In this document: positions 1 to 64,000 of the stretch, one piece after another | How positions within the stretch are numbered: position 1 is the stretch's first letter | Layout: each line of letters starts with the position of its first letter | Origin: Streptomyces sp. ICC1 | GTDB taxonomy: Bacteria > Actinomycetota > Actinomycetes > Streptomycetales > Streptomycetaceae | Direction: 5' to 3' | NCBI RefSeq assembly: GCF_003287935.1 | Contig: NZ_CP030287.1 | Coordinates: 7,309,793 to 7,373,792 of the forward strand | DNA: 64,000 nt | The notes under the pieces: generated by a model | The model's input: only the letters and a program-made list of their open reading frames with translations | What the model was told of the DNA's origin: nothing | Databases searched by the model: none | Program-made: the position numbers and the translations under genes

Positions 1-2
1 GT

Positions 3-1742
3 ACGGTCACCCGCCTCGCCCTCCTCATCGCGCTGATCGCGGTCGCGGAGGCGGGCCTCGGGCTGCTCGTCCGCCGACTGTCGGCCACCCTCGGGGAGGG
101 CCTGATCCTGGACCTGCGGACAGCCGTCTTCGACCACGTCCAGCGGATGCCGGTGGCGTTCTTCACCCGGACCCGCACCGGGGCGCTGGTCAGCCGGCTC
201 AACAATGACGTGATCGGTGCGCAGCGGGCCTTCAGCAACACCCTCTCGGGGGTGGTGGCCAATACCGTGACCCTGCTGCTGACCCTGACCGTGATGCTGG
301 GCATCTCCTGGCAGATCACCTTGCTGGCCCTCGTGCTCCTGCCTGTGTTCGTGCTGCCCGCCCGCCGGATGGGGGCGCGGATGGCGGGCATGCAGCGCGA
401 GGCCTCGGCGCTGAACGCCTCGATGGGCACCCAGATGACGGAACGGTTCTCCGCGCCGGGCGCCACGCTGGTGAAGCTGTTCGGGCGGCCGGCCGACGAG
501 TCGGCGGAGTTCGCGGCGCGGGCGGCCCGGGTGCGCGACATCGGCATCCGCACGGCGATGGCCCAGTCGGCCTTCATCACCGCCCTGACCCTGGTCTCCG
601 CCCTGGCCCTGGCGCTCGTCTACGGACTCGGCGGCCACTACGCCCTGGCCGGCTCCCTGGACGCGGGCTCCGTCGTCGCCCTCGCCCTCCTGCTGACCAG
701 GCTGTACGCGCCGCTGACCGCGCTCGCCGGGGCGCGGGTGGAGGTGATGAGCGCCATGGTCAGCTTCGAGCGGGTCTTCGAGATCCTCGACCTGAAGCCG
801 CTGATCTCCCAGAAGCCGGACGCCCGCCGGGTGCCGGACGGGCCGGTGGCGGTGGAGTTCGACCGGGTCTCCTTCGGCTATCCCTCGGCCGACAAGGTCT
901 CGCTCGCCTCCCTGGAGGAGGTCGCGACCCTCGACGCGCGGGGCGGCACGCAGGTGCTGCACGAGGTGTCCTTCCGGGCCGAGCCCGGCCAGATGATCGC
1001 CCTGGTCGGCTCGTCGGGCGCCGGCAAGTCGACCATCGCGCAGCTGCTGCCGCGGCTGTACGACACGGACGAGGGTGCGGTCCGCCTCGGCGGGATCGAC
1101 GTACGGGACCTCACGGCCGACTCCATCCGCGACACGCTGGGCATGGTCACGCAGGACGGCCACCTCTTCCACGAGTCGGTACGGGCCAATCTGCTGCTGG
1201 CCCGCCCGGGGGCGGGAGAGGACGAGATCTGGGAGGCCCTGCGCCGGTCCCGCCTCGACGGGCTCGTGGCCTCGCTCCCGGACGGGCTCGACACGGTCGT
1301 CGGCGAGCGCGGCTACCGGCTGTCCGGCGGGGAGCGCCAGCGGCTCACCATCGCCCGGCTGCTGCTGGCCAGGCAGCGGGTGGTGATCCTGGACGAGGCC
1401 ACGGCCCATCTGGACTCCACCTCGGAGGCGGCGGTCCAGGAAGCCCTCGGCGAGGCCCTGGCGGGCCGCACGGCCGTGGTGATCGCCCACCGGCTGTCGA
1501 CGGTGCAGGCGGCGGACCTGATCCTGGTGGTGGAGGAGGGGCGGATCGTGGAACGCGGCACGCACGCCGCGCTGCTGGCGATGGGCGGACGGTACGAGGA
1601 GCTGTACCGCACCCAGTTCGCGTCGGACGCCCCGGAAGACGCTCAGGCGGACGCCCAGGAGGACGCCCAGGAGGACGCGCCGTCGGACACGTCGTCGGCG
1701 CAAGCCCTGCCGGGCGGCGCGGCGGCCGCGCACGGCGGATGA
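3..1742 (+). CDS. ABC exporter, permease fused to ATPase (5' end outside window)
   Basis: This is the 3' part of a half-size ABC exporter. The reading frame is open from base 3, and residues before the first internal Met (147) still read as transmembrane-domain sequence, so the true start lies upstream. About 290 residues of membrane domain are followed by a nucleotide-binding domain with Walker A GSSGAGKST (near visible residue 335), signature LSGGERQR (near 440), Walker B VVILDEA (near 460) and the H-loop in VIAHRLST (near 493). The C-terminal tail carries an imperfect DAQEDAQED repeat. It would work in the cytoplasmic membrane as a homodimer or with a partner gene upstream. Nothing in the sequence shows the substrate. 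Confidence 0.9.
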   Translation, partial: TVTRLALLIALIAVAEAGLGLLVRRLSATLGEGLILDLRTAVFDHVQRMPVAFFTRTRTGALVSRLNNDVIGAQRAFSNTLSGVVANTVTLLLTLTVMLGISWQITLLALVLLPVFVLPARRMGARMAGMQREASALNASMGTQMTERFSAPGATLVKLFGRPADESAEFAARAARVRDIGIRTAMAQSAFITALTLVSALALALVYGLGGHYALAGSLDAGSVVALALLLTRLYAPLTALAGARVEVMSAMVSFERVFEILDLKPLISQKPDARRVPDGPVAVEFDRVSFGYPSADKVSLASLEEVATLDARGGTQVLHEVSFRAEPGQMIALVGSSGAGKSTIAQLLPRLYDTDEGAVRLGGIDVRDLTADSIRDTLGMVTQDGHLFHESVRANLLLARPGAGEDEIWEALRRSRLDGLVASLPDGLDTVVGERGYRLSGGERQRLTIARLLLARQRVVILDEATAHLDSTSEAAVQEALGEALAGRTAVVIAHRLSTVQAADLILVVEEGRIVERGTHAALLAMGGRYEELYRTQFASDAPEDAQADAQEDAQEDAPSDTSSAQALPGGAAAAHGG

Positions 1743-1815
1743 TGGCCGGCAGGGCCTCACTGCCCGCCCCTCACCCCTCACCCCTCGTCCTCACCCTTGG
1801 GAGCAGGAACAGCCG

Positions 1816-2196
1816 ATGGACATCAAACTGGAACTGGTCGCCGTCCCGGTCACCGACATCGACCGCGCCAAGGCCTTCTACGAGCGCGTCGGCTTCCACT
1901 CCGACCACGACGTCACGGTCAGCGAGGACATCCGCTTCGTCCAGCTGACCCCGCCCGGCTCGGCCTGCTCGATCGCCATCGGCAAGGGCCTCACCCGGAT
2001 GACCCCCGGCTCGCTGGACAACATGCAGGTCGTGGTCGCGGACATCGAGGAGGCGTTCGCCGACCTCAAGGGCCGCGGCATCGAGGTGACGGAGATCCAG
2101 GACCTGCCCTGGGGTTCCTTCGTCTACTTCTCCGATCCGGACGGCAACGGCTGGGCGGTCCAGCAGACCACCCCCCGCACGGCCCCGGCGGGCTGA
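1816..2196 (+). CDS. VOC (glyoxalase/bleomycin-resistance fold) protein
   Basis: A 126-aa protein of the vicinal-oxygen-chelate superfamily. It opens with the usual VVxVTDIDRAKAFY pattern (here VAVPVTDIDRAKAFYERVGF) and ends with the metal-side strand FSDPDGNGWAVQQ. The length is typical of a single-module VOC protein that dimerises. GGGAGCAGGA lies just upstream of the ATG at 1816. It follows the ABC gene by 73 bp on the same strand and may be cotranscribed. VOC proteins can be dioxygenases, glyoxalases or drug-binding proteins, and the sequence does not say which. Confidence 0.85.
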   Translation: MDIKLELVAVPVTDIDRAKAFYERVGFHSDHDVTVSEDIRFVQLTPPGSACSIAIGKGLTRMTPGSLDNMQVVVADIEEAFADLKGRGIEVTEIQDLPWGSFVYFSDPDGNGWAVQQTTPRTAPAG

Positions 2197-2326
2197 GTGG
2201 TACGGGCGGGCGCGACGGAGCCCGCCGGATTCGGACCGAAACGCCTCGGATGGGGTGATCGCCCCCGGACCCGTGGAGACTGTCCCCCGGGGAACACCCG
2301 AGGGACGACCGAATGGGAGTGAAGCC

Positions 2327-3187
2327 GTGAGCGCCGTCGCACTGCTGGGGACCGGGATCATGGGGTCGGGCATGGCCCGGAACCTGCTCAAGGCCGGACT
2401 CGAGGTCCGCGTGTGGAACCGGACCAGGGAGAAGGCGGCCGCGCTGGCCGCCGACGGTGCGACGGTCTGCGACAGCCCGGCCGAGGCGGTGGCCGGGGCC
2501 GAGGTGGTGATCACCATGCTGGCCGATGGCGCGGCGGTGGCCCGGGCCATGGCCGCGGCCGAGGAGGGGCTCACCGCCGGCCAGGTCTGGGCGCAGATGG
2601 GCACGGTCGGCGTGGCCTCGCTGGAGGAGCTGGCCGTCTTCGCCCAGGAGCGCGGGCTCGTCTTCGTCGACGCACCGGTGCAGGGCACCCGCGAGCCCGC
2701 CGAGGCCGGAACCCTGGTGGTACTGGTCTCCGGACCGGCCGACCCCCGGCTGGACCCGGTCTTCGCGGCCGTCGGCAGCAAGGTGCTGCCGGTCGGGGAC
2801 GCGCCGGGTGCGGCGACCCGGCTGAAGCTGGCCACGGTCGGGTACGCGATCACGGTGACGGCGGCCGTGGGCGAGGCCCTGGCGCTGGCCGAGGGGCTCG
2901 GGGTGGACACGGAACTGTTCGCGCGGGTCGTGACGGGCGGGCCGATGGACAGCCCCTACCTCCAGGCCAAGATGCGGGCCGTGCTGGAGCGGGACTTCAC
3001 TCCGAGCTTCACGGTGCGCGGCGCCGAGAAGGACACCGGGCTGATCGCCGATGCCGCCGGGGCGGCCGGGATCTCGGTGGACCTGGCGCTCGCCGCGCGG
3101 GCCCGTTTCCACCGTGCCGACGAACTGGGCCACGGCGCCGAGGACATGGCCGCCGGCTATTTCGCGAGCTTCCCCGACCAGCCCTGA
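2327..3187 (+). CDS. NAD(P)-dependent beta-hydroxyacid dehydrogenase (HIBADH/GLYR family)
   Basis: A 286-aa enzyme of the 3-hydroxyisobutyrate dehydrogenase family. An N-terminal Rossmann loop, LLGTGIMGSGMA, is at residues 5-16. The substrate-side motif DAPVQGTREPAEAGTL follows, and the all-alpha C-terminal domain contains the GAATRLK segment with the family's catalytic lysine. The frame is open further upstream, but GTG at 2327 is chosen because it is preceded by GGGAGTGAA and starts exactly before the cofactor loop. Expected reaction: NAD(P)-linked oxidation or reduction of a small beta-hydroxyacid or semialdehyde. No operon partner points to the substrate. Confidence 0.87.
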   Translation: MSAVALLGTGIMGSGMARNLLKAGLEVRVWNRTREKAAALAADGATVCDSPAEAVAGAEVVITMLADGAAVARAMAAAEEGLTAGQVWAQMGTVGVASLEELAVFAQERGLVFVDAPVQGTREPAEAGTLVVLVSGPADPRLDPVFAAVGSKVLPVGDAPGAATRLKLATVGYAITVTAAVGEALALAEGLGVDTELFARVVTGGPMDSPYLQAKMRAVLERDFTPSFTVRGAEKDTGLIADAAGAAGISVDLALAARARFHRADELGHGAEDMAAGYFASFPDQP

Positions 3188-3299
3188 GCCTGACCCGGGC
3201 CCCGGCCCGGCCCCGGCCCGGTCTCGCTGCCGCTGCCCGCTGCCCGCTGCCGCGGAAAACGGCTGTCGCCCCGCCGGAGCGCCCGGCTACGGTCCGGTC

Positions 3300-3746
3300 A
3301 TGAACCGGACCCGCACGCGTGACCGCCGCCCGGCCCGGCCGCGGGCCGGGCGCCCGTCCTCCCCGCTCCCCCTGGGGCCGGCCGGGTCCTTGCCGGCCGA
3401 AGGGGCGGGGGTGGTGCTCGTCGGCTTCTTCTCCGGCAAGCGCAAGGACTTCGCCACGGTCATGGACGCGGCCGCCGCCGGGCTGGCCGCCCGGGGGATC
3501 CGGGTCCTGGGCCGCGCCGTCCAGCGCCGCGGCGTCTCGGACGGCGGCGTGCGCAAGATGTCCTGGCCGCTCTCCTCGCGGACCCTCATCCGCGGTGGGA
3601 AGGCCCGTGAGGTGACGGTGCTCCGGGAGGCCGTCGGAGCCGACGCGGTCGTCTTCGTCAATCCGCTGACGGACCACCAGCGCCGGGTCCTCGCGGAGCT
3701 CTTCGGCTGCCCCGCCGTCAGCCTCGCCGACGCTCCCGCCGAGTAG
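3300..3746 (+). CDS. Free-standing HflX N-terminal-domain-like protein
   Basis: A 148-aa protein resembling only the nucleotide-binding N-terminal domain of the HflX ribosome-associated GTPase. It has the GVVLVGFFSGKRKDFAT strand, the variant VQRRGVSDGG of the HflX LVQRRDRPDPATYIG region, then LIRGGKAREV and GADAVVFVNPL, which correspond to the GSGKAREL and GADTVI-type motifs. The GTPase domain (G1 to G4) is absent and the stop at 3746 is followed by a convergent gene, so this is a complete short gene rather than a truncated HflX. No clear Shine-Dalgarno is seen. TACGGT lies 12 bp upstream of the ATG, so a leaderless message is possible. Ribosome or HflX interaction is inference. Confidence 0.6.
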   Translation: MNRTRTRDRRPARPRAGRPSSPLPLGPAGSLPAEGAGVVLVGFFSGKRKDFATVMDAAAAGLAARGIRVLGRAVQRRGVSDGGVRKMSWPLSSRTLIRGGKAREVTVLREAVGADAVVFVNPLTDHQRRVLAELFGCPAVSLADAPAE

Positions 3747-3778
3747 GCCGGCCCGGCTCCCACCCACACCGCCCGCGC

Positions 3779-5890
3779 TCAGTCCTCGTACGGCCGCGGG
3801 CGGGTGCGCAGCGTGTGGCCGTGCCGCAGGCCCTCCCGGAAGGCCGCCTCGTACGCCTGGTCGCCCAGTGCCCCGCGCGCGGTGCGCTCGAACTCCTCGC
3901 GTACGGAGGCCAGCTCGGGCGTACCGCGCTGCGGGTGGCCGACCGCCTGCCAGTAGGCGTGGCCCGTGCCGTACGCGCGCGCCGCGCCCGCCCCGTCGCC
4001 ACCCGCGGCCCGGGCCGCCGCGAGCAGGTCGAGCCCGAGGGCGGTGCCGAAGCTGTCGCCCAGCTCCCGTTTGCCCTCCAGCATCGCGCGGGCGTGCACG
4101 GCGGACTCGGCGGGGCGGCTCTCGAACAGACAGATCAGGGCGAGCTGGTAGTCGGCGTAGGCCCGGGTCCAGTGCTCCCCGCGCTGGGCGCAGCCCGAAC
4201 GCAAGTGCTCCGCCTCCTCGCGGGCGTCGCCGAGCAGGCCCATGCCGGTGAGTGCGAAGACCCGTACGAGGTGGCAGCGGAGCCGGGGCCCCGAGTCGAA
4301 GGGAGAACCGGGGAAGGCTTCCAGGGCGTTGTCCGAGACGATCCGGGCGGCCAGCGGCCGCCCGGCCAGCAGGTGGCTCAGGCCCAGCAGGTACGCGGCG
4401 TCGAGCGCCGGGCGCGCCCCGAGTCCGGTGGCGAGGGCCTCGCAGCCGACCGCGATCCGGTGGGCCTGGTCCTGCTCGCCCTGGAGCAGCAGGGTCACCC
4501 CGAGCGCCCACAGGGCGCGTGCGCGGACCGGCGCGGCCACGTCCTCCGGCCGTGCGGCGGCCAGGGCCCGCTCCAAGTAGCCGCGGGAAGCGTGCAGGTG
4601 GCCGCAGCAGGCCCAGTAGAAGCCGACCCGGGCCGCCAGGTCCAGGGCCAGGACCGGGGCGGTGGCCAGGCAGTGGTCGAGGGCCGCGCACAGGTCCCCG
4701 TACACCGCCGCGACGCGCCGGTATCCGAGCCTTTGGGCGGGTCCCAGCCAGTCCCGCTCGGCCGCGCGGACCAGGTCGGTGAAGTGGGCGGCGTGGGCGG
4801 TGCGCAGCGCCTCGCCTTCGCCGGCCTCTTCGCGCCACATGGCCCCGTACTCCCGGATCGTGTCCAGCATGCGGTACGAGCCGTCCGCGCACCGGCGCAC
4901 GACGGATTTGGCGGCGAGGGCCTCCAGCAGCGGCGGGACCTGCGCCTGGGTGAGCGGGGCGGCCGAGCAGACGGCGCGGGCGGCCGCCGCGTCGAAGGAT
5001 CCGCCGAAGACGGACAGCCGCAGCCACAGCAGCCGTTCGCGCGGTTCGCACCACTCGTGGCTCCAGCCGATGGCCGTGCGCAGCGCGCGGTGGCGGGGCG
5101 GCTGGAGGGGGGCGGCGGTGGACAGCCGTCCGATCCTGCGGGCGAGCCGGGCGGCGAGCTCCTCGACGGTGTGGTCCGTCAACTGCGCGGCGGCGAGTTC
5201 CAGCGCGAGGGGGACCCCCTCGAGGCGGGCGCAGACGGCCCGGGCGGCCGCGAGCCGGGCCTCCGTCCAGGGGGGCGCCTGCCCGGGGGCGGCCGCGGCG
5301 GCCCGCCGGGTGAAGAGCGCGAGGGCCTCCTCGGCCCCGCCGGGGTCGACTGCGTGCGGCAACGGGCCGATGTCCAGGACGTGTTCGCGCCCCAAGGCCA
5401 GCGACTGCCTGCTGGTGACGAGCACGACGAGGTGCGGGGCCGCGTCGAGCAGCTCGCGCACGAGGCCCCGTGCGGCCGTCACCAGGTGTTCGCAGCAGTC
5501 CAGTACGAGGAGCAGCCGGCGCTCGCCGATCCACTCCCGCACCGCCGCGTCCAGGGTGCGGGAGGTGTGGTCGGCCAGGTCGAGGGCGTCGGCGACAGTG
5601 GCGGCGAGCAGCCGCTCGTCGGGCAGCGGGGAGAGGTCGGCCCAGTGGACCCCGTCGGGGAACGGGCCCGCGGGGCCGGCGGCCTCCATGCGGTCGGCGG
5701 CGTGCCGGGCCAGGCGGCTCTTGCCGACTCCGCCCGGCCCGGTCAGCGTGACCAGCCGCCCGCCGCCGCCCGGCGGCGGGCCGTACCGCCCGCCGCCCCG
5801 CAACGCCCTGTCCAGGGCGGCCAGTTCACCGGCCCGCCCCACGAAGGAGGCGGACCCGTCGCGTTCGTACCCCTCGCCGTCTCCCAGCAC
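3779..5890 (-). CDS. STAND ATPase with TPR-like C-terminus, no DNA-binding domain
   Basis: A 703-aa protein like the ATPase cores of AfsR/LuxR-type (LAL) regulators. An FVGRAGELAAL entry motif is followed by Walker A LTGPGGVGKSRLA (residues 48-60), Walker B LLLVLDCCEH and the VTSRQSL sensor. A winged-helix-like stretch and about 350 residues of alpha-helical repeats complete it. Homologous regulators usually carry a SARP or LuxR HTH, but none is visible at either end, so this is an effector-less STAND protein or one that acts through a partner. GTG at 5890 is the start. An adapter-type chimeric join begins 36 bp upstream, so the native promoter is not present. Confidence 0.85.
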   Translation of the reverse strand: MLGDGEGYERDGSASFVGRAGELAALDRALRGGGRYGPPPGGGGRLVTLTGPGGVGKSRLARHAADRMEAAGPAGPFPDGVHWADLSPLPDERLLAATVADALDLADHTSRTLDAAVREWIGERRLLLVLDCCEHLVTAARGLVRELLDAAPHLVVLVTSRQSLALGREHVLDIGPLPHAVDPGGAEEALALFTRRAAAAAPGQAPPWTEARLAAARAVCARLEGVPLALELAAAQLTDHTVEELAARLARRIGRLSTAAPLQPPRHRALRTAIGWSHEWCEPRERLLWLRLSVFGGSFDAAAARAVCSAAPLTQAQVPPLLEALAAKSVVRRCADGSYRMLDTIREYGAMWREEAGEGEALRTAHAAHFTDLVRAAERDWLGPAQRLGYRRVAAVYGDLCAALDHCLATAPVLALDLAARVGFYWACCGHLHASRGYLERALAAARPEDVAAPVRARALWALGVTLLLQGEQDQAHRIAVGCEALATGLGARPALDAAYLLGLSHLLAGRPLAARIVSDNALEAFPGSPFDSGPRLRCHLVRVFALTGMGLLGDAREEAEHLRSGCAQRGEHWTRAYADYQLALICLFESRPAESAVHARAMLEGKRELGDSFGTALGLDLLAAARAAGGDGAGAARAYGTGHAYWQAVGHPQRGTPELASVREEFERTARGALGDQAYEAAFREGLRHGHTLRTRPRPYED

Positions 5891-5925
5891 CCGCCCAGTG
5901 TGGCGTACGGGGCGGGCGGCGGTCC

Positions 5926-5947
5926 CTGATACACATCTCCGGGGCCC
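5926..5947. other. Nextera transposon-adapter remnant (assembly artefact)
   Basis: CTGATACACATCTCCGGGG matches the Nextera read-through adapter (CTCTTATACACATCT followed by CCGAGCCC), with mismatches at the first bases and one insertion. The sequence on its right begins inside a helicase gene that lacks its first several hundred codons. The simplest reading is a join of two unrelated contigs through unremoved adapter, not a biological site. Confidence 0.85.
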
Positions 5948-5949
5948 GC

Positions 5950-6612
5950 CGGGCCAGGGCCGCCGTCCGCGCGGTCGGGCTGCCCGCCGCGCTCTGCGCC
6001 AGCCAGGTGATACCCCTCGCCGCCGACGAGCAGGGCTTCGTCCGCGGCCTCGCCCGCCCCATGCCCAAGCCCCCGCAGCCCGCCGCGCGCCAGGGCACCC
6101 GCTTCCACGCCTGGGTGGAGTCCCGCTTCGACGAGCTCCCCCTCCCGCTCCTCGATGTCCTCGACCCCGCGACCGAGCTGCCCGGCGCCGGCGCGGAATC
6201 CGGCCAGGACATCGCCGACGAGGCCGACCTGGACTCCCTCAAGGCCGCCTTCGAGCGCAGCGAGTACGCCGACCGCACCCCGTACCGCATGGAGGTCCCC
6301 GTCCAGCTGACCCTCGCGGGCCGGGTGATCCGCGGCCGGATCGACGCCGTGTACCGCGGCCCCGACGGCACGTACGAGATCGTCGACTGGAAGACCGGCC
6401 GGACGGCCGAGGCGGACCCCCTCCAGCTCGCCGTCTACCGCCTGGCCTGGGCGGAGGCCACGAACACCCCCCTCGCCGAGGTCACCGCCGCCTTCCTGCA
6501 CGTGCGCAGCGGCCGCGTCGTCCGCCCCCGCAACCTCCCCGGCCGCGCGCGTCTTGAGCAGATCCTCCAAGGCAAAACGGACACGGAAAGCGACCTCCGA
6601 ACAGAAGGCTAG
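5950..6612 (+). CDS. C-terminal fragment of an AddB/UvrD-like helicase-nuclease
   Basis: About 220 residues, open from the adapter junction to a stop at 6612, with no start codon of its own. The sequence is the C-terminal PD-(D/E)XK nuclease part of the actinobacterial UvrD/REP-type ATP-dependent helicase. It has RQGTRFHAWVESRF, then the catalytic GRIDAVYRG and EIVDWKTGR strands, then the LQLAVYRLAWAE helix. Full proteins are over 1000 residues, so all helicase motifs are missing. They should lie on the contig that was wrongly joined at 5926-5947. The intact protein would process DNA ends in recombination and repair. Confidence 0.85.
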   Translation, partial: RARAAVRAVGLPAALCASQVIPLAADEQGFVRGLARPMPKPPQPAARQGTRFHAWVESRFDELPLPLLDVLDPATELPGAGAESGQDIADEADLDSLKAAFERSEYADRTPYRMEVPVQLTLAGRVIRGRIDAVYRGPDGTYEIVDWKTGRTAEADPLQLAVYRLAWAEATNTPLAEVTAAFLHVRSGRVVRPRNLPGRARLEQILQGKTDTESDLRTEG

Positions 6613-6622
6613 GCTCGTGTCC

Positions 6623-8077
6623 ATGAGCGACACCCCGGCGGACAGCGTCGTCCGCACGTACATCGACACGCACCGCGCCGCCTTCCTCGACGACCTCGCC
6701 GAGTGGCTCCGCATCCCTTCGGTCTCGGCCCAGCCCGAGCACGCGGACGACGTACGGCGCAGCGCCGACTGGCTGGCGGCGAAGCTCAAGGAGACCGGTT
6801 TCCCGGTCACCGAGGTCTGGCGGACGGGCACCGCGGACGCCCCCGGAGCGCCCGCCGTCTTCGCGCACTGGCCCAGCGACGACCCCGCCGCGCCCACCGT
6901 CCTGGTCTACGGGCACCACGACGTGCAGCCCGCCGCCCTCGCCGACGGCTGGCACACCGACCCATTCGAACCGGTCGTCAAGGACGGCCGGATGTACGGG
7001 CGCGGCGCCGCCGACGACAAGGGCCAGGTGTTCTTCCACACCCTCGGCGTGCGCGCGCACCTGGCCGCGACCGGCGCAGCAGCCCCCGCCGTGCACCTCA
7101 AGCTCATCGTCGAGGGCGAGGAGGAGTCCGGCTCCCCGCACTTCCGCGCCCTGGTCGAGCGCGAGGCCCGGCGCCTCGCCGCCGACATCGTGATCGTCTC
7201 CGACACCGGGATGTGGTCCGAGACCACCCCCACCGTCTGCACCGGCATGCGCGGCGTCGCCGACTGCGAGATCGACCTGTACGGCCCGGACCAGGACATC
7301 CATTCGGGCGCCTTCGGCGGCGCCGTGCCGAACCCGGCCACCGTCGCGGCCCGCCTCGTCGCGGCCCTGCACGACGCGGACGAGCGGGTCACGGTCCCCG
7401 GCTTCTACGACGGCATCGCCGAGCTCACGGACGCCGAGCGCGAGCTGATCGCCGAGCTGCCCTTCGACGAGGGCGAGTGGCTGCGCACGGCCAAGTCGTA
7501 CGCGGCCGCCGGCGAGGCGGGCTACTCCACGCTGGAGCGCGTCTGGGCCCGCCCGACCGCCGAGGTCAACGGCATCGGCGGCGGTTACCAGGGTCCCGGC
7601 GGCAAGACCATCGTGCCCGCCTCCGCGCACCTGAAGCTGTCGTTCCGCCTGGTCTCAGGGCAGGACCCGTACGCGATCGAGGCCGCCGTCGCGGGCTGGG
7701 TCGCGGAGCGCGTCCCCGCCGGAATCCGGCACTCCATCACTTTCGGCGCCCCCACCCGGCCGTGCCTGACCCCGCTGGACCACCCGGCGCTGCAGTCGGT
7801 CGTCCGGGCCATGGGCCGGGCCTTCGGGCAGAAGATCCGCTTTACCCGCGAGGGCGGTTCGGGTCCGGCGGCGGACCTCCAGGACGTGCTGGCCGCACCC
7901 GTACTCTTCCTCGGGATCTCCGTGCCCTCCGACGGCTGGCACGCGCCGAACGAGAAGGTGGAGCTCGACCTGCTCGCCAAGGGGGTGGAGACGACGGCGT
8001 ACCTCTGGGGCGACCTGGCCGCCCACTGGAAGCCCGCCGGACCCGCCGGGCCCGCTGGAGCCGCCGTCACCGCCTGA
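6623..8077 (+). CDS. M20-family dipeptidase (ArgE/DapE/CPG2-like)
   Basis: A 484-aa cytosolic metallopeptidase. Metal ligands and catalytic residues appear in order: VLVYGHHDVQP (His and Asp), GRGAADDKGQ (bridging Asp), EGEEESGSP (catalytic Glu pair), DTGMW, and PSDGWHAPNEKV near the C-terminus (last His). A lid/dimerisation domain is inserted in the middle (IHSGAFGGAVPNP). ATG at 6623 gives an N-terminus typical of the family; an open frame upstream overlaps the helicase end and has no family resemblance. Likely function is hydrolysis of dipeptides or N-acyl amino acids using two zinc ions. Confidence 0.9.
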   Translation: MSDTPADSVVRTYIDTHRAAFLDDLAEWLRIPSVSAQPEHADDVRRSADWLAAKLKETGFPVTEVWRTGTADAPGAPAVFAHWPSDDPAAPTVLVYGHHDVQPAALADGWHTDPFEPVVKDGRMYGRGAADDKGQVFFHTLGVRAHLAATGAAAPAVHLKLIVEGEEESGSPHFRALVEREARRLAADIVIVSDTGMWSETTPTVCTGMRGVADCEIDLYGPDQDIHSGAFGGAVPNPATVAARLVAALHDADERVTVPGFYDGIAELTDAERELIAELPFDEGEWLRTAKSYAAAGEAGYSTLERVWARPTAEVNGIGGGYQGPGGKTIVPASAHLKLSFRLVSGQDPYAIEAAVAGWVAERVPAGIRHSITFGAPTRPCLTPLDHPALQSVVRAMGRAFGQKIRFTREGGSGPAADLQDVLAAPVLFLGISVPSDGWHAPNEKVELDLLAKGVETTAYLWGDLAAHWKPAGPAGPAGAAVTA

Positions 8078-8156
8078 TCCGCCGCCGTCACCGCCCGCCG
8101 CACACCGTCCTGCTGAGCCTGCCCGTGTCCCGCCACCGGGGGAGTTGGAAGTACCT

Positions 8157-9092
8157 GTGAGCACCCATACCGAGCACGAGCGCCCGATCTCGCTGGCCGC
8201 GCCCAGCGGAATCGACCGGGCCGCGCACCACCGCCTCGACGAGGCGTGGCTCGCCGCCGCCTGGAGCCACCCGAGCACCCGCGTCTTCGTCGTCTCGGGC
8301 GGCCAGGTCCTGGTCGACGACACCCCCGACGGCGGCACCGGCATCCTGATGACCCCGGCCTTCGAAGCCCCGGTCACCGAGACCCACCGGTACTTCCTGG
8401 GCACCGACGAGGACGGCGTACGGTACTTCGCGCTCCAGAAGGACTCGCTGCCCGGCCGCATGGACCAGTCGGCCCGCCCGGCGGGCCTGCGCGAGGCCGG
8501 CATGCTGCTCTCCCCGCGGGACGCCGGGCTGATGGTGCACGCGGTGGCGCTGGAGAACTGGCAGCGCATGCACCGCTTCTGCTCGCGCTGCGGCGAGCGC
8601 ACGGTGGTCGCGGCCGCCGGGCACATCCGCCGCTGCCCGGGCTGCGGCGCCGAGCACTACCCGCGCACCGATCCGGCCGTGATCATGCTGGTCACGGACG
8701 AGCAGGACCGGGCGCTGCTGGGCCGCCAGGTGCACTGGCCGGAGGGGCGCTTCTCGACGCTGGCCGGGTTCGTGGAGCCGGGCGAGTCCATCGAGCAGTC
8801 CGTCATCCGCGAGGTGTGGGAGGAGGCGGGCGTCAAGGTCGGCGAGGTCGACTACGTCGCCAGCCAGCCCTGGCCGTTCCCGTACAGCCTGATGCTGGGC
8901 TTCACGGCCCGCGCCACCACCTCCGAGATCAACGTCGACGGCGAGGAGATCCAGGAGGCCCGCTGGTTCTCCCGCGAGGACCTGCGCGCGGCGATCGAGG
9001 CGGGCGAGGTGCTCCCGCCGGCGGGCATCTCCATCGCGGCCCGGCTGGTCGAGCTCTGGTACGGCGAGCCGCTGCCGAGGCCCACGGCGTAA
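8157..9092 (+). CDS. nudC: NAD(+) diphosphatase / NAD-cap decapping Nudix enzyme
   Basis: A 311-aa NudC-type enzyme. A zinc ribbon (CSRCGERT followed by CPGCG) lies before the Nudix box GFVEPGESIEQSVIREVWEEAG, and the NADH-pyrophosphatase signature SQPWPFP follows about 15 residues later. It hydrolyses NAD(H) to NMN(H) plus AMP and, in the characterised family, removes NAD caps from RNA. GTG at 8157 is used because GGAAG lies 5 bp before it; an in-frame ATG at 8145 is possible. A strong hairpin terminator follows at 9108. Confidence 0.93.
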   Translation: MSTHTEHERPISLAAPSGIDRAAHHRLDEAWLAAAWSHPSTRVFVVSGGQVLVDDTPDGGTGILMTPAFEAPVTETHRYFLGTDEDGVRYFALQKDSLPGRMDQSARPAGLREAGMLLSPRDAGLMVHAVALENWQRMHRFCSRCGERTVVAAAGHIRRCPGCGAEHYPRTDPAVIMLVTDEQDRALLGRQVHWPEGRFSTLAGFVEPGESIEQSVIREVWEEAGVKVGEVDYVASQPWPFPYSLMLGFTARATTSEINVDGEEIQEARWFSREDLRAAIEAGEVLPPAGISIAARLVELWYGEPLPRPTA

Positions 9093-9107
9093 CGTTCGTC
9101 ACAGCAG

Positions 9108-9133
9108 AAGGCCCCCGCCGAGGCGGGGGCCTT
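9108..9133. terminator. Bidirectional intrinsic terminator between nudC and mycoredoxin gene
   Basis: A perfect 12-bp stem (AAGGCCCCCGCC / GGCGGGGGCCTT) with a 2-base loop. A-rich sequence lies on one side and T-rich on the other, so it can stop transcription from both convergent genes. Confidence 0.9.
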
Positions 9134-9162
9134 TCCTGTGCGCGCGGCGGGGCGGGCGCCGG

Positions 9163-9423
9163 TCAGACGGCGAGGGCCTGCTTGACCTGGGCCAGCGACG
9201 GGTTGGTCATGACCGACTCGCTGCCCGCGGAGGACGTCACGAGCACGGTGGGAACCGTCTGGTTGCCGCCGTTCGCCTTCTCCACGAACGCCGCGGACGC
9301 CGGGTCGAGCTCGATGTTGATCTCGGTGTAGGCGATGCCCTCGCGGTCCATCTGGCTCTTGAGCCGGCGGCAGTAGCCGCACCAGGTCGTGCTGTACATC
9401 GTGACCGTGCCCGTGTCCTGCAT
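9163..9423 (-). CDS. mrx1: Mycoredoxin (glutaredoxin-like, mycothiol-dependent)
   Basis: An 86-aa glutaredoxin-fold protein. The redox motif WCGYC is at residues 14-18, TVPTV provides the cis-proline, and a glutaredoxin-like C-terminal helix follows. Length and motif match actinobacterial mycoredoxin-1, which reduces mixed disulfides formed with mycothiol. ATG at 9423 is preceded by AGAGG-type sequence. It is convergent with nudC and divergent from uvrD2. Confidence 0.85.
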   Translation of the reverse strand: MQDTGTVTMYSTTWCGYCRRLKSQMDREGIAYTEINIELDPASAAFVEKANGGNQTVPTVLVTSSAGSESVMTNPSLAQVKQALAV

Positions 9424-9605
9424 GCTGCGCTCTCCTCTGTGAAGGCTCGTTGGTCCGAGTACTCGAACGCACGGGACCGCGCCGCCATTCCCCCGCGCGG
9501 CCCCTCGTCCGTGAGCGGGCCGCTCCCGGTCCGTAAATACGACCGCACCCGCGAGCCTGTGGACGAGTTTCCCGCCCTCCCCACGAGACCTGGCAGCATG
9601 GCGGG

Positions 9606-11783
9606 GTGACATCAGCAACGCACTCCTCATCCTTCACGGCCGGCGCCGACTCGGCCGACGCGGTGCTCCTGGGCCTGGACCCGGAGCAGCGCGAGGTCGC
9701 GACGACCCTGCGCGGGCCGGTGTGCGTGCTGGCCGGAGCGGGCACCGGCAAGACCCGGGCGATCACCCACCGCATCGCCTACGGGGTCCGCTCGGGGCAG
9801 CTGATGCCGGCGAGCGTGCTGGCCGTCACCTTCACCAACCGCGCCGCCGGAGAGATGCGCGGCCGCCTGCGCGAGCTCGGCGCCGGCGGGGTGCAGGCGC
9901 GCACCTTCCACTCCGCCGCGCTGCGCCAGCTCCAGTTCTTCTGGCCCAGGGCGGTCGGCGGCGATGTGCCCCGGCTGCTGGAGCGCAAGATCCAGTTCGT
10001 CGCGGAGGCCGGCGCCCGCTGCCGCGTCCGCCTCGACCGGAACGAGCTGCGCGACGTCACGGGCGAGATCGAGTGGGCGAAGGTCACTCAAACAGTGCCC
10101 GCGGACTATCCGGCGGCCGCCGTCAAATCGGGCCGCGAGGCCCCCCGGGACCTGGCCGAGATCGCCCAGATCTACGGGATGTACGAACAGCTCAAGCGTG
10201 ACCGCGGCATGATCGACTTCGAGGACGTGCTGCTCCTCACCGTCGGCATCCTGCAGGACCGCCACGACATCGCCGAGCAGATCCGCACCCAGTACCAGCA
10301 CTTCGTGGTCGATGAGTACCAGGACGTCAGCCCGCTCCAGCAGCGCCTGCTCGACCTCTGGCTCGGCGAGCGCGACAGCCTCTGCGTCGTCGGCGACGCC
10401 AGCCAGACCATCTACTCCTTCACCGGCGCCACCCCCGACCACCTGCTGAACTTCCGCACCAAGTACCCGCAGGCCACCGTGGTCAAGCTGGTGCGCGACT
10501 ACCGCTCCACCCCGCAGGTCGTGCACCTCGCCAACGGCCTGCTGAACCAGGCCAGGGGGCGCGCGGCCGAGCACCGCCTCGAACTGGTCTCCCAGCGCGA
10601 GCCCGGCCCCGACCCGGTCTACGCCGAGTACCCCGACGAGCCCGCCGAGGCCGAGGGCGTCGCCCGCCGGATCCGCGACCTCATCGCCGCCGGCGTCCCG
10701 GCCGGCGAGATCGCCGTGCTCTACCGCATCAACGCCCAGTCCGAGGTCTACGAGCAGGCCCTCGCCGATGCCTCGGTCCCCTACCAGCTGCGCGGCGCCG
10801 AGCGCTTCTTCGAGCGAGGCGAGGTGCAGAAGGCGATCCTCGCGCTGCGCGGAGCCGCCCGCTCCGGCGGCAACGACCCCCTGCTCGACGACGTCGTGGA
10901 GCTCGGCTCCCAAGTCCGGGCCGTGCTCAGCTCGACGGGCTGGACGGGCGAGCCGCCCGCCGGCTCCGGCGCCGTGCGCGACCAGTGGGAATCGCTGGCC
11001 GCGCTGGTCCGGCTCGCCGAGGACTTCGCCCGCGCCCGGCCCGGCGCCAACCTGTCCGACCTGACCGCCGAGCTCGATGAGCGCAAGGCCGCCCAGCACG
11101 CGCCGACCGTCCAGGGCGTCACCCTCGCCTCGCTGCACGCGGCGAAGGGCCTGGAGTGGGACGCGGTGTTCCTCGCCGGCCTGACCGACGGCATGATGCC
11201 GATCACTTACGCCAAGACCGACGAGCAGATCGAGGAGGAGCGCCGGCTGCTCTACGTCGGCGTCACCCGGGCCCGGCACCACCTGACGCTCTCCTGGGCC
11301 CTCTCCCGGGCTCCGGGCGGCCGGGGGTCCCGACGGCCCAGCCGCTTCCTGAACGGCCTGCGGCCGGGCTCCGTGGCCCCGGGAACCGCGGCGGGCGGCG
11401 CGGGCGGGCCCGCCGGCACGGGACCGGCCCGCAAGCGCGGCCGCCGCGGCCCGGTCCTGTGCCGGGTCTGCGGCAAGACGCTGACCGAAGCCGGCGAGCT
11501 GAAGCTGATGCGCTGCGAGGACTGCCCGTCGGACATGGACGAAGGGCTCTACGAGCGGCTGCGCGACTGGCGCGCCGTCCAGGCGAAGGAACAGGGCATG
11601 CCCGGCTACTGCGTCTTCACGGACAAGACGCTGATGGCGATCGCGGAGGCCACGCCCGCCGAGCCGGGGGAGCTCGCGATGATCTCCGGAGTGGGTGCGC
11701 GCAAGCTCGAGCGGTACGGAGCCGATGTGCTGGCCATCTGCGCAGGTGGGGAGCCGGAGGGGGCGGATCCTGACGGCGCGTAG
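9606..11783 (+). CDS. uvrD2: ATP-dependent DNA helicase UvrD2 with HRDC domain
   Basis: A 725-aa SF1A helicase. Walker A is AGAGTGKTRAI (residues 39-49). Motif Ia TFTNRAAGEM, motif II VVDEYQDV, motif III GDASQTIYSF, motif IV VRDYRST and motif VI VGVTRARHHL follow. A linker with two CxxC pairs (CRVCG, CEDC) leads into a C-terminal HRDC domain ending at AISGVG-type residues. This architecture is that of actinobacterial UvrD2, a 3'-5' helicase involved in DNA repair. GTG at 9606 is the start. The location directly upstream of wblC is conserved in Streptomyces. Confidence 0.93.
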   Translation: MTSATHSSSFTAGADSADAVLLGLDPEQREVATTLRGPVCVLAGAGTGKTRAITHRIAYGVRSGQLMPASVLAVTFTNRAAGEMRGRLRELGAGGVQARTFHSAALRQLQFFWPRAVGGDVPRLLERKIQFVAEAGARCRVRLDRNELRDVTGEIEWAKVTQTVPADYPAAAVKSGREAPRDLAEIAQIYGMYEQLKRDRGMIDFEDVLLLTVGILQDRHDIAEQIRTQYQHFVVDEYQDVSPLQQRLLDLWLGERDSLCVVGDASQTIYSFTGATPDHLLNFRTKYPQATVVKLVRDYRSTPQVVHLANGLLNQARGRAAEHRLELVSQREPGPDPVYAEYPDEPAEAEGVARRIRDLIAAGVPAGEIAVLYRINAQSEVYEQALADASVPYQLRGAERFFERGEVQKAILALRGAARSGGNDPLLDDVVELGSQVRAVLSSTGWTGEPPAGSGAVRDQWESLAALVRLAEDFARARPGANLSDLTAELDERKAAQHAPTVQGVTLASLHAAKGLEWDAVFLAGLTDGMMPITYAKTDEQIEEERRLLYVGVTRARHHLTLSWALSRAPGGRGSRRPSRFLNGLRPGSVAPGTAAGGAGGPAGTGPARKRGRRGPVLCRVCGKTLTEAGELKLMRCEDCPSDMDEGLYERLRDWRAVQAKEQGMPGYCVFTDKTLMAIAEATPAEPGELAMISGVGARKLERYGADVLAICAGGEPEGADPDGA

Positions 11784-11794
11784 AAACTCGTCGG

Positions 11795-11833
11795 AAAAAT
11801 AGTTTGCACATGCCCAGCGAATCCCCATAGGTT
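11795..11833 (+). promoter_or_regulatory. Putative wblC promoter with AT-rich WhiB7-type element
   Basis: An A/T run (GAAAAATAG) lies directly before a -35-like TTGCAC (11804-11809). An 18-bp spacer separates this from TAGGTT (11828-11833). An AT-rich block immediately upstream of the -35 is the known signature of WhiB7/WblC-activated promoters, read by the AT-hook of the protein encoded downstream. Autoactivation is therefore likely but inferred. Confidence 0.6.
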
Positions 11834-11951
11834 CTTAGCAACGGAAACGGTGGCTTCTCCGAAGCCCCGGATCCGTGCTGTACTTATCCGAATACGCATG
11901 GGACCAGGCCTCCGGGCCGGGTCCCCGAGACGCCGAGAGGAGGCGAGACCA

Positions 11952-12293
11952 GTGACCAGCTTCATCACCACCACCAAAATGACCGATCGCTCGGTTGCCG
12001 CTTCCTGCACGCTCGGCTCCTCCACGCTTGCTGCCCTCAGGGGTACCGGTCTGTCCGCGATCTGCGCCGGCAGCCCCGCCCTGATCGCCGCCCCCGTGGC
12101 GCTGCTGGTCAGTGAGCGCAATGAGCGACCGGCGCAGGCACCGGTGGCAGTACTGGCAGCAGAAGCGCAGGCGCATGGCGCCTATGGCTTTGCGGCCGCA
12201 GCCGGTGCCGGATCCAAGACGAAGCAGACGAAGAAGCAGCACCACCTGATGTGGGCCCACCGCGGGCTTGAACCCTGGAGTGATCCAGTCTGA
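11952..12293 (+). CDS. Small ORF inside the wblC leader
   Basis: A 113-aa ORF starting at GTG 11952 behind a strong GAGAGGAGGCGAG Shine-Dalgarno. It occupies most of the 700-bp leader between uvrD2 and wblC and ends 24 bp before an intrinsic terminator. The C-terminus is Lys/Gln-rich (SKTKQTKKQHH). I recognise no domain. Its placement between a promoter and an attenuator suggests a leader ORF whose translation state controls readthrough into wblC, as described for whiB7/wblC leaders. Whether the whole 113 residues or a shorter ORF is the sensor cannot be decided here. Confidence 0.5.
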   Translation: MTSFITTTKMTDRSVAASCTLGSSTLAALRGTGLSAICAGSPALIAAPVALLVSERNERPAQAPVAVLAAEAQAHGAYGFAAAAGAGSKTKQTKKQHHLMWAHRGLEPWSDPV

Positions 12294-12317
12294 TCGCATG
12301 ATCAGACCGGCGCCTTC

Positions 12318-12362
12318 AGGGCCGCGGAACCCCACCCGGGATCCGCGGCCCTTCTGTTTGTC
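12318..12362 (+). terminator. Attenuator hairpin upstream of wblC
   Basis: Stem AGGGCCGCGGA / TCCGCGGCCCT (11 bp perfect) with a 13-base loop, followed by TCTGTTTGT. It sits 128 bp before the wblC start, inside the leader, so it should stop most transcripts unless an alternative fold forms. Confidence 0.75.
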
Positions 12363-12489
12363 CCCGAACAGGGGGCGACGGAGCGAAGGGGCCTCGGGAC
12401 TGGCAAGTCAGTCGGTGTGACGAGGTAGACCAGCAGCCCCGGCCGACCGGCCGGAACGACCAGACGCAAAAGACGAGGAAGAAACCACC

Positions 12490-12861
12490 GTGCAACTCGA
12501 AGCGCACGCCCCGTCCGTACCGAAGTCCCAGACCCTCTCCCCGCCCGCAGTCCCGGAGGACTCCACCTTGACTCCCCTCACCGCGCTGACCGCGCTCGAC
12601 GACGCCATCGAGAACCTCGGCGTACCCGTCGCCTGTCGCACCTACGACCCCGAGGTCTTCTTCGCCGAGTCCCCGGCGGACGTCGAGTACGCGAAGTCCC
12701 TCTGCGGCACCTGCCCGCTGGTCGAGGCCTGCCTCGCCGGTGCGCTCGAGCGCCGCGAGCCCTGGGGTGTCTGGGGTGGCGAGCTCTTCGTCCAGGGTGT
12801 CGTCGTAGCCCGGAAGCGTCCCCGTGGCCGTCCGCGCAAGAACCCGGTTGTCGCGGCATGA
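12490..12861 (+). CDS. wblC: WhiB-family transcription factor WblC (WhiB7)
   Basis: A 123-aa iron-sulfur regulator. It has four cysteines (VACRTYD, then CGTCPLVEAC) for a [4Fe-4S] cluster, the WhiB7-specific turn EPWGVWGGE, and a C-terminal AT-hook RGRPRK. In actinobacteria WhiB7/WblC binds the housekeeping sigma factor and activates genes for intrinsic resistance to ribosome-targeting antibiotics. GTG at 12490 follows GAGGAAGAAA. The long leader (promoter, leader ORF, attenuator) points to antibiotic-responsive transcription attenuation. The next gene overlaps by 4 bp. Confidence 0.93.
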   Translation: MQLEAHAPSVPKSQTLSPPAVPEDSTLTPLTALTALDDAIENLGVPVACRTYDPEVFFAESPADVEYAKSLCGTCPLVEACLAGALERREPWGVWGGELFVQGVVVARKRPRGRPRKNPVVAA

Positions 12862-13190
12862 CCGCCAACGGAACCATCGACCGCCCCCTCACGCGCGACC
12901 CCCTGAAGCAGGCCCTCATGTCCCCCCACGCCACCACGAGCGAGCAGCCGCACGGCTCCGCCACCGCAGACTTCATCACCGCCGGCGCGATCACCTCGCG
13001 CCAGAACAGGACCCGCGAAATGCAACTCATCCCAGAAGCCATGGCTCGTGCCCATATGGCCGACCGTATGCGTGAGGTCGACGGCGAGCGTCGCGCCCTG
13101 CGCGTGGTCGCCGCGCGGCGCATGCAGAAGCGAGCCGAGCGCGTCTCGCTGCGCGCCCGGCGCGCGCTGGCCATGGCCGTCATGCACTAA
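12858..13190 (+). CDS. Small basic protein coupled to wblC
   Basis: A 110-aa Arg-rich protein whose ATG overlaps the wblC stop (ATGA), so it is probably translationally coupled and made together with WblC. The C-terminal half is strongly helical and basic (RRALRVVAARRMQKRAERVSLRARR). No known domain is recognised. A role linked to the WblC response is inferred only from the overlap. A strong terminator closes the unit at 13245. Confidence 0.75.
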   Translation: MTANGTIDRPLTRDPLKQALMSPHATTSEQPHGSATADFITAGAITSRQNRTREMQLIPEAMARAHMADRMREVDGERRALRVVAARRMQKRAERVSLRARRALAMAVMH

Positions 13191-13244
13191 GAGCGCAAAG
13201 GAAGCAGCGCCACAGGCAGCAGGGAGCGTCCGCTCCCGCTGAGA

Positions 13245-13285
13245 CACCCGGGGGGACCGGTCCGAACGGACCGGTCCCCCCGGTG
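13245..13285. terminator. Intrinsic terminator after the wblC unit
   Basis: An inverted repeat of about 18 bp, CACCCGGGGGGACCGGTCC with its near-perfect complement, around a GAAC loop. It has no long T-run, as is common in Streptomyces. Confidence 0.85.
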
Positions 13286-13328
13286 CGTTGCGGACCGCCT
13301 CCCGCCCCGGCGGGGATATCGTCTGGAG

Positions 13329-13535
13329 GTGGACCAGCCGAAGCCCCGCCCGGCCCCGCCGGGAACCGAGGCCCCGCCCGTCGACTGTGCGCGCTGCGGC
13401 GCCCAGGCCCCGGCCGGCGCCCCACCCACCTGGACCTGCTCCGTGGAGAACGGGACCAGACAGTACTTCTGCGTCGACTGCGCGCGCGCCAACCTCCGCG
13501 CCATCGAGAGCCGGCTCGACTCCGCCTGGTGGTGA
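13329..13535 (+). CDS. Small two-CxxC zinc-ribbon protein
   Basis: A 68-aa protein with a Pro-rich N-terminus and two metal-binding knuckles, CARCG and CVDC, typical of a small zinc ribbon. GTG at 13329 overlaps a GGAGG tract, so the true start could be slightly downstream. Function is unknown. It stands alone between a terminator and a convergent kinase gene. Confidence 0.6.
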   Translation: MDQPKPRPAPPGTEAPPVDCARCGAQAPAGAPPTWTCSVENGTRQYFCVDCARANLRAIESRLDSAWW

Positions 13536-13575
13536 GTGCCGGCCGCGCCCCCCGAGGAAGACGCGGCCGGTCCGC

Positions 13576-14907
13576 TCAGTCCTCCACGGGCCGGAACCCG
13601 GGCAGCCAGGAGTCCAGTTCGTCGCGGAGCCGGACCGTCGCACCCAGCTGGCACAGCACGCCGATCGTGCTCAGCGTCACCCGGTGGATCAGCAGGTACG
13701 AGGGCGGCAGGTTGATCTGGCGCCCCAACTGGTGGGCGGGGGAGCGGGGATCGGCGATCCGCGCCGCCTGGCCGCGCAGCCACGGCCGGGTGAAGGTGAA
13801 CTCCTCGGCCTCGGCGGGCTCGAGCATCGGCTTCAGGTAGTCGAGCACCGCGTCGGGATCCAGCTTGATGGACTCGCGCACGAACCCCTCGCCGCGCAGG
13901 TGCCCGTAGACCCCCTCGGCGTCACCGTCCAGTCCCAGCCGCAGCGAGGTGCCGATCGACTTGGGCCAGCCGCCCGGCAGCCGGTCGACCGTCCCGAAGT
14001 CCAGTACGCCCAGCCGGGTCCGGCCGTCCGCCCCGGACACCAGCCGGAAGTTGCCGGGGTGCGGATCGGCGTGCAGCAGACCGGTGCGGGCGGGGCCGGA
14101 GAAGAGGAACCGGGCCAGCAGCTGCCCGGCGCGGTCGCGCTCCTGTGGGGTGCCGTCGGCTATGACCTCCGACAGCGGGGTCCCTTCCATCCACTCCGTC
14201 ACCAGCACCTGGTCGCCCTGGTGCACGACGTCCGGCACGAGCACGTCCTCGTCGCCGTCGAAGGCGTCCGCGTGCGTCCGCTGCGCCTCGGCCTCGAGCT
14301 CGTAGTCCAGCTCCTCCGAGACCCGGTCGCGCAACTCCTTGATGAGCGGCTTGATGTCCATGCCCGGGATCAGCGGACCCAGCAGCCCCGCGAACCGGCC
14401 CAGCTGCTTCAGGTCCGACAGCAGCGCCTCGCCGGCCCCCGGGTACTGCACCTTGACCGCCACCTGCCGGCCGTCGTGCCACACCGCCCGGTGCACCTGC
14501 CCGATCGAGGCCGCCGCGGACGGCTTGTCCTCGAACTCCTCGAACAGCTCCCGCCAGTCCGCGCCCAGCCGCTCCGCCAGCACCTGGTGGACGGTCGCCG
14601 CGGGCAGCGGCGGGGCCGCCTCCTGCAGTTTGGTCAGCGCCGCACGGTAGGGGCCGGCGACCTCCTCGGGCAAGGCCGACTCGAAGACCGAGAGCGCCTG
14701 CCCGAACTTCATGGCGCCCCCCTTCAGCTCGCCCAGCACGCGGAACAACTGCTCGGCGGTGCGCTGCTGGAGCTCGCGCGCCACGATCTCCGCCGACTTG
14801 CCCCCGATCCGCTTGCCGAGCCCCCACGTGGCCCGCCCGGCGATGCCGAGCGGCAGCGCGGCCAGCTTGACGGTACGGGTGACCGCCTTCCGGGGAAGAT
14901 CAGACAT
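13576..14907 (-). CDS. ABC1/UbiB (AarF) atypical kinase
   Basis: A 443-aa protein of the ABC1/ADCK/UbiB family. It shows the family-specific KFGQ signature (GGAMKFGQAL), an Ala-rich loop ASIGQVH in place of a Gly-rich loop, the lysine strand VAVKVQYPG, the catalytic segment LLHADPHPGNF and the metal loop LDFG. Related proteins are ATPases that support isoprenoid-quinone biosynthesis; in Streptomyces this would concern menaquinone or another lipid. It lies upstream of, and is transcribed away from, the wblC region. The neighbouring ThiF-like gene on the same strand would precede it. Confidence 0.9.
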   Translation of the reverse strand: MSDLPRKAVTRTVKLAALPLGIAGRATWGLGKRIGGKSAEIVARELQQRTAEQLFRVLGELKGGAMKFGQALSVFESALPEEVAGPYRAALTKLQEAAPPLPAATVHQVLAERLGADWRELFEEFEDKPSAAASIGQVHRAVWHDGRQVAVKVQYPGAGEALLSDLKQLGRFAGLLGPLIPGMDIKPLIKELRDRVSEELDYELEAEAQRTHADAFDGDEDVLVPDVVHQGDQVLVTEWMEGTPLSEVIADGTPQERDRAGQLLARFLFSGPARTGLLHADPHPGNFRLVSGADGRTRLGVLDFGTVDRLPGGWPKSIGTSLRLGLDGDAEGVYGHLRGEGFVRESIKLDPDAVLDYLKPMLEPAEAEEFTFTRPWLRGQAARIADPRSPAHQLGRQINLPPSYLLIHRVTLSTIGVLCQLGATVRLRDELDSWLPGFRPVED

Positions 14908-15000
14908 ACGCCCCTCCAGTTCCCAGACAGCTGAGCCGCGAGCGGCGCTTCGGGAGAGCCCCGACGGCCTTGGACGGCACCTCGGTCACGAGCAATCCTG

Positions 15001-15633
15001 TCATGGCCCCCTCCGCGTCCCGGAGCCCGATCCCACAGTCGTGCCGAGCGGTGCTCCCGCGGTCGACTCCATCCCGACAGACTCCGGGCCTCCGCTCGCG
15101 CCGCACGGGCAGTCGGGGTGGAGGAGCACCGGGTTCGGCTGCCAGTGCAGGGCGGGCAGGGAGGCCTCCCAGCGGGTGGCCGTGGAGGCGGGCAGCTCCC
15201 CGTCGAGGAAGGACAGCGCGTGGGCCGCGGCCAGCCCGGCCACCGCCGTGGACAGGCCCAGATCGCAGGCGCCGACGCTCCGGCGGCGGTGGGCCGAGCG
15301 CCACTGGACCAGCATCCGCGGCCAGGCCGGATCCCGCTCCACCCGGTCGCGCTCCATGCACCCGGCGCAGGCCGTGGCTCCGGGGAGCACCAGCGGCCCC
15401 ACCAGCCCGGTCCCCTCCAGCACCCCCGCGTACAGATGGGGGGTGCCGGTGGCGATCCAGTCGGCCGCGGCCTGCGGGTCGGGGGCCCAGGCGTGCAGCC
15501 CGTCCCGGGGCGCGACCACCACCAGCGACAGCCCCGGCTCCGGCCCGCCCTCCTCCCCGGTCCGCGGCCCACGGCCGGGGGCCGCCTCCCCCACCGCCGT
15601 CCGCGCCGCCCCGGCGCGCAGCCGGCCCACCCT
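15001..15633 (-). CDS. ThiF/E1-like protein, N-terminus removed by adapter junction
   Basis: About 210 C-terminal residues of a ThiF-superfamily-like protein. They include LSLVVVAPRDGLHAWAPDP, then GPLVLPGATACAGCMERD and HPDCPCGA, whose CxxC and CxC pairs are the usual structural zinc ligands of this superfamily. The adenylation core should lie upstream, but the frame runs directly into Nextera adapter at 15634. The GTG at 15630 is not a credible start. The intact gene would precede the ABC1 kinase as a two-gene unit. The function of this actinobacterial subfamily is not known to me. Confidence 0.75.
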   Translation of the reverse strand, partial: RVGRLRAGAARTAVGEAAPGRGPRTGEEGGPEPGLSLVVVAPRDGLHAWAPDPQAAADWIATGTPHLYAGVLEGTGLVGPLVLPGATACAGCMERDRVERDPAWPRMLVQWRSAHRRRSVGACDLGLSTAVAGLAAAHALSFLDGELPASTATRWEASLPALHWQPNPVLLHPDCPCGASGGPESVGMESTAGAPLGTTVGSGSGTRRGP

Positions 15634-15693
15634 CTGTCCCTTTTACACATCTCCCAGCCCACGAGACTAGGCATGCTCTCGTACGCCGTCTCT
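15634..15693. other. Nextera i7 adapter, index and P7 start (assembly artefact)
   Basis: The sequence reads in order CTGTCCCTTTTACACATCT (mosaic end with two mismatches), CCCAGCCCACGAGAC (adapter, one mismatch), TAGGCATG (8-base index, identical to Nextera N706) and TCTCGTACGCCGTCT (start of P7, one mismatch). This is synthetic library DNA left in the assembly. It truncates the ThiF-like gene and joins it to an unrelated mobile region. Confidence 0.97.
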
Positions 15694-15739
15694 CGGCGCA
15701 GGCGGCCCGCTCCCACGCCTCCCGGGCCCGGGCGCGGCC

Positions 15740-15969
15740 GGATGGATCTGCGAGCGCGTACCGCACCCCGCCGGAGCACCCGGATGCGATCCCGGAATGC
15801 GCATCCATCAGCCGGACTGCCGGGCGATCGAAGGGACCATCGGCGGGACGTTCACCACCGAGCAAGCCCGATGGGTGGTGGCACGCGACCCATCGCCAGC
15901 GCCTGCGACGCCTGCCCAGCACACAAAACCTTGACCAGCCCGAAGGAGCAGAGACCGCGGACCGCCTGA
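15740..15969 (+). pseudogene. Fragment resembling a DUF6233-type C-terminal domain
   Basis: Plus-strand translation gives VHxPDC-like residues (IHQPDCRAI) and a TTEQAR helix. After an apparent frameshift near 15885 it continues as ASACDACPAHKTL, with paired cysteines. A His/Cys knuckle followed by CxxC fits the C-terminus of a Streptomyces DUF6233-like protein. The 5' part is lost at the adapter. The assignment is weak and rests on this short pattern only. Confidence 0.25.
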
Positions 15970-16004
15970 CCGGCCCCGGGGTCCTGCCGCGCCCCACCGC
16001 GCGC

Positions 16005-16062
16005 CCGGTACAGCAGCGGGGCCGCCACCGAATCCGGTGACGGACCCGTGCTGCTGTACCGG
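16005..16062. repeat. Long imperfect palindrome beside the IS701 insertion
   Basis: Outer arms CCGGTACAGCAGC / GCTGCTGTACCGG are perfect (13 bp). The inner arms continue with few interruptions down to CACCG/CGGTG around a 4-base loop. It lies 15 bp before the IS701 target site. It may be a terminator of the fragment upstream or a small palindromic repeat. Confidence 0.7.
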
Positions 16063-16077
16063 CTCGGCGCCGGCTAG

Positions 16078-17459
16078 TAGTGCTTTGTTAGCTGGTCTTG
16101 TCACGTTGGGTGTCTGGTAGTTCGCTGGTTGGTATGAGGGCTGGGGAGCTTGCTGCGGTTCGGGTCCGGTTAGAGGAGTTCGCCTCCGAGGTGTTCGCGC
16201 CGCTGGTGCGGCGGGACCAGCGTGAGAAGGGCTTGCTCTATGTGCGGGGGCTGTTGCTGGACGGCCGGCGGAAGTCGATGCAGCCGATGGCCGAACGCCT
16301 CGGCATCGATCACCAGCGGTTGCAGCAGTTCATGACGTCCTCGCCCTGGCCGGTCGAGGACGTGAGAGCCCGGCTCGCATGGCGGGCCGTGGCCGCGGTG
16401 CGGCCCGAGGTGTGGGTCGTGGACGACACCGGCTTCCCCAAGGACGGCACCGCCTCGCCCGGGGTGGCCCGCCAGTACTCGGGCACCCTGGGCAAGGTCG
16501 GCAACTGTCAGATCGGCGTCAGCGTCCACGCCGCCACGGACACGGCCTCCTGCCCGCTGTCCTGGCGCCTGTTCCTACCTGCGAGCTGGGACAGCCCGGA
16601 AGCCGAGGCCCGCAGGCGAGCCTGCAAGATTCCCGATACCGAGCACCACCGCGCCAAGTGGCAGCTCGCGCTGGACATGCTCGATGAACTCGACGGCATC
16701 GCTCTGCGGCCCGCCGCACTGGTCGCGGACACCGGCTACGGCGCGAACGCGGACTTCCGCCACGGCCTCGAAGACCGGGGACTGGCCTACATCCTGCAGG
16801 TGAAAGTCGAGATGACCGCCCACGGCGAGGAGGCCGAACCACACCAGCCCGCATACGGCGGACTGGGGCCCAGGCCGCTGCCCCGTTACCGCACCAGGCC
16901 GGTCTCCTTGCGCGACCATGTGCTGGCCGCCGGCCGACGGGCGGGACACACGCTGACCTGGCGCAAGGGATCGAAAGCGGCGATGAGCTCGCACTTCGTG
17001 CTCCTGCGAGTCCGCCTCGCGGGCCGCCGGCCCAAACCCGCCGCCGACGGGACGATCCCCCTCACCTGGCTGATCGCGCAGTGGCCCGAAGGCGAGAGGG
17101 AACCGGTGAAGTACTGGATCTCGAACCTGCCCGCCGACATTCCCGCCAAGGACCTGGTACGTCTCGCCAAGACCCGCTGGCGGATTGAGCACGACTACCG
17201 CGAACTGAAGACCGTCCTGGGCCTGGACCACTTCGAGGGCCGCTCCTTCACCGGCTGGCACCGCCACGTCACCCTCGTCACCGCCGCCCACCTCTTCCTC
17301 ACCGAACAGCGGAGGACCCCAAAAGTCCCTGCCAGGGCCTGCCCCTCTACCAGGCCCTGGACCTCCTCCACCACCTCATCGCCACCTGGACCGGCACCTG
17401 CCCCACCTGCCGACAACCCATCCCAAGACAGGCCTACAACAACACGTAACAAAGCACTA
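16078..17459 (+). mobile_element. IS701-family insertion sequence, 1382 bp
   Basis: The element starts TAGTGCTTTGTTA and ends with its exact inverse, giving 13-bp perfect terminal repeats. It is flanked by CTAG at 16074-16077 and 17460-17463, the 4-bp YTAR-type target duplication expected for IS701. One transposase gene fills it. Confidence 0.92.
16134..17449 (+). pseudogene. IS701-family DDE transposase with late frameshift
   Basis: The reading frame from ATG 16134 encodes a DDE transposase: first Asp in VWVVDDTGFPKDG, second in ALVADTGYG, and the Glu in WRIEHDYRELK. Around 17320-17335 (a CCCCAAAAG run) the frame shifts. The natural C-terminus (LPLYQALDLLHH, then CPTCRQPIP and a TAA at 17447-17449 inside the right repeat) is found in another frame, while the original frame runs past the element. 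This could be decay, a sequencing error or slippage. Catalytic residues all precede the shift. Confidence 0.85.
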
Positions 17460-17837
17460 CTAGGGCCTGGTCCGGCAGGACGACACATCCTTGACGACCG
17501 CCTCGCAGGCTACAAGGCCCGCCGCGAGCTGTGCTGGGGTCGCGGCGCCGCTCACGTCGAGCTGCTGCACCGCGGCCCGCGCTGCGGACCGAGTCACGAA
17601 GTTGAAGCAGTCCCCGTGCGTCAGCACGATGTCGGCCGCCGCTCTGACCTTGACCGACCTCACCCCGTCGTCCGAATCCAGCTTCGACCACTGGCCGAAG
17701 AGATCCTCAGCTGCTTGCCGGACCTCTGCGCAGGACGGCTCGTCCCGGCTACCCGTCCGGTCCCCCACCACGAATCCGCTCCCGGCCAGGACTACGGCAC
17801 CAGCCGTGGCCATGGTGAGCGCCCACCCTCGTCTCAT
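17460..17837 (-). CDS. Small secreted or membrane-anchored protein, unknown
   Basis: A 125-aa protein with an N-terminal hydrophobic segment (residues 9-25, ALTMATAGAVVLAGSGF) that looks like a signal or anchor. Four cysteines follow (SCAEV, DCFNF, ACEAV, SCRTR), suggesting two disulfides. No family is recognised. Its stop codon lies inside the CTAG target duplication of the IS701 element, so the present C-terminus could be native or created by the insertion. GTG/ATG context: ATG at 17837. Confidence 0.55.
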   Translation of the reverse strand: MRRGWALTMATAGAVVLAGSGFVVGDRTGSRDEPSCAEVRQAAEDLFGQWSKLDSDDGVRSVKVRAAADIVLTHGDCFNFVTRSAARAAVQQLDVSGAATPAQLAAGLVACEAVVKDVSSCRTRP

Positions 17838-17848
17838 GGGTGATCACC

Positions 17849-17916
17849 CTAGGGCCTGTCCGACCATTCGAGTCAGGTCTGGCCCGATCCGCCGCGAATT
17901 ATCAGACAGGTCCTAG
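17849..17916. repeat. 68-bp mini-element with IS-like terminal repeats
   Basis: It begins CTAGGGCCTGTCCGAC and ends with the near-inverse ATCAGACAGGTCCTAG (13 of 16 positions). The same terminal sequence, GTCAGACAGGTTCTAG, closes the IS5-type remnant at 20985-21000. It looks like an internally deleted, non-autonomous derivative (MITE) of that IS. Confidence 0.6.
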
Positions 17917-17998
17917 CTGCGCACCGCAGAGCGTCACGCAACGAGAGGGATCGTCAGCACGGTGTCCCGTCCAAGAACGTAACCGCACAGGGCCCGGG

Positions 17999-18208
17999 TC
18001 ACTCGAGCATTTGGAGGATCGTCAGCGTGAGGGTCGCGGCGAGGGTAAGGGTGCCGCCGAAGGCGATCGCCGCCCGGCCGATCGCCTGCGAGTGGCCAGC
18101 CCCGTCCCGGTGGGCCAGGTGACCCGCCGCCCAGCCCACCATCAGCGCGATGACTACGACGTTGGCCGCTGCGAGCAGGGTGACGGCCACCTTGGTCGAA
18201 GTGTTCAT
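17999..18208 (-). CDS. Two-TM small membrane protein divergent from the NACHT gene
   Basis: A 69-aa protein: hydrophobic helix 1 at residues 6-27 (VAVTLLAAANVVVIALMVGWAAG), a short His/Gly-rich polar loop, and helix 2 at about 47-66 (AAIAFGGTLTLAATLTLTIL). The frame is open further upstream, but ATG 18208 starts directly before helix 1. No family is recognised. It is transcribed away from the NACHT gene across a 117-bp spacer containing a nested operator, so co-regulation is likely. Small two-helix proteins are common effectors or inhibitors in defence loci, but that role here is inference. Confidence 0.55.
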   Translation of the reverse strand: MNTSTKVAVTLLAAANVVVIALMVGWAAGHLAHRDGAGHSQAIGRAAIAFGGTLTLAATLTLTILQMLE

Positions 18209-18265
18209 GAGGAGTCCCCATTTCCTGGTGCTGGGTGCTGACAGGGTGGACACTGCTCTCGAAAG

Positions 18266-18299
18266 GGTTCGCCGTGGTTCGGCTGAACCTTCCTGAACC
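18266..18299. promoter_or_regulatory. Nested double-dyad operator in the NACHT divergent spacer
   Basis: Four half-sites form one symmetric array: GGTTC (18266), GGTTC (18276), GAACC (18285), GAACC (18295), centred at 18282/18283. Same-direction half-sites are 10 bp apart, one helical turn, so two dimers could bind the same face. It lies 27 bp before the NACHT start and 58 bp from the small gene start. Confidence 0.7.
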
Positions 18300-18325
18300 G
18301 AAGCGGACCGTGTGCCGGGGGCGAC

Positions 18326-20743
18326 GTGGCTCAGCAGGACGACTCCGAGGCCGCCGACGACACCGCCACGGCGACCGGACGTGACGCACTCGTCCTGCTA
18401 CGCCAGTTACTGGAGCGGGGGCGGGCGACCCACAAGCTGACGAAGACCCAGTTGGTGGCCCGGACCGGACTGGGTAAGACCACCGTGATCCAGGCGTTCA
18501 GCATGAGTGCCCCGCCTCCCAGCGCGATCACGGTCGCGAAGCTGGCCGACTGTCTCAAGCTGAACCGGGACCGGCTCCTCGAACTGCACGCGAACATCAC
18601 CGTGATGGTGCCGCCTCCGGTGGCCCCGGTCGCCGACGGCACCGGACCGGCCGGAGTGCCCCACCCTGACAGCACGTCGCCGGGAGGCGGCGGCACCGGC
18701 ACCGGCACCGGTGACAACTGGACCGACGAGGCAGCGGCCCGGATTGCCAGCCAGGTCCTCGCCGACGAGACCGAACACGCCTCCCGACTGCTGGGACCCG
18801 GCGGACACCGGATCGACCTGGTGTTCCGGTGCGTCCCCGAGCTGGCCAACAACGCGGCCGGCGCCCAAGAGCGGGGGAACCTGCGCGATGCCCAGGCGTT
18901 CTACCTGGCGCTCCGGCCGGCCCGTCTGGTGATCACCGGCGAGCCGGGCGCCGGTAAGACCCTGCTGGCCATCCACCTGGTTCTGGCGCTGCTCTCGGAC
19001 CGGACCCGGTCCCGGGCCGATCCGGTCCCGGTGCGCTTCTCGTTGGCGGGCTGGAGCCAGGGGCTCCCGCTCCAGCGGTGGCTGGCCGAACAGGTGGCCG
19101 ACCGCTTCGCCGCCGAGGGCATCACCCGACGCCGGGCCGTTGCCCTGGTCAAGGGCCGCCGGATCCTTCCGGTGCTCGACGGCCTGGACGAGATGGACGC
19201 GGCCGACACCCCGCTCGCCCGCAGCCGCGCCTACCAGGTGCTGGAGGAGCTCAACTCCTACCAGGACGCACGGGGCAGCGCACCGGCCGTGCTCACCTGC
19301 CGCACCGAACTCTACGAACGGCTGACCCGACGCCAGGTGCGGGTGCGGGACGCGGCCCGCGTCCGCATCGAGGCGGTGTCCGCCATCAAGGCGGTGGCCT
19401 ACCTCACCGACCGCACCGCCGCCCCCCAGCGCTGGCAACCGGTACTCAGCCACCTGGCGGAATCTGAACCGGGCGTCCTGGCCGCCGTGTTGAACACCCC
19501 ATGGCGGCTGAACCTGGCAGCCACCGTCTACGAGCAGCGCGATGCCGAACTCGCCTACCGACGCGACCCGGCCGACCTGCTCGCCTTCACCTCCGCTGAG
19601 GAGGCGGGTGATCACCTGCTCGGGCTCTACCTCTCCGCAGCCTCGGCCTCGCACCCCACCGCTCCCGACCGCTACCCGGTCGAGGCCACCCGCCGCTGGC
19701 TCGGTGTACTGGCTGCCGGACCGGCCGCCGGGGCGCCGAAGACCGGGACGGACCTGTACCTGCACGAGCTCTGGCAGCTTATGCCCCGGCGGGTGCGGAT
19801 CGCCGAGCTGCTGCTGGTCCTGCTGTGGGTCGCGGTCCTGTGCGGGTGGGTGCAGCTTGCGGAGCCCAAGGAGAGCGACGTATGGACGGTCTACACCGTG
19901 CTGCTCGCTGGGCTGCTCTGGCTGCGCGCCTGGAAGCGCCGTGTCGTGCCGCGCGCCGCACAGCTCGGGCGGCTGGGCACCGTCGCTGGACTGCGGCTGA
20001 TGGGACGGCGCATCGTCGGAGCGGGCACGGCGGGCTTCCTGATCGGCTTCCTCGCCGCGGTCGCCGTGACCCTGGTCTGGGGCGTCGTCGACCTGGTGAT
20101 GCTCTCCCTCGACCCGTTCAAACAGCTGGCGCTCCTGGTGGGCTGCACCGCGATCTTCGCGGGCGTGAGTCTTCCGGCCGGAATCCTCTTCGGTGTACTG
20201 AGTGCTCTGACAGGTCCGGTCACCTGGGAGCGCACGTCCGCGACGCCGACCGACTTCGGCCGGTGGGTCCGGGCGGAGAAATGGCGCAAGCTGACCTACG
20301 GCCGTTCGGCAGGCACGATCGTTGAGCCCCGCGCCGACCCGCACCATGCGATCCGCCACGACCTGCTGGTCGGGTTCGGCCTCATCCCCATGATGGTCCT
20401 GTCCGGTGGACTGGTGCTCACCCAGGTGGTCCAAATCAGCCTCGACTCCTGGACACTGACGCCCGGGGCGGTCGCCGTGTGCCTGGTCCTCGGCCTCCTG
20501 CTCGGCTTGTACTTCCTCACCGGGGCAGGCCGGCGCTACCTGGTGTTCCTGCTCTGCGCGCGCGGACAACTCCCCTGGCGGCTGGGCCGGTTCCTGCGCT
20601 GGGCCTACGGAGCGGGCCTGCTCCGGGTGTCAGGATCGGCCTACCAGTTCCGCCACCGGGAGCTTCAGGAGTGGCTCGGTGCGCACGGTCCGCGCCAACC
20701 CGGCAGCACCGCGACCGACCGGGCGAGTCGTGCTCATACATAG
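18326..20743 (+). CDS. HTH-NACHT NTPase with multi-pass C-terminal membrane domain
   Basis: An 805-aa STAND NTPase. Residues 20-90 look like a Cro/XRE-type HTH (TKTQLVARTGLGKTTVIQAF). A Gly/Thr-rich linker (105-130) follows. The NACHT core has Walker A GEPGAGKT at 205-212, the Walker B LPVLDGLDEMD at 281-291 and a TCRTELYE sensor. From about residue 490, six or seven hydrophobic segments follow (AELLLVLLWVAVL, AGFLIGFLAAVAVTLVW, GLIPMMVLSGGLVL, AVCLVLGLLLGLYFL and others). The end is soluble (YQFRHRELQEWL). Codon 28 is TTA, suggesting bldA-dependent translation. GTG at 18326 follows GGGGGCG. NACHT proteins include phage sensors; the target of this one is unknown. Confidence 0.9.
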   Translation: MAQQDDSEAADDTATATGRDALVLLRQLLERGRATHKLTKTQLVARTGLGKTTVIQAFSMSAPPPSAITVAKLADCLKLNRDRLLELHANITVMVPPPVAPVADGTGPAGVPHPDSTSPGGGGTGTGTGDNWTDEAAARIASQVLADETEHASRLLGPGGHRIDLVFRCVPELANNAAGAQERGNLRDAQAFYLALRPARLVITGEPGAGKTLLAIHLVLALLSDRTRSRADPVPVRFSLAGWSQGLPLQRWLAEQVADRFAAEGITRRRAVALVKGRRILPVLDGLDEMDAADTPLARSRAYQVLEELNSYQDARGSAPAVLTCRTELYERLTRRQVRVRDAARVRIEAVSAIKAVAYLTDRTAAPQRWQPVLSHLAESEPGVLAAVLNTPWRLNLAATVYEQRDAELAYRRDPADLLAFTSAEEAGDHLLGLYLSAASASHPTAPDRYPVEATRRWLGVLAAGPAAGAPKTGTDLYLHELWQLMPRRVRIAELLLVLLWVAVLCGWVQLAEPKESDVWTVYTVLLAGLLWLRAWKRRVVPRAAQLGRLGTVAGLRLMGRRIVGAGTAGFLIGFLAAVAVTLVWGVVDLVMLSLDPFKQLALLVGCTAIFAGVSLPAGILFGVLSALTGPVTWERTSATPTDFGRWVRAEKWRKLTYGRSAGTIVEPRADPHHAIRHDLLVGFGLIPMMVLSGGLVLTQVVQISLDSWTLTPGAVAVCLVLGLLLGLYFLTGAGRRYLVFLLCARGQLPWRLGRFLRWAYGAGLLRVSGSAYQFRHRELQEWLGAHGPRQPGSTATDRASRAHT

Positions 20744-20791
20744 TGACCAGCACCTCGGAAGCGTTCAGTTGCGCCTCGATTAGCGGCTCGC

Positions 20792-21000
20792 CCCTCGGGC
20801 ACCGCCCGCCCAACTTCGACCGCACCGCCGACCGCGACCGTAACGTCGTCGAACACTGCTTCCTCCGTCTCAAGCAGTTCCGTGCCATCGCCACGCGCTT
20901 CGACAAACTCGCCACCCGCTACCGCACCCGCTTCGTGCTGGCCTCATTCATCCTCTGGCTCCGAGAACCACCAACTGGCTATTTGTCAGACAGGTTCTAG
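20792..21000 (+). pseudogene. IS5-type transposase C-terminal remnant with right IS end
   Basis: About 70 codons matching the end of a Streptomyces IS5-like DDE transposase: RNVVEHCFLRLKQFRAIATRFDKLA with the last catalytic Glu, then LWLREPP. The right terminal repeat GTCAGACAGGTTCTAG completes it at 20985-21000. The first two thirds of the transposase are missing. It starts about 50 bp after the NACHT stop and ends on CTAG at the stop codon of the next gene. Confidence 0.8.
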
Positions 21001-21731
21001 CCCCGCGCGGACTTCAGGAGCTGGCCGAACGACCTCTCCTCGAAGAGCCAGGCGTACCGGGCGCCGGTGATCTGAGTGCCGTTGATGACGACCGTGGGAG
21101 TGCCGGGCCCGCGCGGGTCATCGCCGCCGGCTGCCTCGTACGCCTTCTCCGACGCCATGACGAAGTCGTTGTACTTCATCGTCGCCACCGCGGAGTCGAA
21201 GGCCTCGCTCCGCAGACTGGGGACCTGGTCGGCCAGGTACAGCAGGGAATTCGTGGTGTACCCGCCCGCGCGCTCGCTCTTGGCCATGTTCTCCATCAGC
21301 ACCGTGTGGTACTCGGTGAAAAGGCCGGCGTCGAGCGCTGCGCGCAGCGCGTTGACCGCCCTTTTCGATCCGTCGCCGCCCACCCGGTCGTCCCTGAAGG
21401 ACGCGAAGGTGTACTCGGTCTTGGCCTCGCGGCGCAGCGTCATCGCGCGGAGCACCGGCGCTCCGCCCGCCTCGAACTCGTCCACGTACGGGCAGCGCGG
21501 ATCCTCGTACAGCCGGACCGTGGTTGCCGCTGCCGGGTCGCCCACCACGATCGTGGTGCCGTCCGCGGCCAGCGTCTCCGGCAGCTCGCCGACCGCCGCG
21601 TACGACACCGGCCGAGGTGTGCTTGCGCTCTTGGCGTCCGTGGACTGCGCCGTCTGCGCGCAGCCGGCCGTCAAGACGACGGCGATGGCGGCCACCGCCG
21701 ACGCGACAGCCAGCCCTCGTATGCTTCTCAC
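20997..21731 (-). CDS. DsbA-like thioredoxin-fold lipoprotein lacking the resolving cysteine
   Basis: A 244-aa exported lipoprotein with signal sequence and lipobox VLTAGC (Cys about 24). It has a thioredoxin/DsbA-type fold with EDPRCPYVDEFE where CPxC would be expected, so only the first active-site cysteine is present, and the cis-Pro loop GTPTVVING. Monothiol members may act as isomerase or chaperone rather than oxidase. The GTG start (21731) is only 3 bp from the CTAG where the adjacent IS5-type element begins, and the stop codon overlaps the IS remnant on the other side. The gene is therefore squeezed between two insertions and has lost its native leader. Confidence 0.8.
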   Translation of the reverse strand: MRSIRGLAVASAVAAIAVVLTAGCAQTAQSTDAKSASTPRPVSYAAVGELPETLAADGTTIVVGDPAAATTVRLYEDPRCPYVDEFEAGGAPVLRAMTLRREAKTEYTFASFRDDRVGGDGSKRAVNALRAALDAGLFTEYHTVLMENMAKSERAGGYTTNSLLYLADQVPSLRSEAFDSAVATMKYNDFVMASEKAYEAAGGDDPRGPGTPTVVINGTQITGARYAWLFEERSFGQLLKSARG

Positions 21732-21738
21732 CTGCTAG

Positions 21739-22718
21739 GGCGTGTATTGAGTCGTGATCGGTTTGCCGGATCTGCCCTCGCTTCGAGGGCAGATCCGGTA
21801 GTCCGGTACACATGACGCGTGTGCAACTGACGGACGACGAGTGGGGGTTCGTCGAGCCGTATCTGCCGGTCGGTGAGTACGGCCCGTATCCAAAGCGGCT
21901 ACGGCAGCAGTTCGAGGGTGTGATCTGGAAGTTCCGTACGGGAGCGCAGTGGCGGGAGATGCCGGGCCGGTTCGGCGCCTGGTCCACCGTGCACAACCGG
22001 TTCAGGCAGTGGCGGGACGCCGGAGTTTTCGAGGCGCTGCTGGAGGGGCTGATAGCCGAGGCGGCCGGGCGGGGCAGGGTGGATATGTCGCTGGTCAGCG
22101 TGGACTCCACGACGGTCCGCGCCCATCACGACGCGGCCGGAATGCGCCTGGAGGAGGACGTTTTGGACGCTCTGGAAAAGGCCGCCGTCGAGGCGGAGGC
22201 GGCCCGGCAAAAGGGGGCGGCGCGGCGGAACAAGACGGACACGGCGACGTCGCTGATCCCGGCCGGGCCGAACGGCGGCGCGTCCGGCGACGGCGCAAGC
22301 TCCGCTTGAACGCCGCTCTGCTCGGGCGCTCACGAGGCGGACAGACCAGCAAGATCCACCTGGCCGCCGACCGCCGCTGTCGGCCCCTGGCCCTGATCCT
22401 GACCGCAGGGCAGGCCGCGGACAGCCCGCAGTTCATCCCCGTGCTCAAGAAGGTACGGGTCCGCGGGCCCGTCGGCCGTCCCCGCACCCGGCCCGGCGCG
22501 GTCGCCGGGGACAAGGCCTACTCGTCCCGCGGCAACCGCGCCTACCTGCGCAAACGCCGCATCAAGGCAGTCATCCCGGAGAAGAAGGACCAGGCATCCA
22601 ACCGGAAGAACAAAGGCCGCAGAGGGGCCGGCCGGTCACCCACGACGCCGACCTCTACAAGGAGCGGAACACCGTCGAGCGCCTGATCAACAAGCTGAAA
22701 GCCTGGCGAGGCATCGCC
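21739..22718 (+). mobile_element. IS5-family element (two-frame transposase), right end lost
   Basis: The left end starts at GGCGTGTATTGAGTC directly after CTAG (21735-21738). A perfect 15-bp hairpin (21766-21780 / 21784-21798, CCGGATCTGCCCTCG arms) lies just before the transposase start, the kind of structure that shields an IS from outside transcription. The right end is missing, cut by the recombinase gene near 22718. Confidence 0.75.
21812..22718 (+). pseudogene. IS5-family (IS427-like) transposase, frameshifted and truncated
   Basis: The N-terminal frame (21812-22309) has the DUF4096-like start LTDDEWGFVEPYLP, and VDSTTVRAHHD with the first Asp. The next frame, from about 22280, carries LGRSRGGQTSKIHLAAD and the second Asp in VAGDKAYSS. 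A third frame, after about 22625, gives THDADLYKERNTVERLINKLKAWRG with the Glu. The first shift may be the programmed one of this IS group. The second is extra, and the last about 30 residues are cut off at the recombinase junction. Confidence 0.8.
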
Positions 22719-23919
22719 CAAGGCGGCCAGGACCTGCTGTTCGACGAAGGCGTCCACGCAGGCGGAGTTGAGGAGTTGGCAGGTCTTGTCCGCGCCGTAG
22801 TTGGCGACGTCGCGGGAGCACAGGTATTCGGGCAGGGCCATGCCGCGTTGGGTGTGGTAGCGCACGCTCATGCGCCGGTTGCAGCGTCCGCAGTGCACCA
22901 GTCCGGCGGCCAGTGCGGGCCCGTCCCGCACCGCGCCCATGGCTTCGGCGCGGGCACGGTTGGCCGCCAGCTTCGCCTCGTTGGCCTCGAACTGGGCGAC
23001 GGTGATGTAGGCGGGCAGGACATCGGGGATCATCACGTGCCATCCGTCCCGGGAGCGGACGACCCGTCCGGTGCTGGGCCGGGTCCTCGCGGCGCGGGTC
23101 GACCCGGCGCCGCCCATAGGCGTAGATGCCGGCGTAGGCGGGATTGTGCAGCAGGGTCTGCAGGGTCATCCGGTTCGGTCGTCGCCATTCCAGGGTGCCC
23201 TTATCCGGCCCCTCGCGCAGGCGGATGCCCAACTGGATCTCGTTCTCGACCAGGTAGCGCAGTACTGCGTGCAGTGTGCCCAGGCGCTCGAACTGCGCGA
23301 ATATGAGCCGGATCACGGTCTGGACCTGCTCGTCCGGGTCAAGGGCCACCTGACCGGAGGTGCGTCGGACGTAGCCACTGGGCAGGGCGAAGGCCAGCTC
23401 GCCGCGGCGGGCCTTGTTCAGACGCCCGCTCCACATCCGTTGCTTGATCAGGTGGAGTTCGGCCTCGCTCATCGTGCCCTTGAGTCCCAGCAGCAGCCGG
23501 TCGTTGTAGTCGGCCGGGTCATAGACGCCGTCGGTGTCCGCCAGGACCGCGCCCGACATAGCGCACAGTTCGATCAGCTGGTACCAGTCCTTGCCGGAGC
23601 GGGCCAGCCGGGACATCTCGATGCCCAGCACCAGTCCGACATGGTCCAGCCCGATCTCGGTGACCAGACGCTGGAAGCCGGTGCGGGCGACCGCGCTGGA
23701 CCCCGACTTGCCCAGGTCCTCGTCGATCACCAGGATCCGGTCCGCCTGCCAACCCAACGCGAGCGCCCGGTCCACCAGGGCGTACTGCAACCGGGCCGAC
23801 TCCTGGTGGCCAAGCACCTGCTGTCGGGTGGACTGGCGGATGTAGATCAGCGCCAGCCGCTGGAGGTGGCGGTCATCGATCTTGCTGCCGGACCGTTCCC
23901 ACGGCATCACTGAACTCAT
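22719..23919 (-). pseudogene. Large serine recombinase, frameshifted and C-truncated
   Basis: The resolvase domain begins near residue 23 with the nucleophile in IYIRQSTRQQV, followed by the GIEMSRLARSGKDW and DTDGVYDP motifs. The recombinase domain (ALPSGYVRR, LLHNPAYAGIYAYG) follows. Near 23090 the frame shifts and continues as IPDVLPAYITVAQFEANEAKLAANRA and a zinc ribbon HCGRCNRRMSVRY/LCSRD. The C-terminus stops where IS5 sequence begins (about 22718). Such recombinases integrate or excise mobile DNA. This copy is probably inactive unless the shift is a sequencing error. Confidence 0.85.
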
Positions 23920-24203
23920 TGCCGGTCCCGCTCATCCGTCGATGTCGCGACGGACAACAGGCGGCTCGCCAGCCGTGTCAACTGGCCAACCACCGCCTGC
24001 CGGTTCACTGCCGGCAGCACTTCCCACACCCGCCCTCCGGCGCCGCCGGAAGCGTTATCTGGGGCCAACGTCACTGTCGTCGCACATGACGACCCATTCC
24101 CCTCGCCGCCCAGCTTTCCTTCCAACCGCCGGGCCACGGCCACCAACCGCCGAAGGCCCTCACGACCGATTATCGGTGCCGTCCCGCACTCCTGACTATC
24201 CAT
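23916..24203 (-). CDS. Small protein translationally coupled to the recombinase
   Basis: A 95-aa protein whose stop overlaps the recombinase start by 4 bp, so the two were one operon. N-terminal residues LRRLVAVARRLEGKLG and C-terminal QLTRLASRLLSVATS look helical. No family is recognised. A role as recombinase accessory or directionality factor is conceivable from position alone. Confidence 0.45.
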   Translation of the reverse strand: MDSQECGTAPIIGREGLRRLVAVARRLEGKLGGEGNGSSCATTVTLAPDNASGGAGGRVWEVLPAVNRQAVVGQLTRLASRLLSVATSTDERDRQ

Positions 24204-24217
24204 AGGTGCAGTGTGAT

Positions 24218-24382
24218 TGGGCCATGGAGAGAACGCTCGGATGGCTCATGAACCACCGCCGCCTGGCCCGCGACTACGAAGCTTGCCCCCACCGCTCCGA
24301 AGCCATGATCCACCTCGCAATGATCAACCTCATGACCCGCAGACTCACCGCCGAATCCACCCCCAGCTGGCGCGGCGCATGA
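24218..24382 (+). pseudogene. C-terminal remnant of a second IS5-type transposase
   Basis: 54 codons and a stop reading W-MERTLGWLMNHRRLARDYE, then AMIHLAMINLMTRRL. This is the invariant C-terminal helix (ERTLGWL, RRLARDYE) of an IS5-group DDE transposase. Everything upstream is missing. It differs in sequence from the remnants at 20792 and 25075, so at least three different IS5-like elements have been here. Confidence 0.8.
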
Positions 24383-24646
24383 ACTACCCTCAACCCGGCA
24401 ATCTGGGATGAAACAACGGGATGAAACGCCCTCTGAGCTTGTCCTACCTTCCAGACGTGGGCCTGAGGCGGTCATTCGTAAGATCGTCGGACCCCAGGGG
24501 CTCTGGGTATGGCTGTGAGCTTGTCGCCGTTGGATGGCTCAAAGACTTGGCCGCCCGGAGCCCCGCGACGACTCGACCGCTAATTGTGAAATGCGATTCG
24601 ATCGCTGTGTAGGACAACGTCGGCGAGGTCGTCTGCGGGACTGCTG

Positions 24647-25061
24647 TTGGACGACGAGCTGGCGGAGGTGACCGTGCCCCAGATCTGGGCCGGCGTGGAC
24701 ATCGGCAAGGAACATCACCACTGCGTGGTGATCGACACGGAAGGCGAACGCCTGCTGTCACGGCGTGTCCTCAACGACGAGACAGAGCTGCTCGAGCTGA
24801 TCAGCGACGTACCCGCTCTCTCCGAGGATGTGCTCTGGGCGGTCGACATCAACCACGGCGGGGCCGCCCTGCTGATCGGTCTCCTGCTCGGCCATGACCA
24901 GCCGATGGTCTACCTCACCGGCCTGGCCGTTCACCAGGCATCGGCCGCCTACCGAGGCCAGGGCAAGACGGACGCCAAGGACGCCTTCGTCATCGCCGAC
25001 CAGGCCCGCATGCGCAAGGACCTCGGCGCACTCCGGCCAGGCGACGAGATAGCAGTCGACC
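24647..25061 (+). pseudogene. IS110-family (DEDD) transposase, N-terminal fragment
   Basis: The RuvC-like domain start WAGVDIGKEHHHCVV (first Asp) is followed by LWAVDINHGGAALLIGLL and KTDAKDAFVIADQAR (paired Asp). A native start at GTG 24668 is also possible. After GDEIAVDL the frame runs into the end of an IS5-type element at about 25062. The C-terminal domain with the catalytic serine is absent. The 264 bp before it (24383-24646) hold no gene; they probably contain the IS110 left end. Confidence 0.8.
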
Positions 25062-25440
25062 TTAAGAAGTCATCTCATTTGGTGAGTCGGCGGTAGCAGA
25101 TGAGAGTGCAGGCGATGCTGGCGAAGGCGAGAAAATGCTTTGCCTTGCGTTCAAAGCGGCGGTGTAGGCGGCGGCAGCCGGAGAGCCAGGCCATGGTGCG
25201 TTCGACGGTCCAGCGGTGGCGGCCCAGCCGCTGCGAGGATTCAACGCCTCGGCGGGCGATGCGGTGCCTGATTCCGCGTTCACGTAACCACCGTCGCAGG
25301 TGGGCGTGGTCGTAGGCCTTGTCCGCGTGCAGCTTGCCGGGTCGGCGCCGGCGGCGTCCGCGGCGGGATCGGATGGGCGGTATGCCGCGGACGAGGGGCT
25401 CAAGGGCCTGGCTGTCGTGCAGGTTCGCGCCCGAGCTCAG
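25062..25440 (-). pseudogene. IS5-type transposase C-terminal part, joined to an oxygenase gene
   Basis: Read on the minus strand, SGANLHDSQALEPLVRGIP leads to PGKLHADKAYDH (Asp), GVESSQRLGRHRWTVERTMAWL (Glu) and the stop at 25075. The IS end AAGAAGTCATCTCATTTGG lies outside it. The N-terminal half of the transposase is missing. The sequence changes abruptly near 25440 into the oxygenase reading frame on the other strand. This is a recombination point or a collapsed-repeat assembly join. Confidence 0.8.
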
Positions 25441-26430
25441 CACACCCTCCCGGTACTGGACCTCTCCCAGGCCGACGACCCCGCCCTGCGCGACTCCTTC
25501 CGCGGGCGACTGCACGCGGCCGCCCGGGACAGCGGCTTCCTGCACCTCACCGGGCACGGGGTCAGTGCCGCCGAGACCGCCCGCATCCTGGAGCTGACCC
25601 GGGCCTTCTTCGCGCTCCCGGAGGCCGACCGGCTGGCCGTGAGCAACCTGAACTCCCCGCACTTCCGCGGCTACACCCGCATCGGGCACGAGCTGACCGG
25701 CGGCGCCTCCGACTGGCGCGACCAGCTGGACGTGGGCGCGGAGCGGCCCGCGCCCGAGGTGGGCCCGGACGACCCGGCGTACCTGTGGCTGGAGGGGCCG
25801 AACCAGTGGCCCGCCGCGCTGCCCGAGCTGAGGGACGCGGTGCTGGGCTGGCAGTCGCGGCTCGCGGCGGTCGCCCACCGCCTCCTCCAGGAGCTGCTCG
25901 CCTCGATCGGAGCCCCCTCGGACTTCTTCGACGCGGCCTTCGCGGACCGGCCGCACCTGCACACGAAGCTGATCCGCTACCCCGGCTCCGCTCCGACGGG
26001 CACCGACCAGGGGGTCGGGGCCCACAAGGACTACGGCTTCCTGACCCTGCTGCTCCAGGACACGGTGGGCGGGCTGCAGGTGGTCCGGGACGGGGCCTTC
26101 CTGGACGTCCCTCCCCTGCCGGGCGCGTTCGTGGTCAACCTGGGCGAGCTGCTGGAGATCGCGACCGACGGCTATCTGACGGCGACCGACCACCGGGTGG
26201 TCAGCCCGCAGGGGGCGGTGGAGCGGTTCTCGGTGCCGTTCTTCTACAACCCGCGGCTGGACGCGGTGGTGGAGACGGTTCCCGGCGACTACCTGCGCTC
26301 CGCGCCGGGCCTCGCCCACGACGACGCCAACCCGCTGCACGCGGAGTACGGCCGCAACGAGCTGAAGGGCTGGGTCCGCGCCCACCCGTCGGTGGCCCGG
26401 CGCTGGCACCCGGAACTCGTGACCGTGTGA
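25441..26430 (+). CDS. 2-oxoglutarate/Fe(II) oxygenase, isopenicillin-N-synthase-like (start lost)
   Basis: About 329 residues beginning at LPVLDLSQADD, the usual first strand of this family, so only a few N-terminal residues are missing. GHGVSAAET lies in the DIOX_N part. The iron ligands follow: HKDYGF (HxD) and TDHRVV (distal His). RFSVPFF supplies the RxS that binds 2-oxoglutarate. The in-frame codons upstream belong to an IS remnant, and no start codon with a ribosome site is seen, so expression is doubtful as assembled. The substrate is unknown; the family modifies small molecules, often in secondary metabolism. Confidence 0.85.
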   Translation, partial: HTLPVLDLSQADDPALRDSFRGRLHAAARDSGFLHLTGHGVSAAETARILELTRAFFALPEADRLAVSNLNSPHFRGYTRIGHELTGGASDWRDQLDVGAERPAPEVGPDDPAYLWLEGPNQWPAALPELRDAVLGWQSRLAAVAHRLLQELLASIGAPSDFFDAAFADRPHLHTKLIRYPGSAPTGTDQGVGAHKDYGFLTLLLQDTVGGLQVVRDGAFLDVPPLPGAFVVNLGELLEIATDGYLTATDHRVVSPQGAVERFSVPFFYNPRLDAVVETVPGDYLRSAPGLAHDDANPLHAEYGRNELKGWVRAHPSVARRWHPELVTV

Positions 26431-26496
26431 CCGTATGACCGAGATCGTCGGCGGGGCGCTCCGGCCCCGCCGGCGTTCGAGGCGCGGGGTCCGCGG

Positions 26497-27744
26497 CTAC
26501 GGGGCCGTCGAGCCCGACTGCTTGTTGTCCCGGGCCGGGGGCGCCGAGTCCGAGGAGACGGCGAGCCAGCTCCCGACCCCGACCGCGGCGGCCAGCGCGA
26601 CGGTCGCGGCGGCCAGCGCCAGCCTTCGCTTGCGGACCGTCTCCGCCCGGTGCCGCGCGGAGCCCGGCCGGTGGCCGCCGGCCGGACGCGGGACCCGGGC
26701 GGTGCCCAGCGCGCCCCCCGCCAGCTCGTCCGGTCCCGGCACCCGCATCGAGGTGTGGGTGTCCCGGTTGGAGTCCGTCGAGGACCCGGGCACCAGCGGG
26801 ACCACGCCCCGCCGCCGGACCGGGTCCGCGGCGGTCTCCGGTTCCGGCGACCGGTCCGGCTCCGGCTCGTCCGGCTCGTCCACGTCCAGCGGCGGCATGC
26901 CGGCCACCAGCGGCAGCAGGTCCCGCAGGCGCAGCGAGAGCTCCGAGGCGCGCAGGCGGGAGGCGGGGGCCTTCGCCAGGCACTGGACCATCAGCTGCCA
27001 CAGCTCGTCGGGGATCCCGGGCAGCGGGACGACCGTCTCCGTCACGTGCCGGCGCAGGACCGCCCCGGGGTGCCCGCCGCCGAACGGCGTGAATCCCGCC
27101 AGCAGTTCGTACAGGACGGTGGCCAGGGCGTAGATGTCCACCGCGGCGCGCGGCGGCAGGCCCTCCACGATCTCCGGCGCCAGATAGTCCGGCGTCCCGA
27201 TGATCCGGGTGGTGGGGGCGGACGCGCGGCCGCCGGTGGCCCGCCGCGGAGAGTCGATGAGTTTGGCCACGCCGAAGTCCGTGAGCAGCGCGGGGTGCGC
27301 GCCGCCCGGCCCGAGCGGGCCCTGCATGTCGAGCAGGACGTTCTCCGGCTTGACGTCCCGGTGGACGACCCCGGCCGCGTGCGCGGCGGCCAGCGCGTCC
27401 GCGACGTCGGCGACGATCGCGACGGCCGCCTCGGGGGCGAGCCGCCGCTCGCGGTCCAGGCGCGTGCGCAGGTCCGTACCGCGGACGAGGTCCATGACGA
27501 GGGCGAGGTCGTTGCCGTCCACGACGAGGTCGCGGACGCAGACGACGTGCGGGTGCTCCAGGCCGAGGAGCGCGCTGCGCTCCTGGACGAACCGTCCGAC
27601 GAGCTCCTGGTCGGACGCGAGGTCCTCGCGCAGCAGTTTGACGGCGACGGGGCCGTCCGGCCCCTCGCCCAGCCATACCGTGCCCGCGCTGCCGCGCCCC
27701 AGGATCTGGTGCGCGGTGTACCGGCTGCCGATCTTCCGTGCCAC
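26497..27744 (-). CDS. Membrane Ser/Thr protein kinase (PASTA-less)
   Basis: A 415-aa Hanks-type kinase: Gly-rich loop LGRGSAGTVW (residues 14-23), lysine strand VAVKLL, catalytic loop HRDVKPEN, DFGVAK and an activation-segment GTPDYLAPE. A Pro/Glu linker is followed by one transmembrane helix near the C-terminus (LALAAATVALAAAVGVGSWLAV) and a short extracellular tail. GTG at 27744 starts exactly at VARKIGSRY. An upstream ATG (27846) would add 34 unrelated residues. It lies downstream of a second kinase on the same strand (208-bp gap) and near the divergent FHA-FtsK gene, which suggests one phospho-signalling module. Confidence 0.92.
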   Translation of the reverse strand: MARKIGSRYTAHQILGRGSAGTVWLGEGPDGPVAVKLLREDLASDQELVGRFVQERSALLGLEHPHVVCVRDLVVDGNDLALVMDLVRGTDLRTRLDRERRLAPEAAVAIVADVADALAAAHAAGVVHRDVKPENVLLDMQGPLGPGGAHPALLTDFGVAKLIDSPRRATGGRASAPTTRIIGTPDYLAPEIVEGLPPRAAVDIYALATVLYELLAGFTPFGGGHPGAVLRRHVTETVVPLPGIPDELWQLMVQCLAKAPASRLRASELSLRLRDLLPLVAGMPPLDVDEPDEPEPDRSPEPETAADPVRRRGVVPLVPGSSTDSNRDTHTSMRVPGPDELAGGALGTARVPRPAGGHRPGSARHRAETVRKRRLALAAATVALAAAVGVGSWLAVSSDSAPPARDNKQSGSTAP

Positions 27745-27952
27745 GACTGCTCCCTCAGCGGCTGGCGTAAGTGCCAAAGCTACGCGGCCGGGTGGGGGTT
27801 GTAGTCCACGGATCGCGGCGACCTTCACTTCTGCGGGCGAAATCACGTCCCAGAAGTCGACAAATCCACGAAGTCAGCGGTACAGGGCCCGATTCGGGCC
27901 CCGAACCCGCGTCGCGGGACGTCGACTCAGGGACGCGACTCAGCGACGCGGC

Positions 27953-29749
27953 TCAGGGATTCGAGCCGCCTCCCGTGGCGTCACCGATCGTGCCGACCCA
28001 GTCGACGACGTCCGAGCCCCAGGTCCACACCTGGTCCCACCAGCCGCGGCCGGTGCCGACCCACTCCTGGAGCGGGGTCAGCTCCCAGACCAGCCAGCCC
28101 GCGACGAAGAACACCAGGATCATGACCAGGCAGCCCTTGAGGCAGCCCAGGCCCGGGATCCTCACCGGGTTCGCGCCGCGGCGGCGCGGCTCGCGGGGCT
28201 CCCGCTCGGCCGGCTGCCGCGGCGGACCCTGCGGGGGCTGCTGCTGGGGAGGCGGCTGGGGCTGGCGGTACTGCGGCTGCCCCTGCGGCTGCTGGTACTG
28301 CTGCGGCTGGTGCTGCTGCGGCTGGTGCTGCTGCGGCTGGTAGTGCTGCGGCGGCGGGGGCGCGTACTGCTGCTGCGGCTGCTGGTACTGCTGCTGCTGC
28401 GGCGGCGGGGCCTGCCGGTAGGGCTGCTGCTGCGGAGGCTGCTGCGGCTGGCGGTACTGGGGCGGCTGCTGCGGCTGCTGCGGCGGAGGCGCCTGGCGCT
28501 GCGGGCGGCGGCGCAGCGGGTCCTCGCTCGGGTCGAGGTACTGCATCTGCGTCTGCTCGTTGCGGTCGCGGGCGGCCTGCATCTGCGACTGCCAGGGGTG
28601 CGGCTGGTCCGGCCGCTGCACGGGCGGCAGCACGGAGGTCGCGTCCGCGACGGGACCGCCCTGGCCGCCCGGCCCGCCGGTGCTCGGCAGGACGGAGGTG
28701 GCGTCGGCCGCGCCGACCGGCGGCAGGACGCTGGTCATGCCGTTCGGGTCGTAGGCGCCCATCGGGGAGTTCCCGGCGCCGCCGGGCAGCATCTGGGTGG
28801 CGTCCGCGGCGCCCGGGGTCGCGGGGACCGGCGCGGGCGAGGGGTCGGGCGCGAGCAGGGCGCCGACGCCGAGCGCGGCCTCGACCTCGGCGGCGGTGGA
28901 GTGCACGCCGATGCCGGAGGCCACGACGCGCAGGCCGCGCGCCAGGCTCTGCGCGCTCGGGCGCTCGTACGGCTCCTTGCGCAGGCAGCGCTCGATGACC
29001 GTCCACAGGGGCTCGGGCACGTTCGCCGGCCGCTGCGGGTCCTCGCTGAGGTGGCGGTGCAGGACCTCGAGCGCGGAGCCTCCGGCGAAGGGCGGCCGGC
29101 CGGTGAGGAGTTCGTAGAGCAGGATGCCGGCGCCGTAGATGTCGACGGCCGAGGTCTGCGGGCGGCCCTCGGCGGACTCGGGGGCGACGTAGGCCGGGGT
29201 TCCGACGAACTCGTGCGTGCGCGTCAGGCCCGGGGAGTCGGCCAGGCGCGCGATGCCGAAGTCGGTGAGCATCGGCTTCATCTGGCCGTCGCGCTCGTCC
29301 AGCAGGACGTTGGCGGGCTTCAGGTCGCGGTGGACCACGCCGTCGGCGTGGCTGGCGGCGAGCGCGTCCGCGATCTGGGCGGTCAGCAGGCTCGCGGCGA
29401 CCGGGGTGAAGGGTCCGTTCGCGCGCAGGTACTTGTGCAGGTCGGGGCCGTCGATGAGGTCCATGACGAGCGCCAGCAGATCGCCCTCGACGACGAGGTC
29501 GCGGGTGCGCACGATGTTGGGGTGGGTCAGGCGCAGCAGGACGGAGCGCTCGCGCAGGAAGCGCATGACGATGTCCGCGTCCTGGGCCAGCTCCTCCTTG
29601 AGGACCTTGATGGCCACGGTCTCGCCGGGGTGGCCGGCGACTGCCGCCTCCGCACCGGCTGCCTCCCGCTGGCGGGCGCGCCAGACGGTGCCCGTGGCGC
29701 CGCGCCCGAGCGGCTCCTCGAGCAGGTACTTGCTGCCGACTGGCCGCAC
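27953..29749 (-). CDS. Ser/Thr protein kinase with Gln/Pro-rich linker and TxxL motifs
   Basis: A 598-aa kinase: LGRGATGTVWRA, VAIKVLKE, HRDLKPANVLLD, DFGIARL and GTPAYVAPE in the first 270 residues. The linker holds four related motifs (DATQMLP, MTSVLPP, DATSVLP, DATSVLP, roughly residues 315-375), then about 130 residues dominated by Gln, Pro and Tyr. One transmembrane helix (CLVMILVFFVAGWLVWEL) and a short Trp-rich outer tail end it. GTG at 29749 is the start. The repeated Thr-x-x-Leu fits the pT-x-x-(I/L/D) preference of FHA domains, and an FHA protein is encoded divergently next door. It probably forms a module with the kinase at 26497. Confidence 0.92.
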   Translation of the reverse strand: MRPVGSKYLLEEPLGRGATGTVWRARQREAAGAEAAVAGHPGETVAIKVLKEELAQDADIVMRFLRERSVLLRLTHPNIVRTRDLVVEGDLLALVMDLIDGPDLHKYLRANGPFTPVAASLLTAQIADALAASHADGVVHRDLKPANVLLDERDGQMKPMLTDFGIARLADSPGLTRTHEFVGTPAYVAPESAEGRPQTSAVDIYGAGILLYELLTGRPPFAGGSALEVLHRHLSEDPQRPANVPEPLWTVIERCLRKEPYERPSAQSLARGLRVVASGIGVHSTAAEVEAALGVGALLAPDPSPAPVPATPGAADATQMLPGGAGNSPMGAYDPNGMTSVLPPVGAADATSVLPSTGGPGGQGGPVADATSVLPPVQRPDQPHPWQSQMQAARDRNEQTQMQYLDPSEDPLRRRPQRQAPPPQQPQQPPQYRQPQQPPQQQPYRQAPPPQQQQYQQPQQQYAPPPPQHYQPQQHQPQQHQPQQYQQPQGQPQYRQPQPPPQQQPPQGPPRQPAEREPREPRRRGANPVRIPGLGCLKGCLVMILVFFVAGWLVWELTPLQEWVGTGRGWWDQVWTWGSDVVDWVGTIGDATGGGSNP

Positions 29750-30189
29750 GTCACGCGCTCCCTGCTGTTGGTTGCCGTAAGTCGATTCGGCGAATGGTTT
29801 TCCGGCCCACTCTAGGGGGTGCCCTGAGGGAAGACGCCGAGCGTGGGAGGTTGGTTGCCGTACCTGTGTACGGAGGGTGAGATTCGCGGTGTATGCCAGG
29901 GGCGATTTTCCCTGCCTTGCTGTCCTTATCCGACCGTCCCGGTCGCAGGTCCGGAGCGGGTCCGTGACCGATCAAGATCACTTGTTGGTGGGCGGCGGGC
30001 GTGTTGTGTACGACAGGTGCGAGGATGCACCCGTACGGAACGGCCGGGACGGGAGCCCCGCCTTCCGGGCAGACCTGACCGGACGACGCGTCCGTGCCGG
30101 GTGGGGGCGGACGGGCACGCATGGCATGTCCCGTGGATCCCTGCCGGGCGCATACACCGCGCACCGCGCAGAAGGGACCGCTGACGGCG
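29750..30189. other. Divergent promoter region, kinase / FHA-FtsK gene
   Basis: 440 bp with no convincing gene. It must contain the promoters of both divergent units. TTGTTGGTG, with TGTACGACA 17 bp later (around 29980-30020), is a possible promoter for the plus-strand gene. Several short ORFs cross it but none has a ribosome site or a recognisable product. Confidence 0.5.
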
Positions 30190-33100
30190 ATGCAGATCCG
30201 GCTGACCGTTCTCGGGTCGGGGTCGCGCAGCGGCCACCTGGCCGCCTCCACGACCGCCTCAGGCACGGGCTCCGGCACCGGGCCCGCCGGCTGCGACGTC
30301 CTCGTCACCGCACCCGCCGGCACCGCGCTGTCCGCGGTGGCCTCCGGACTCGCGGCGACCGTCGGCGGTCCCGACACCGGGGGCACGGTGGTGCTGTACG
30401 CCGGTACGGAGCGGCTCGATCCCGGGCGCAGCGTGCTCGGCGAGCCGCCCCTCGTGGACGGGGCGGTGCTCTCGCTGAACGTGCCCGGCCCGCACGTCCT
30501 CAGCGACGGTGAGACCGGGGACGGGCCCCAACTGCACGTCGTCGCCGGGCCGGACGCGGGCGGGGTGCACCTGCTGCACCCCGGGGCGATCCGGATCGGG
30601 CGATCCGCCGACGCGGACGTCCCGCTCGACGATCCCGACGTCTCGCGCCTGCACTGCACCGTCACGGTGCTGCCGGACGGGCGGGTGGCGGTGGCCGACC
30701 TCGGCTCGACGAACGGCACCACGCTCGACGGCGCGGTGGTCGGCGCGGACCGGGTGGCCCTGGCTCCCGGGGCGCTGCTGCGGGTCGGCGAGTCCACCCT
30801 CCGGCTGTCCGTCGGACCACCGCCGTCCCCCCTGCCCGTCACCCCCGACCTGGAGGGCCACCTCGCCCTCGCCCTGCCGGGCGGCCCCCGGCCGCAGCCG
30901 CAGCTCCCCGGCGCCGACGTGGGCGCCGACGCGAGCGGGGCCGGGCCGGGCGCGCCGGCCGCGGGGTCCGGTACGGTCCCGGGCCCCGGCGGGGACCCGC
31001 GCGAACGCTTCCCCCCCCCCTCCCCTTCCCCCGACACCGGGGCCGACAGCGGGGCCGGGTCCGGCACCGGGGCCGGGTCCGGCCGGGACCGCGTGTCCGG
31101 CGCCGAGGACCACCGCCAGGCGGGCTGGGAGACGCCCGACGCCGGGCGCCCCGGACCCGGATCCGGCGCCCCCGGCACGGAGCAGCACTCCGGCGGCCGA
31201 ACCAGCGGGCACTGGCCCGGCGCAACGGGCGCGTCCGGCGCAACCGGTGTCGAGCACTACGGCGAGGCCGGCTGGGACAGCGCGCCCGGCCCGGCCCGCG
31301 GCGGCGGCACCGGGTCGGTGCGCACCGGTCCCGACGCCGGTCCCGACGCCGGCCGGGACACCGGGTCCGGCGCCCCGGACTCCGCCTCCGAGCCACGGCG
31401 CGGGGCCCGGCGCGGGATCGGGGCCTGGGCGCGGAAGTGGGTGCGCGGGGAGGAGCCCGCGGAGGCGGAGCCGCCCGCGGAGACCGCGTCGGTGGCCGCC
31501 GTCGCCGTACGGCCCGGATCCGACGATCCCGCCGCCCTGCTGCTCGCCGCCCTCGGCCCGGCCCCGAGGCTGTGGGCCGGGCCCCCCGGGCTCGAGGTCA
31601 CGCTCGGCGCCGGCAGCAAGGTCGCGCTCCGCGAGTCCGGCGGGCTCGGCATCGCCGGCCCCCGGGCCCGGCTGACGGGCGTGGCCCGGTCGGTGATCGC
31701 CCAGCTCGCCGCCCTGCACGCACCCGGGCAGCGCCTGGAGGTCGTACTGGTCAGCACCGACCGGGCCCGCCCGCTCGCCGAACGCCGCCGCGACTGGGGC
31801 TGGCTCGGCTGGCTGCCCCACGTACGGCCCGCGCACGGACAGGACTGCCGGCTGCTGCTCGCGTACGACCGCGATCAGGCGGCCGCCCGCACCGGTGAGC
31901 TGACCCGCCGCCTCGACGACGGCCCGCTCGGCACCCACTGGGCCGCCGCCTCCCCGGACGCCGTCCGCGAGGCCTCGAACGGCTACCGCGGCCCGTACAC
32001 CCTCCTCGTCCTCGACGGGGATCCCGGCCCCGGCGCCCTCAGGGACGTCGCCAGCAGGCTCGCCTCGCACGGGCCGGCCGGCGGGATCCACGTCCTGGCC
32101 CTCGCCGAGGCCCCCGCCGCGACACCGGCCTCGCCCGTCACCGAGACGTTCGAGACGGCCTGCGCCGCGTCCCCCGCCTTCCGGGACTGCGGCGCCGCCG
32201 CCCTGCTCAGCGGTGACGTGGCCACGGCCGTACGGACCTTCGCGGTCTCGGGCGGCAAACCGGCCGGGCCCGGCCGGGCGGCCACCGCCGACGCGGTCTC
32301 GGTGGCCTGGGCGGAGCGGTTCGCCCGCGCCCTGGCCCCCCTCAAGGCCGACTCCCCCGCCACCGAGGGCTACCGGCCGGCCGCCGCCAGCCTGCCCCAG
32401 ACCTCCCGCCTGCTCGACGAGTTGGGGCTGGCCCGGGCCACCCCGGCCTCCCTGATGGCCCGTTGGGCCGCCGCCACCGACCAGGGTCAGCGCGTCGGCG
32501 GCCTCGCCGAGATCGTGCTCGGCACCGGCCGGCGCGGGCCGGTGGGCGCCGAACTCGTCACCGACGGACCGCACATGCTGATCGAGGGGCCCGCCGGCAG
32601 CGGCCGCACCGAGCTGCTGCGCTCCGTCGCCGCCTCCCTGTCCGCCGCCGCCCGCCCCGACCGGCTCGGCCTCATCCTGCTCGACGGGGCCGGCGGCGAG
32701 CGCGGCGACGGCCTGCTGCCCTGCACCGAGCTGCCGCACGTCTCGGCGCACCTGATCGCCTCGGACCCGCTGCGCATGCGGGAGTTCGCGCAGGCGCTGG
32801 GCGCCGAGCTCAAGCGGCGCTCGGAGCTCCTGGACGGGGTGCCGTTCGCCGAGTGGCACGCGCTGCGCGAGGTCTCCGACCGGATGGTCTCGCCCCGCCA
32901 GCCCACCCCCGGCGAACTGCGCGGCGACCTGGAGCCCCAGCGCTCCGGCACCCTGCGGCTGCGCTCCTCGGTCGCCCGCGCCGACCAGGCCGCGGGCCCG
33001 AGCCCGCTGCCGCGCCTGGTGGTGCTCGTGGACGACTACGACGCCCTGGTCGCTCCGGGTCTGGGCAGTACGGGCCGCCCCGCCGCCGGTTCGGTGGTCC

Positions 33101-33510
33101 GCGCGCTGGAGGCGGTGGCCCGCGAGGGGGCCCGGCTCGGTGTGCACCTGGTGGCCACCAGCGCCCGCCCGGACCGGACGGCCGACACCGAGCTGGCCCG
33201 GCTCACCACCCTGCGCGTGGAGCTCGACGCCCCCGACCAGCCGGGCCCCGGCCGCGGCCTGCTCCGGTACGCCGACGGCCGCGACGTCCCGTTCCAGGGC
33301 GGCCGGGTCACCGGCCGGATCCCCCGGACGGCGACCTTGCGGCCGACCGTGGTCCCGGTGGAGTGGGAGCGGATGGGCGATCCGCCGGCCCGCCGCCCGG
33401 TCCGCGAGCTGGGCAACGGACCGACCGACCTCGCCCTGCTGGCCAGCGCCCTGGACCGGGCCTCCCACCTGGTCGCGGCCATACCGGTGCTGTTCCCGCC
33501 GGCCCCCTGA
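30190..33510 (+). CDS. FHA-domain protein with FtsK/SpoIIIE-like ATPase region
   Basis: A 1106-aa protein. An N-terminal ubiquitin-like or regulatory stretch (1-115) is followed by an FHA domain at about 120-205, with the conserved IRIGRSADAD, SRLHC and LGSTNGTTL motifs. A long Gly/Pro/Asp-rich disordered linker (about 215-430) comes next, then an FtsK-type P-loop domain with Walker A IEGPAGSGRTELLRS (near 797) and Walker B LVVLVDDYD (near 943). A last degenerate ATPase module completes it. The layout recalls the EccC ATPases of type VII secretion, but with an FHA domain and no TM segment. Phospho-dependent docking to the kinases encoded beside it is the natural hypothesis. Confidence 0.88.
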   Translation: MQIRLTVLGSGSRSGHLAASTTASGTGSGTGPAGCDVLVTAPAGTALSAVASGLAATVGGPDTGGTVVLYAGTERLDPGRSVLGEPPLVDGAVLSLNVPGPHVLSDGETGDGPQLHVVAGPDAGGVHLLHPGAIRIGRSADADVPLDDPDVSRLHCTVTVLPDGRVAVADLGSTNGTTLDGAVVGADRVALAPGALLRVGESTLRLSVGPPPSPLPVTPDLEGHLALALPGGPRPQPQLPGADVGADASGAGPGAPAAGSGTVPGPGGDPRERFPPPSPSPDTGADSGAGSGTGAGSGRDRVSGAEDHRQAGWETPDAGRPGPGSGAPGTEQHSGGRTSGHWPGATGASGATGVEHYGEAGWDSAPGPARGGGTGSVRTGPDAGPDAGRDTGSGAPDSASEPRRGARRGIGAWARKWVRGEEPAEAEPPAETASVAAVAVRPGSDDPAALLLAALGPAPRLWAGPPGLEVTLGAGSKVALRESGGLGIAGPRARLTGVARSVIAQLAALHAPGQRLEVVLVSTDRARPLAERRRDWGWLGWLPHVRPAHGQDCRLLLAYDRDQAAARTGELTRRLDDGPLGTHWAAASPDAVREASNGYRGPYTLLVLDGDPGPGALRDVASRLASHGPAGGIHVLALAEAPAATPASPVTETFETACAASPAFRDCGAAALLSGDVATAVRTFAVSGGKPAGPGRAATADAVSVAWAERFARALAPLKADSPATEGYRPAAASLPQTSRLLDELGLARATPASLMARWAAATDQGQRVGGLAEIVLGTGRRGPVGAELVTDGPHMLIEGPAGSGRTELLRSVAASLSAAARPDRLGLILLDGAGGERGDGLLPCTELPHVSAHLIASDPLRMREFAQALGAELKRRSELLDGVPFAEWHALREVSDRMVSPRQPTPGELRGDLEPQRSGTLRLRSSVARADQAAGPSPLPRLVVLVDDYDALVAPGLGSTGRPAAGSVVRALEAVAREGARLGVHLVATSARPDRTADTELARLTTLRVELDAPDQPGPGRGLLRYADGRDVPFQGGRVTGRIPRTATLRPTVVPVEWERMGDPPARRPVRELGNGPTDLALLASALDRASHLVAAIPVLFPPAP

Positions 33511-33671
33511 CCCCGCCCCTCCCGGCGGGGCCGGACGGGCCCCGGGGGCCGGTGGGCCGGTCGCGCGCACCGGTGCGCGGGCCCCGAGGCGGTATTGCGG
33601 GGGTGCTCGGGGCGGCGTAGACCTTGTGGCACGGGACACACCAGGGCCAGCGAGGCATCGGGGGCACAGCC

Positions 33672-35135
33672 ATGCGCGAGCACGGAACGAGCCGCACCAA
33701 TTCCGGCACGGAGACCTACACGGAGACGGGCGCGAACACCGGCGCGAAGACCGGGCCGAACACCGGCTCCGGGCCCGGCGCGAAGGACCGTACGAGAACC
33801 CGCGCCTGGGCCGCGCTGCTCGCGGCGGGCGCGCTCGCGCTCACCGCGTGCGGCGGCGGGGACGACGGCAAGAAGGCGGACCCGCCGAGCGACGGGGCGA
33901 CGGGCGGGCCGGCCGTCTCCTTACCCCGCCTCGACGGCGAGAAGCTGGAGGTCGCCGCGGTCTGGACGGGCCCGGAGCAGGAGAACTTCACCAAGGTGCT
34001 GGCGGAGTTCGAGCGGCGGACCGGCGCCAAGGTCACCTTCGTCCCGGCGCAGGACCCGATCGTCACCTTCCTCGGTACGAAGATCGCGGGCGGGGCCCCG
34101 CCGGACGTGGCGCTGCTCCCGCAGGTCGGGGCGCTGGTGTCGGCCGTCAAGAGCAAATGGGCGCAGCCGGTCGGGGCCGAGGCGCAGGCCCAGCTCGACC
34201 GGAACTACTCGGCCGGCTGGAAGACGCTGGGCGCGGTCGACGGGGTCCAGTACGGCGTCTACTACAAGGCCGCCAACAAATCGCTGATCTGGTACAACGC
34301 GAAGGCCTTCGAGGCGGCGGGCGTGCAGCCCCCGAAGACGTGGAAGGAACTCATCACCGTCGCCGACACCCTGTCCGCGTCCGGCACCCCGGCGGTGTCG
34401 GTGGCCGGGGCCGACGGCTGGACCCTGACGGACTGGTTCGAGAACGTGTACCTCTCCCAGGCGGGCCCGGAGAAGTACGACCAGCTCGCCAAGCACGAGA
34501 TCAAGTGGACGGACGACAGCGTCAAGGCGGCGCTGACCACGCTCGCCGAGCTGTTCGGCCGCAAGGACTTCCTGGCGGGCGGCCAGAGCGGGGCGCTCGC
34601 GACGGAGTTCCCGAAGTCGGTGACGCAGACGTTCACCGGCGGCGACCGGCCGGCGGCCGCGATGGTCTACGAGGGCGACTTCGTGGCCGTGAACATCGCG
34701 CAGACCGACGCGAAGGTGGGGAAGGACGCCCTGGTCTTCCCCTTCCCCTCGGTGGGCGCCAAGGCCCCGGTGGTCTCGGGCGGTGACGTGGCGGTCGCGC
34801 TGAAGCCCTCGAAGGGGGCGCAGGCCCTGCTGACGTTCCTGGCCTCGGCGGACGCGGCACGGATCCAGGCCCGCGAGGGCGGGTTCCTCTCCCCCAACAA
34901 GTCGGTCGGGCCGGACGCCTACCCGAACGACATCCAGCGCGACATCGCCAAGGCGCTGATCGCGGCGGGCGACGACTTCCGCTTCGACATGTCGGACCAG
35001 GCTCCGGCGGCCTTCGGCGGGACCCCGGGCGCGGGCGAGTGGAAGGCGCTCCAGGACTTCCTCGCGAACCCGTCTGACGTGGCGGGGGCCCAGGCGAAAC
35101 TGGAGGCGGACGCGGCCAAGGCCTACGGGAACTGA
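33672..35135 (+). CDS. Sugar-type ABC solute-binding lipoprotein, orphan
   Basis: A 487-aa extracellular solute-binding protein (family 1). The signal sequence ends in lipobox LALTACGGG. The mature protein has [30 protein letters not shown] and [19 protein letters not shown], typical of carbohydrate binders. A Thr/Gly/Asn-rich stretch of about 40 residues precedes the signal helix, which is unusually long. ATG 33672 is preferred to the upstream in-frame Met. Codon 84 is TTA, so translation may depend on bldA tRNA. No permease or ATPase gene follows, unlike most binding-protein operons. It must share a transporter or act as a sensor. Confidence 0.88.
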
Positions 35136-35179
35136 CCCCGTGTCCCCCGCCGCTCCCACCCGAGCAGGAGTCCCCCCAC

Positions 35180-35842
35180 ATGCGCCACTCCCGCAGGACC
35201 ACCATGTCCGCAGCCGTCGGCCTCGGCATCGCCGCCGTCCTCGGCGCCGTCGTACCGGGCACGACCGCCGCCGCCGCCTCCCCCGCCGGCAGCCCGAGCT
35301 CGTACGCCGCGTACGAGCGCTCCCAGGAGAACCAGGCCGCGAACCGCGCCTTCTTCGAGGCCGTCCGGCGCTCGGTGGCCGAGCAGCGCGCCGCCAACCC
35401 GGGCCTGGCGGCCGTGACCGTCACCTACAACACCCGCAACGCGCCGAGCTTCCGCACCCAGATATCCCGCTCCACGCAGATCTGGAACGGCTCGGTGGCC
35501 AACGTCAGGCTGCAGGAGGTGTCCTCGGGCGGGAACTTCTCGTACTACGAGGGCAACGACTCGCGCGGCTCCTACGCGAGCACGGACGGTCACGGCCGGG
35601 GCTACATCTTCCTCGACTACCGCCAGAACCAGCAGTACAACTCCACCCGTGTGACCGCTCACGAGACCGGCCACGTGCTCGGCCTGCCGGACCACTACTC
35701 GGGCCCGTGCAGCGAGCTGATGTCGGGCGGCGGCCCCGGGACCTCGTGCACCAACGCCAACCCGAACTCCGCCGAGCGCTCGCGCGTCAACCAGCTGTGG
35801 GCCAACGGCCTCGTCGCGTCGGGCCTGGACGCGAAAGGCTGA
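35180..35842 (+). CDS. snpA: Snapalysin (M7 extracellular neutral protease)
   Basis: A 220-aa secreted metalloprotease. A Tat/Sec-type signal ([22 protein letters not shown], written here in part) and short propeptide precede a mature domain of about 140 residues. The zinc motif is [13 protein letters not shown] (two His plus the Asp typical of snapalysins), and a CSELM-type Met-turn and two cysteines complete the fold. It would cleave peptide bonds next to Tyr/Phe outside the cell. In many streptomycetes a divergent LysR gene (snpR) controls it. None is present here, so regulation must differ. Confidence 0.93.
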
Positions 35843-35853
35843 GACCCCGGCGG

Positions 35854-35898
35854 GGCCTGACCCGCGGAGGTCGGACCGCCGGTCTCCGGGGTCAGGCC
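35854..35898. terminator. Convergent terminator after snpA
   Basis: GGCCTGACCC (35854-35863) pairs with GGGTCAGGCC (35889-35898), and weaker inner pairing extends it. It also covers the last codons of the convergent 67-aa gene. Confidence 0.75.
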
Positions 35899-36095
35899 TC
35901 CACGGGTGCGTACGCGGTGCAGTCCGGGTTCCCGCAGGGGCCCGGGCTCCACCGCGGCACGAAGATCCCGAGGGACTTGCGGCGGCTGACCACCGTCTCC
36001 ACGGGCTGCCCGCAGGCCGGACACGTCTGCTGGTCGTGTCCGGCTCGCGGGGCGACCGTAACGCTCTCACCGCGATGCCGCTGTTCGCCTGCCAT
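35892..36095 (-). CDS. Small zinc-ribbon protein
   Basis: A 67-aa protein with CPACG near residue 26 and CGNPDC near 55, spaced like a zinc ribbon around a basic strand (VVSRRKSLGIFVPRW). Function is unknown. It is convergent with snpA and its stop lies in the shared terminator stem. Confidence 0.6.
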   Translation of the reverse strand: MAGEQRHRGESVTVAPRAGHDQQTCPACGQPVETVVSRRKSLGIFVPRWSPGPCGNPDCTAYAPVEA

Positions 36096-36140
36096 ACCTC
36101 CACGGTAGGCCGGTTCCGCGCTTTTGGACCGCCGGGAGGG

Positions 36141-36725
36141 TCAGCGCCTGACGGCGTACGAGGTGACGACCTGGCCGCCGCCGAGGACCGTGGCGCCGGT
36201 CAGCTCCAGCGGGCGGACCCCGAAGCCGGCCCGCGACATCGGCATGCCGGTGCCCGCGAGGACGGGGTAGGTCTTGACCACGTACTCGTCGATCTCGTCG
36301 ATCAGCTGGGTGGCGAGGTCCGCCCCGCCGCACAGCCAGATCCCGAGCCCGTCCTCGGCCTTCAGCTCCCGCACGCGGGCGGCGATGTCGCCGCCGATCA
36401 GCGTGACGGCCGGGTCGGGGGCGGTGGTGAGGGAGCGCGAGACCACGTACTGCCGGCGCAGGTGCCCGTACGGGCTGGCCTCCCCGGCCTTGAGGCCCGG
36501 CTCATAGGTGTTCCGGCCCATGAGCACCGTGTCGAAGCGCTTCGGCGGGGTGTCGGCGAGGCCGAGCCGGACGCGCCCCTGGGCGGAGATCGTCTCGGGG
36601 TACTCCGCCTTCAGGTGCTCGATGAACTCGCCGTCCAGGTGTGCGTAGAAGAAATCGCCGTCGCCGTCGGGGGCTCCGATGAACCCGTCGACGGTGGTGG
36701 CGATGAAGTACGTGAGCTTGCGCAA
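36141..36725 (-). CDS. RibD C-terminal / dihydrofolate-reductase-fold reductase
   Basis: A 194-aa protein starting (M/L)RKLTYFIATTVDGFI, the standard opening of the RibD_C/DHFR-like family. VLMGRNTYE and LCGGADLATQLIDEIDEYV (NADPH-side loops) follow. TTG at 36725 is chosen because GGAAGAG lies 6-7 bp before it and it matches the family start; an in-frame ATG at 36758 is the alternative. It probably reduces a small substrate with NADPH. A perfect 16-bp palindrome lies 53 bp upstream and may control it. Confidence 0.85.
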   Translation of the reverse strand: MRKLTYFIATTVDGFIGAPDGDGDFFYAHLDGEFIEHLKAEYPETISAQGRVRLGLADTPPKRFDTVLMGRNTYEPGLKAGEASPYGHLRRQYVVSRSLTTAPDPAVTLIGGDIAARVRELKAEDGLGIWLCGGADLATQLIDEIDEYVVKTYPVLAGTGMPMSRAGFGVRPLELTGATVLGGGQVVTSYAVRR

Positions 36726-36777
36726 GCGATTCTCTTCCGTTCGGCAGTGCACCCCCATCGAGGCACGCCAGTCAAAG

Positions 36778-36793
36778 TACTTCAGGTGAAGTA
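36778..36793. promoter_or_regulatory. 16-bp palindromic operator upstream of the reductase gene
   Basis: TACTTCAGGTGAAGTA is a perfect palindrome with 7-bp arms, placed in the promoter region of the minus-strand reductase. The regulator is not in the window. The TTCA/TGAA arms recall MarR/HxlR-type sites. Next to it an AAGGAGTCCAAGGGT sequence is directly repeated (about 36803-36832). Confidence 0.6.
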
Positions 36794-36838
36794 GTCACAC
36801 AAGGAGTCCAAGGGTAAGGAGTCCAAGGGTTCGCGGGG

Positions 36839-37429
36839 TCACCTCGGCTTGCGCCACATCGGCCACATCAGCGGCCCGTCCGGGAGCCGCACCGGCGTGC
36901 CCGTGTGCTCGAAACCGAGCCGCTCGTAGAGCCGGCCGCTGCGCTCGCTGCTCGCCTCCAGGTACGCCGGCACCCCCTCGCGGTCGCACCGCTCCAGCAC
37001 CGGCCGGATCAGCTCCCCGCCCAGTCCCTCGCCCTGCCGGCCCGGCTCGACCGCGATCATCAGCAGGTACTCGTGCTCCTCGGCGGTCGGGTGCACGGCG
37101 CCGGTCAGCCGGCCCACCAGCTCGCACCGCTCGTTGTCGGGGTCGGCCACGGCCCGCATCTTCGCCGGGATCTCGTCCTCGCCCTCCGGTTCACCGGCCG
37201 GGATCCGCAGCCACAGCGCGGCCGCCGAACCGTCGGCCGCGAGGTCGACGCGGCCCTCGGCCAGCGCGACGTCCACGAAGACGCCGAGGAACTTCCCGTG
37301 CACCGCCGCCCGGTGCTCCGGGTCCGGGAAGACCCAGCTGCTCACCGGATCCGTGCGGAAGGCCTCGTCGAGCAGCCGCGCCACCGCGTCCCGGTCCGAC
37401 TGATCCGCCTGACGTATCTCCAGCACCAC
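36839..37429 (-). CDS. GNAT-family N-acetyltransferase
   Basis: A 196-aa GNAT enzyme. The N-terminal IRQADQSDRDAVARLL helix is followed by the central beta-bulge YLLMIAVEPGRQGEGLGGELI, which contains the acetyl-CoA pyrophosphate loop R-x-x-G-x-G/A. VPAYLEASSERSGRLYERLGFEH is the characteristic C-terminal motif. GTG at 37429 is the start. The acceptor substrate is unknown. Confidence 0.88.
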   Translation of the reverse strand: MVLEIRQADQSDRDAVARLLDEAFRTDPVSSWVFPDPEHRAAVHGKFLGVFVDVALAEGRVDLAADGSAAALWLRIPAGEPEGEDEIPAKMRAVADPDNERCELVGRLTGAVHPTAEEHEYLLMIAVEPGRQGEGLGGELIRPVLERCDREGVPAYLEASSERSGRLYERLGFEHTGTPVRLPDGPLMWPMWRKPR

Positions 37430-37496
37430 TGGTCACACCCTTCGCTCGGTCATCAACAACCCGGAGCGATCCTAGAGTTGGGCCACACCAGCGGAA

Positions 37497-37534
37497 AGGC
37501 CGGTTCCGGCATCATGGGATGCCGGAACCGGCCT
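37497..37534 (-). terminator. Terminator of the encapsulin / polyprenyl synthase unit
   Basis: A perfect 17-bp stem (AGGCCGGTTCCGGCATC and its complement) with a 4-base loop. It lies 56 bp downstream of the polyprenyl synthase stop on the minus strand. A GGTCGCGC triple tandem repeat (about 37546-37576) separates the two. Confidence 0.88.
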
Positions 37535-37589
37535 CGGCGCCGCGCGAGCGGTCGCGCGGTCGCGCGGTCGCGCGGTCACCCCGCCGCGC

Positions 37590-38639
37590 TCACTTCGTGC
37601 GCCGCGTCACGAACTCCGCCAGGGCCAGCAGCCCGCCCGCCGCCCCGAGGTCCGGAACGGCCCGCGAGAGCTGCTGCACCGCCCGGCCCATCCGGTCGGC
37701 GGCATGGGCCTGCGCCCAGTCCCGCCCGCCGGCCCGCTCCACCGCGTCGGCCGCCCGGCTCACGTCGTCCGCGGTCATGGGACCCGCGTAGAGGTCGGCC
37801 AGCTCCTTCCCCGCCGCGGTGCCCGAGGTGAGGGCGGCCACGACCGGGAGGGACTTCTTGCGGGCGATCAGATCCGCCCCGGCGGGCTTCCCGGTGTGGC
37901 CGGGGTCCCCCCAGATGCCGATCAGGTCGTCGATGAGCTGGAAGGCCAGTCCGGCCTCCCGCCCGAAGTCGTCCATCGCGTCGACCTCGTCCGGGCCGGC
38001 CCCCGCGTACAGCGCGCCGAGCGCGCACGCACAGCCCAGCAGGGCCCCGGTCTTGGCCGTCGCCATGGTCAGGCACTCGTCGAGCGAGACGTCCGGCCGC
38101 CGTTCGAAGGCGCAGTCCGCCTGCTGGCCCGCGCACAGCTCGATGACGCAGGTCGTGAGCCGGGCCGAGGCCGCCGCCGAAGCCGGGTGCGGGTCCTCGG
38201 CGAGCAGCCGCAGGGCGAGCGCCATCACGGCGTCGCCCGTGATGATCGCGTCCGGTATCCCGAAGACCGTCCAGGCCGTGGCCCGGCCGCGCCGGCGGGC
38301 GTCGCGGTCGATGACGTCGTCGTGCAGCAGCGTGAAGTTGTGCGCCAGCTCGACCGCGACCGCGGCCCGTACGACGCCCTCCCCCACGCTTCCCTCGCCC
38401 CCCAGGGCCTGGGCGGCCGCGAGCACCAGCGCGGGCCGGATCGCCTTGCCGGCGTTGCCCGCGGCCGGGGTGCCGTCCTCGTGCTCCCATCCGAAGTGGT
38501 ACATCGCCACGCGCCGCATGGAGCCGGGCAGGCTCTCGACGGTCCGGCGCAGGGCCGGGTTGACCGTTTCTCTTGTCCGTTCGAGGAGGGCGGCGGCTTC
38601 CCGCCCCTCCCCGATGGTGATCGCCTCAGTGGTCGACAT
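37590..38639 (-). CDS. Polyprenyl diphosphate synthase, putative encapsulin cargo
   Basis: A 349-aa trans-prenyltransferase. GKAIRPALVL corresponds to the GKxxRP motif. The first Asp-rich motif is DDVIDRDARRR and the second is DDLIGIW, both needed for Mg-diphosphate binding. The family condenses IPP with allylic diphosphates; chain length cannot be read safely. The first about 30 residues are polar and not part of the fold, which could carry an encapsulation signal. It follows the family 2B encapsulin gene by 50 bp on the same strand. In this encapsulin class prenyltransferases or terpene cyclases are the known genomic partners. Confidence 0.9.
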   Translation of the reverse strand: MSTTEAITIGEGREAAALLERTRETVNPALRRTVESLPGSMRRVAMYHFGWEHEDGTPAAGNAGKAIRPALVLAAAQALGGEGSVGEGVVRAAVAVELAHNFTLLHDDVIDRDARRRGRATAWTVFGIPDAIITGDAVMALALRLLAEDPHPASAAASARLTTCVIELCAGQQADCAFERRPDVSLDECLTMATAKTGALLGCACALGALYAGAGPDEVDAMDDFGREAGLAFQLIDDLIGIWGDPGHTGKPAGADLIARKKSLPVVAALTSGTAAGKELADLYAGPMTADDVSRAADAVERAGGRDWAQAHAADRMGRAVQQLSRAVPDLGAAGGLLALAEFVTRRTK

Positions 38640-38689
38640 CGCCTGTCCGTCCCGTCCTGTCCCGTCCCCGGTGCTCTGCTAGGGCCGGC

Positions 38690-40096
38690 TCAGCGCCAGC
38701 GGGCGATCTCGACGTTCTCCAGGACACCGAGCGCGTCGGGCACGAGCACCGCGGCGGAGAAGTAGGCGGTGACCAGGTAGGAGATGATCGCCTGCTCGCT
38801 GATCCCCATGAACCGCACCGAGGTGCTCGGCTCGATCTCGTCCGGGATCCCGGGCTGGTGCAGGCCGATCACGCCGGACTCGTCCTCGCCGGTGCGCATG
38901 CAGAGGATGGACGTCGTACGGGCGTCGCTGATCGGGATCTTGTTGGACGGGAACATCGGGACCCCGCGCCAGGACGGCACGCGGTGCCCGCCGATCTCGA
39001 CCGACTCCGGGTACAGCCCGCGCCTGTTGCACTCGCGGCCGAAGGCGGCGATGGCCTTGGGGTGCGCGAGGAAGAACTTGGAGCCGCGCCGCATGCTGAG
39101 CAGCTGGTCCATGTCGTCGGGGCCGGGCGCGCCGTCGTGGGGCTGGATGCGCTGGTCGTAGTCGGCGTTGTGCAGGAGGCCGAAGTCGCGGTTGTTGAGC
39201 ATCTCGTGCTCCTGGCGCTCGCGCAGCGCCTCGACCGTGAGCCGCAACTGCTGCTCGGTCTGGTTCATCGGCTGGTTGTACAGGTCGGCGACGCGGGTGT
39301 GGACCCGCAGGACCGTTTGTGCAATGGAGAGCTCGTACTCGCGCGGGCGGCCCTCGTAGTCCACGAAGGTGCCGGGCAGCACGGCCTCGCCCTGGTGGCC
39401 GGCGGAGAGGTCGATCGCGGCCTCGCCGTACTTGTTGGTGCGCTGGTCGGGCAGGGACCGTACGGAGTCCACGTGCGCGCGCAGCGATTCGACGCGGTCG
39501 GCGAGGATCTGGAAGTCCTGGCGGGAGAGGACGAGCGCGGTGCCGGCGGTGGCGGCGCGGGCGGTGTACTCCCAGATGGCCTCCTCGTCGACGAGGGCGT
39601 CCTCGCCGAAGTAGGCGCCGTCGGCGACGGTCTGCAGGACGGCGTCGTCGCCGTAGGGGCCGGTGCCGATCTGGTCGACGCGGCCGTGGGCCAGCAGGAA
39701 GACCTTGTCGGACGGGCTGCCGAAGGAGGTGAGCTCCTGGCCCGCCTCGAAATCGATCTGGTGGCAGCGCGCCGCCAGTTCGGTCAGGACGTCGGGGTCG
39801 TCGTAATCGCGCAGGATCGGGAGTTCGCCGAGTTCCGCGGGGATCACCTGCACCTGCGTGCCGGTCTTGATGAATTCCACGCGTCCGTCGCCGACCGAGT
39901 AGCTCAGCCGCCGGTTGACCCGGTACGTGCCGCCCTGCACGGACACCCACGGGAGCATCTTCAGCAGCCACCGCGAGGTGATCTCCTGCATCTGCGGCGC
40001 GGACTTGGTCGTGGTTGCCAAGTTCCGCGCGGCCGATGTCCCCAGACTCCGCTGTGGCGCCTGGGTCTCGGATTCGGAACCTGCCTGGACCGACAT
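38690..40096 (-). CDS. eshA: Family 2B encapsulin shell protein with cyclic-nucleotide-binding insert (EshA)
   Basis: A 468-aa protein. A polar N-terminal arm (1-35) precedes the first part of the HK97-like shell fold. A cyclic-nucleotide-binding domain is at about 90-205, with phosphate-cassette residues [10 protein letters not shown] and RAATAGTA. The main shell part follows ([64 protein letters not shown]). This is the EshA type described in Streptomyces as a multimeric sporulation/secondary-metabolism protein and later assigned to family 2B encapsulins. ATG 40096 follows GAAGGGG. It should form an icosahedral shell around the prenyl synthase encoded downstream; ligand control of the insert is inference. 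Confidence 0.9.
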
Positions 40097-40289
40097 GTAT
40101 TTCCCCTTCGATCACTCCATGGATCTGCGGGACGGAAGCTTTCCAGTACGCACCGTGGTGGGACCATTACACAAAAGGGTGGGACTACTCCGTCCGTGGC
40201 TGGGCACCCTCAAGAGTTCAACTGGCCCCCCAGGAGCCACCCGAACCCCACCGGTTCCGGCCACCCCCACAAGCGGACCCGTTTTGAAT

Positions 40290-40306
40290 TTGCATCGTGG
40301 ATGCAA
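40290..40306. promoter_or_regulatory. NsrR operator at nsrR
   Basis: Dyad TTGCATC-N3-GATGCAA, with AT-rich flanks (GAATTTGC and GCAAGTTTTC), 19 bp before the nsrR start. It resembles the dyad upstream of hmp and is the expected self-repression site. Confidence 0.7.
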
Positions 40307-40324
40307 GTTTTCTACGCTGAACCC

Positions 40325-40777
40325 ATGCGGCTGACCCGATTCACCGACCTGGCGCTGCGCGTGCTGATGCGCCTGGCCGTCGAGGAGACGGACCTCCCCA
40401 CCACGCGCGACGTGGCGGCGACCATGGAGGTCCCGTACACCCACACCGCCAAAGTGGTCGCCAAGCTGCAGCATCTCGGCCTGGTCGAGGCGCGCCGCGG
40501 GCGCGGCGGCGGGCTCGCCCTGACCCCCGCCGGCCGGGGCGCCTCGGTGGGCGGACTGATCCGCGAGCTGGAGGGCGCCGGCGACGTCGTGGACTGCGAC
40601 GGCACCGTGCCGTGCCCGCTGCGCGGCGCCTGCGTCCTGCGCGGCGCGCTGCGCCGGGCCCAGGAGGCCTTTTTCGCCTCACTGGACCCGCTGACGGTGA
40701 ACGACCTGGTCGCAGCCCCGACCGGTCCGCTCCTGCTGGGCATTTCGGGCGGATCGACGGGGGCCGGAAGGCCCTGA
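40325..40777 (+). CDS. nsrR: NO-responsive Rrf2-family repressor NsrR
   Basis: A 150-aa Rrf2 regulator. A winged HTH (LTRFTDLALRVLMRLA, MEVPYTHTAKVVAKL, RGRGGGLAL) is followed by the cluster motif CDGTVPCPLRGAC (C-x5-C-x5-C), the [4Fe-4S]-binding arrangement of Streptomyces NsrR. Nitric oxide destroys the cluster and releases target promoters. It is followed by hmp, and both have related operators (40290 and 40895), so this is a compact NO-detoxification circuit. ATG at 40325. Confidence 0.92.
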   Translation: MRLTRFTDLALRVLMRLAVEETDLPTTRDVAATMEVPYTHTAKVVAKLQHLGLVEARRGRGGGLALTPAGRGASVGGLIRELEGAGDVVDCDGTVPCPLRGACVLRGALRRAQEAFFASLDPLTVNDLVAAPTGPLLLGISGGSTGAGRP

Positions 40778-40894
40778 CCACGGGGGCCGAATGGCCGATT
40801 CGCACCGCCGGCCGGCCCGCATAGCCTGAACCCGACAGACCCTTCGAACAGAAGTACGCACCGCGGCGGACCCTGTGGGCCTGTTTTCAAAAAT

Positions 40895-40911
40895 AGGCAT
40901 CTCATATGCCA
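40895..40911. promoter_or_regulatory. NsrR operator at hmp
   Basis: Dyad AGGCATC-N3-TATGCCA within AT-rich flanks (TTTTCAAAAATA on the left), 48 bp before the hmp start. It has the same spacing as the site at nsrR and shares the GCATC/ATGC core. Confidence 0.7.
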
Positions 40912-40959
40912 GTTCTGCAGCCGGTTCCGCGAACCACCCCTACGCGAGGAGTCCCCCAG

Positions 40960-42156
40960 ATGCTTTCCGAGAAGTCGGCCGCGACCGTACGAGCCACCCT
41001 GCCCGCCGTCGGCGCGGCGATCGGCGACATCACGGAGCTCTTCTACGGGAAGCTCTTCGCGGCCCACCCCGAGCTGATCCGCGACCTCTTCAACCGCGGC
41101 AACCAGAACGCCGGCCTCCAGAAGCAGGCCCTCGCCGGCTCCATAGCCGCCTTCGCGACCCACCTCGTCGCCCACCCGGACGACCGCCCCGACGTGATGC
41201 TGAACCGCATCGCCCACAAGCACGCCTCCCTCGGCGTCACCCGCGAGCAGTACCCGATCGTCCACACGCACCTCTTCGAGGCCATAGTCGAGATCCTCGG
41301 CGAGGCCGTCACCCCCGAGGTCGCCGAGGCCTGGGACGAGGTCTACTGGCTGATGGCGAACGCCCTCATCACCATCGAGGAGCGCCTCTACGCCGAGCAG
41401 CAGGTCCTGGCCGGCGACGTCTGGCGCGACTGGACGGTCGCCGCCCGCGTCGAGGAGACCGCGGACTGCGCCACCTTCCACCTCACCCCGGCCGACGGCG
41501 CCCCGGCGCCCGGCTTCAAGCCCGGCCAGTACGTCTCCGTCCAGGTCGAACTCCCCGACGGCGCCCACCAGATCCGCCAGTACAGCCTCTCCAGCGCCCC
41601 GGGATCACCCCTCCGCTCCCTCACCGTCAAGCGGGTCCACGGACCGGCCGCGGGCGGCCCCGACGGCGAGGTCTCCCACCACCTCCACACCCGGATCGGC
41701 ACCGGTGACACCCTGCGCGTCTCCGCCCCGTACGGCGACCTCGTCCTGCGGGACTCCGCCGCGCCGGTGGTCCTCGCCTCGGCCGGCATCGGCTGCACCC
41801 CGATGCTCTCGATGCTGGAGCACCTGGCGGACACCGCGCACACGGCCCCGGTGACCGTCCTGCACGCCGACCGCTCCCCCGCCGACCACGCCCTGCGCGC
41901 CGACCACCGGGCCCTGACCCACAAGCTCGCGGACGCCCGGGCCCACTTCTGGTACGAGGCCGACGCGGAGCCCGGCGACCACGAGGGCCGCCTCGACCTC
42001 GCCGCCGTCCCCGTCGCCCCGGGCACCCTGGCCTACCTCTGCGGACCGCTCCCCTTCATGCGGGCGGCCCGCGAGCAGCTCATCGCCAAGGGTGTGGCGC
42101 CGGCGGACGTCCACTACGAGGTCTTCGGCCCCGACCTGTGGCTCGCCTCCGCGTGA
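40960..42156 (+). CDS. hmp: Flavohemoglobin (nitric oxide dioxygenase)
   Basis: A 398-aa flavohemoprotein. The globin domain (1-140) has the proximal-His segment NRIAHKHASLGV and distal LFYGKLFAAHPEL. An FAD domain with RQYSLSSAP and a NAD domain with GIGCTPMLSMLEHL, CGPLPFMRAAR and EVFGPDLW follow. It converts NO plus O2 to nitrate using NAD(P)H. ATG 40960 follows CGAGGAG. It is controlled by the upstream nsrR. Confidence 0.94.
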   Translation: MLSEKSAATVRATLPAVGAAIGDITELFYGKLFAAHPELIRDLFNRGNQNAGLQKQALAGSIAAFATHLVAHPDDRPDVMLNRIAHKHASLGVTREQYPIVHTHLFEAIVEILGEAVTPEVAEAWDEVYWLMANALITIEERLYAEQQVLAGDVWRDWTVAARVEETADCATFHLTPADGAPAPGFKPGQYVSVQVELPDGAHQIRQYSLSSAPGSPLRSLTVKRVHGPAAGGPDGEVSHHLHTRIGTGDTLRVSAPYGDLVLRDSAAPVVLASAGIGCTPMLSMLEHLADTAHTAPVTVLHADRSPADHALRADHRALTHKLADARAHFWYEADAEPGDHEGRLDLAAVPVAPGTLAYLCGPLPFMRAAREQLIAKGVAPADVHYEVFGPDLWLASA

Positions 42157-42248
42157 GCCGTGCGCCGGTCTTGCGCCCTTGCGGCGGAATGGCCGCCTCC
42201 ACTAAACGTTGAGTGACGTACCCCTCACTCAGAGTCAAGGAGGCGGCC

Positions 42249-42839
42249 ATGTCCGCACCCCTGTCCGCGGACCGGTTCATCGACGCCCTGCGGGCCGAGG
42301 GCCTGACCGTCGTCGAAGTCGGCGGCTGGCGCACCCGCAACCGCAACCACAAGGGGCCCTGGGGCCCGGTGCACGGGGTGATGCTCCACCACACCGTCAC
42401 GCACGGGACCGCCTTCACCGTCCGGCTCTGCCGCGACGGCGACGAGGCCCTCCCCGGCCCGCTCTGCCACGGCGTGATCACCAAGGACGGCCGGGTCCAC
42501 CTCGTGGGCCACGGCCGCGCCAACCACGCCGGGGCGGGCGACTCCGACGTCCTGGCCGCGGTGATCGCGGAGAAGCGCCTCCCCCCGGACCACCGGGCGG
42601 ACACCGACGGCAACCGGTACTTCTACGGCTTCGAGTGCGAGAACCTCGGCGACGGCGAGGACCCCTGGCCGGCGGCCCAACTCGACGCGATGGCCCGCGC
42701 CTCGGCCGCCCTGTGCCGCGCCCACGGCTGGACCGCCCGCTCGGTCGTCGGCCACCTCGAATGGCAGCCGGGCAAGATCGACCCGAAGGGCTTCACGATG
42801 GCCTCGATGCGCACCCGCGTCGAGGAACGCCTGAAATGA
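42249..42839 (+). CDS. N-acetylmuramoyl-L-alanine amidase (amidase_2/PGRP)
   Basis: A 196-aa amidase_2 domain protein. HHTVTHG carries the first zinc histidine, YGFECENLGDG the conserved Glu region, and VGHLEWQPGKIDP the second His and the Lys/Asp pair. No signal peptide is visible, so it is either cytosolic (recycling, or a phage-like lysin) or exported by another route. ATG 42249 follows a very strong AAGGAGG. The upstream ORF extension has no merit. Confidence 0.88.
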   Translation: MSAPLSADRFIDALRAEGLTVVEVGGWRTRNRNHKGPWGPVHGVMLHHTVTHGTAFTVRLCRDGDEALPGPLCHGVITKDGRVHLVGHGRANHAGAGDSDVLAAVIAEKRLPPDHRADTDGNRYFYGFECENLGDGEDPWPAAQLDAMARASAALCRAHGWTARSVVGHLEWQPGKIDPKGFTMASMRTRVEERLK

Positions 42840-42895
42840 CGCCCGCACCGCTCTGACGTGCGACGGCGGGCGCGCGGGCGGCACACAATGGGGGC

Positions 42896-43786
42896 GTGAA
42901 CCGTCCAGGCGACCCCGAGCTGATCCTGCGGCCCCGGCCGGCCTCCCCCCTGCGGGAGGTCCGCGACGAGCGGTTCGGGCGGCACGGTGTGCGGCTGCTG
43001 CTCAAGCGGGACGATCTGGTCCATCCCGAGCTGCCCGGCAACAAGTGGCGCAAGCTCGCGCCGAATCTGCGGGCCGCCGTCGCCGAGGGCCGTACGGAGC
43101 TCGTGACCTTCGGCGGGGCCTACTCCAACCACCTGCGGGCCACCGCCGCCGCGGGCCGGCTGCTGGGGCTGGCGACCGTCGGGATCGTACGGGGCGACGA
43201 GCTCGCGGGGCGCCCGCTGAACGACTCGCTGGCCCGGTGCGCGGCGGACGGCATGCGGCTGCACTTCGTGACCCGTTCGGCCTACCGGGACAAGGCCGCC
43301 CTGCCCGCGCGGGCCGGTGCGGCCGACGCCTACGTCATCCCGGAGGGCGGCAGCAACGCGCTCGCGGTACGGGGCTGCGCCGAGCTCGGCCACGAACTGC
43401 GGGGCGCCTGCGACGTCGCCGCGGTGGCCTGCGGCACCGGGGGCACCCTGGCCGGGCTGGCGGCCGGGCTGGCCCCGGGCCAGCGGGCGGTGGGCGTCCC
43501 GGTGGTCGGGGGCGGGTTCCTGGAGGCGGAGATACGTTCCCTCCAGGCGGCGGCGTTCGGCGGCCCGGCGGGCGACTGGTCGCTCGCCGAGGGCTTCGCC
43601 CACGGCGGCTACGCCCGGGTCCCCGACGCCCTGGAGGCCTTCGCCGCGGACTTCGCCTCCCGCCACGGGCTGCCGGTGGAGCGGATCTACGTGGCCAAGC
43701 TCCTCTGGGCCCTGCTCGAACTCACCCGGGCCGGCGCCTTCCCCCCGGGCACCACCCTGGCGGCGGTCGTCACGGGCCGCCCGTAG
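42896..43786 (+). CDS. PLP-dependent D-cysteine desulfhydrase / ACC-deaminase family
   Basis: A 296-aa fold-type II PLP enzyme. PGNKWRKL holds the PLP lysine, FGGAYSNHLRA is the substrate-binding loop, and CGTGGTLAGLAAG the phosphate loop. VPVVGGGFLEAEI and the C-terminal YVAKLLWALLE match the D-cysteine desulfhydrase/1-aminocyclopropane-1-carboxylate deaminase group. The exact substrate is not determinable. GTG 42896. It is convergent with the antiporter fragment 22 bp away. Confidence 0.85.
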   Translation: MNRPGDPELILRPRPASPLREVRDERFGRHGVRLLLKRDDLVHPELPGNKWRKLAPNLRAAVAEGRTELVTFGGAYSNHLRATAAAGRLLGLATVGIVRGDELAGRPLNDSLARCAADGMRLHFVTRSAYRDKAALPARAGAADAYVIPEGGSNALAVRGCAELGHELRGACDVAAVACGTGGTLAGLAAGLAPGQRAVGVPVVGGGFLEAEIRSLQAAAFGGPAGDWSLAEGFAHGGYARVPDALEAFAADFASRHGLPVERIYVAKLLWALLELTRAGAFPPGTTLAAVVTGRP

Positions 43787-43808
43787 GGGGGTACATCCCG
43801 CGCCGCGG

Positions 43809-44819
43809 CTACGCCGACTCCTCGCGGTAGGCCGCCGCCTCCTCCAGGTCCAGCCGGCGCAGCAGGGCCCGCAGCATTTCGTCGTCGATGCGGCGCGCGT
43901 CCCGCAGCGACACGAAGACCTCCCGCTCCGCCGCGATCATCTCCCCGGCCAGCCGGCGGTACACCTCGTCCGCCGACTCGCCGGTCACCGCGTTGACCTC
44001 GCCCAGCCGCTCCCACACGGCGTTGCGCCTGCGCTCCAGCACCGTCCGCAGCCGGTCCGCCAGCGGCGGCGGCAGGGCGTTCGCCGGTGCGGCCAGCAGT
44101 TCCGTCAGGCGCTCCTCCGCGGCCCGCGAGGCCTCGCTCTGGGCCTGGGCCTCCGCCAGGGTGTCGGCGTGGGTGTCGCGCGGGGGCAGGCGCAGCAGGC
44201 GGATCAGCGGCGGCAGCGTCAGGCCCTGGACCACCAGGGTGCCGATCACCGTGGTGAACGTCAGGAACAGGATCAGGTTCCGGTGCGGCACGCTGATCGG
44301 CACGGAGAAGGCGATCGCCAGCGAGACCACGCCGCGCATGCCGGCCCATCCGACGATGACCGGCGCCTTCCAGTTCGTCTCCGGCTCCCGCTCCCGGATC
44401 CGCCGCGAGAGCACCCTCGGCAGGAACGTCGCCGGGAAGACCCACGCGAAGCGGGCCGCCACCACGACCGCGAAGACCGCCAGCGCGTAGCCGGCCGCGG
44501 CCATGCCCTCGTACTCCCCGAGCCCCTTCAGCACCACCGGCAGTTGGAGCCCGATCAGCGCGAAGACCACCGATTCGAGGATGAAGGCGACCACCTTCCA
44601 CACCGCCTCCTCCTGGAGCCGGGTCGCGAAGTCGACCTGCCAGTTGTGGTGCCCGAGGTACAGCGCGACCACCACGACCGCCAGCACGCCCGAGGCGTGC
44701 ACCCGCTCGGCGGCCGCGTAGGCCACGAACGGGATCAGCAGCGAGAGCGTGTTCTGCAGCAGCGAATCCCGCAGCCGCCTGCGCAGCACGTGGATCGGCA
44801 CCATCAGCAGCAGGCCCAT
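43809..44819 (-). pseudogene. CPA1 Na+/H+ antiporter, N-terminal half missing
   Basis: About 336 residues from the first plausible Met. The second half of the transport domain is present (LSLLIPFVAYAAAE, GVLAVVVVALYLGHH, AFILESVVFALIGLQ, GWAGMRGVVSLAIAFSVP, FLTFTTVIGTLVVQG), followed by a cytoplasmic tail. Full CPA1 antiporters have about six further helices before this point and are over 500 residues. Directly upstream, at 44833, lies the stop codon of the kinase-phosphatase gene on the same strand, so the 5' half has been removed. A real deletion or an assembly join are both possible; no adapter is visible. Confidence 0.8.
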
Positions 44820-44832
44820 CCCGACCCGTGCG

Positions 44833-46317
44833 TCAGCGGGGGCGGTACACCGTGAGGGCGTCCGGGAGCTCCTCCAGGACGAGGGCGGCCGGGGCGTACG
44901 CGTACTCCCCGTCGTAGGCGAGCGGGGTGCCGGCCGGGATGTCGCCGACACGCAGGCTCCGCAGCCGGGTGGCGGCGTGGACCGGCGAGCGGGTCAGCGG
45001 GCCCGCGAGGGCGGCGGCGAGCAGGCGGGGGCCGGGGCGGCCGCCGCCGTGGACGAGCCGGACGTCGAGCAGGCCCTCCCCCAGGCTCTCGCGGTAGCGG
45101 GGCGCCGGGCCCGTGCCCCGGTAGGTGCCGTTGCCCGCGAAGAGCAGCCAGACGCTGCGCGGGCGTCCGGCGAGCGTGAGGCGTACGGGGCGCTGCGCGC
45201 GCAGGACCCGCCAGGCCGCCAGCAGGGCGGCGGGACCGCCGCCGATCCGGGGCGCCCAGCGGAGCCGGTGGCCCAGCAGCTCCGGGTAGGCCCCGATGCT
45301 GAAGTTGTTCAGGAAGTAGCCGGCCCTCGGGTCCTCGGGGTCCGGGCCCGGGGTGAAGCGGCCGATTCCGATGTGGACCGCGTGCCCGGCCGCCACGGCC
45401 CGGCAGGTGTCTTCGGTGCCGGCGAGGCCGAGGTCCAGCGCGAAGTGGTTGAGCGTGCCGCCGGGGAACACCGCCAGCGGGATCCCGGCGCGCAACGCGG
45501 CGGTGGCGGCCGCGTTGATCGTGCCGTCGCCGCCGCACACGCCGAGCACGGTGGAACGGTCGGCCGCCCTGGCCAGTTCGGCGACGAGTTCGGGCCCGCC
45601 GCACTCGACGAACTCGGCCTTGGGCAGCCGCTCCCGCACCGTGTCGGGCCCCGCCGCGGCGGCCGAGCCCGAGCCGGAGTTGACCACGACCGTGAGCCCG
45701 GCGCCGTCGGGCAGCGCCGGCGCGGTGGAGGCCGTCCGCTCGTCGCCCGGCACGATCCGGGCCTCCTCGACGTCCCGCGTGAGGCGGCGTACGACGAGTC
45801 CCGCCGCCACCCCGAGCGCCCCCCCGGCGAGCACGTCGGAGGGGTAGTGGACCCCGGTGTACACCCGGGAGAAGGCGACGGAGGCGGCCACCGGGGCCAG
45901 CGCGGCGCCCCAGCCCGGGGACTCCAGGGCCACGCCAGCAGCGAAGGCGAACGCGGACGCCGAATGCCCCGAGGGGAAGGACGTGGTCTGCGGCTGCGTG
46001 GCGAGCCGGCGCCCGGCGGGCACCCCGTCCAGCATCGGGCGCGGCCGGCGCACCGACCACTTGCCGACGGTGTTGATGGTCGCGGAGGCCAGCGCCAGCG
46101 AGGCGAGTCCGCGTACGGCGGCCTTGCGGGCCCCGGCCGAGCCGAAGACGGCGAGGGCCGCGGCGGTCCCGCCCCACAGCACCCCGTGGTTCGCGGCCCG
46201 CCCGAGCCGCGGCAGCACCCGGTCGGCCCCCGGCCAGTGCCGGCGGGCCACCACGTCGAACAGCCACCGGTCGCCCCGCGCGACCGCACCCCGCCAGGTC
46301 AACTCTTGATCAGCCAT
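44833..46317 (-). CDS. PAP2 phosphatase / diacylglycerol kinase fusion
   Basis: A 494-aa two-domain protein. Residues 1-195 are a membrane PAP2 phosphatase with KWSVRRPRP, PSGHSASA and SRVYTGVHYPSDV (the three catalytic motifs) and several TM helices. Residues 205-494 form a diacylglycerol/sphingosine-kinase-like catalytic domain with VCGGDGTINAAA and FPGGTLNHFA. The pairing suggests interconversion or scavenging of phosphatidate or polyprenyl phosphates at the membrane. ATG 46317. The gap to the upstream TQXA-like gene is 9 bp, so they probably form an operon. Confidence 0.9.
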   Translation of the reverse strand: MADQELTWRGAVARGDRWLFDVVARRHWPGADRVLPRLGRAANHGVLWGGTAAALAVFGSAGARKAAVRGLASLALASATINTVGKWSVRRPRPMLDGVPAGRRLATQPQTTSFPSGHSASAFAFAAGVALESPGWGAALAPVAASVAFSRVYTGVHYPSDVLAGGALGVAAGLVVRRLTRDVEEARIVPGDERTASTAPALPDGAGLTVVVNSGSGSAAAAGPDTVRERLPKAEFVECGGPELVAELARAADRSTVLGVCGGDGTINAAATAALRAGIPLAVFPGGTLNHFALDLGLAGTEDTCRAVAAGHAVHIGIGRFTPGPDPEDPRAGYFLNNFSIGAYPELLGHRLRWAPRIGGGPAALLAAWRVLRAQRPVRLTLAGRPRSVWLLFAGNGTYRGTGPAPRYRESLGEGLLDVRLVHGGGRPGPRLLAAALAGPLTRSPVHAATRLRSLRVGDIPAGTPLAYDGEYAYAPAALVLEELPDALTVYRPR

Positions 46318-46326
46318 TTCCTGCCT

Positions 46327-47739
46327 CTACCCGCGATCCTCCCCCGGAATCGGACCCTGGCCGGGCCCGTCCTCCAGGGGGCGCTTGCGCAGGAGCAGGA
46401 CGACCAGTCCGCCCAGGACCACCAGGCCCACCGCCAGGGAGGCGATCACCGGGGTGGCCGCGGAGCTGCCGCTGGAGGCCAGCCGCTCCTCCGAGGTGTC
46501 CGGGCCCGCCGCGGAGGCGGGTGCGGACACCGCGCCGAGCGTGGTGACGGCCGTGCCCGCCTCCACCGCACCGGCCGGCCGTACGTCGGGAGCCTGCGGC
46601 CACCGCGCCGTCGCCGTGGCCACGGCGGCGGACTGGCTGGACCCGGCGACGATGTGGACCTGCGCCGGGATCCCGCTGGTGAAGACCCGCCCGACCGGTA
46701 CCCGGGTGGAGCCGTGGACGGTGACCGAGGCCGTGCCGTCCGGCGTCCCCGCCGGCACCTCGAAGAACAGCTTGCTCCCGTTGGCGGCGGCGGTGACGGG
46801 CCGCCCCTCGGCGTCCACCACCCGCACCCCCATGGCCACGGCCGCGGCGTCCGGGGTCACGCTCACGCTCTGCGCGCTCGTCCGCACGGTGACCGGCCCG
46901 ATCCGGGTGCCCAGCGGTCCCGACACCTCGCCCGGGTCCACCGCCAGCGAGGCCGGCGGCTCCGGCAGCCGGCCGGCTTCCCGCATGAGGTAGTCCGCCA
47001 GCTTCTCCGCCTGCGGGTCGGCGGCCTCCACGCGCACGCCGTCGGCCAGCCGCCAGATGGCCACCTGGGTGCCGGCCGCCGCGCTCTCCGCGGTGAGCGC
47101 GGCGGCCCCGGCCGCCTTGGCGAGCCCGGCCAGATCGTTCAGCTGGGGGTAGGAGTGCTCCAGGACCCAGCGGATCCGGGCCGCCTCGCCGTTGCCGGCG
47201 AGCGGCGTACCGCTCCACCCGCTCTCCGTGTAGCGGGTCTGGGGCTGCGCGTTGCCCGCGACGCCGACCCCGTAGGTCTGGAGCATCCCGCCCCCGTCGA
47301 CCCGCATCTCGTACAGCCCGGCGGGGATCTGCCGCACCGAGCCGTCCGCGCCGCGCAGGACCGCCTGCCCGTAGGTCTTCAGCCCGTCGAGCACGGCGCT
47401 CGCGCCCTCCGGGGTCCGGGGTGCGCCGGGGCCGCCGTCGGCGGCGGCCCCGGCGGCCGGCGCCGCCGCCAGCGCGGCGGCGAGCAGCGCGACCGCGAGC
47501 GGGCGCCGCGCGGAGCCCCGTGGGGCCGCGGCGGCAGGACCGGTGGCCGGACCGGGGGCCGGACCGGGGGCCGGACCGGGGGCCGGCGCGACGGCAGGAG
47601 CCGCGACCGGATCGACCGGATCGGCCTGAGGAGCGGTGGCAGGAGCAACAGCGCGAACAGGAGCCGGAGCCGGGACAGGAACAGGAGCGCGAACAGGAGC
47701 GGGAGCAGGAGCGGAGGATGCGGGAACGGCAATCGACAC
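46327..47739 (-). CDS. TQXA-domain-like cell-surface protein without cysteine
   Basis: A 470-aa protein. The first about 75 residues are Pro/Ala/Val repeats, unusual before a signal helix (LAVALLAAALAAAPAAGAA). A TQXA/thioester-like domain follows, with the name-giving TQVAIW at about residue 185. An Ig-like stretch, then LASSG (a degenerate LAxTG sortase signal), a TM helix and an RKR anchor end it. The thioester cysteine expected in the YC-type strand is replaced (LQTYGVGV), and I find no cysteine in the whole protein, so a covalent thioester cannot form. GTG 47739 follows GAAGGGGAAG, supporting this start. Confidence 0.75.
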   Translation of the reverse strand: MSIAVPASSAPAPAPVRAPVPVPAPAPVRAVAPATAPQADPVDPVAAPAVAPAPGPAPGPAPGPATGPAAAAPRGSARRPLAVALLAAALAAAPAAGAAADGGPGAPRTPEGASAVLDGLKTYGQAVLRGADGSVRQIPAGLYEMRVDGGGMLQTYGVGVAGNAQPQTRYTESGWSGTPLAGNGEAARIRWVLEHSYPQLNDLAGLAKAAGAAALTAESAAAGTQVAIWRLADGVRVEAADPQAEKLADYLMREAGRLPEPPASLAVDPGEVSGPLGTRIGPVTVRTSAQSVSVTPDAAAVAMGVRVVDAEGRPVTAAANGSKLFFEVPAGTPDGTASVTVHGSTRVPVGRVFTSGIPAQVHIVAGSSQSAAVATATARWPQAPDVRPAGAVEAGTAVTTLGAVSAPASAAGPDTSEERLASSGSSAATPVIASLAVGLVVLGGLVVLLLRKRPLEDGPGQGPIPGEDRG

Positions 47740-47807
47740 AGTCTTCCCCTTCGGGCCGAAGGCCCAGGTGCCCGTGAGTACCGGGGAATCCTAGCCTCTT
47801 CGAACAC

Positions 47808-48215
47808 TCAGACCACCGCCGCCTTCTGAGTGCCCATCAGCGGGGTGTCCGTTCTGACGACCCGCCGGAAGGCCGCCGTACCGCGGTTGAGGTCGTGTCC
47901 GATGGCCGTCGCGTCGATCTGCGCGGAGAACCACCTGTTCCCCTCCCCGTCGGGCGGGTCCTCGCGCACCCGCAGCCGCCCGTGGACCACCAGCGGTTCG
48001 CCGACGGAAACGGATCCGGCGAGGTTCACGGCGAGGCCGCGCCGGGCCCACACCGTGTAGAAGCTGGTGGGCGCGTCCGCCCAGGCCTCCTTCTTCCGGT
48101 CGAAGTACCTCGGGGTCACCGCGAAGCGGAACCGGGCCGCGGGGCCGCTCGGCGTCTCCTTGTAGTCGATCTGGGTGGCCACGTAGCCCACCAGCGTCAC
48201 CTGGGTGTCGTTCAT
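47808..48215 (-). CDS. ssbB: Single-stranded DNA-binding protein SsbB
   Basis: A 135-aa OB-fold SSB: VTLVGYVATQID, ARFRFAVTPRYFD, FYTVWARRGLAVNLAGSV and LVVHGRLRVRED. It lacks the Gly-rich linker and acidic DDDIPF tip of the main replication SSB and ends GTQKAAVV, as in Streptomyces SsbB. That paralogue is linked to chromosome segregation in spores. ATG 48215 follows GGGAGGAC. It lies directly downstream of the dynamin-like pair, the arrangement known from Streptomyces. Confidence 0.88.
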   Translation of the reverse strand: MNDTQVTLVGYVATQIDYKETPSGPAARFRFAVTPRYFDRKKEAWADAPTSFYTVWARRGLAVNLAGSVSVGEPLVVHGRLRVREDPPDGEGNRWFSAQIDATAIGHDLNRGTAAFRRVVRTDTPLMGTQKAAVV

Positions 48216-48352
48216 CCCGGCCGTCCTCCCGGGGCCGCGGCCGCCCGCTCGGCGAAGCGCCCGCCCGACCCGCATTCCGTACCCGTCCGGACCATCCGCA
48301 CGAGGTACGACCATGCTGGCCCGGTCCGCCGGAATCCGCCGGAGCCTGTGGA

Positions 48353-50179
48353 TTACTGACGGGTTGTGGACAACTTCGCCACCGTCGCGTACTGCTCGCG
48401 CACCTCCCGGTAGCGCAGCAGCTCGGCCGCCACCGGCTCCAGCACCCGCGCCCGCCCGCAGCCGGCCGCAGCCTGCCGCAGCCGCCGCTCCGCGTCCTGC
48501 CCGTAGCGCCGTGCCGGGCCCCGGGCCCCGATCGAGCAGGCCCACTCCACGAGCGGTCCGCCGATGATGCCCGCCACCATCAGGAGCACCGGCGGCATCA
48601 GCTTCGGTTCCAGGACTCCGGCGATCTGTCCGACCAGCCAGAGCCCGCCGTAGATCTGCAGGAGCGTCATGGCCGCCTGCGCGAGGACCGCCGCAGGCCA
48701 CCAGGAGGGTCGCGGGGGCTTGACGCTGGGCACCGCGACCGCCGCGCCCAGCGTCACCGCGATCTCGTCGAGCGCCTCCGGGAGCCCCTCCGCTCCGCGC
48801 ACCGCGGTCTCCCGTACGGCCTGCGCCCACGGGTCGGGCAGGCCGCGTACCGCCTCGTCGGCGACGGTCCGCACGGCCTGTTCCACCCGCTGACGGGCCG
48901 TCACCTCCTCCTCGACCGGCAGCTCGGAGGCCGTCGCGGAGCGTCCGATCGCCGCCAGGGCGGCGAGGCCGGCCAGCGAGCGCGGGGCGCGCCGGCTCTC
49001 GTACCAGCGCCACAGGCGCAGCCACGGGGTCCCGCACGCCTTTCCGGCGTTGCGCCGCCAGGCGCGCTCGGCGGCCAGCCCGGCCGCATACGCGCCGACC
49101 GCCTCGGCGAGCCGGTCCTCGAACTCGGCGCGCGCCGTCTCCCCGATTTCCGGGCCGGGGTGGCCGTCGGCGACGTAGAGCGGCCGCAGGCGGGTGGCGG
49201 CCTTGTCCACGTCCGCGGAGATCCGCCGGGTGGCGGCTCCCTTCTCCTGGGTGAACTGTCCGAGGAGCTCGCGCAGTTCCCCGACTCCTTCACCCGTAAG
49301 AGCGGAGATCCCGAGGACGGTGGCGCCGGGTTCGCCGTGCTCGCCGAGGGCGATCCCGTCGTCGTCGAGGAGCCTGCGCAGATCGTCCAGTACGAGGTCG
49401 GCGGCCTCGCCGGGCAGCCGGTCCACCTGGTTCAGCACGACGAAGGTCACCTCCGCGTGCCCGGCCAGCGGCCGCAGGTACCGCTCGTGCAGCACCGCGT
49501 CCGCGTACTTCTCCGGGTCCACCACCCACACCACGGCATCGACCAGCGCCAGCACCCGGTCCACGTGGTCGCGGTGCGCGCCGACCGCCGAGTCCAGGTC
49601 GGGCAGATCGACGAGGACCATTCCGCGCAGCGCTTCCGCCTCCGAGGTCTCACGGGGGCGGCGGCGCAGGCGTCCGGGGATCTCGAGGCGGTCGAGGAGG
49701 CCGGCCGCGCCGTCGGACCAGCTGCAGGCGATGGGTGCGGCGGTCGTCGGCCTGCGCAGCCCGGTTTCGGAGATCTGCACTCCGGCGAGCGAGTTGAAGA
49801 GGGTGGACTTGCCGCTTCCGGTGGCGCCCGCGATGGCGACGACCGTGTGCTGCGCGGAGAGCCCGCGCCGTGCGGCGGCCTCGTCGAGGACCCGTCCGGC
49901 TTCGGCGAGGGTCTTGCCGTCGAGGATCCTGGTCCGGGAAAGCCCGATGAGCTGGCGCAGCGCGTCGAGGCGGACGCGCAGCGCCTGCGCCTCGGGACTG
50001 AGCGGAGGTGCGGGCGCCTTGCCCCCATCGCTCCCGGCGCCGGAAACCGCCCGTACGAGCGCCTCGTCACCCTCGTCGTCGCCGGTCGCGGGCCAGTCGT
50101 CGTCGGTGACCCGGGGACGCGAGCGTGCGATGAGTCCGTCGTCCCAGCGGTCGTCGGTGCGGTCGGTCAGGGCAGTCAC
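48353..50179 (-). CDS. dynB: Membrane dynamin-like GTPase DynB
   Basis: A 608-aa dynamin-superfamily GTPase: G1 IAGATGSGKSTLFN (near residue 117), a G2 threonine in RRPTTAAP, G3 DLPDLDS and G4 NQVD. A long helical stalk follows, then two hydrophobic helices near the C-terminus (PAAVLAQAAMTLLQIYGGLWLVGQ and MPPVLLMVAGIIGGPLVEW). GTG 50179 lies 4 bp after the stop of the upstream GTPase, so the two are coupled. In Streptomyces, DynA and DynB stabilise FtsZ rings during sporulation septation; the pair and the adjacent ssbB match that locus. Confidence 0.85.
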   Translation of the reverse strand: MTALTDRTDDRWDDGLIARSRPRVTDDDWPATGDDEGDEALVRAVSGAGSDGGKAPAPPLSPEAQALRVRLDALRQLIGLSRTRILDGKTLAEAGRVLDEAAARRGLSAQHTVVAIAGATGSGKSTLFNSLAGVQISETGLRRPTTAAPIACSWSDGAAGLLDRLEIPGRLRRRPRETSEAEALRGMVLVDLPDLDSAVGAHRDHVDRVLALVDAVVWVVDPEKYADAVLHERYLRPLAGHAEVTFVVLNQVDRLPGEAADLVLDDLRRLLDDDGIALGEHGEPGATVLGISALTGEGVGELRELLGQFTQEKGAATRRISADVDKAATRLRPLYVADGHPGPEIGETARAEFEDRLAEAVGAYAAGLAAERAWRRNAGKACGTPWLRLWRWYESRRAPRSLAGLAALAAIGRSATASELPVEEEVTARQRVEQAVRTVADEAVRGLPDPWAQAVRETAVRGAEGLPEALDEIAVTLGAAVAVPSVKPPRPSWWPAAVLAQAAMTLLQIYGGLWLVGQIAGVLEPKLMPPVLLMVAGIIGGPLVEWACSIGARGPARRYGQDAERRLRQAAAGCGRARVLEPVAAELLRYREVREQYATVAKLSTTRQ

Positions 50180-50183
50180 CTCA

Positions 50184-51809
50184 TCACCTCTCCTTCTGCA
50201 GTAGGGACAGGGCGGCGATCAGCTCGGCCTGGGGTTCGGGGCTCACTTCGAGTGCCTCGATCGGGGCGAGGCGGCGGTCGCGTTCGGCGCGCAGCACCTG
50301 GTCGAGGTGTTCGCCGACGAGCTCGCCGCCCCGGTCGCGCAGGCGTACGGCGGCCTGTACCCCGATCCGCTCGGCGAGCTTCTCCCCCGCCGGGCGGGCC
50401 CGCTTGCCTCCGAGGAGGGCGGCGACCAGCAGGGCGGCCACCCCGTCGGGGTCGGGCGCGGGCTGCTTCTCGAGCCGCGCCACCTCGTCCTCGGCGAGTT
50501 CCTCCAGCACGCGCCGCCAGCGCCGTACCGCCATGCCGATACGTTCCGCCGCCTCCCGGTCGGGGGCGGGCAGTGCGACGGCGCCCGCGGCCGGCTCGCG
50601 CCGCCAGGCCTCGGCGATCCGTTCGTCGGCGGCGGCCACGGCGCACTGGAGCAGCGCGGCGAGGGATTCCGCGAGGGAGTCGAGGAGTTCGTCGGCGCTG
50701 GTGTCGAGGGGGTAGCCGCGCCAGCGGGTCAGCGCGTCCCCGGCGAGCACCGCGCCGCGGTCGAGCCGGTTGCGGACCCTCTTGCCCTCCCTCTTGTAGG
50801 CGTCTTCGACGGCGGAAGTCAGCCGTACGGCGGCAGCGTGCTGGGCCGCGACGGCCGAGGCGAGCTCCGGCATCCGGCGCCCGAGGGAGTCGAGCGCGCC
50901 GAGCGCGGTGCGTCCGACGGCGTACTGCCGGGCGGCCGGATCCTGCGCGTGGTGGGCGAGCCAGGCGAAGAGCGGCGCGACGGCGCTGGCGGGCAGGAGC
51001 CCGCCTCCGCCGGCCGATTCGGGCAGCTCGGGGACGGTGAACCGGGGTACGTCGCCCAGCCCGGCCCGTGTGAGCAGGGCCCCGTACTGCCGGGAGACCT
51101 CGGCGAGCACCTGGTGCGGCACCCGGTCGAGGACGGTGATCAGGGTGGCCTTGTACTGCTTGGCGGTGCGCAGGAGGTGCCAGGGCACGGCGTCCGCGTA
51201 CCGCGATGCGGTGGTGACCATGACCCAGACGTCGGCGGCGCAGATGAGTTCGGCGGCGAGCGTCCGGTTGTCGACGACGAGGGAGTCGATGTCGGGGGCG
51301 TCGAGGATGGCGAGACCGCGGGGCAGGGTGGAGACGGTCTCGATGCGTACTTCGCGGGCGGTGTGCCCGTGGGGCTGCGGTGGTCTGTGGGGGGTTCTGC
51401 GGGCTGCCGGCAGGGCGTCTTCCTCGCCCTGCGGAACCCAGACGCGCATCAGGTCGGGCAGCACCCTCACCCCGGCGAACCAGTGATGATCATCCGGATG
51501 GCAGACAAGCACGGGGGTGCGTGTCGTGGGCCGGAGTACCCCGGCCTCACTCACTTGGCGCCCTACGAGGGAGTTGACGAGGGTGGACTTACCGGCTCCG
51601 GTGGACCCGCCGACGACGGCGAGCAGCGGCGCCTCCGGCGCCTTCAGCCGGGGTACGAGGTAGTCGTCGAGCTGCGCGAGCAGCTCGGCTCTGGTTTGGC
51701 GGGCGCGGGGGGCGCCGGGCAGGGGCAGCGGCAGACGCACGGACGCGACCCGGTCGCGCAGGGCGGACAGGGCATCGAGCAGCTGAGGCCGAACATCCAA
51801 GGTCACCAC
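50184..51809 (-). CDS. dynA: Dynamin-like GTPase DynA
   Basis: A 541-aa GTPase: G1 [23 protein letters not shown] (G2), DAPDIDS (G3) and VLDRV (G4-like), then helical bundles without a clear TM segment. Starts at GTG 51809 or 51806 directly before [12 protein letters not shown]; the frame upstream of that is not protein-like. It is the first gene of the dynA-dynB unit and would work with DynB at sporulation septa. Confidence 0.85.
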
Positions 51810-52132
51810 ATGCGAAGAATGCCCAATTTGGGACCATTTTTGAAGCTTATACGTCCTCTGCGCGCCGACCGCTACTCCACTGGGACATCCTGGACACAGC
51901 GGACGAGTGGGGCGCAGGCATAACGAGTGCACAACACCCAGGGCGCCACGGCGCAAAAGCGGTGCGAGAATCGCACCTGCCTGCGATTATCGGGACCGCT
52001 TCACCGAACCTCCACATCGTGGCACGCGAGTGAAGCAACCGGGACAAGGCAACCGGAGCCCTATCCTTGACCCGGCACGGACCACAGTCCCACCCCCACC
52101 CAGGGGCTCCAGGCCACCACGGCCACCTTCCG
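51810..52132. other. Intergenic region, dynA promoter and tRNA promoter
   Basis: 323 bp without a convincing gene. AT-rich TTTTTGAAGCTTATACG (about 51837-51853) lies about 30 bp upstream of dynA and is a likely promoter part for it. The right side should hold the tRNA promoter. No repeat or att-like duplication of the tRNA end was found here. Confidence 0.5.
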
Positions 52133-52205
52133 GCCCCCGTAGCTCAGTGGATAGAGCAGGTGCCTTCTAAGCACTTGGCCGCAGGTTCGAGTCCTGCCGG
52201 GGGCA
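52133..52205 (+). tRNA. tRNA-Arg (anticodon TCT)
   Basis: A complete cloverleaf: acceptor GCCCCCG/CGGGGGC, D-arm with AGCTCAGTGGATAGAGC, anticodon stem-loop GTGCC-TTCTAAG-CAC reading TCT, and T-arm GCAGGTTCGAGTCCTGC. The discriminator base is A and CCA is not encoded. It decodes AGA, a rare codon in high-GC genomes. Confidence 0.95.
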
Positions 52206-52224
52206 CTCTTTTCCCACCACATCG

Positions 52225-52246
52225 AGCCCTCCGCTTGCGGAGGGCT
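52225..52246 (+). terminator. Terminator after tRNA-Arg
   Basis: Perfect 10-bp stem AGCCCTCCGC/GCGGAGGGCT with a TT loop, followed by TTCG. Confidence 0.88.
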
Positions 52247-52308
52247 TTCGTGCAGGTCAGGGCACCTTAGCGAGCCTGCCGTAGCGGTGGCGTAAGCACG
52301 TGCGGCGG

Positions 52309-52842
52309 TTACTCGAAGGCCTTGACCGCCTGGTGGTAAGTCCACGCGGTGCCGTCGCAGGAAGCCTTCTTCGCACCCGAGTAACGGGCGCAGACCCGCT
52401 TCAGGTCAGCGTGGAACATGTCGTCCAGCCGGTTCTTGGCGGCCGCGAACTCCCCCGCCGCCTTGTAGTTGCGGTAGCCGAAGTCGTGGCGGGCGCACGC
52501 CGTGCGGAAGGGGAAGCCGAAGGGGTTGTCCGGGGAGGTCGTGCAGTAGTCCGTCGACCAGTCGAAGCCGTACGACTGCCAGGCGTCCCGGTTCGCGCGC
52601 GCCGCCGTCCAGGACTCGTAGCTGGCGCCGGTCCCCTGGGTCCAGACGCTCAGCACCTGCGGCTTGTCGGCCGGGACCTCCGGGGCCGCTGCCGCGGCCC
52701 CGGACGGCGCGAGGGCGAGGGCGAGCGTGAGGGTGAGAGCCGTGGTGAGGGTGCGGGCCGCAGTGGCTTCGGGCGGCGCGGCCCGGGCGGCTCTCGCGGG
52801 GGCCTGGGCAGGGGTCGCGGTTCGGCTGGGGCGGCTGCGCAC
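52309..52842 (-). CDS. Secreted bacterial phospholipase A2
   Basis: An exported protein of about 177 aa. A signal sequence (TLALALAPSGAAAA) is followed by a PLA2 domain with TDYCTTSPDNPFGFPF (calcium-loop side) and CARHDFGYRNY, whose His-Asp pair is catalytic. Four cysteines form two disulfides as in the Streptomyces violaceoruber enzyme. GTG 52842 has AGAAGG only 3 bp away; an in-frame GTG at 52866 is an alternative start. It hydrolyses the sn-2 ester of phospholipids outside the cell. Confidence 0.88.
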   Translation of the reverse strand: MRSRPSRTATPAQAPARAARAAPPEATAARTLTTALTLTLALALAPSGAAAAAPEVPADKPQVLSVWTQGTGASYESWTAARANRDAWQSYGFDWSTDYCTTSPDNPFGFPFRTACARHDFGYRNYKAAGEFAAAKNRLDDMFHADLKRVCARYSGAKKASCDGTAWTYHQAVKAFE

Positions 52843-53040
52843 GCACCTTCTAACGACGCACGTCACCCCGGGTACCGGAGCTGCGCACGTGCCCGACTGA
52901 TGGCGGGCCAGGGCTGGAAGGCAGCGGGCGCTACCGGGTGTTGATCGCGTCCAGCGTGTTCAGTCGGCCGGGCCGATCAGGGCACCGTCTCTCGTTTCCA
53001 CCCTCTGGCCAGGCAGCAGGACCCGGTTCGTCCCGAGTGC

Positions 53041-53556
53041 CTAGTGCTGTGGCCGGAAAGGTTTGCCGGGTCGCGGTGTCCGGTGCGGTGCCTCTCCCCC
53101 AGCTACCGCCGGGAGGGGCCCCCGGGCGGAGGGCCACGCCTCGCACTGGACGTACCGCCGTGGTCCGACAACGCGGCGAGGTGCCGTGCCGGGCGCCGCG
53201 ATCCGGTGGACCTTTCCGGTCACAGCACTGGGCGGCCGAACTGCCTCGCACCGCCTTGGCGGTGAGCTCGTGGTGCCGACGGGTGGGCGCATGCCCGCCC
53301 TCGGAGGCGGTCCTCGCGTCGAGCGCCGACTCGTCCGCGGCGGCCGGCCCGCGGCGGTCGGCGGCGGGTGCGTGGTTGGCGGCGGTGTTCCTCGAAGTTC
53401 TGGGCGGTGGCGCTTCGGTGGGGTTTGTTGACGGCGTCTCCGAAGACCGGCGTGCCGGAAGACGGCGAACGCGACACCGAGCAGGACGACGGCGAGGGCG
53501 GTCATGACGAGTTGGGCTTTGTGGGCGAGGGCATTGCGCGGGTCTGTGGGGAACAT
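53041..53556 (-). CDS. Doubtful small membrane protein ORF
   Basis: ATG 53556 opens a convincing start (MFPTDPRNALAHKAQLV) and one TM helix (MTALAVVLLGVAFAVF). The following residues are Arg/Pro-rich and low in structure, and the frame ends inside the large fold-back repeat. The real protein may be only the first 35-60 residues, with a frameshift later. No family is recognised. Confidence 0.3.
   Translation of the reverse strand: MFPTDPRNALAHKAQLVMTALAVVLLGVAFAVFRHAGLRRRRQQTPPKRHRPELRGTPPPTTHPPPTAAGRPPRTSRRSTRGPPPRAGMRPPVGTTSSPPRRCEAVRPPSAVTGKVHRIAAPGTAPRRVVGPRRYVQCEAWPSARGPLPAVAGGEAPHRTPRPGKPFRPQH
53044..53228 (+). repeat. 185-bp fold-back with 51-bp arms (RNA hairpin or MITE)
   Basis: The left arm begins GTGCTGTGGCCGGAAAGGT at 53044. 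The right arm ends with the near-inverse ACCTTTCCGGTCACAGCAC at 53228. The arms pair over 51 bp. The 11 differences are all G/A or T/C and always in the direction that gives G-U pairs in plus-strand RNA. The central 83 bp contain a further GC-rich inverted repeat. Confidence 0.75.
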
Positions 53557-53696
53557 GCCTCCATCCTCCGCGCGCGCCCGCCTCGTCGTCGTCGCCCTCA
53601 GGTCCCCGATCTTGTATGCGACTTGAGTCCGATCTACCCGCCTGACCTGCATCCTTCGGCCGAACCCGGCGCTGCCGTCGGGCGTCGCGCCCGGTG

Positions 53697-54407
53697 TCAC
53701 TCCCCGGCCGCGAGGCCCGTCTGGTGGGCGAGGAGGGCGGCTTGGACCCGTCCCGCGCAGCCGGTCTTCTCCAGGATGGAGCCGACGTGCGTCTTGACCG
53801 TTCCGATGCCGATGCCGAGCCGGCGGCCGATCTCCAGATTGGCGAGGCCCGCGCCGAGCAGGGCGAGTACGTCCCGCTCCCGCTCGGTGAGCGCGGCGAT
53901 CCGCGCGTCGGGACCGGCCGGGGCGGCGGGGCGCCCGCCGCCTGCGCCGCCGCCCTGCAGCATCCGGCGGATGACGGTGCCGGTGACCCCGGGCGACAGG
54001 ACGGCGTCACCGCTCGCGGCCGACCGTACGGCGCTGATCAGTTCGTCGGGGCCCTCGTCCTTCAGCAGGAAGCCCGTGGCCCCGGCCGCGAGCGCGCGCA
54101 GCACGTTCTCCTCGTCGCCGAAGGTGGTGAGGACGACGACCTGCGGCGCCGGGTCCAGCGCGGTGAGCGGTCCGATGGCGGCGAGGCCGTCGAGGACGGG
54201 CATCCGGATGTCGAGGAGGACCACGTCGGGGTGGTGCCGCGCGGCGAGCTCCACGGCCTGGGCCCCGTCGGCGGCTTCGGCGACCACGTCGATGCCGTCG
54301 GCGTGCTTGAGGATCATCCGGACGCCGGCCCGGATCATCTGCTCGTCGTCGGCGAGCAGGACCCGTACGACGCTGTCGGCCCGGTCGGACCGCTGCGGGT
54401 CATTCAC
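53697..54407 (-). CDS. NarL/FixJ-type response regulator
   Basis: A 236-aa two-component regulator. The receiver domain has VLLADDEQMIRAG (acidic pair), phospho-Asp in VVLLDIRMPVLDG, the switch Thr in VVLTTFGDEENVL and Lys in FLLKDEGPDEL. The LuxR HTH is LTERERDVLALLGAGLANLEIGRRLGI. GTG 54407 (GTGAATGACC) contains a TGA in the overlapping frame, typical of coupling to an upstream sensor kinase. That kinase is missing because adapter sequence begins 17 bp upstream. Confidence 0.92.
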   Translation of the reverse strand: MNDPQRSDRADSVVRVLLADDEQMIRAGVRMILKHADGIDVVAEAADGAQAVELAARHHPDVVLLDIRMPVLDGLAAIGPLTALDPAPQVVVLTTFGDEENVLRALAAGATGFLLKDEGPDELISAVRSAASGDAVLSPGVTGTVIRRMLQGGGAGGGRPAAPAGPDARIAALTERERDVLALLGAGLANLEIGRRLGIGIGTVKTHVGSILEKTGCAGRVQAALLAHQTGLAAGE

Positions 54408-54423
54408 GTGTGCTCCCGGATTG

Positions 54424-54453
54424 GTCTCTATACACATCTGACGATGCCCACGC
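54424..54453. other. Nextera i5-side adapter remnant (assembly artefact)
   Basis: GTCTCTATACACATCT followed by GACGATGCCCACG matches the Nextera mosaic end plus the read-2-side adapter (GACGCTGCCGACG), with one deletion and a few mismatches. It separates a response regulator from its expected sensor-kinase gene. Confidence 0.88.
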
Positions 54454-54504
54454 GCCCTCACCCTCGCCCCGCATCCACCCCAAGTACCGGACACGGACAC
54501 GGAC

Positions 54505-55266
54505 ATGACCCGCGCCGAGTGTGCGCCCCGACCCCACGCAGCCGCGTTCCCGGCCTCCCCGACCCAGGCAGTCGTCCTGGCGGGCGGCCAGGGTTCGCGG
54601 CTGCGGCCGTACACGGACGACCGCCCGAAGCCGATGGTCGAGATCCCCGGTACGGGCGTGCCGATCATCGGGCACCAGCTGGCGTGGCTGGCCTCCGAGG
54701 GGGTGACGGACGCCGTCGTCTCGTGCGGGCACCTCGCCGAGGTGCTCCAGGAGTGGCTGGCCGGGGCCGAGTTGCCGCTGCGCGTGACCACGGTGGTCGA
54801 GGACGAGCCGCTGGGCCGCGGCGGCGGTCTGAAGTACGCGGCGCGCCGGCTACCGCGGCCCGAGGAGGCCTGGTTCGCGACCAACGGCGATGTGTGGACG
54901 CGCTTCTCGCTGCGCGAGATGGCGGCCTTCCACGCCGAGCGCGGGGCGACGGCCACCCTGGCGCTGGCCCGGCCCCGGATTCCGTGGGGCGTGGTGGAGA
55001 TCAACGAGTACGGGCACGTACTGGACTTCATCGAGGCGCCGCAGTCCCCGTATCCGGTGAACGCCGGCGTGTACGTCTTCGGGCCCGAATTCGCCGCGTT
55101 GCTCCCCGACTTGGGCGACCACGAGCGTACGACGTTCCCGCGGTTGGCCCGCGAGCGGCGCCTGGCGGGCTTCCCGCTGCCCCAGGGGGCCTACTGGCGG
55201 GCGATCGACACGGCGAAGGACCTGACCGAGGCGGCACGGGAGTTGGCCGCGCAGGGCGGCGCGTAG
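54505..55266 (+). CDS. Sugar-phosphate nucleotidyltransferase
   Basis: A 253-aa NTP-transferase. The N-terminal signature AVVLAGGQGSRLRPYTDDRPKPMVEI is present in full form (given here in two parts: AVVLAGGQGSRLRPY and RPKPMVEI). FATNGDVWT is the metal site, and NAGVYVFGPEF and YWRAIDTAKDL sit at the end. It lacks a C-terminal left-handed beta-helix, so it acts on NDP-sugar synthesis alone, probably glucose- or mannose-type. The start at 54505 is the first good ATG; the real 5' region may be affected by the adapter join 50 bp upstream. Confidence 0.85.
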   Translation: MTRAECAPRPHAAAFPASPTQAVVLAGGQGSRLRPYTDDRPKPMVEIPGTGVPIIGHQLAWLASEGVTDAVVSCGHLAEVLQEWLAGAELPLRVTTVVEDEPLGRGGGLKYAARRLPRPEEAWFATNGDVWTRFSLREMAAFHAERGATATLALARPRIPWGVVEINEYGHVLDFIEAPQSPYPVNAGVYVFGPEFAALLPDLGDHERTTFPRLARERRLAGFPLPQGAYWRAIDTAKDLTEAARELAAQGGA

Positions 55267-55340
55267 GGCCTCCTCGGCCCTGTCCCGGCCCCACGGCCGC
55301 GCTCAGCCTTCCGCTCCCAGCCCTCCGCCCCCACCACGAA

Positions 55341-55386
55341 GACGAGAGGGGCCCGGCACGCTCTCGCGTGCCGGGCCCCTCTCGTC
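55341..55386. terminator. Strong convergent terminator
   Basis: A perfect 20-bp stem GACGAGAGGGGCCCGGCACG and its complement around CTCTCG, extended by CACGA/TCGTG. It serves the nucleotidyltransferase gene and the convergent DoxX gene. Confidence 0.92.
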
Positions 55387-55428
55387 GTGTGGTCGTACGG
55401 TCCGGCCTCCGGCCTCGGGCCGAAGTCC

Positions 55429-56961
55429 TCAGCCGAGGAGTCCGCCCACCAGTCCGGGCTTCTTCGACGGCGCGTCCCCGGTCCCGCCGGGGGTCCCGGA
55501 GGAGCTGGCCGGGGGCTTCTGCGGCGTGGACTGGCGCGGGGTGCTGCGCGGGGTCTGGCTGCCGGTGGTGCCCCGGGTCGCGGTCGGGGACGATCCGGAC
55601 CCGCCGGTGCCGGGGGAGGCCGAACCGGTCGCGCCGCGGCCCGACTTGGCGGCCGGCGAGGAGGCTCCGGCGGAGGGCTGTGCGGCGGGCTTGGACGGGG
55701 TGGGCCGTACGGGCTGCTGCTGTTGCGGGGTGCTGGGCAGCGGCCGCCCGGGCAGGTAGTTGCTCGGGGCCTCTCCCGGTCCGGGGACGGTGACGACCGT
55801 GGTGGAGCGGACGGCGCCGCCGAGGAGCGAGCCGATGAGCAGGGTGAGCCCGCAGACGACGGTGGCCATGACGGCTCCGCGCCGCAGTACGCGGCGGCGC
55901 AGGCGCCAGACCTCGGAGCGCGGGCCGAGCGTGCGCCAGGCCTCGCTGGCGAGGCGCCCGTCCAGGGAGTAGACGGGGGCGCCCGCGATGATCAGGGGGC
56001 TCCAGGCGGCGAGGTAGATGATGTCGGGCGCGTCGTAGGCGGGAACGGTCTTCCAGCTCACGGTCATGAGCAGGGCGGCGGACAGGAGCGCCCCGAAGCA
56101 GGCGGCGAACCGCTGCCACAGGCCGAACACCGTCAGCACGCCCACGATGACCTGGAGGAAGGCCACGCTCAGGCCCGCGCCGACGGGGTGGGCGAGCGCG
56201 AAGTCGCGCAGCGGCTCGGCGAGCGCCCAGGGCTGGAGGGTGTGCAGCCAGGTGACCATGGAGCCGCGCTCGCCACCGTCGAAGTAGACGGGGTCGCACA
56301 GTTTGCCCATGCCGGCGTAGATGGAGATGAAGCCGAGGAAGACGCGGAGCGGGAGCAGCACGACGCCGAGGTTCATCCGGCGGCCGGGGTAGTACGAGGC
56401 CTGGCCGCGGGTGTCGCCGGGGGCCCGGCGGGAGTCCGTGCCGGGCCCGGGGCCCTCGCCGTACGGGGCGCCGTGGGCCTCGTACGGGTGGTCGCGCAGG
56501 GCGGGCTGCCGGCGGGTCTCGTCGAGGTCGCCGTAGCTGCGCTGGCCGATGACGGTCGGGGTGGCGAGGGTGTCGTCGGCGAGGTCGTGGGCGAGGTCGA
56601 TGCGCGGGATGACCTGGGTGGCTCCGCCGTCGTACTCGTCGTGCCCGCGCCCGTGCTCGCGTACGGCCTGGAGCAGGCCGCCCATGGCGGCGCTGGCCGC
56701 GGCGTCGCCGGGGGCGGACTTGCCGCTCCACACGACGGGGCGGCGGCGGGCCGCGCCGGCTCCGGCGGCGGCGAGGGCCCCGCCGAGCGCGGGGGCGAGC
56801 CCGGAGGCGCCCGCGGGCCTGGGACGCGCGCTGGGGCTCGGTGCGAGCCGCACGCGGAAGCTGGCGTGGTTGACGATGACCTGTGCGGGGTCGCACGGCA
56901 CCTTGACCATGCTCAGCGCGGGCTGGTCGTCGAACCCTGGCGTTCTGGTGTCCACACTCAT
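55429..56961 (-). CDS. DoxX-family membrane protein with disordered ends
   Basis: A 510-aa protein. The first about 195 residues are polar and low-complexity. The four-helix DoxX core (about 196-330) follows: LGVVLLPLRVFLGFISIYAGMGKL, GLSVAFLQVIVGVLTVFGLWQR, AALLMTVSW and IIYLAAWSPLIIAG. A further TM helix (VMATVVCGLTLLIGSLLGG) and about 120 residues of Pro/Ser/Thr/Gln-rich tail end it. DoxX proteins are linked to redox protection complexes or quinone oxidation, but this one is much longer than usual. ATG 56961. Confidence 0.8.
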   Translation of the reverse strand: MSVDTRTPGFDDQPALSMVKVPCDPAQVIVNHASFRVRLAPSPSARPRPAGASGLAPALGGALAAAGAGAARRRPVVWSGKSAPGDAAASAAMGGLLQAVREHGRGHDEYDGGATQVIPRIDLAHDLADDTLATPTVIGQRSYGDLDETRRQPALRDHPYEAHGAPYGEGPGPGTDSRRAPGDTRGQASYYPGRRMNLGVVLLPLRVFLGFISIYAGMGKLCDPVYFDGGERGSMVTWLHTLQPWALAEPLRDFALAHPVGAGLSVAFLQVIVGVLTVFGLWQRFAACFGALLSAALLMTVSWKTVPAYDAPDIIYLAAWSPLIIAGAPVYSLDGRLASEAWRTLGPRSEVWRLRRRVLRRGAVMATVVCGLTLLIGSLLGGAVRSTTVVTVPGPGEAPSNYLPGRPLPSTPQQQQPVRPTPSKPAAQPSAGASSPAAKSGRGATGSASPGTGGSGSSPTATRGTTGSQTPRSTPRQSTPQKPPASSSGTPGGTGDAPSKKPGLVGGLLG

Positions 56962-57100
56962 CTAACCGAGTGACGGGTGTTTAGGACACTGCCTTGACAT
57001 CAGGGATGTGTCCGAGACCCGTCAAATCAAGCCACCCCGCCCACGGGGGACGGGGTGGCACGCTCACGGGTCACGCCGTGTGAGCCAAGTGGATCAAGCA

Positions 57101-57181
57101 GATCCCGCGGATCCGGTCAATCCGGTCGATCCCACGGATCCGGTCGATCCCACGGATCCGGTCGATCCCGCGGATCCGGTC
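57101..57181. repeat. 18-bp tandem repeat (4.5 copies) abutting the rlmB stop
   Basis: Four copies of GATCCCRCGGATCCGGTC plus one 9-bp half unit (AATCCGGTC), 81 bp in total, ending 2 bp before the rlmB stop codon. Each unit holds a GGATCC palindrome. In one plus frame it would read as DPVDPT repeats. Confidence 0.9.
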
Positions 57182-57183
57182 GG

Positions 57184-58155
57184 TCAGGCGCGGCCGCGGG
57201 TGGCGCGGCGGCGGGCGGCCTCGTAGAGGACGACGCCCGCGGCGACGCCGGCGTTGAGCGATTCGGCGCCGCCCGGCATCGGGATGCGCACGAGGTAGTC
57301 GCAGTTCTCGCCGACGAGGCGGCCCAGGCCCTTGCCCTCGGAACCGATGACGATGACGACGGGGCCGCCCAGCGCTTCGAGTTCGTGGACCTCGTGCGTG
57401 CCCTCGGCGGCGAGGCCGACGATGGTGATGCCGGCCTTCTTGTAGTCCTGGATGGCGCGGGTCAGGTTGGTGACCCGGGAGACCGGGGTGCGGGCGGCGG
57501 TGCCGGCCGAGGACTTCCAGGCGCCGGCGGTCATGCTGGCGGCGCGGCGCTCGGGGATGACCACGCCGTGGCCGCCGAAGGCGGAGACGGAGCGGACGAT
57601 CGCGCCGAGGTTGCGGGGGTCGGTGACGCCGTCGAGGGCGACGATGAGCGGGTCCTCGCCGTTGTCGTACGCGGCGGCGGTGAGCTCCTCCGGGTGCGCG
57701 TACTCGTACGGCGGGACCTGGAGGACCAGGCCCTGGTGGTTGAGGCCGTTGGTCAGCCGGTCGAGCTCGGGGCGCGGGGCTTCCATCAGGTTGATGTTGC
57801 CGCGCGCGGCCGCGAGCTGGAGGGCCTCGCGCACGCGCTCGTCGTTGTCGATGAACTGCTGGACGTAGAGGGTGACGGCCGGTACGCCGTCGCGCAGCGC
57901 CTCGAAGACCGGGTTGCGGCCGACGACCATCTCGCTGGTGCCCTTGGGGCCGCCGCGGCGCGGGGCCGGGCGGCGCTTGGCGGCCTGGCGGGCCATGGCG
58001 TTGCTGATGCGGTTGGCTTTGTGCTTCTTGCGGTCCTCGGCCTTGGGCGTGGGGCCCTTGCCTTCGAGGGCCTTGCGCCGCTGGCCACCGCTGCCGACCG
58101 TCGCGCCCTTCTTGTTGGACGTGCGGCGGTTCCTGCGCTGGCTGTTCCCGGCCAT
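57184..58155 (-). CDS. rlmB: 23S rRNA (guanosine-2'-O-)-methyltransferase RlmB (TrmH/SpoU)
   Basis: A 323-aa SPOUT methyltransferase. A basic, disordered N-terminus (1-75) is followed by the SpoU substrate-binding domain ([14 protein letters not shown]) and the knotted domain with [33 protein letters not shown] and [23 protein letters not shown] (the three family motifs). ATG 58155 follows AGGTAGAGG. It methylates G2251 in the peptidyl-transferase loop of 23S rRNA. It follows cysS on the same strand, the order usual in actinobacteria. Confidence 0.93.
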
Positions 58156-58276
58156 GACCTCTACCTGTTTCGTTGGTGCTGCGATATGTACGTATGAAGA
58201 GTGTGCCGCCCGGAACGCCGGGCGGCCCAATCTGAGTGCGCCAGTGGGACTGCGCGGTGGGGCCGCTCCGGGTGGC

Positions 58277-59677
58277 TCAGCGGGGGCCGAGCGTCCAGCG
58301 GGGGCCCGTGGGGCTGTCCTCGATGACGAGGCCGGACTGCTGCAGCTGGTCGCGGATGGCGTCGGCGGTGGCCCAGTCCTTGCGGGCGCGGGCGGACTCG
58401 CGCTGCTCCAGGACCAGGCGCACGAGGGTGTCCACGGCTCCGTGGAGGTCCTCGCCGCGGTCGGCTTCGCCCGCCCAGTGCGGGTCGAGGGGGTCGAGGC
58501 CGAGGACGCCCAGCATGGCCCGTACCTCCGACAGGCGCGCGATGGCCGCGTCCTTGTCGTCGGCGGCGAGCGCGCTGTTCCCCTGGCGGACGGTGGTGTG
58601 GATGATGGCGAGCGCCTGCGGGACGCCCAGGTCGTCGTCCATGGCCTCGGCGAAGGCGGGCGGGACCTCGGCGGCGGGCTCGACGGTCTTGCCGGCCTTC
58701 TCGATGACGCGCTGGATGAAGCCCTCGATGCGGGCGAAGCCGGACTCGGCCTCGCGCAGGGACTCCACGCTGTACTCGATCATCGAGCGGTAGTGCGGAG
58801 TGCCGAGGTAGTAGCGCAGGACGATCGGGCGCCAGACCTTGAGCATCTCGGAGACGAGGACGGAGTTGCCGAGCGACTTGGACATCTTCTCGCCGGAGAG
58901 GGTGACCCAGGCGTTGTGCATCCAGTACTTCGCGAACTCGTCGCCGTAGGCCTTGGCCTGGACGATCTCGTTCTCGTGGTGCGGGAAGATCAGGTCGAGC
59001 CCGCCGCCGTGGATGTCGAAGGCGCTGCCGAGGTACTTGTGCGCCATCGCGGAGCACTCGAGGTGCCAGCCGGGACGGCCGCGGCCCCACGGGGTCTCCC
59101 AGTCGGGCTCGCCGGGCTTGGAGGCCTTCCACATGGCGAAGTCGCGCGGGTCGCGCTTGCCGGTGATGCCCGACTCGGCGGGCTGGCGCAGGTCGTCGAT
59201 GTCCTGGTTGGAGAGCTCCAGGTAGCCGGGGAAGGAGCGCACGTCGAAGTAGACGCTGCCGTCGGCGACGTAGGCGTGGCCGCGCTCGATGAGCCCGCGC
59301 ATCATCTCGATCATCTCCGGCACGTGGCCGGTGGCGCGCGGCTCGTACGTGGGCGGGAGGCAGCCCAGCGCGTTGTAGCCGTCGTTGAAGGCGCGCTCGT
59401 TCTCGTAGCCGATGGACCACCAGGGGCGGCCCTGGGCCTCACCCTTCGCGATGATCTTGTCGTCGATGTCGGTGACGTTGCGGATGAAGGTGACGTCGAG
59501 CCCGCGGTGGGTGAACCAGCGGCGGGCGATGTCGAAGTTCAGGTACGAGCGGACGTGACCGATGTGCGGAGCCGCCTGCACGGTGGCGCCGCAGAGGTAG
59601 ATCGAGACGCAGCCCGGAACGAGCGGGATGAAGTCACGGATCTGCCGGGCGCTGGTGTCGTACAGGCGAATAGTCAC
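58277..59677 (-). CDS. cysS: Cysteinyl-tRNA synthetase
   Basis: A 466-aa class I synthetase. Zinc ligands are in [16 protein letters not shown] and [15 protein letters not shown]. The ATP motifs are PHIGHVRSY (HIGH) and KMSKS. The C-terminal anticodon-binding DALR-like part ends at WTLGPR. GTG 59677 is the start. This is the protein-synthesis CysS, distinct from MshC, which lacks the full C-terminal domain. Confidence 0.95.
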
Positions 59678-59780
59678 GGCATCCAGGGTAGTGCGCCCGT
59701 AGCAGTGCCCCGCGACCCTTTCGGTACGCGGGGCCCGCTTTGTTGTCGAAGAGCCGCGGGAGCGGCCCCCGTACGGGGTA

Positions 59781-60314
59781 CTAGGCCCGGTTCGTCCGGT
59801 AGACGAGGGCCGTGGCGATGGCGGCGAGGCCTTCGGCGCGGCCGGTGAGGCCCAGTCCGTCGGTGGTGGTGCCGGAGAGCGAGACGGGGGCGCCCGCCGC
59901 GGCGGTGAGCGTCTTCTGTGCTTCTTCGCGCCGCTTGCCGATCTTGGGGCGTACGCCGATCACCTGGATGGCGATGTTGCCGATCTCGAAGCCTTCGGCG
60001 CGGACGATGCGGGCGGCCTCGGCCAGCAGCGTGATCCCGGCGGCGCCGGACCACTCGGGGCGCGAGGTGCCGAAGTGGGCGCCGAGGTCGCCGACTCCGG
60101 CGGCGGAGAAGAGGGCGTCGCAGGCGGCGTGCGCGGCGACGTCGCCGTCGGAGTGGCCGGCGAGGCCGTCCTCTCCCTCCCAGAGCAGGCCGGCGCACCA
60201 CAGCTCGCGGCCGGTCTCGAAGGCGTGGACGTCGGTGCCGATGCCGACGAGCGGGATCACGGGGGCGTCGGTACGGGCGGCGCCGGCGGCGGCGCTGTCG
60301 GGACTAGTAGGCAT
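59781..60314 (-). CDS. ispF: 2-C-methyl-D-erythritol 2,4-cyclodiphosphate synthase
   Basis: A 177-aa Isp[10 protein letters not shown] (metal Asp and His), [19 protein letters not shown] (second His and substrate loop), and [16 protein letters not shown] near the end. It converts CDP-ME 2-phosphate to MEcPP in the MEP isoprenoid pathway. It overlaps the end of ispD by 11 bp, so the two are coupled. Confidence 0.95.
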
Positions 60315-61059
60315 CGGTGGCCCTCCTGCGGGCGAGTACGGCCTCGGCGAGGACCAGGTCGAGCGGGCGGGTGACCTTGAAGGCCTCTTCGTGTCCGGGG
60401 ACCACCACGACGGTGACGCCGAGCTGTTCCACCATCCCGGCGTCGTCTGTGGCGCCCTCGCCGTCGGCCGTGCCCGCCGCGAGCTTCTCGTGCGCGCGCA
60501 GCAGCGTGGCCACGTCGAAGCCCTGCGGGGTCTGTACGGCGCGCAGCCGGGCCCGGACGGGGGTGGCGACGACCGGCTCGGGTTCGCCGGGCCGGCCCGG
60601 CTCGACCTCCTTGACGGTGTCGGCCAGCGGCATGGCGGGCACGACGGCGGGGGCGCCGTCGCGGACGGCCTCGACGATGGAGTCGACGGTGTCCACGGGG
60701 ACGAGCGGGCGGGCCGCGTCGTGGATGAGTACGGCGGTGATGTCGGCCGGGAGGGCGGCGAGGCCGGCGCGCACGGACTGCTGGCGGGTTTCGCCGCCGG
60801 CGACGACCAGGACCTCCGTGCGGTCGGGCAGCGCGTGCTCGTCGAGCATGCGGCGCACCTCTACGGTGTCGGCCGGCGGGGCGACGACGACCACGAGGGA
60901 GACGGCGCGGGAGCGCGCCATGGCGCGGACGGCGTGGATGAGCATGGGCAGTCCGCCCAGGGTCCGCAGGGCCTTGGGGGCGCCGGGACCGAGCCGGACC
61001 CCGCGGCCGGCGGCCGGGATCACCGCGGCGGTGCGATGGGGGCGCGATTCGTCAGACAT
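60304..61059 (-). CDS. ispD: 2-C-methyl-D-erythritol 4-phosphate cytidylyltransferase
   Basis: A 251-aa Isp[20 protein letters not shown] is the nucleotide loop with the catalytic Arg and Lys. [15 protein letters not shown] and [11 protein letters not shown] follow, then [11 protein letters not shown]. It forms CDP-ME from MEP and CTP. ATG 61059; the longer open frame upstream is not conserved-looking. First gene of ispD-ispF-cysS-rlmB, likely one transcript, with a repeat array in the promoter region. Confidence 0.95.
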
Positions 61060-61212
61060 CAGTAGCTCCGAGCCAGGTTTGTGACTTCGGCCGACATGGG
61101 TATGGCCTGAAGGGTGCCGGGTGCGACGCCCTCGCCCCTTCCGTGACGACCGGTCGAGTCGGCTGCCCGGACCCGGCACGCCAGTGAACGATGTCGGCTT
61201 GTTCAGCACAGG

Positions 61213-61270
61213 TGTTGTCAACGGATCTTGTTGTCAACAGGTCGAGTTGTCGACAGGCAGTGGATATCAA
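61213..61270. promoter_or_regulatory. GTTGTCAAC repeat array between carD and ispD
   Basis: GTTGTCAAC at 61213 and 61229 and GTTGTCGAC at 61245 are spaced exactly 16 bp apart. A weaker copy, GATATCAAC, follows at 61262, where AACAGGCAGTGGATA-like sequence also repeats. The core GTTG-N-CAAC is a dyad. The region 61060-61392 holds no gene and must carry the ispD promoter and the carD 3' end. Confidence 0.75.
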
Positions 61271-61392
61271 CAGGCAGTGGATACAGACATGCCGCAGCGC
61301 CCGGCAACAAGTTTCCTTGTCATCGGGCACCGCGGCACAACTCTATGTACGACCGGGCGACTGTGCGTGACCGGGGCGTACGGGTGATCGCG

Positions 61393-61875
61393 TCAGGACG
61401 CGAGCACCTCGTCGAGGAGGGCTTCCGCCTTGTCCTCGTTGGTGTTCTCGGCGAGCGCGAGCTCGCTCACCAGGATCTGGCGCGCCTTCGCGAGCATGCG
61501 CTTCTCGCCCGCGGAAAGCCCGCGCTCACGCTCACGACGCCACAGGTCGCGCACGACTTCGGCGACCTTGATGACATCGCCAGAAGCGAGCTTCTCCAGA
61601 TTTGCCTTGTAGCGCCGTGACCAGTTCGTGGGCTCTTCGGCAAACGGTGCGCGGAGCACCTCGAAGACCCGTTCCAGGCCGTCCTGGCCGACTACGTCGC
61701 GAACGCCGACGAACTCCGCATTGTCCGCAGGCACGCGAACGGTCAGGTCGCCCTGGGCGACCTTGAGCACCAAGTAGGTCTTGTCCACGCCTTTGATCTG
61801 GCGAGTCTCAATGGCCTCGATCAGCGCGGCCCCGTGATGGGGATAGACCACGGTGTCGCCAACCTTGAACGTCAT
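61393..61875 (-). CDS. carD: CarD-family RNA polymerase-binding transcription factor
   Basis: A 160-aa protein. The N-terminal Tudor-like RNAP-interaction domain begins [21 protein letters not shown]. The C-terminal helical DNA-contact domain contains [18 protein letters not shown] and [23 protein letters not shown], with the conserved Trp. It stabilises open promoter complexes at rRNA and other promoters and is essential in related actinobacteria. ATG 61875. It precedes the isoprenoid genes on the same strand, with 333 bp between. Confidence 0.95.
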
Positions 61876-62479
61876 GTGACAGGTACCCCTTCCGTGGCTA
61901 TCCAGGGTAACACGAGAATCGACCGTTATGAATGGCGTTTTCGCAGGTCAGGGCACATCTCGGGGCTTGACAACACGGACAGGAACGTGCTGCGGGAGGC
62001 TTCCGGGAGAGGGTATTCGCAGGTCGGAGGCTCTGTGCGGACCGACCGAATCGGCCGCGCCGCGCCCGGCCAAGACCCCCGCCGGTGTGACGTACGTCCT
62101 GTTTTGCCGGTTTCCGGGGCGGGAAACCGAACTACTCCGTTCGACTGGCGACCGCCCCGGCGGGGCGCGTTCCGGCCCAATCCGGAATTCGATCACCGGC
62201 GGTGTTCGAAGGAATCCGGAAATTGATCATCGGACGTCCATCGGCCATTTCCCCGAATGCAAAGATCACCCGGCCGCGGCGGCGCCGGGACACGACCCGG
62301 ACAGGGCGGCCCCCGCGCTGCGGAGGGTCGGGTGCGGGCGCGGGGCGACGGCTCGGTAACCTAAGCGCGCTGCACCCCCTTAGAGCGGCTTTACTTCGGC
62401 CGTTCCCGAGGGGCCCCTCCCTGCGACGACCGGGGGAGTCCACCCTTCCGATTCGTACGTCCAAGGAGAAGCCGCCGCC
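61876..62479. other. Long divergent intergenic region, carD / lipoprotein gene
   Basis: 604 bp without a convincing gene. GGCTTGACAACACGG (near 61963) is a -35-like element on the plus strand. CGGTAACCTAAG (near 62350) and CCTTAGAGCGGCTTTACTT (near 62380) could belong to the lipoprotein promoter. Short ORFs here lack ribosome sites. No strong hairpin or repeat is seen. Confidence 0.5.
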
Positions 62480-63142
62480 GTGAGCCGCAGCCTTCGACGC
62501 GGCGCCCTCGCCGCCACCGCCGTCGTGTTCTCGATCGCCTCGCTGGCCGCCTGCGGTGCGGGCCAGGATGCGCAGACTCTCCAGGTCAAGCCGGACAACG
62601 CCGCCGTCACCAAGGGCGACATCAAGATTCAGAACGCCCTGGTGGTCACGCAGGAGAAGAACAAGAAGGGCCCGGCCGCCGTCGCAGCGACGCTGTTCAA
62701 CGCCGGTACCAAGGATCAGACCGTCGACGCCATCACTCTTCCGGGTGGCAAGGCCACCGTGACGGTGAAGCCCGCGGGCGGCGCGTCCAAGCTGGTCGTA
62801 CCGGCCGGCGGCTCCGTGGTCCTGGGCGGCAAGGGCAACGCCTCCGCCATCATCTCCAGCGGCAGCGAGTCCGTCCTGGACGGCGACGCGCAGAAGGTCG
62901 TCTTCCAGCTCAGCTCCACGGGTGACGTGGCGCTGGAGGCCTTCGTCGTCCCGGCGACCGGCATGTACGCGGGCGTCGGCGCCACCGAGGCCCCGGCCGC
63001 GGGCGCCAGCCCCTCGGGCAGCCCGTCCGGCAGCCCCTCGGGCACCCCCTCCGGCTCGCCGGGGGCCACGCCGTCCGGCTCGGCCTCGGGCAGCCCCGCG
63101 GGCAGCCCGTCCGGGTCCTCGTCCCCCAGCGCCGGCCACTGA
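62480..63142 (+). CDS. Lipoprotein with Ser/Gly/Pro-rich tail
   Basis: A 220-aa exported lipoprotein: signal and lipobox SIASLAACGAG, then an Ig-like/PCuAC-type beta domain (IQNALVVTQ, LFNAGTKDQTVDAITLPGG, VVPAGGSVVLGG) and a 60-residue tail of SGSPSG/TPSGSP repeats. The beta domain resembles DUF461-type periplasmic copper-chaperone proteins, but His/Met ligands are not evident, so metal binding is doubtful. GTG 62480 follows AAGGAGAAG. It lies convergent to phoP, the position usual in Streptomyces. Confidence 0.8.
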   Translation: MSRSLRRGALAATAVVFSIASLAACGAGQDAQTLQVKPDNAAVTKGDIKIQNALVVTQEKNKKGPAAVAATLFNAGTKDQTVDAITLPGGKATVTVKPAGGASKLVVPAGGSVVLGGKGNASAIISSGSESVLDGDAQKVVFQLSSTGDVALEAFVVPATGMYAGVGATEAPAAGASPSGSPSGSPSGTPSGSPGATPSGSASGSPAGSPSGSSSPSAGH

Positions 63143-63161
63143 GGCGCGCAGCACCGTACAC

Positions 63162-63208
63162 ACGGCAACGGCCCCCGTCCGCTCGATGCGGACGGGGGCC
63201 GTTGCCGT
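63162..63208. terminator. Convergent terminator between lipoprotein gene and phoP
   Basis: A perfect 21-bp stem (63162-63182 / 63188-63208) with a TCGAT loop; arms ACGGCAACGGCCCCCGTCC and complement. Confidence 0.93.
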
Positions 63209-63256
63209 ACGGCTTCCACGGGGTGCCCACGGTACGGCTATGGCTACGGCTACGGC

Positions 63257-63937
63257 TTACGGCTCGAACTTGTAGCCGAGGCCGCGGACCGTGACCAGGT
63301 AGCGGGGCGCGCCCGGGTCGGGCTCGATCTTGGCGCGCAGGCGCTTGACGTGGACGTCGAGGGTCTTGGTGTCGCCGACGTAGTCGGCGCCCCAGACCCG
63401 GTCGATGAGCTGCATGCGGGTCAGCACGCGGCCCGCGTTGCGCAGCAACATCTCCAGCAGGTCGAACTCCTTCAGCGGGAGGTCCACCTTGGCTCCGGAG
63501 ACGGTGACCACGTGGCGGTCGACGTCCATGCGGACGGGGCCCGCCTCCAGGGCCGCCGGGGTGACCTCCTCCGGCTCGCCGCGGCGGCGCAGGACCGCGC
63601 GGATGCGGGCGACCAGCTCCCGCGAGGAGAAGGGCTTCGTGACGTAGTCGTCGGCTCCTATCTCCAGCCCGACGACCTTGTCGATCTCGCTGTCCTTGGC
63701 GGTCACCATGATCACGGGGACGTTGGAGCGGCCGCGCAGCTGCCGGCAGACCTCCGTGCCGGGCAGGCCGGGGAGCATCAGGTCGAGGAGGACGAGGTCG
63801 GCGCCGTTGCGCTCGAACTCGTCGAGCCCGTCGGGCCCGGTCGCGGCGATCGCGACCTCGAAGCCCTCCTTGCGGAGCATGTAGGACAGGGCGTCGCTGA
63901 AGGATTCCTCATCCTCGACGACGAGCACTCGGGTCAC
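63257..63937 (-). CDS. phoP: Phosphate-response regulator PhoP (OmpR family)
   Basis: A 226-aa OmpR-type regulator. The receiver has VLVVEDEESF, phospho-Asp in LVLLDLMLPGLPG, VTAKDSE and YVTKPFSSREL. The winged HTH contains LPLKEFDLLEMLLRNAGRVLTRMQL and DVHVKRLRAKIEPDPGAPRYLVTVRGLGYKF. Sequence and context (next to the lipoprotein, carD and ispD) match Streptomyces phoP, which controls the phosphate-starvation regulon and antibiotic production. The sensor gene phoR should lie immediately upstream, but adapter sequence begins 44 bp before the start. Confidence 0.93.
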   Translation of the reverse strand: MTRVLVVEDEESFSDALSYMLRKEGFEVAIAATGPDGLDEFERNGADLVLLDLMLPGLPGTEVCRQLRGRSNVPVIMVTAKDSEIDKVVGLEIGADDYVTKPFSSRELVARIRAVLRRRGEPEEVTPAALEAGPVRMDVDRHVVTVSGAKVDLPLKEFDLLEMLLRNAGRVLTRMQLIDRVWGADYVGDTKTLDVHVKRLRAKIEPDPGAPRYLVTVRGLGYKFEP

Positions 63938-63981
63938 GGAAGGACCTCCGGGGCAGGGATGGCTGGTGCGGTGTGAGGTTC

Positions 63982-64000
63982 CTGGCTCTTATACACATCG
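63982..64000. other. Nextera mosaic-end remnant at window end (assembly artefact)
   Basis: CTGGCTCTTATACACATCG matches the 19-bp mosaic end at 17 of 19 positions. It falls where phoR should begin, so the next bases beyond the window are probably not the natural neighbour. Confidence 0.9.

Follow-up and report, generated by a model that had tools for sequence, protein, structure and literature searches.

Bacterial proteins related to animal NLRs and to the R proteins of plants are commonly interpreted as receptors to which a killing enzyme is fused. In Streptomyces, STAND and XRE proteins have also been described as regulators of small genes. AfsR, as outlined in PMC10936776, is a SARP–NOD–TPR STAND regulator that acts on a small target gene, afsS, by way of direct repeats one helical turn apart; WhiJ9, in the account of PMC10294661, is an XRE protein that activates its target, iosA, and represses itself, with direct repeats in the shared intergenic region. 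The 2.8-kb block studied here lies in a 64,000-nucleotide stretch of Streptomyces DNA (the window) and encodes an 805-amino-acid NACHT protein and a divergent 69-amino-acid two-helix membrane protein (Table 1). The pair is one example of an apparently undescribed, widespread Streptomyces two-gene system; no paper describing an HTH–STAND/microprotein pair was recognised in the open-licence PMC literature. We consider it probable that the window holds one branch of a modular HTH–STAND/operator/membrane-microprotein system. The big protein is most likely a ligand-switched, autoregulating transcription factor controlling a membrane-acting microprotein, with DNA binding, direction of control and trigger all predicted.

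Table 1. Positions of the features of the locus in the window.
Feature	Position	Strand	Basis or remark
68-bp imperfect palindrome, MITE-like	17849..17916	.	self-inverted alignment across all 68 bp
Two-gene cassette	17991..20776	.	blastn match to Streptomyces sp. M41 L002 5664-8436, 85.4% DNA identity
Small gene, 69-aa two-helix membrane protein	17999..18208	-	ATG at 18208; constant partner of HTH-NTPase proteins
Operator GTTC-N6-GTTC-N4-GAAC-N6-GAAC (candidate)	18267..18298	.	unique genome site; kept upstream of small gene elsewhere
HTH-NACHT-membrane STAND protein, 805 aa	18326..20743	+	Pfam NACHT; near full-length relatives
XRE-type HTH, aa 18-92	18377..18601	+	alignment A3 with 39 other partner proteins; profile against PDB
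NACHT nucleotide-binding domain, aa 198-362	18917..19411	+	Walker A 18938-18961; Walker B about 19163-19198
Membrane insertion, aa about 487-731, six long helices	19784..20518	+	AlphaFold and hydropathy
Winged-helix domain, C-terminal half, aa 734-787, ends YQFRHRELQEWL	20525..20686	+	helix-helix-strand-strand-helix in AlphaFold model
Transposase 3' remnant with terminal repeat	20779..21000	+	DDE_Tnp_1_2, E 2.3e-5, below Pfam cut-off

The 805-aa protein starts at a GTG codon, with an N-terminus, MAQQ(D/N)D, common to four relatives; relatives P0001–P0003 are 94%, 93% and 72% identical to it over 97–100% of its length. Its HTH–NACHT–membrane architecture, part of the original prediction, stands. 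Pfam NACHT matched above its curated cut-off (E = 8.1e-10, 39.2 bits against 26.7), and the Walker motifs are intact, with GEPGAGKT as Walker A (aa 205–212), LPVLDGLDEMD at aa 281–291, and no variation at G210, K211, D285, D288, E289 or D291 across 61 aligned rows. The protein has the NBD–HD1–WHD fold of NLR proteins, and residues 130–798 of its AlphaFold model align with NLRC4 94–475; a PDB sequence search with the NTPase gave no match. In PADLOC the NTPase matched within its P-loop region alone, with mad8 as the best model (E = 2e-5), and no named anti-phage NACHT model reached its cut-off (EruA, 17.2 bits against 1000). AlphaFold places the helices of the membrane insertion at 487–512, 517–537, 553–592, 597–629, 672–706 and 713–731, and hydropathy marks five hydrophobic segments. 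Because the C-terminal half of the winged-helix domain is found after this insertion, the membrane part appears to split that domain. As judged by sequence comparison, the N-terminal XRE-like HTH is recognisable through its family, while the match of the segment itself falls short of the Pfam threshold (HTH_31, E = 0.012, 16.4 bits against a cut-off of 27): HTH_31 was matched at E ≤ 0.01 by 43 of the 48 members of the partner HTH set, the A3 profile retrieves HTH proteins from PDB (best E = 2.2e-8), and identity to the 39 other aligned HTHs is mostly 36–51% (extremes 26% and 87%). The AlphaFold model has five helices in this segment, at low confidence (block means 37–66).

The facing two-helix protein also fared well, being predicted as a helical hairpin (3–34/39–68) at a pLDDT of 92.6. 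Its near-invariant residues lie mostly in or around a conserved loop, LARxDGAxYPxALxRAxxAF (A28 to R45 of 69). PADLOC returned no match to the small protein, DUF397 did not match it or four relatives, and for five members PHROGs gave no match at E < 0.05 and Pfam nothing above cut-off; on these empty searches, identity with a phage holin or a known family was dropped. A search with the single sequence matched 77 of 392 Streptomyces genomes (E ≤ 1e-3), and a small-gene profile matched 76 of 199, with a patchy distribution.

The pairing is kept in many genomes and on plasmids; the refuting condition attached to the original prediction, homologues that never adjoin the small gene, did not come true. 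When the whole window was compared with the 14.4-kb M41 locus, the cassette was the single blastn match, the flanks being unrelated, and dN/dS between the two was 0.47 for the small gene and 0.28 for the NTPase. A gene adjoining the small gene carries the same XRE-type HTH in 53 of the 60 other Streptomyces contexts fetched, this partner being an ORF at least 500 aa long in 46 of the 60; no HTH was found alongside seven small genes, and six more adjoin a short or broken partner ORF in which the HTH stretch is still detectable, counts that are not independent because close copies are among the contexts (one class supplies eight loci) and paired loci were the source of the profiles. Small genes lacking an adjoining partner could be regulated in trans. 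All 12 plasmid loci opened hold the pair, and SAP1, the 94-kb plasmid of S. avermitilis MA-4680, has a native one (SAVERM_RS00150/SAVERM_RS40900), whose big protein falls in the class that has no membrane helices. The plasmid loci were found through searches with two big proteins; plasmid tblastn with three small proteins gave no match, and proteins of this kind are probably hidden by the low-complexity filter. On contigs longer than 6.5 Mb, 18 of 22 places fell in the outer fifths (P = 7.5e-5; counted by hand, five being close copies).

What lies behind the HTH varies. Some partners have a P-loop NTPase and Ank/TPR-like repeats, others NACHT (in part with LRR) or NB-ARC–TPR, and in the window protein NACHT is joined by a membrane domain that interrupts the winged-helix domain. 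The commonest partner class matched STAND-type Pfam models solely below their cut-offs (in L071, AAA_16 at 24.1 bits against 32.6 and nSTAND_NTPase5 at 20.5 against 34). HTH, microprotein and operator are constant across loci, and HTH and microprotein co-evolve (r = 0.69; 0 of 2,000 permutations as high). Hydropathy found no TM helix in 46 of 48 partner proteins, the exceptions being those of the window and M41, so the system does not centre on a membrane pore in the NTPase; what recurs at the membrane is the small protein, and what recurs as output domain in the big protein is the HTH. The window locus has the defining features of the family: an HTH of the A3 clade, a small protein of the A2 family no more than 600 bp away and a GTTC/GAAC operator between them, with the A2 and A3 alignments containing the window's own sequences. 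In a class-wide sample the small-protein profile matched 21 of 296 genomes (E ≤ 1e-6), of which 11 lie outside Streptomyces, and an HTH partner was present at one of 12 loci fetched there (10 genomes), suggesting that the complete system occurs almost exclusively in Streptomyces. The Kitasatospora protein P0003 is a possible addition, known from the big protein alone. HTH–NACHT relatives L149–L153 lack this HTH clade, the small gene and the full operator (L149 has one half-site pair), so HTH–NACHT alone does not predict the pair; L154 has only a weak HTH match. Among 211 flanking ORFs from 46 loci (at least 90 codons, GC3-filtered, so that small or odd genes could escape), there was no third conserved gene: just two families recur in three loci or more, one in five loci of a single class and the other in three loci, 2.6–4.0 kb off.

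The shared operator foreseen between the divergent genes proved to be a conserved sequence, present upstream of the small gene at other loci in the general pattern GTTC-N6-GTTC-N(3–16)-GAAC-N6-GAAC. The 9.03-Mb genome holds a single site of this pattern, and the reversed control 0. An exact half-site pair is missing from 12 of 61 upstream regions; nine of these have a pair with a single mismatch, and L063, L069 and L112 have none even with one mismatch. Genus-wide, 15 of 46 operator matches lie away from the pair as far as seen in the 10 inspected (L156, L157, L159–L161, L163–L166 and L168), which have no partner in the fetched stretch; G339, G124, G354, G409:C3 and G109 make up the uninspected five.

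From the pairing, geometry, operator, co-evolution and domain build seen directly here, we infer a mechanism in which the XRE-type HTH occupies the slot where other STAND proteins hold an effector. The HTH would bind the four half-sites between the genes, through which the big protein would control both the gene that encodes it and the divergent small gene. At rest it would hold both silent; autorepression is suggested by the candidate operator lying 27 bp ahead of the big gene's own start codon, and the predicted self-regulation survives as autoregulation on this positional ground. A triggered C-terminal sensor would cause the STAND core to oligomerise, aligning the HTHs head to tail on the tandem half-sites, which follow each other in 10-bp steps along one DNA face, and turning on the small gene. 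The microprotein would then form a hairpin in the membrane, with the conserved, positively charged loop probably on the inside, and bring about growth stop, depolarisation or membrane remodelling; abortive infection through membrane damage is a possible role. In the activation of NLR proteins it is the winged-helix domain that moves. In the window branch the sensor itself may be the membrane domain within it; the protein would then be a transcription factor tethered to the membrane, able perhaps to sense damage to the envelope, for example by phage.

Of the competing readings, the least improbable, still well short of even chances, is a regulator of development or metabolism resembling AfsR/AfsS or WhiJ/IosA, reading an internal signal while the microprotein adjusts the membrane in growth or sporulation. 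Streptomyces does have STAND and XRE regulators that act on a small target gene (PMC10936776, PMC10294661), but the patchiness of the small gene, the location on chromosome arms, the plasmid copies and the exchange of sensor modules are the behaviour of accessory genes. A somewhat less likely arrangement is toxin–antitoxin-like: the HTH–STAND protein would repress a toxic membrane microprotein, and infection would lift repression, leading to abortive infection. This agrees with the divergent orientation of the genes around an operator that lies in both control regions, with accessory loci often on arms and also on plasmids, and with the small two-helix membrane build, which is known among toxins. 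However, orphan small genes and those beside broken partners are hard to square with a strong toxin, and the seven without an adjoining HTH speak weakly against a type II toxin–antitoxin identity; TAnnnT boxes are also few ahead of the small gene, although rare in GC-rich DNA anyway. The HTH stretch does persist at the six broken-partner loci, and a paralogue could act in trans. It is a little more doubtful still that the small protein serves as a membrane anchor or inhibitor, keeping the HTH–STAND protein at the membrane or off DNA until triggered: the conserved loop and the co-evolution with the HTH would suit it, but the window's big protein already has a membrane domain and would need no anchor, and the shared operator suggests that the small gene is the regulated output. 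Chance neighbourhood in an IS-rich region, despite the IS701, transposase and recombinase pieces around the locus, is contradicted by pair, geometry and operator being kept in unrelated settings and has next to no probability.

The mobile setting originally proposed also stands. The idea of an IS-bounded unit survives in part: over their last 19 bp the right-hand remnant and the 68-bp element agree at 17 positions. The left end is a whole palindrome, however, and the right end what remains of a transposase; the M41 block begins 75 bp past the left element and ends at the right remnant. A composite transposon was dropped on these grounds, and mobilisation of the block by the two ends is not supported.

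One constant regulator-plus-microprotein chassis is joined here to both NACHT and NB-ARC receptor types, and receptor output apparently runs through DNA binding. The locus also gives a first genetic context to a family of 'hypothetical proteins' of about 65–75 aa in many Streptomyces genomes; the operator offers a handle for direct testing, and S. avermitilis MA-4680 is a named strain with a native pair. More speculatively, and on balance unlikely, the chassis of HTH, microprotein and operator could be a 'transcriptional NLR' platform on Streptomyces chromosomes and plasmids, with swappable NLR-type modules (NACHT with or without LRR, NB-ARC–TPR, nSTAND-like with Ank/TPR repeats and membrane-spliced NACHT). 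Infection would then be answered by a membrane executioner microprotein, not a receptor-fused enzyme, and the window's membrane-spliced winged-helix domain would convert envelope damage straight into DNA binding.

Set against described systems, the locus shares with AfsR/AfsS, as far as PMC10936776 outlines it, an N-terminal DNA-binding domain on a STAND NTPase, a C-terminal sensor and, as predicted here, a small gene controlled by way of direct repeats one helical turn apart. Unlike there, the domain is an XRE HTH and not a SARP (neither Pfam nor NCBIfam lists a SARP/BTA domain for the 805-aa protein), the genes are divergent, the half-sites form inverted pairs and the microprotein is a hairpin in the membrane. 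With WhiJ9/IosA it shares an XRE HTH, direct repeats in a common intergenic region and, by prediction, a target across that region that is activated while the regulator represses itself; in the available text of PMC10294661, however, WhiJ works with the DUF397 protein BldB, an NTPase is not described, and IosA is cytoplasmic. A Streptomyces family of 'NACHT domain-containing proteins', mostly 650–740 aa, has NACHT, a membrane insertion and a C-terminal YQFRHRELQDWL part at 33–47% identity but not this HTH, which an N-terminal hydrophobic segment replaces in six of seven viewed, the other beginning at the core. SLATT and other two-TM conflict-system effectors, described in PMC7159879, are likewise small two-helix membrane partners of NTPase-based systems, whereas the small protein here has no Pfam match above cut-off. 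Finally, bNACHT and other bacterial NLR-related anti-phage proteins have the same NACHT NTPase, found in one class of the present family, in some members with LRR; unlike them, this family has a predicted DNA-binding HTH in the output slot and usually an adjoining second, membrane-protein gene.

The original prediction of a STAND NTPase with an N-terminal HTH, a NACHT core and membrane helices, facing a small two-TM gene, was confirmed in the window, which spans 7.31–7.37 Mb of a 9.03-Mb one-contig genome, assigned to the genus Streptomyces on the basis of relatives. The two start codons lie 117 bp apart, and no second match to the NTPase was detected in its own genome at E ≤ 1e-3.

Features of the HTH–NACHT/small-gene locus and its surroundings (window coordinates)
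Feature	Position	Strand	Length	Remark
IS701-family transposase	16098–17843			near the locus
Small-protein ORF	17999–18208	-	69 aa	
NTPase ORF	18326–20743	+	805 aa	
Thioredoxin_4 (DsbA-like) protein	20997–21731	-		directly after transposase remnant
IS5-type transposase fragment	21812–22309			near the locus
Serine recombinase	22687–23919			near the locus

The block 17991–20776 is shared with Streptomyces sp. M41 (85.4% identity over 2788 columns), with no match to M41 on either flank; in M41 the flank carries a gene for a Replic_Relax protein. Both genes appear, from dN/dS between the two copies, to be under purifying selection (0.28 for the NTPase, 0.47 for the small gene), and the intergenic region agrees in 104 of 119 columns. 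Three relatives cover 97–100% of the NTPase, HTH included: P0001 (Streptomyces sp. NPDC085929, 94% identical), P0002 (S. nojiriensis, 93%) and P0003 (Kitasatospora sp. NPDC051853, 72%). Small-protein relatives were found in NPDC085929 (90% identical) and S. vinaceus (86%), and equal longest contigs (24840 and 305037) for the relatives of both proteins suggest that these are the same contigs.

The pairing of the small protein with the HTH-bearing big protein is conserved. The small protein matched 77 of 392 Streptomyces genomes as a single-sequence query and 76 of 199 as a 50-row profile (both E ≤ 1e-3). Among 60 contexts fetched from the stronger single-sequence matches, roughly by score and leaving aside some second copies and that of the window itself, 46 had an ORF of at least 500 aa starting nearby on the opposite strand. 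Seven of the other 14 carried the same HTH in an ORF that was short, broken or codirectional (L060, L068, L083, L084, L086, L094 and L110), and in the remaining seven of the 60 no HTH partner was found (L063, L069, L075, L089, L097, L102 and L112). Searching with the HTH profile (E ≤ 1e-10) gave 49 places, spread over 44 of 199 genomes, 41 of them within 600 bp of a small gene (40 divergent; median gap between profile matches, 147 bp), and 31 of 38 small-gene places (E ≤ 1e-15) had the HTH within 600 bp; many loci in these counts had also contributed to the profiles, and one class includes eight loci that are close copies of each other. Weaker small-protein relatives outside Streptomyces (L182–L192) had no HTH partner and possibly have other partners or are chance matches.

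Plasmid records found with two big proteins, and thus independently of the small-protein query, gave the same pairing. All 12 loci opened among 24 listed matches (H20–24, H26, H28–30, H32, H33 and H38) had a divergent annotated gene whose product matched the small-protein profile (E ≤ 2e-18); an exact half-site pair lay between the genes in eight, including four with the full operator site. A native pair, SAVERM_RS40900/SAVERM_RS00150, resides on S. avermitilis plasmid SAP1 (L197; NC_004719.1, 34022–37012). Anecdotally, the pair on an S. microflavus plasmid (L205; NZ_CP109321.1) adjoins a gene annotated as Shedu anti-phage system protein SduA domain-containing protein, and another plasmid copy adjoins DUF4231.

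The intergenic region carries GTTC-N6-GTTC and, inverted, GAAC-N6-GAAC, 27 bp from the NTPase start codon and 58 bp from that of the small gene. Across 61 upstream regions (the window, M41 and 59 others, leaving out L098, whose small gene was misplaced in the first search), an exact half-site pair lay within 130 bp in 49 (after shuffling: average 0.59, maximum 3), nine of the other 12 had a pair with a single mismatch, and 21 had the full site (none in 300 shuffle rounds). The window's genome has a single copy of the full pattern; 37 of the 392 Streptomyces genomes searched contain it, and none contains its reversed control. Of 46 distinct full sites, 27 lie at small genes matched by the single-sequence search; 14 beyond these were inspected, four being near an HTH and/or small gene (L155, inside the gene just behind the HTH; L158; L162; L167). 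The other ten are four-half-site sequences whose fetched stretch contained neither the small gene nor this clade's HTH (L156 (G409:C2), L157, L159–L161, L163–L166 and L168), and L156 and L157 have additional half-sites at 10-bp steps. The 10-bp step places the half-sites of one arm on one DNA face, which would suit head-to-tail binding by an oligomer.

Clustering of 48 big proteins (the window, M41 and 46 others) on the part behind residue 130 gave four classes. Class 1 (n = 30) typically has the motifs GxSSTGKTR...NEAQH; in single scans of three members, AAA_16 and nSTAND_NTPase5 came out below cut-off, two members had ankyrin/TPR-like repeats and L115 gave no match at all. Class 2 (n = 13) has NACHT, some with LRR; class 3 (n = 3) combines TPR arrays with NB-ARC (above cut-off in L061 and L091, below in L062); and class 4, the window and M41, has NACHT with membrane helices, found by hydropathy in this class only. 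The HTH and small-protein trees are based on few columns and leave many forks unresolved; their main groups agree, and starred branches of the small-protein tree require at least four changes of the first class. These changes are interpreted here as swapping of NTPase modules on a conserved chassis. Pairwise HTH and small-protein distances correlated at 0.685 (n = 40), and at 0.716 within class 1 alone (n = 28), each above all 2000 permutations.

The small protein was modelled as a confident helical hairpin; its inter-helix loop has conserved residues and is net positive, which makes a cytoplasmic position of the loop probable under the positive-inside rule. For the NTPase, the model (pLDDT 73, pTM 0.68) matches NOD2, NLRC4 and NLRP3, with NLRC4 residues 94–475 aligning to 130–798 and last elements helix-helix-strand-strand-helix (end YQFRHRELQEWL); the membrane helices (about 487–731) are thus predicted to interrupt the winged-helix domain. 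The next-closest relatives are mostly 650–740 aa (33–47% identity), with alignments starting mostly at about residue 130–138. They probably share this insertion, since the C-terminal motif and hydrophobic middle are common to them. In six of seven viewed, an N-terminal hydrophobic segment replaces the HTH, and one begins at the core; in the window's branch, therefore, an HTH takes the place of the N-terminus normally seen in a common type of Streptomyces NACHT protein. At L083 (G186:C106:36000-48400), a window-type NACHT gene without the clade's HTH (product ending in YQYRHREFQHWL) is directly followed by a half-site pair, the small gene and a 1004-aa ORF that carries the HTH; the three genes share one strand. 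At L097 (G093:C1:7866000-7876000), where no HTH was found, a half-site pair and the small gene are directly preceded on the same strand by a similar HTH-less NACHT gene. The window's HTH–NACHT–membrane fusion could plausibly have arisen from such adjacency, and these arrangements are possible intermediates.

On contigs above 6.5 Mb, the outer fifths hold 18 of 22 contexts (P = 7.5e-5; counted by hand), or 13 of 17 without five close copies near an end. This accessory distribution, with plasmids and exchanged sensors, is compatible with defence and also with other adaptive roles. The proposed self-regulating defence system is supported in part: autoregulation by the big protein is likely, and an immune role for the pair is possible.

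The pair is a conserved two-gene system built on STAND regulators; searches of an open-licence library found no paper on such an HTH-STAND/microprotein system. The XRE protein WhiJ9 uses direct repeats, activates its neighbour and represses itself (PMC10294661), and the STAND protein AfsR uses direct repeats and has a small target gene (PMC10936776). Together they suggest a model in which the autoregulated big protein would, upon a ligand switch, activate the small gene, activation being somewhat more likely than repression.
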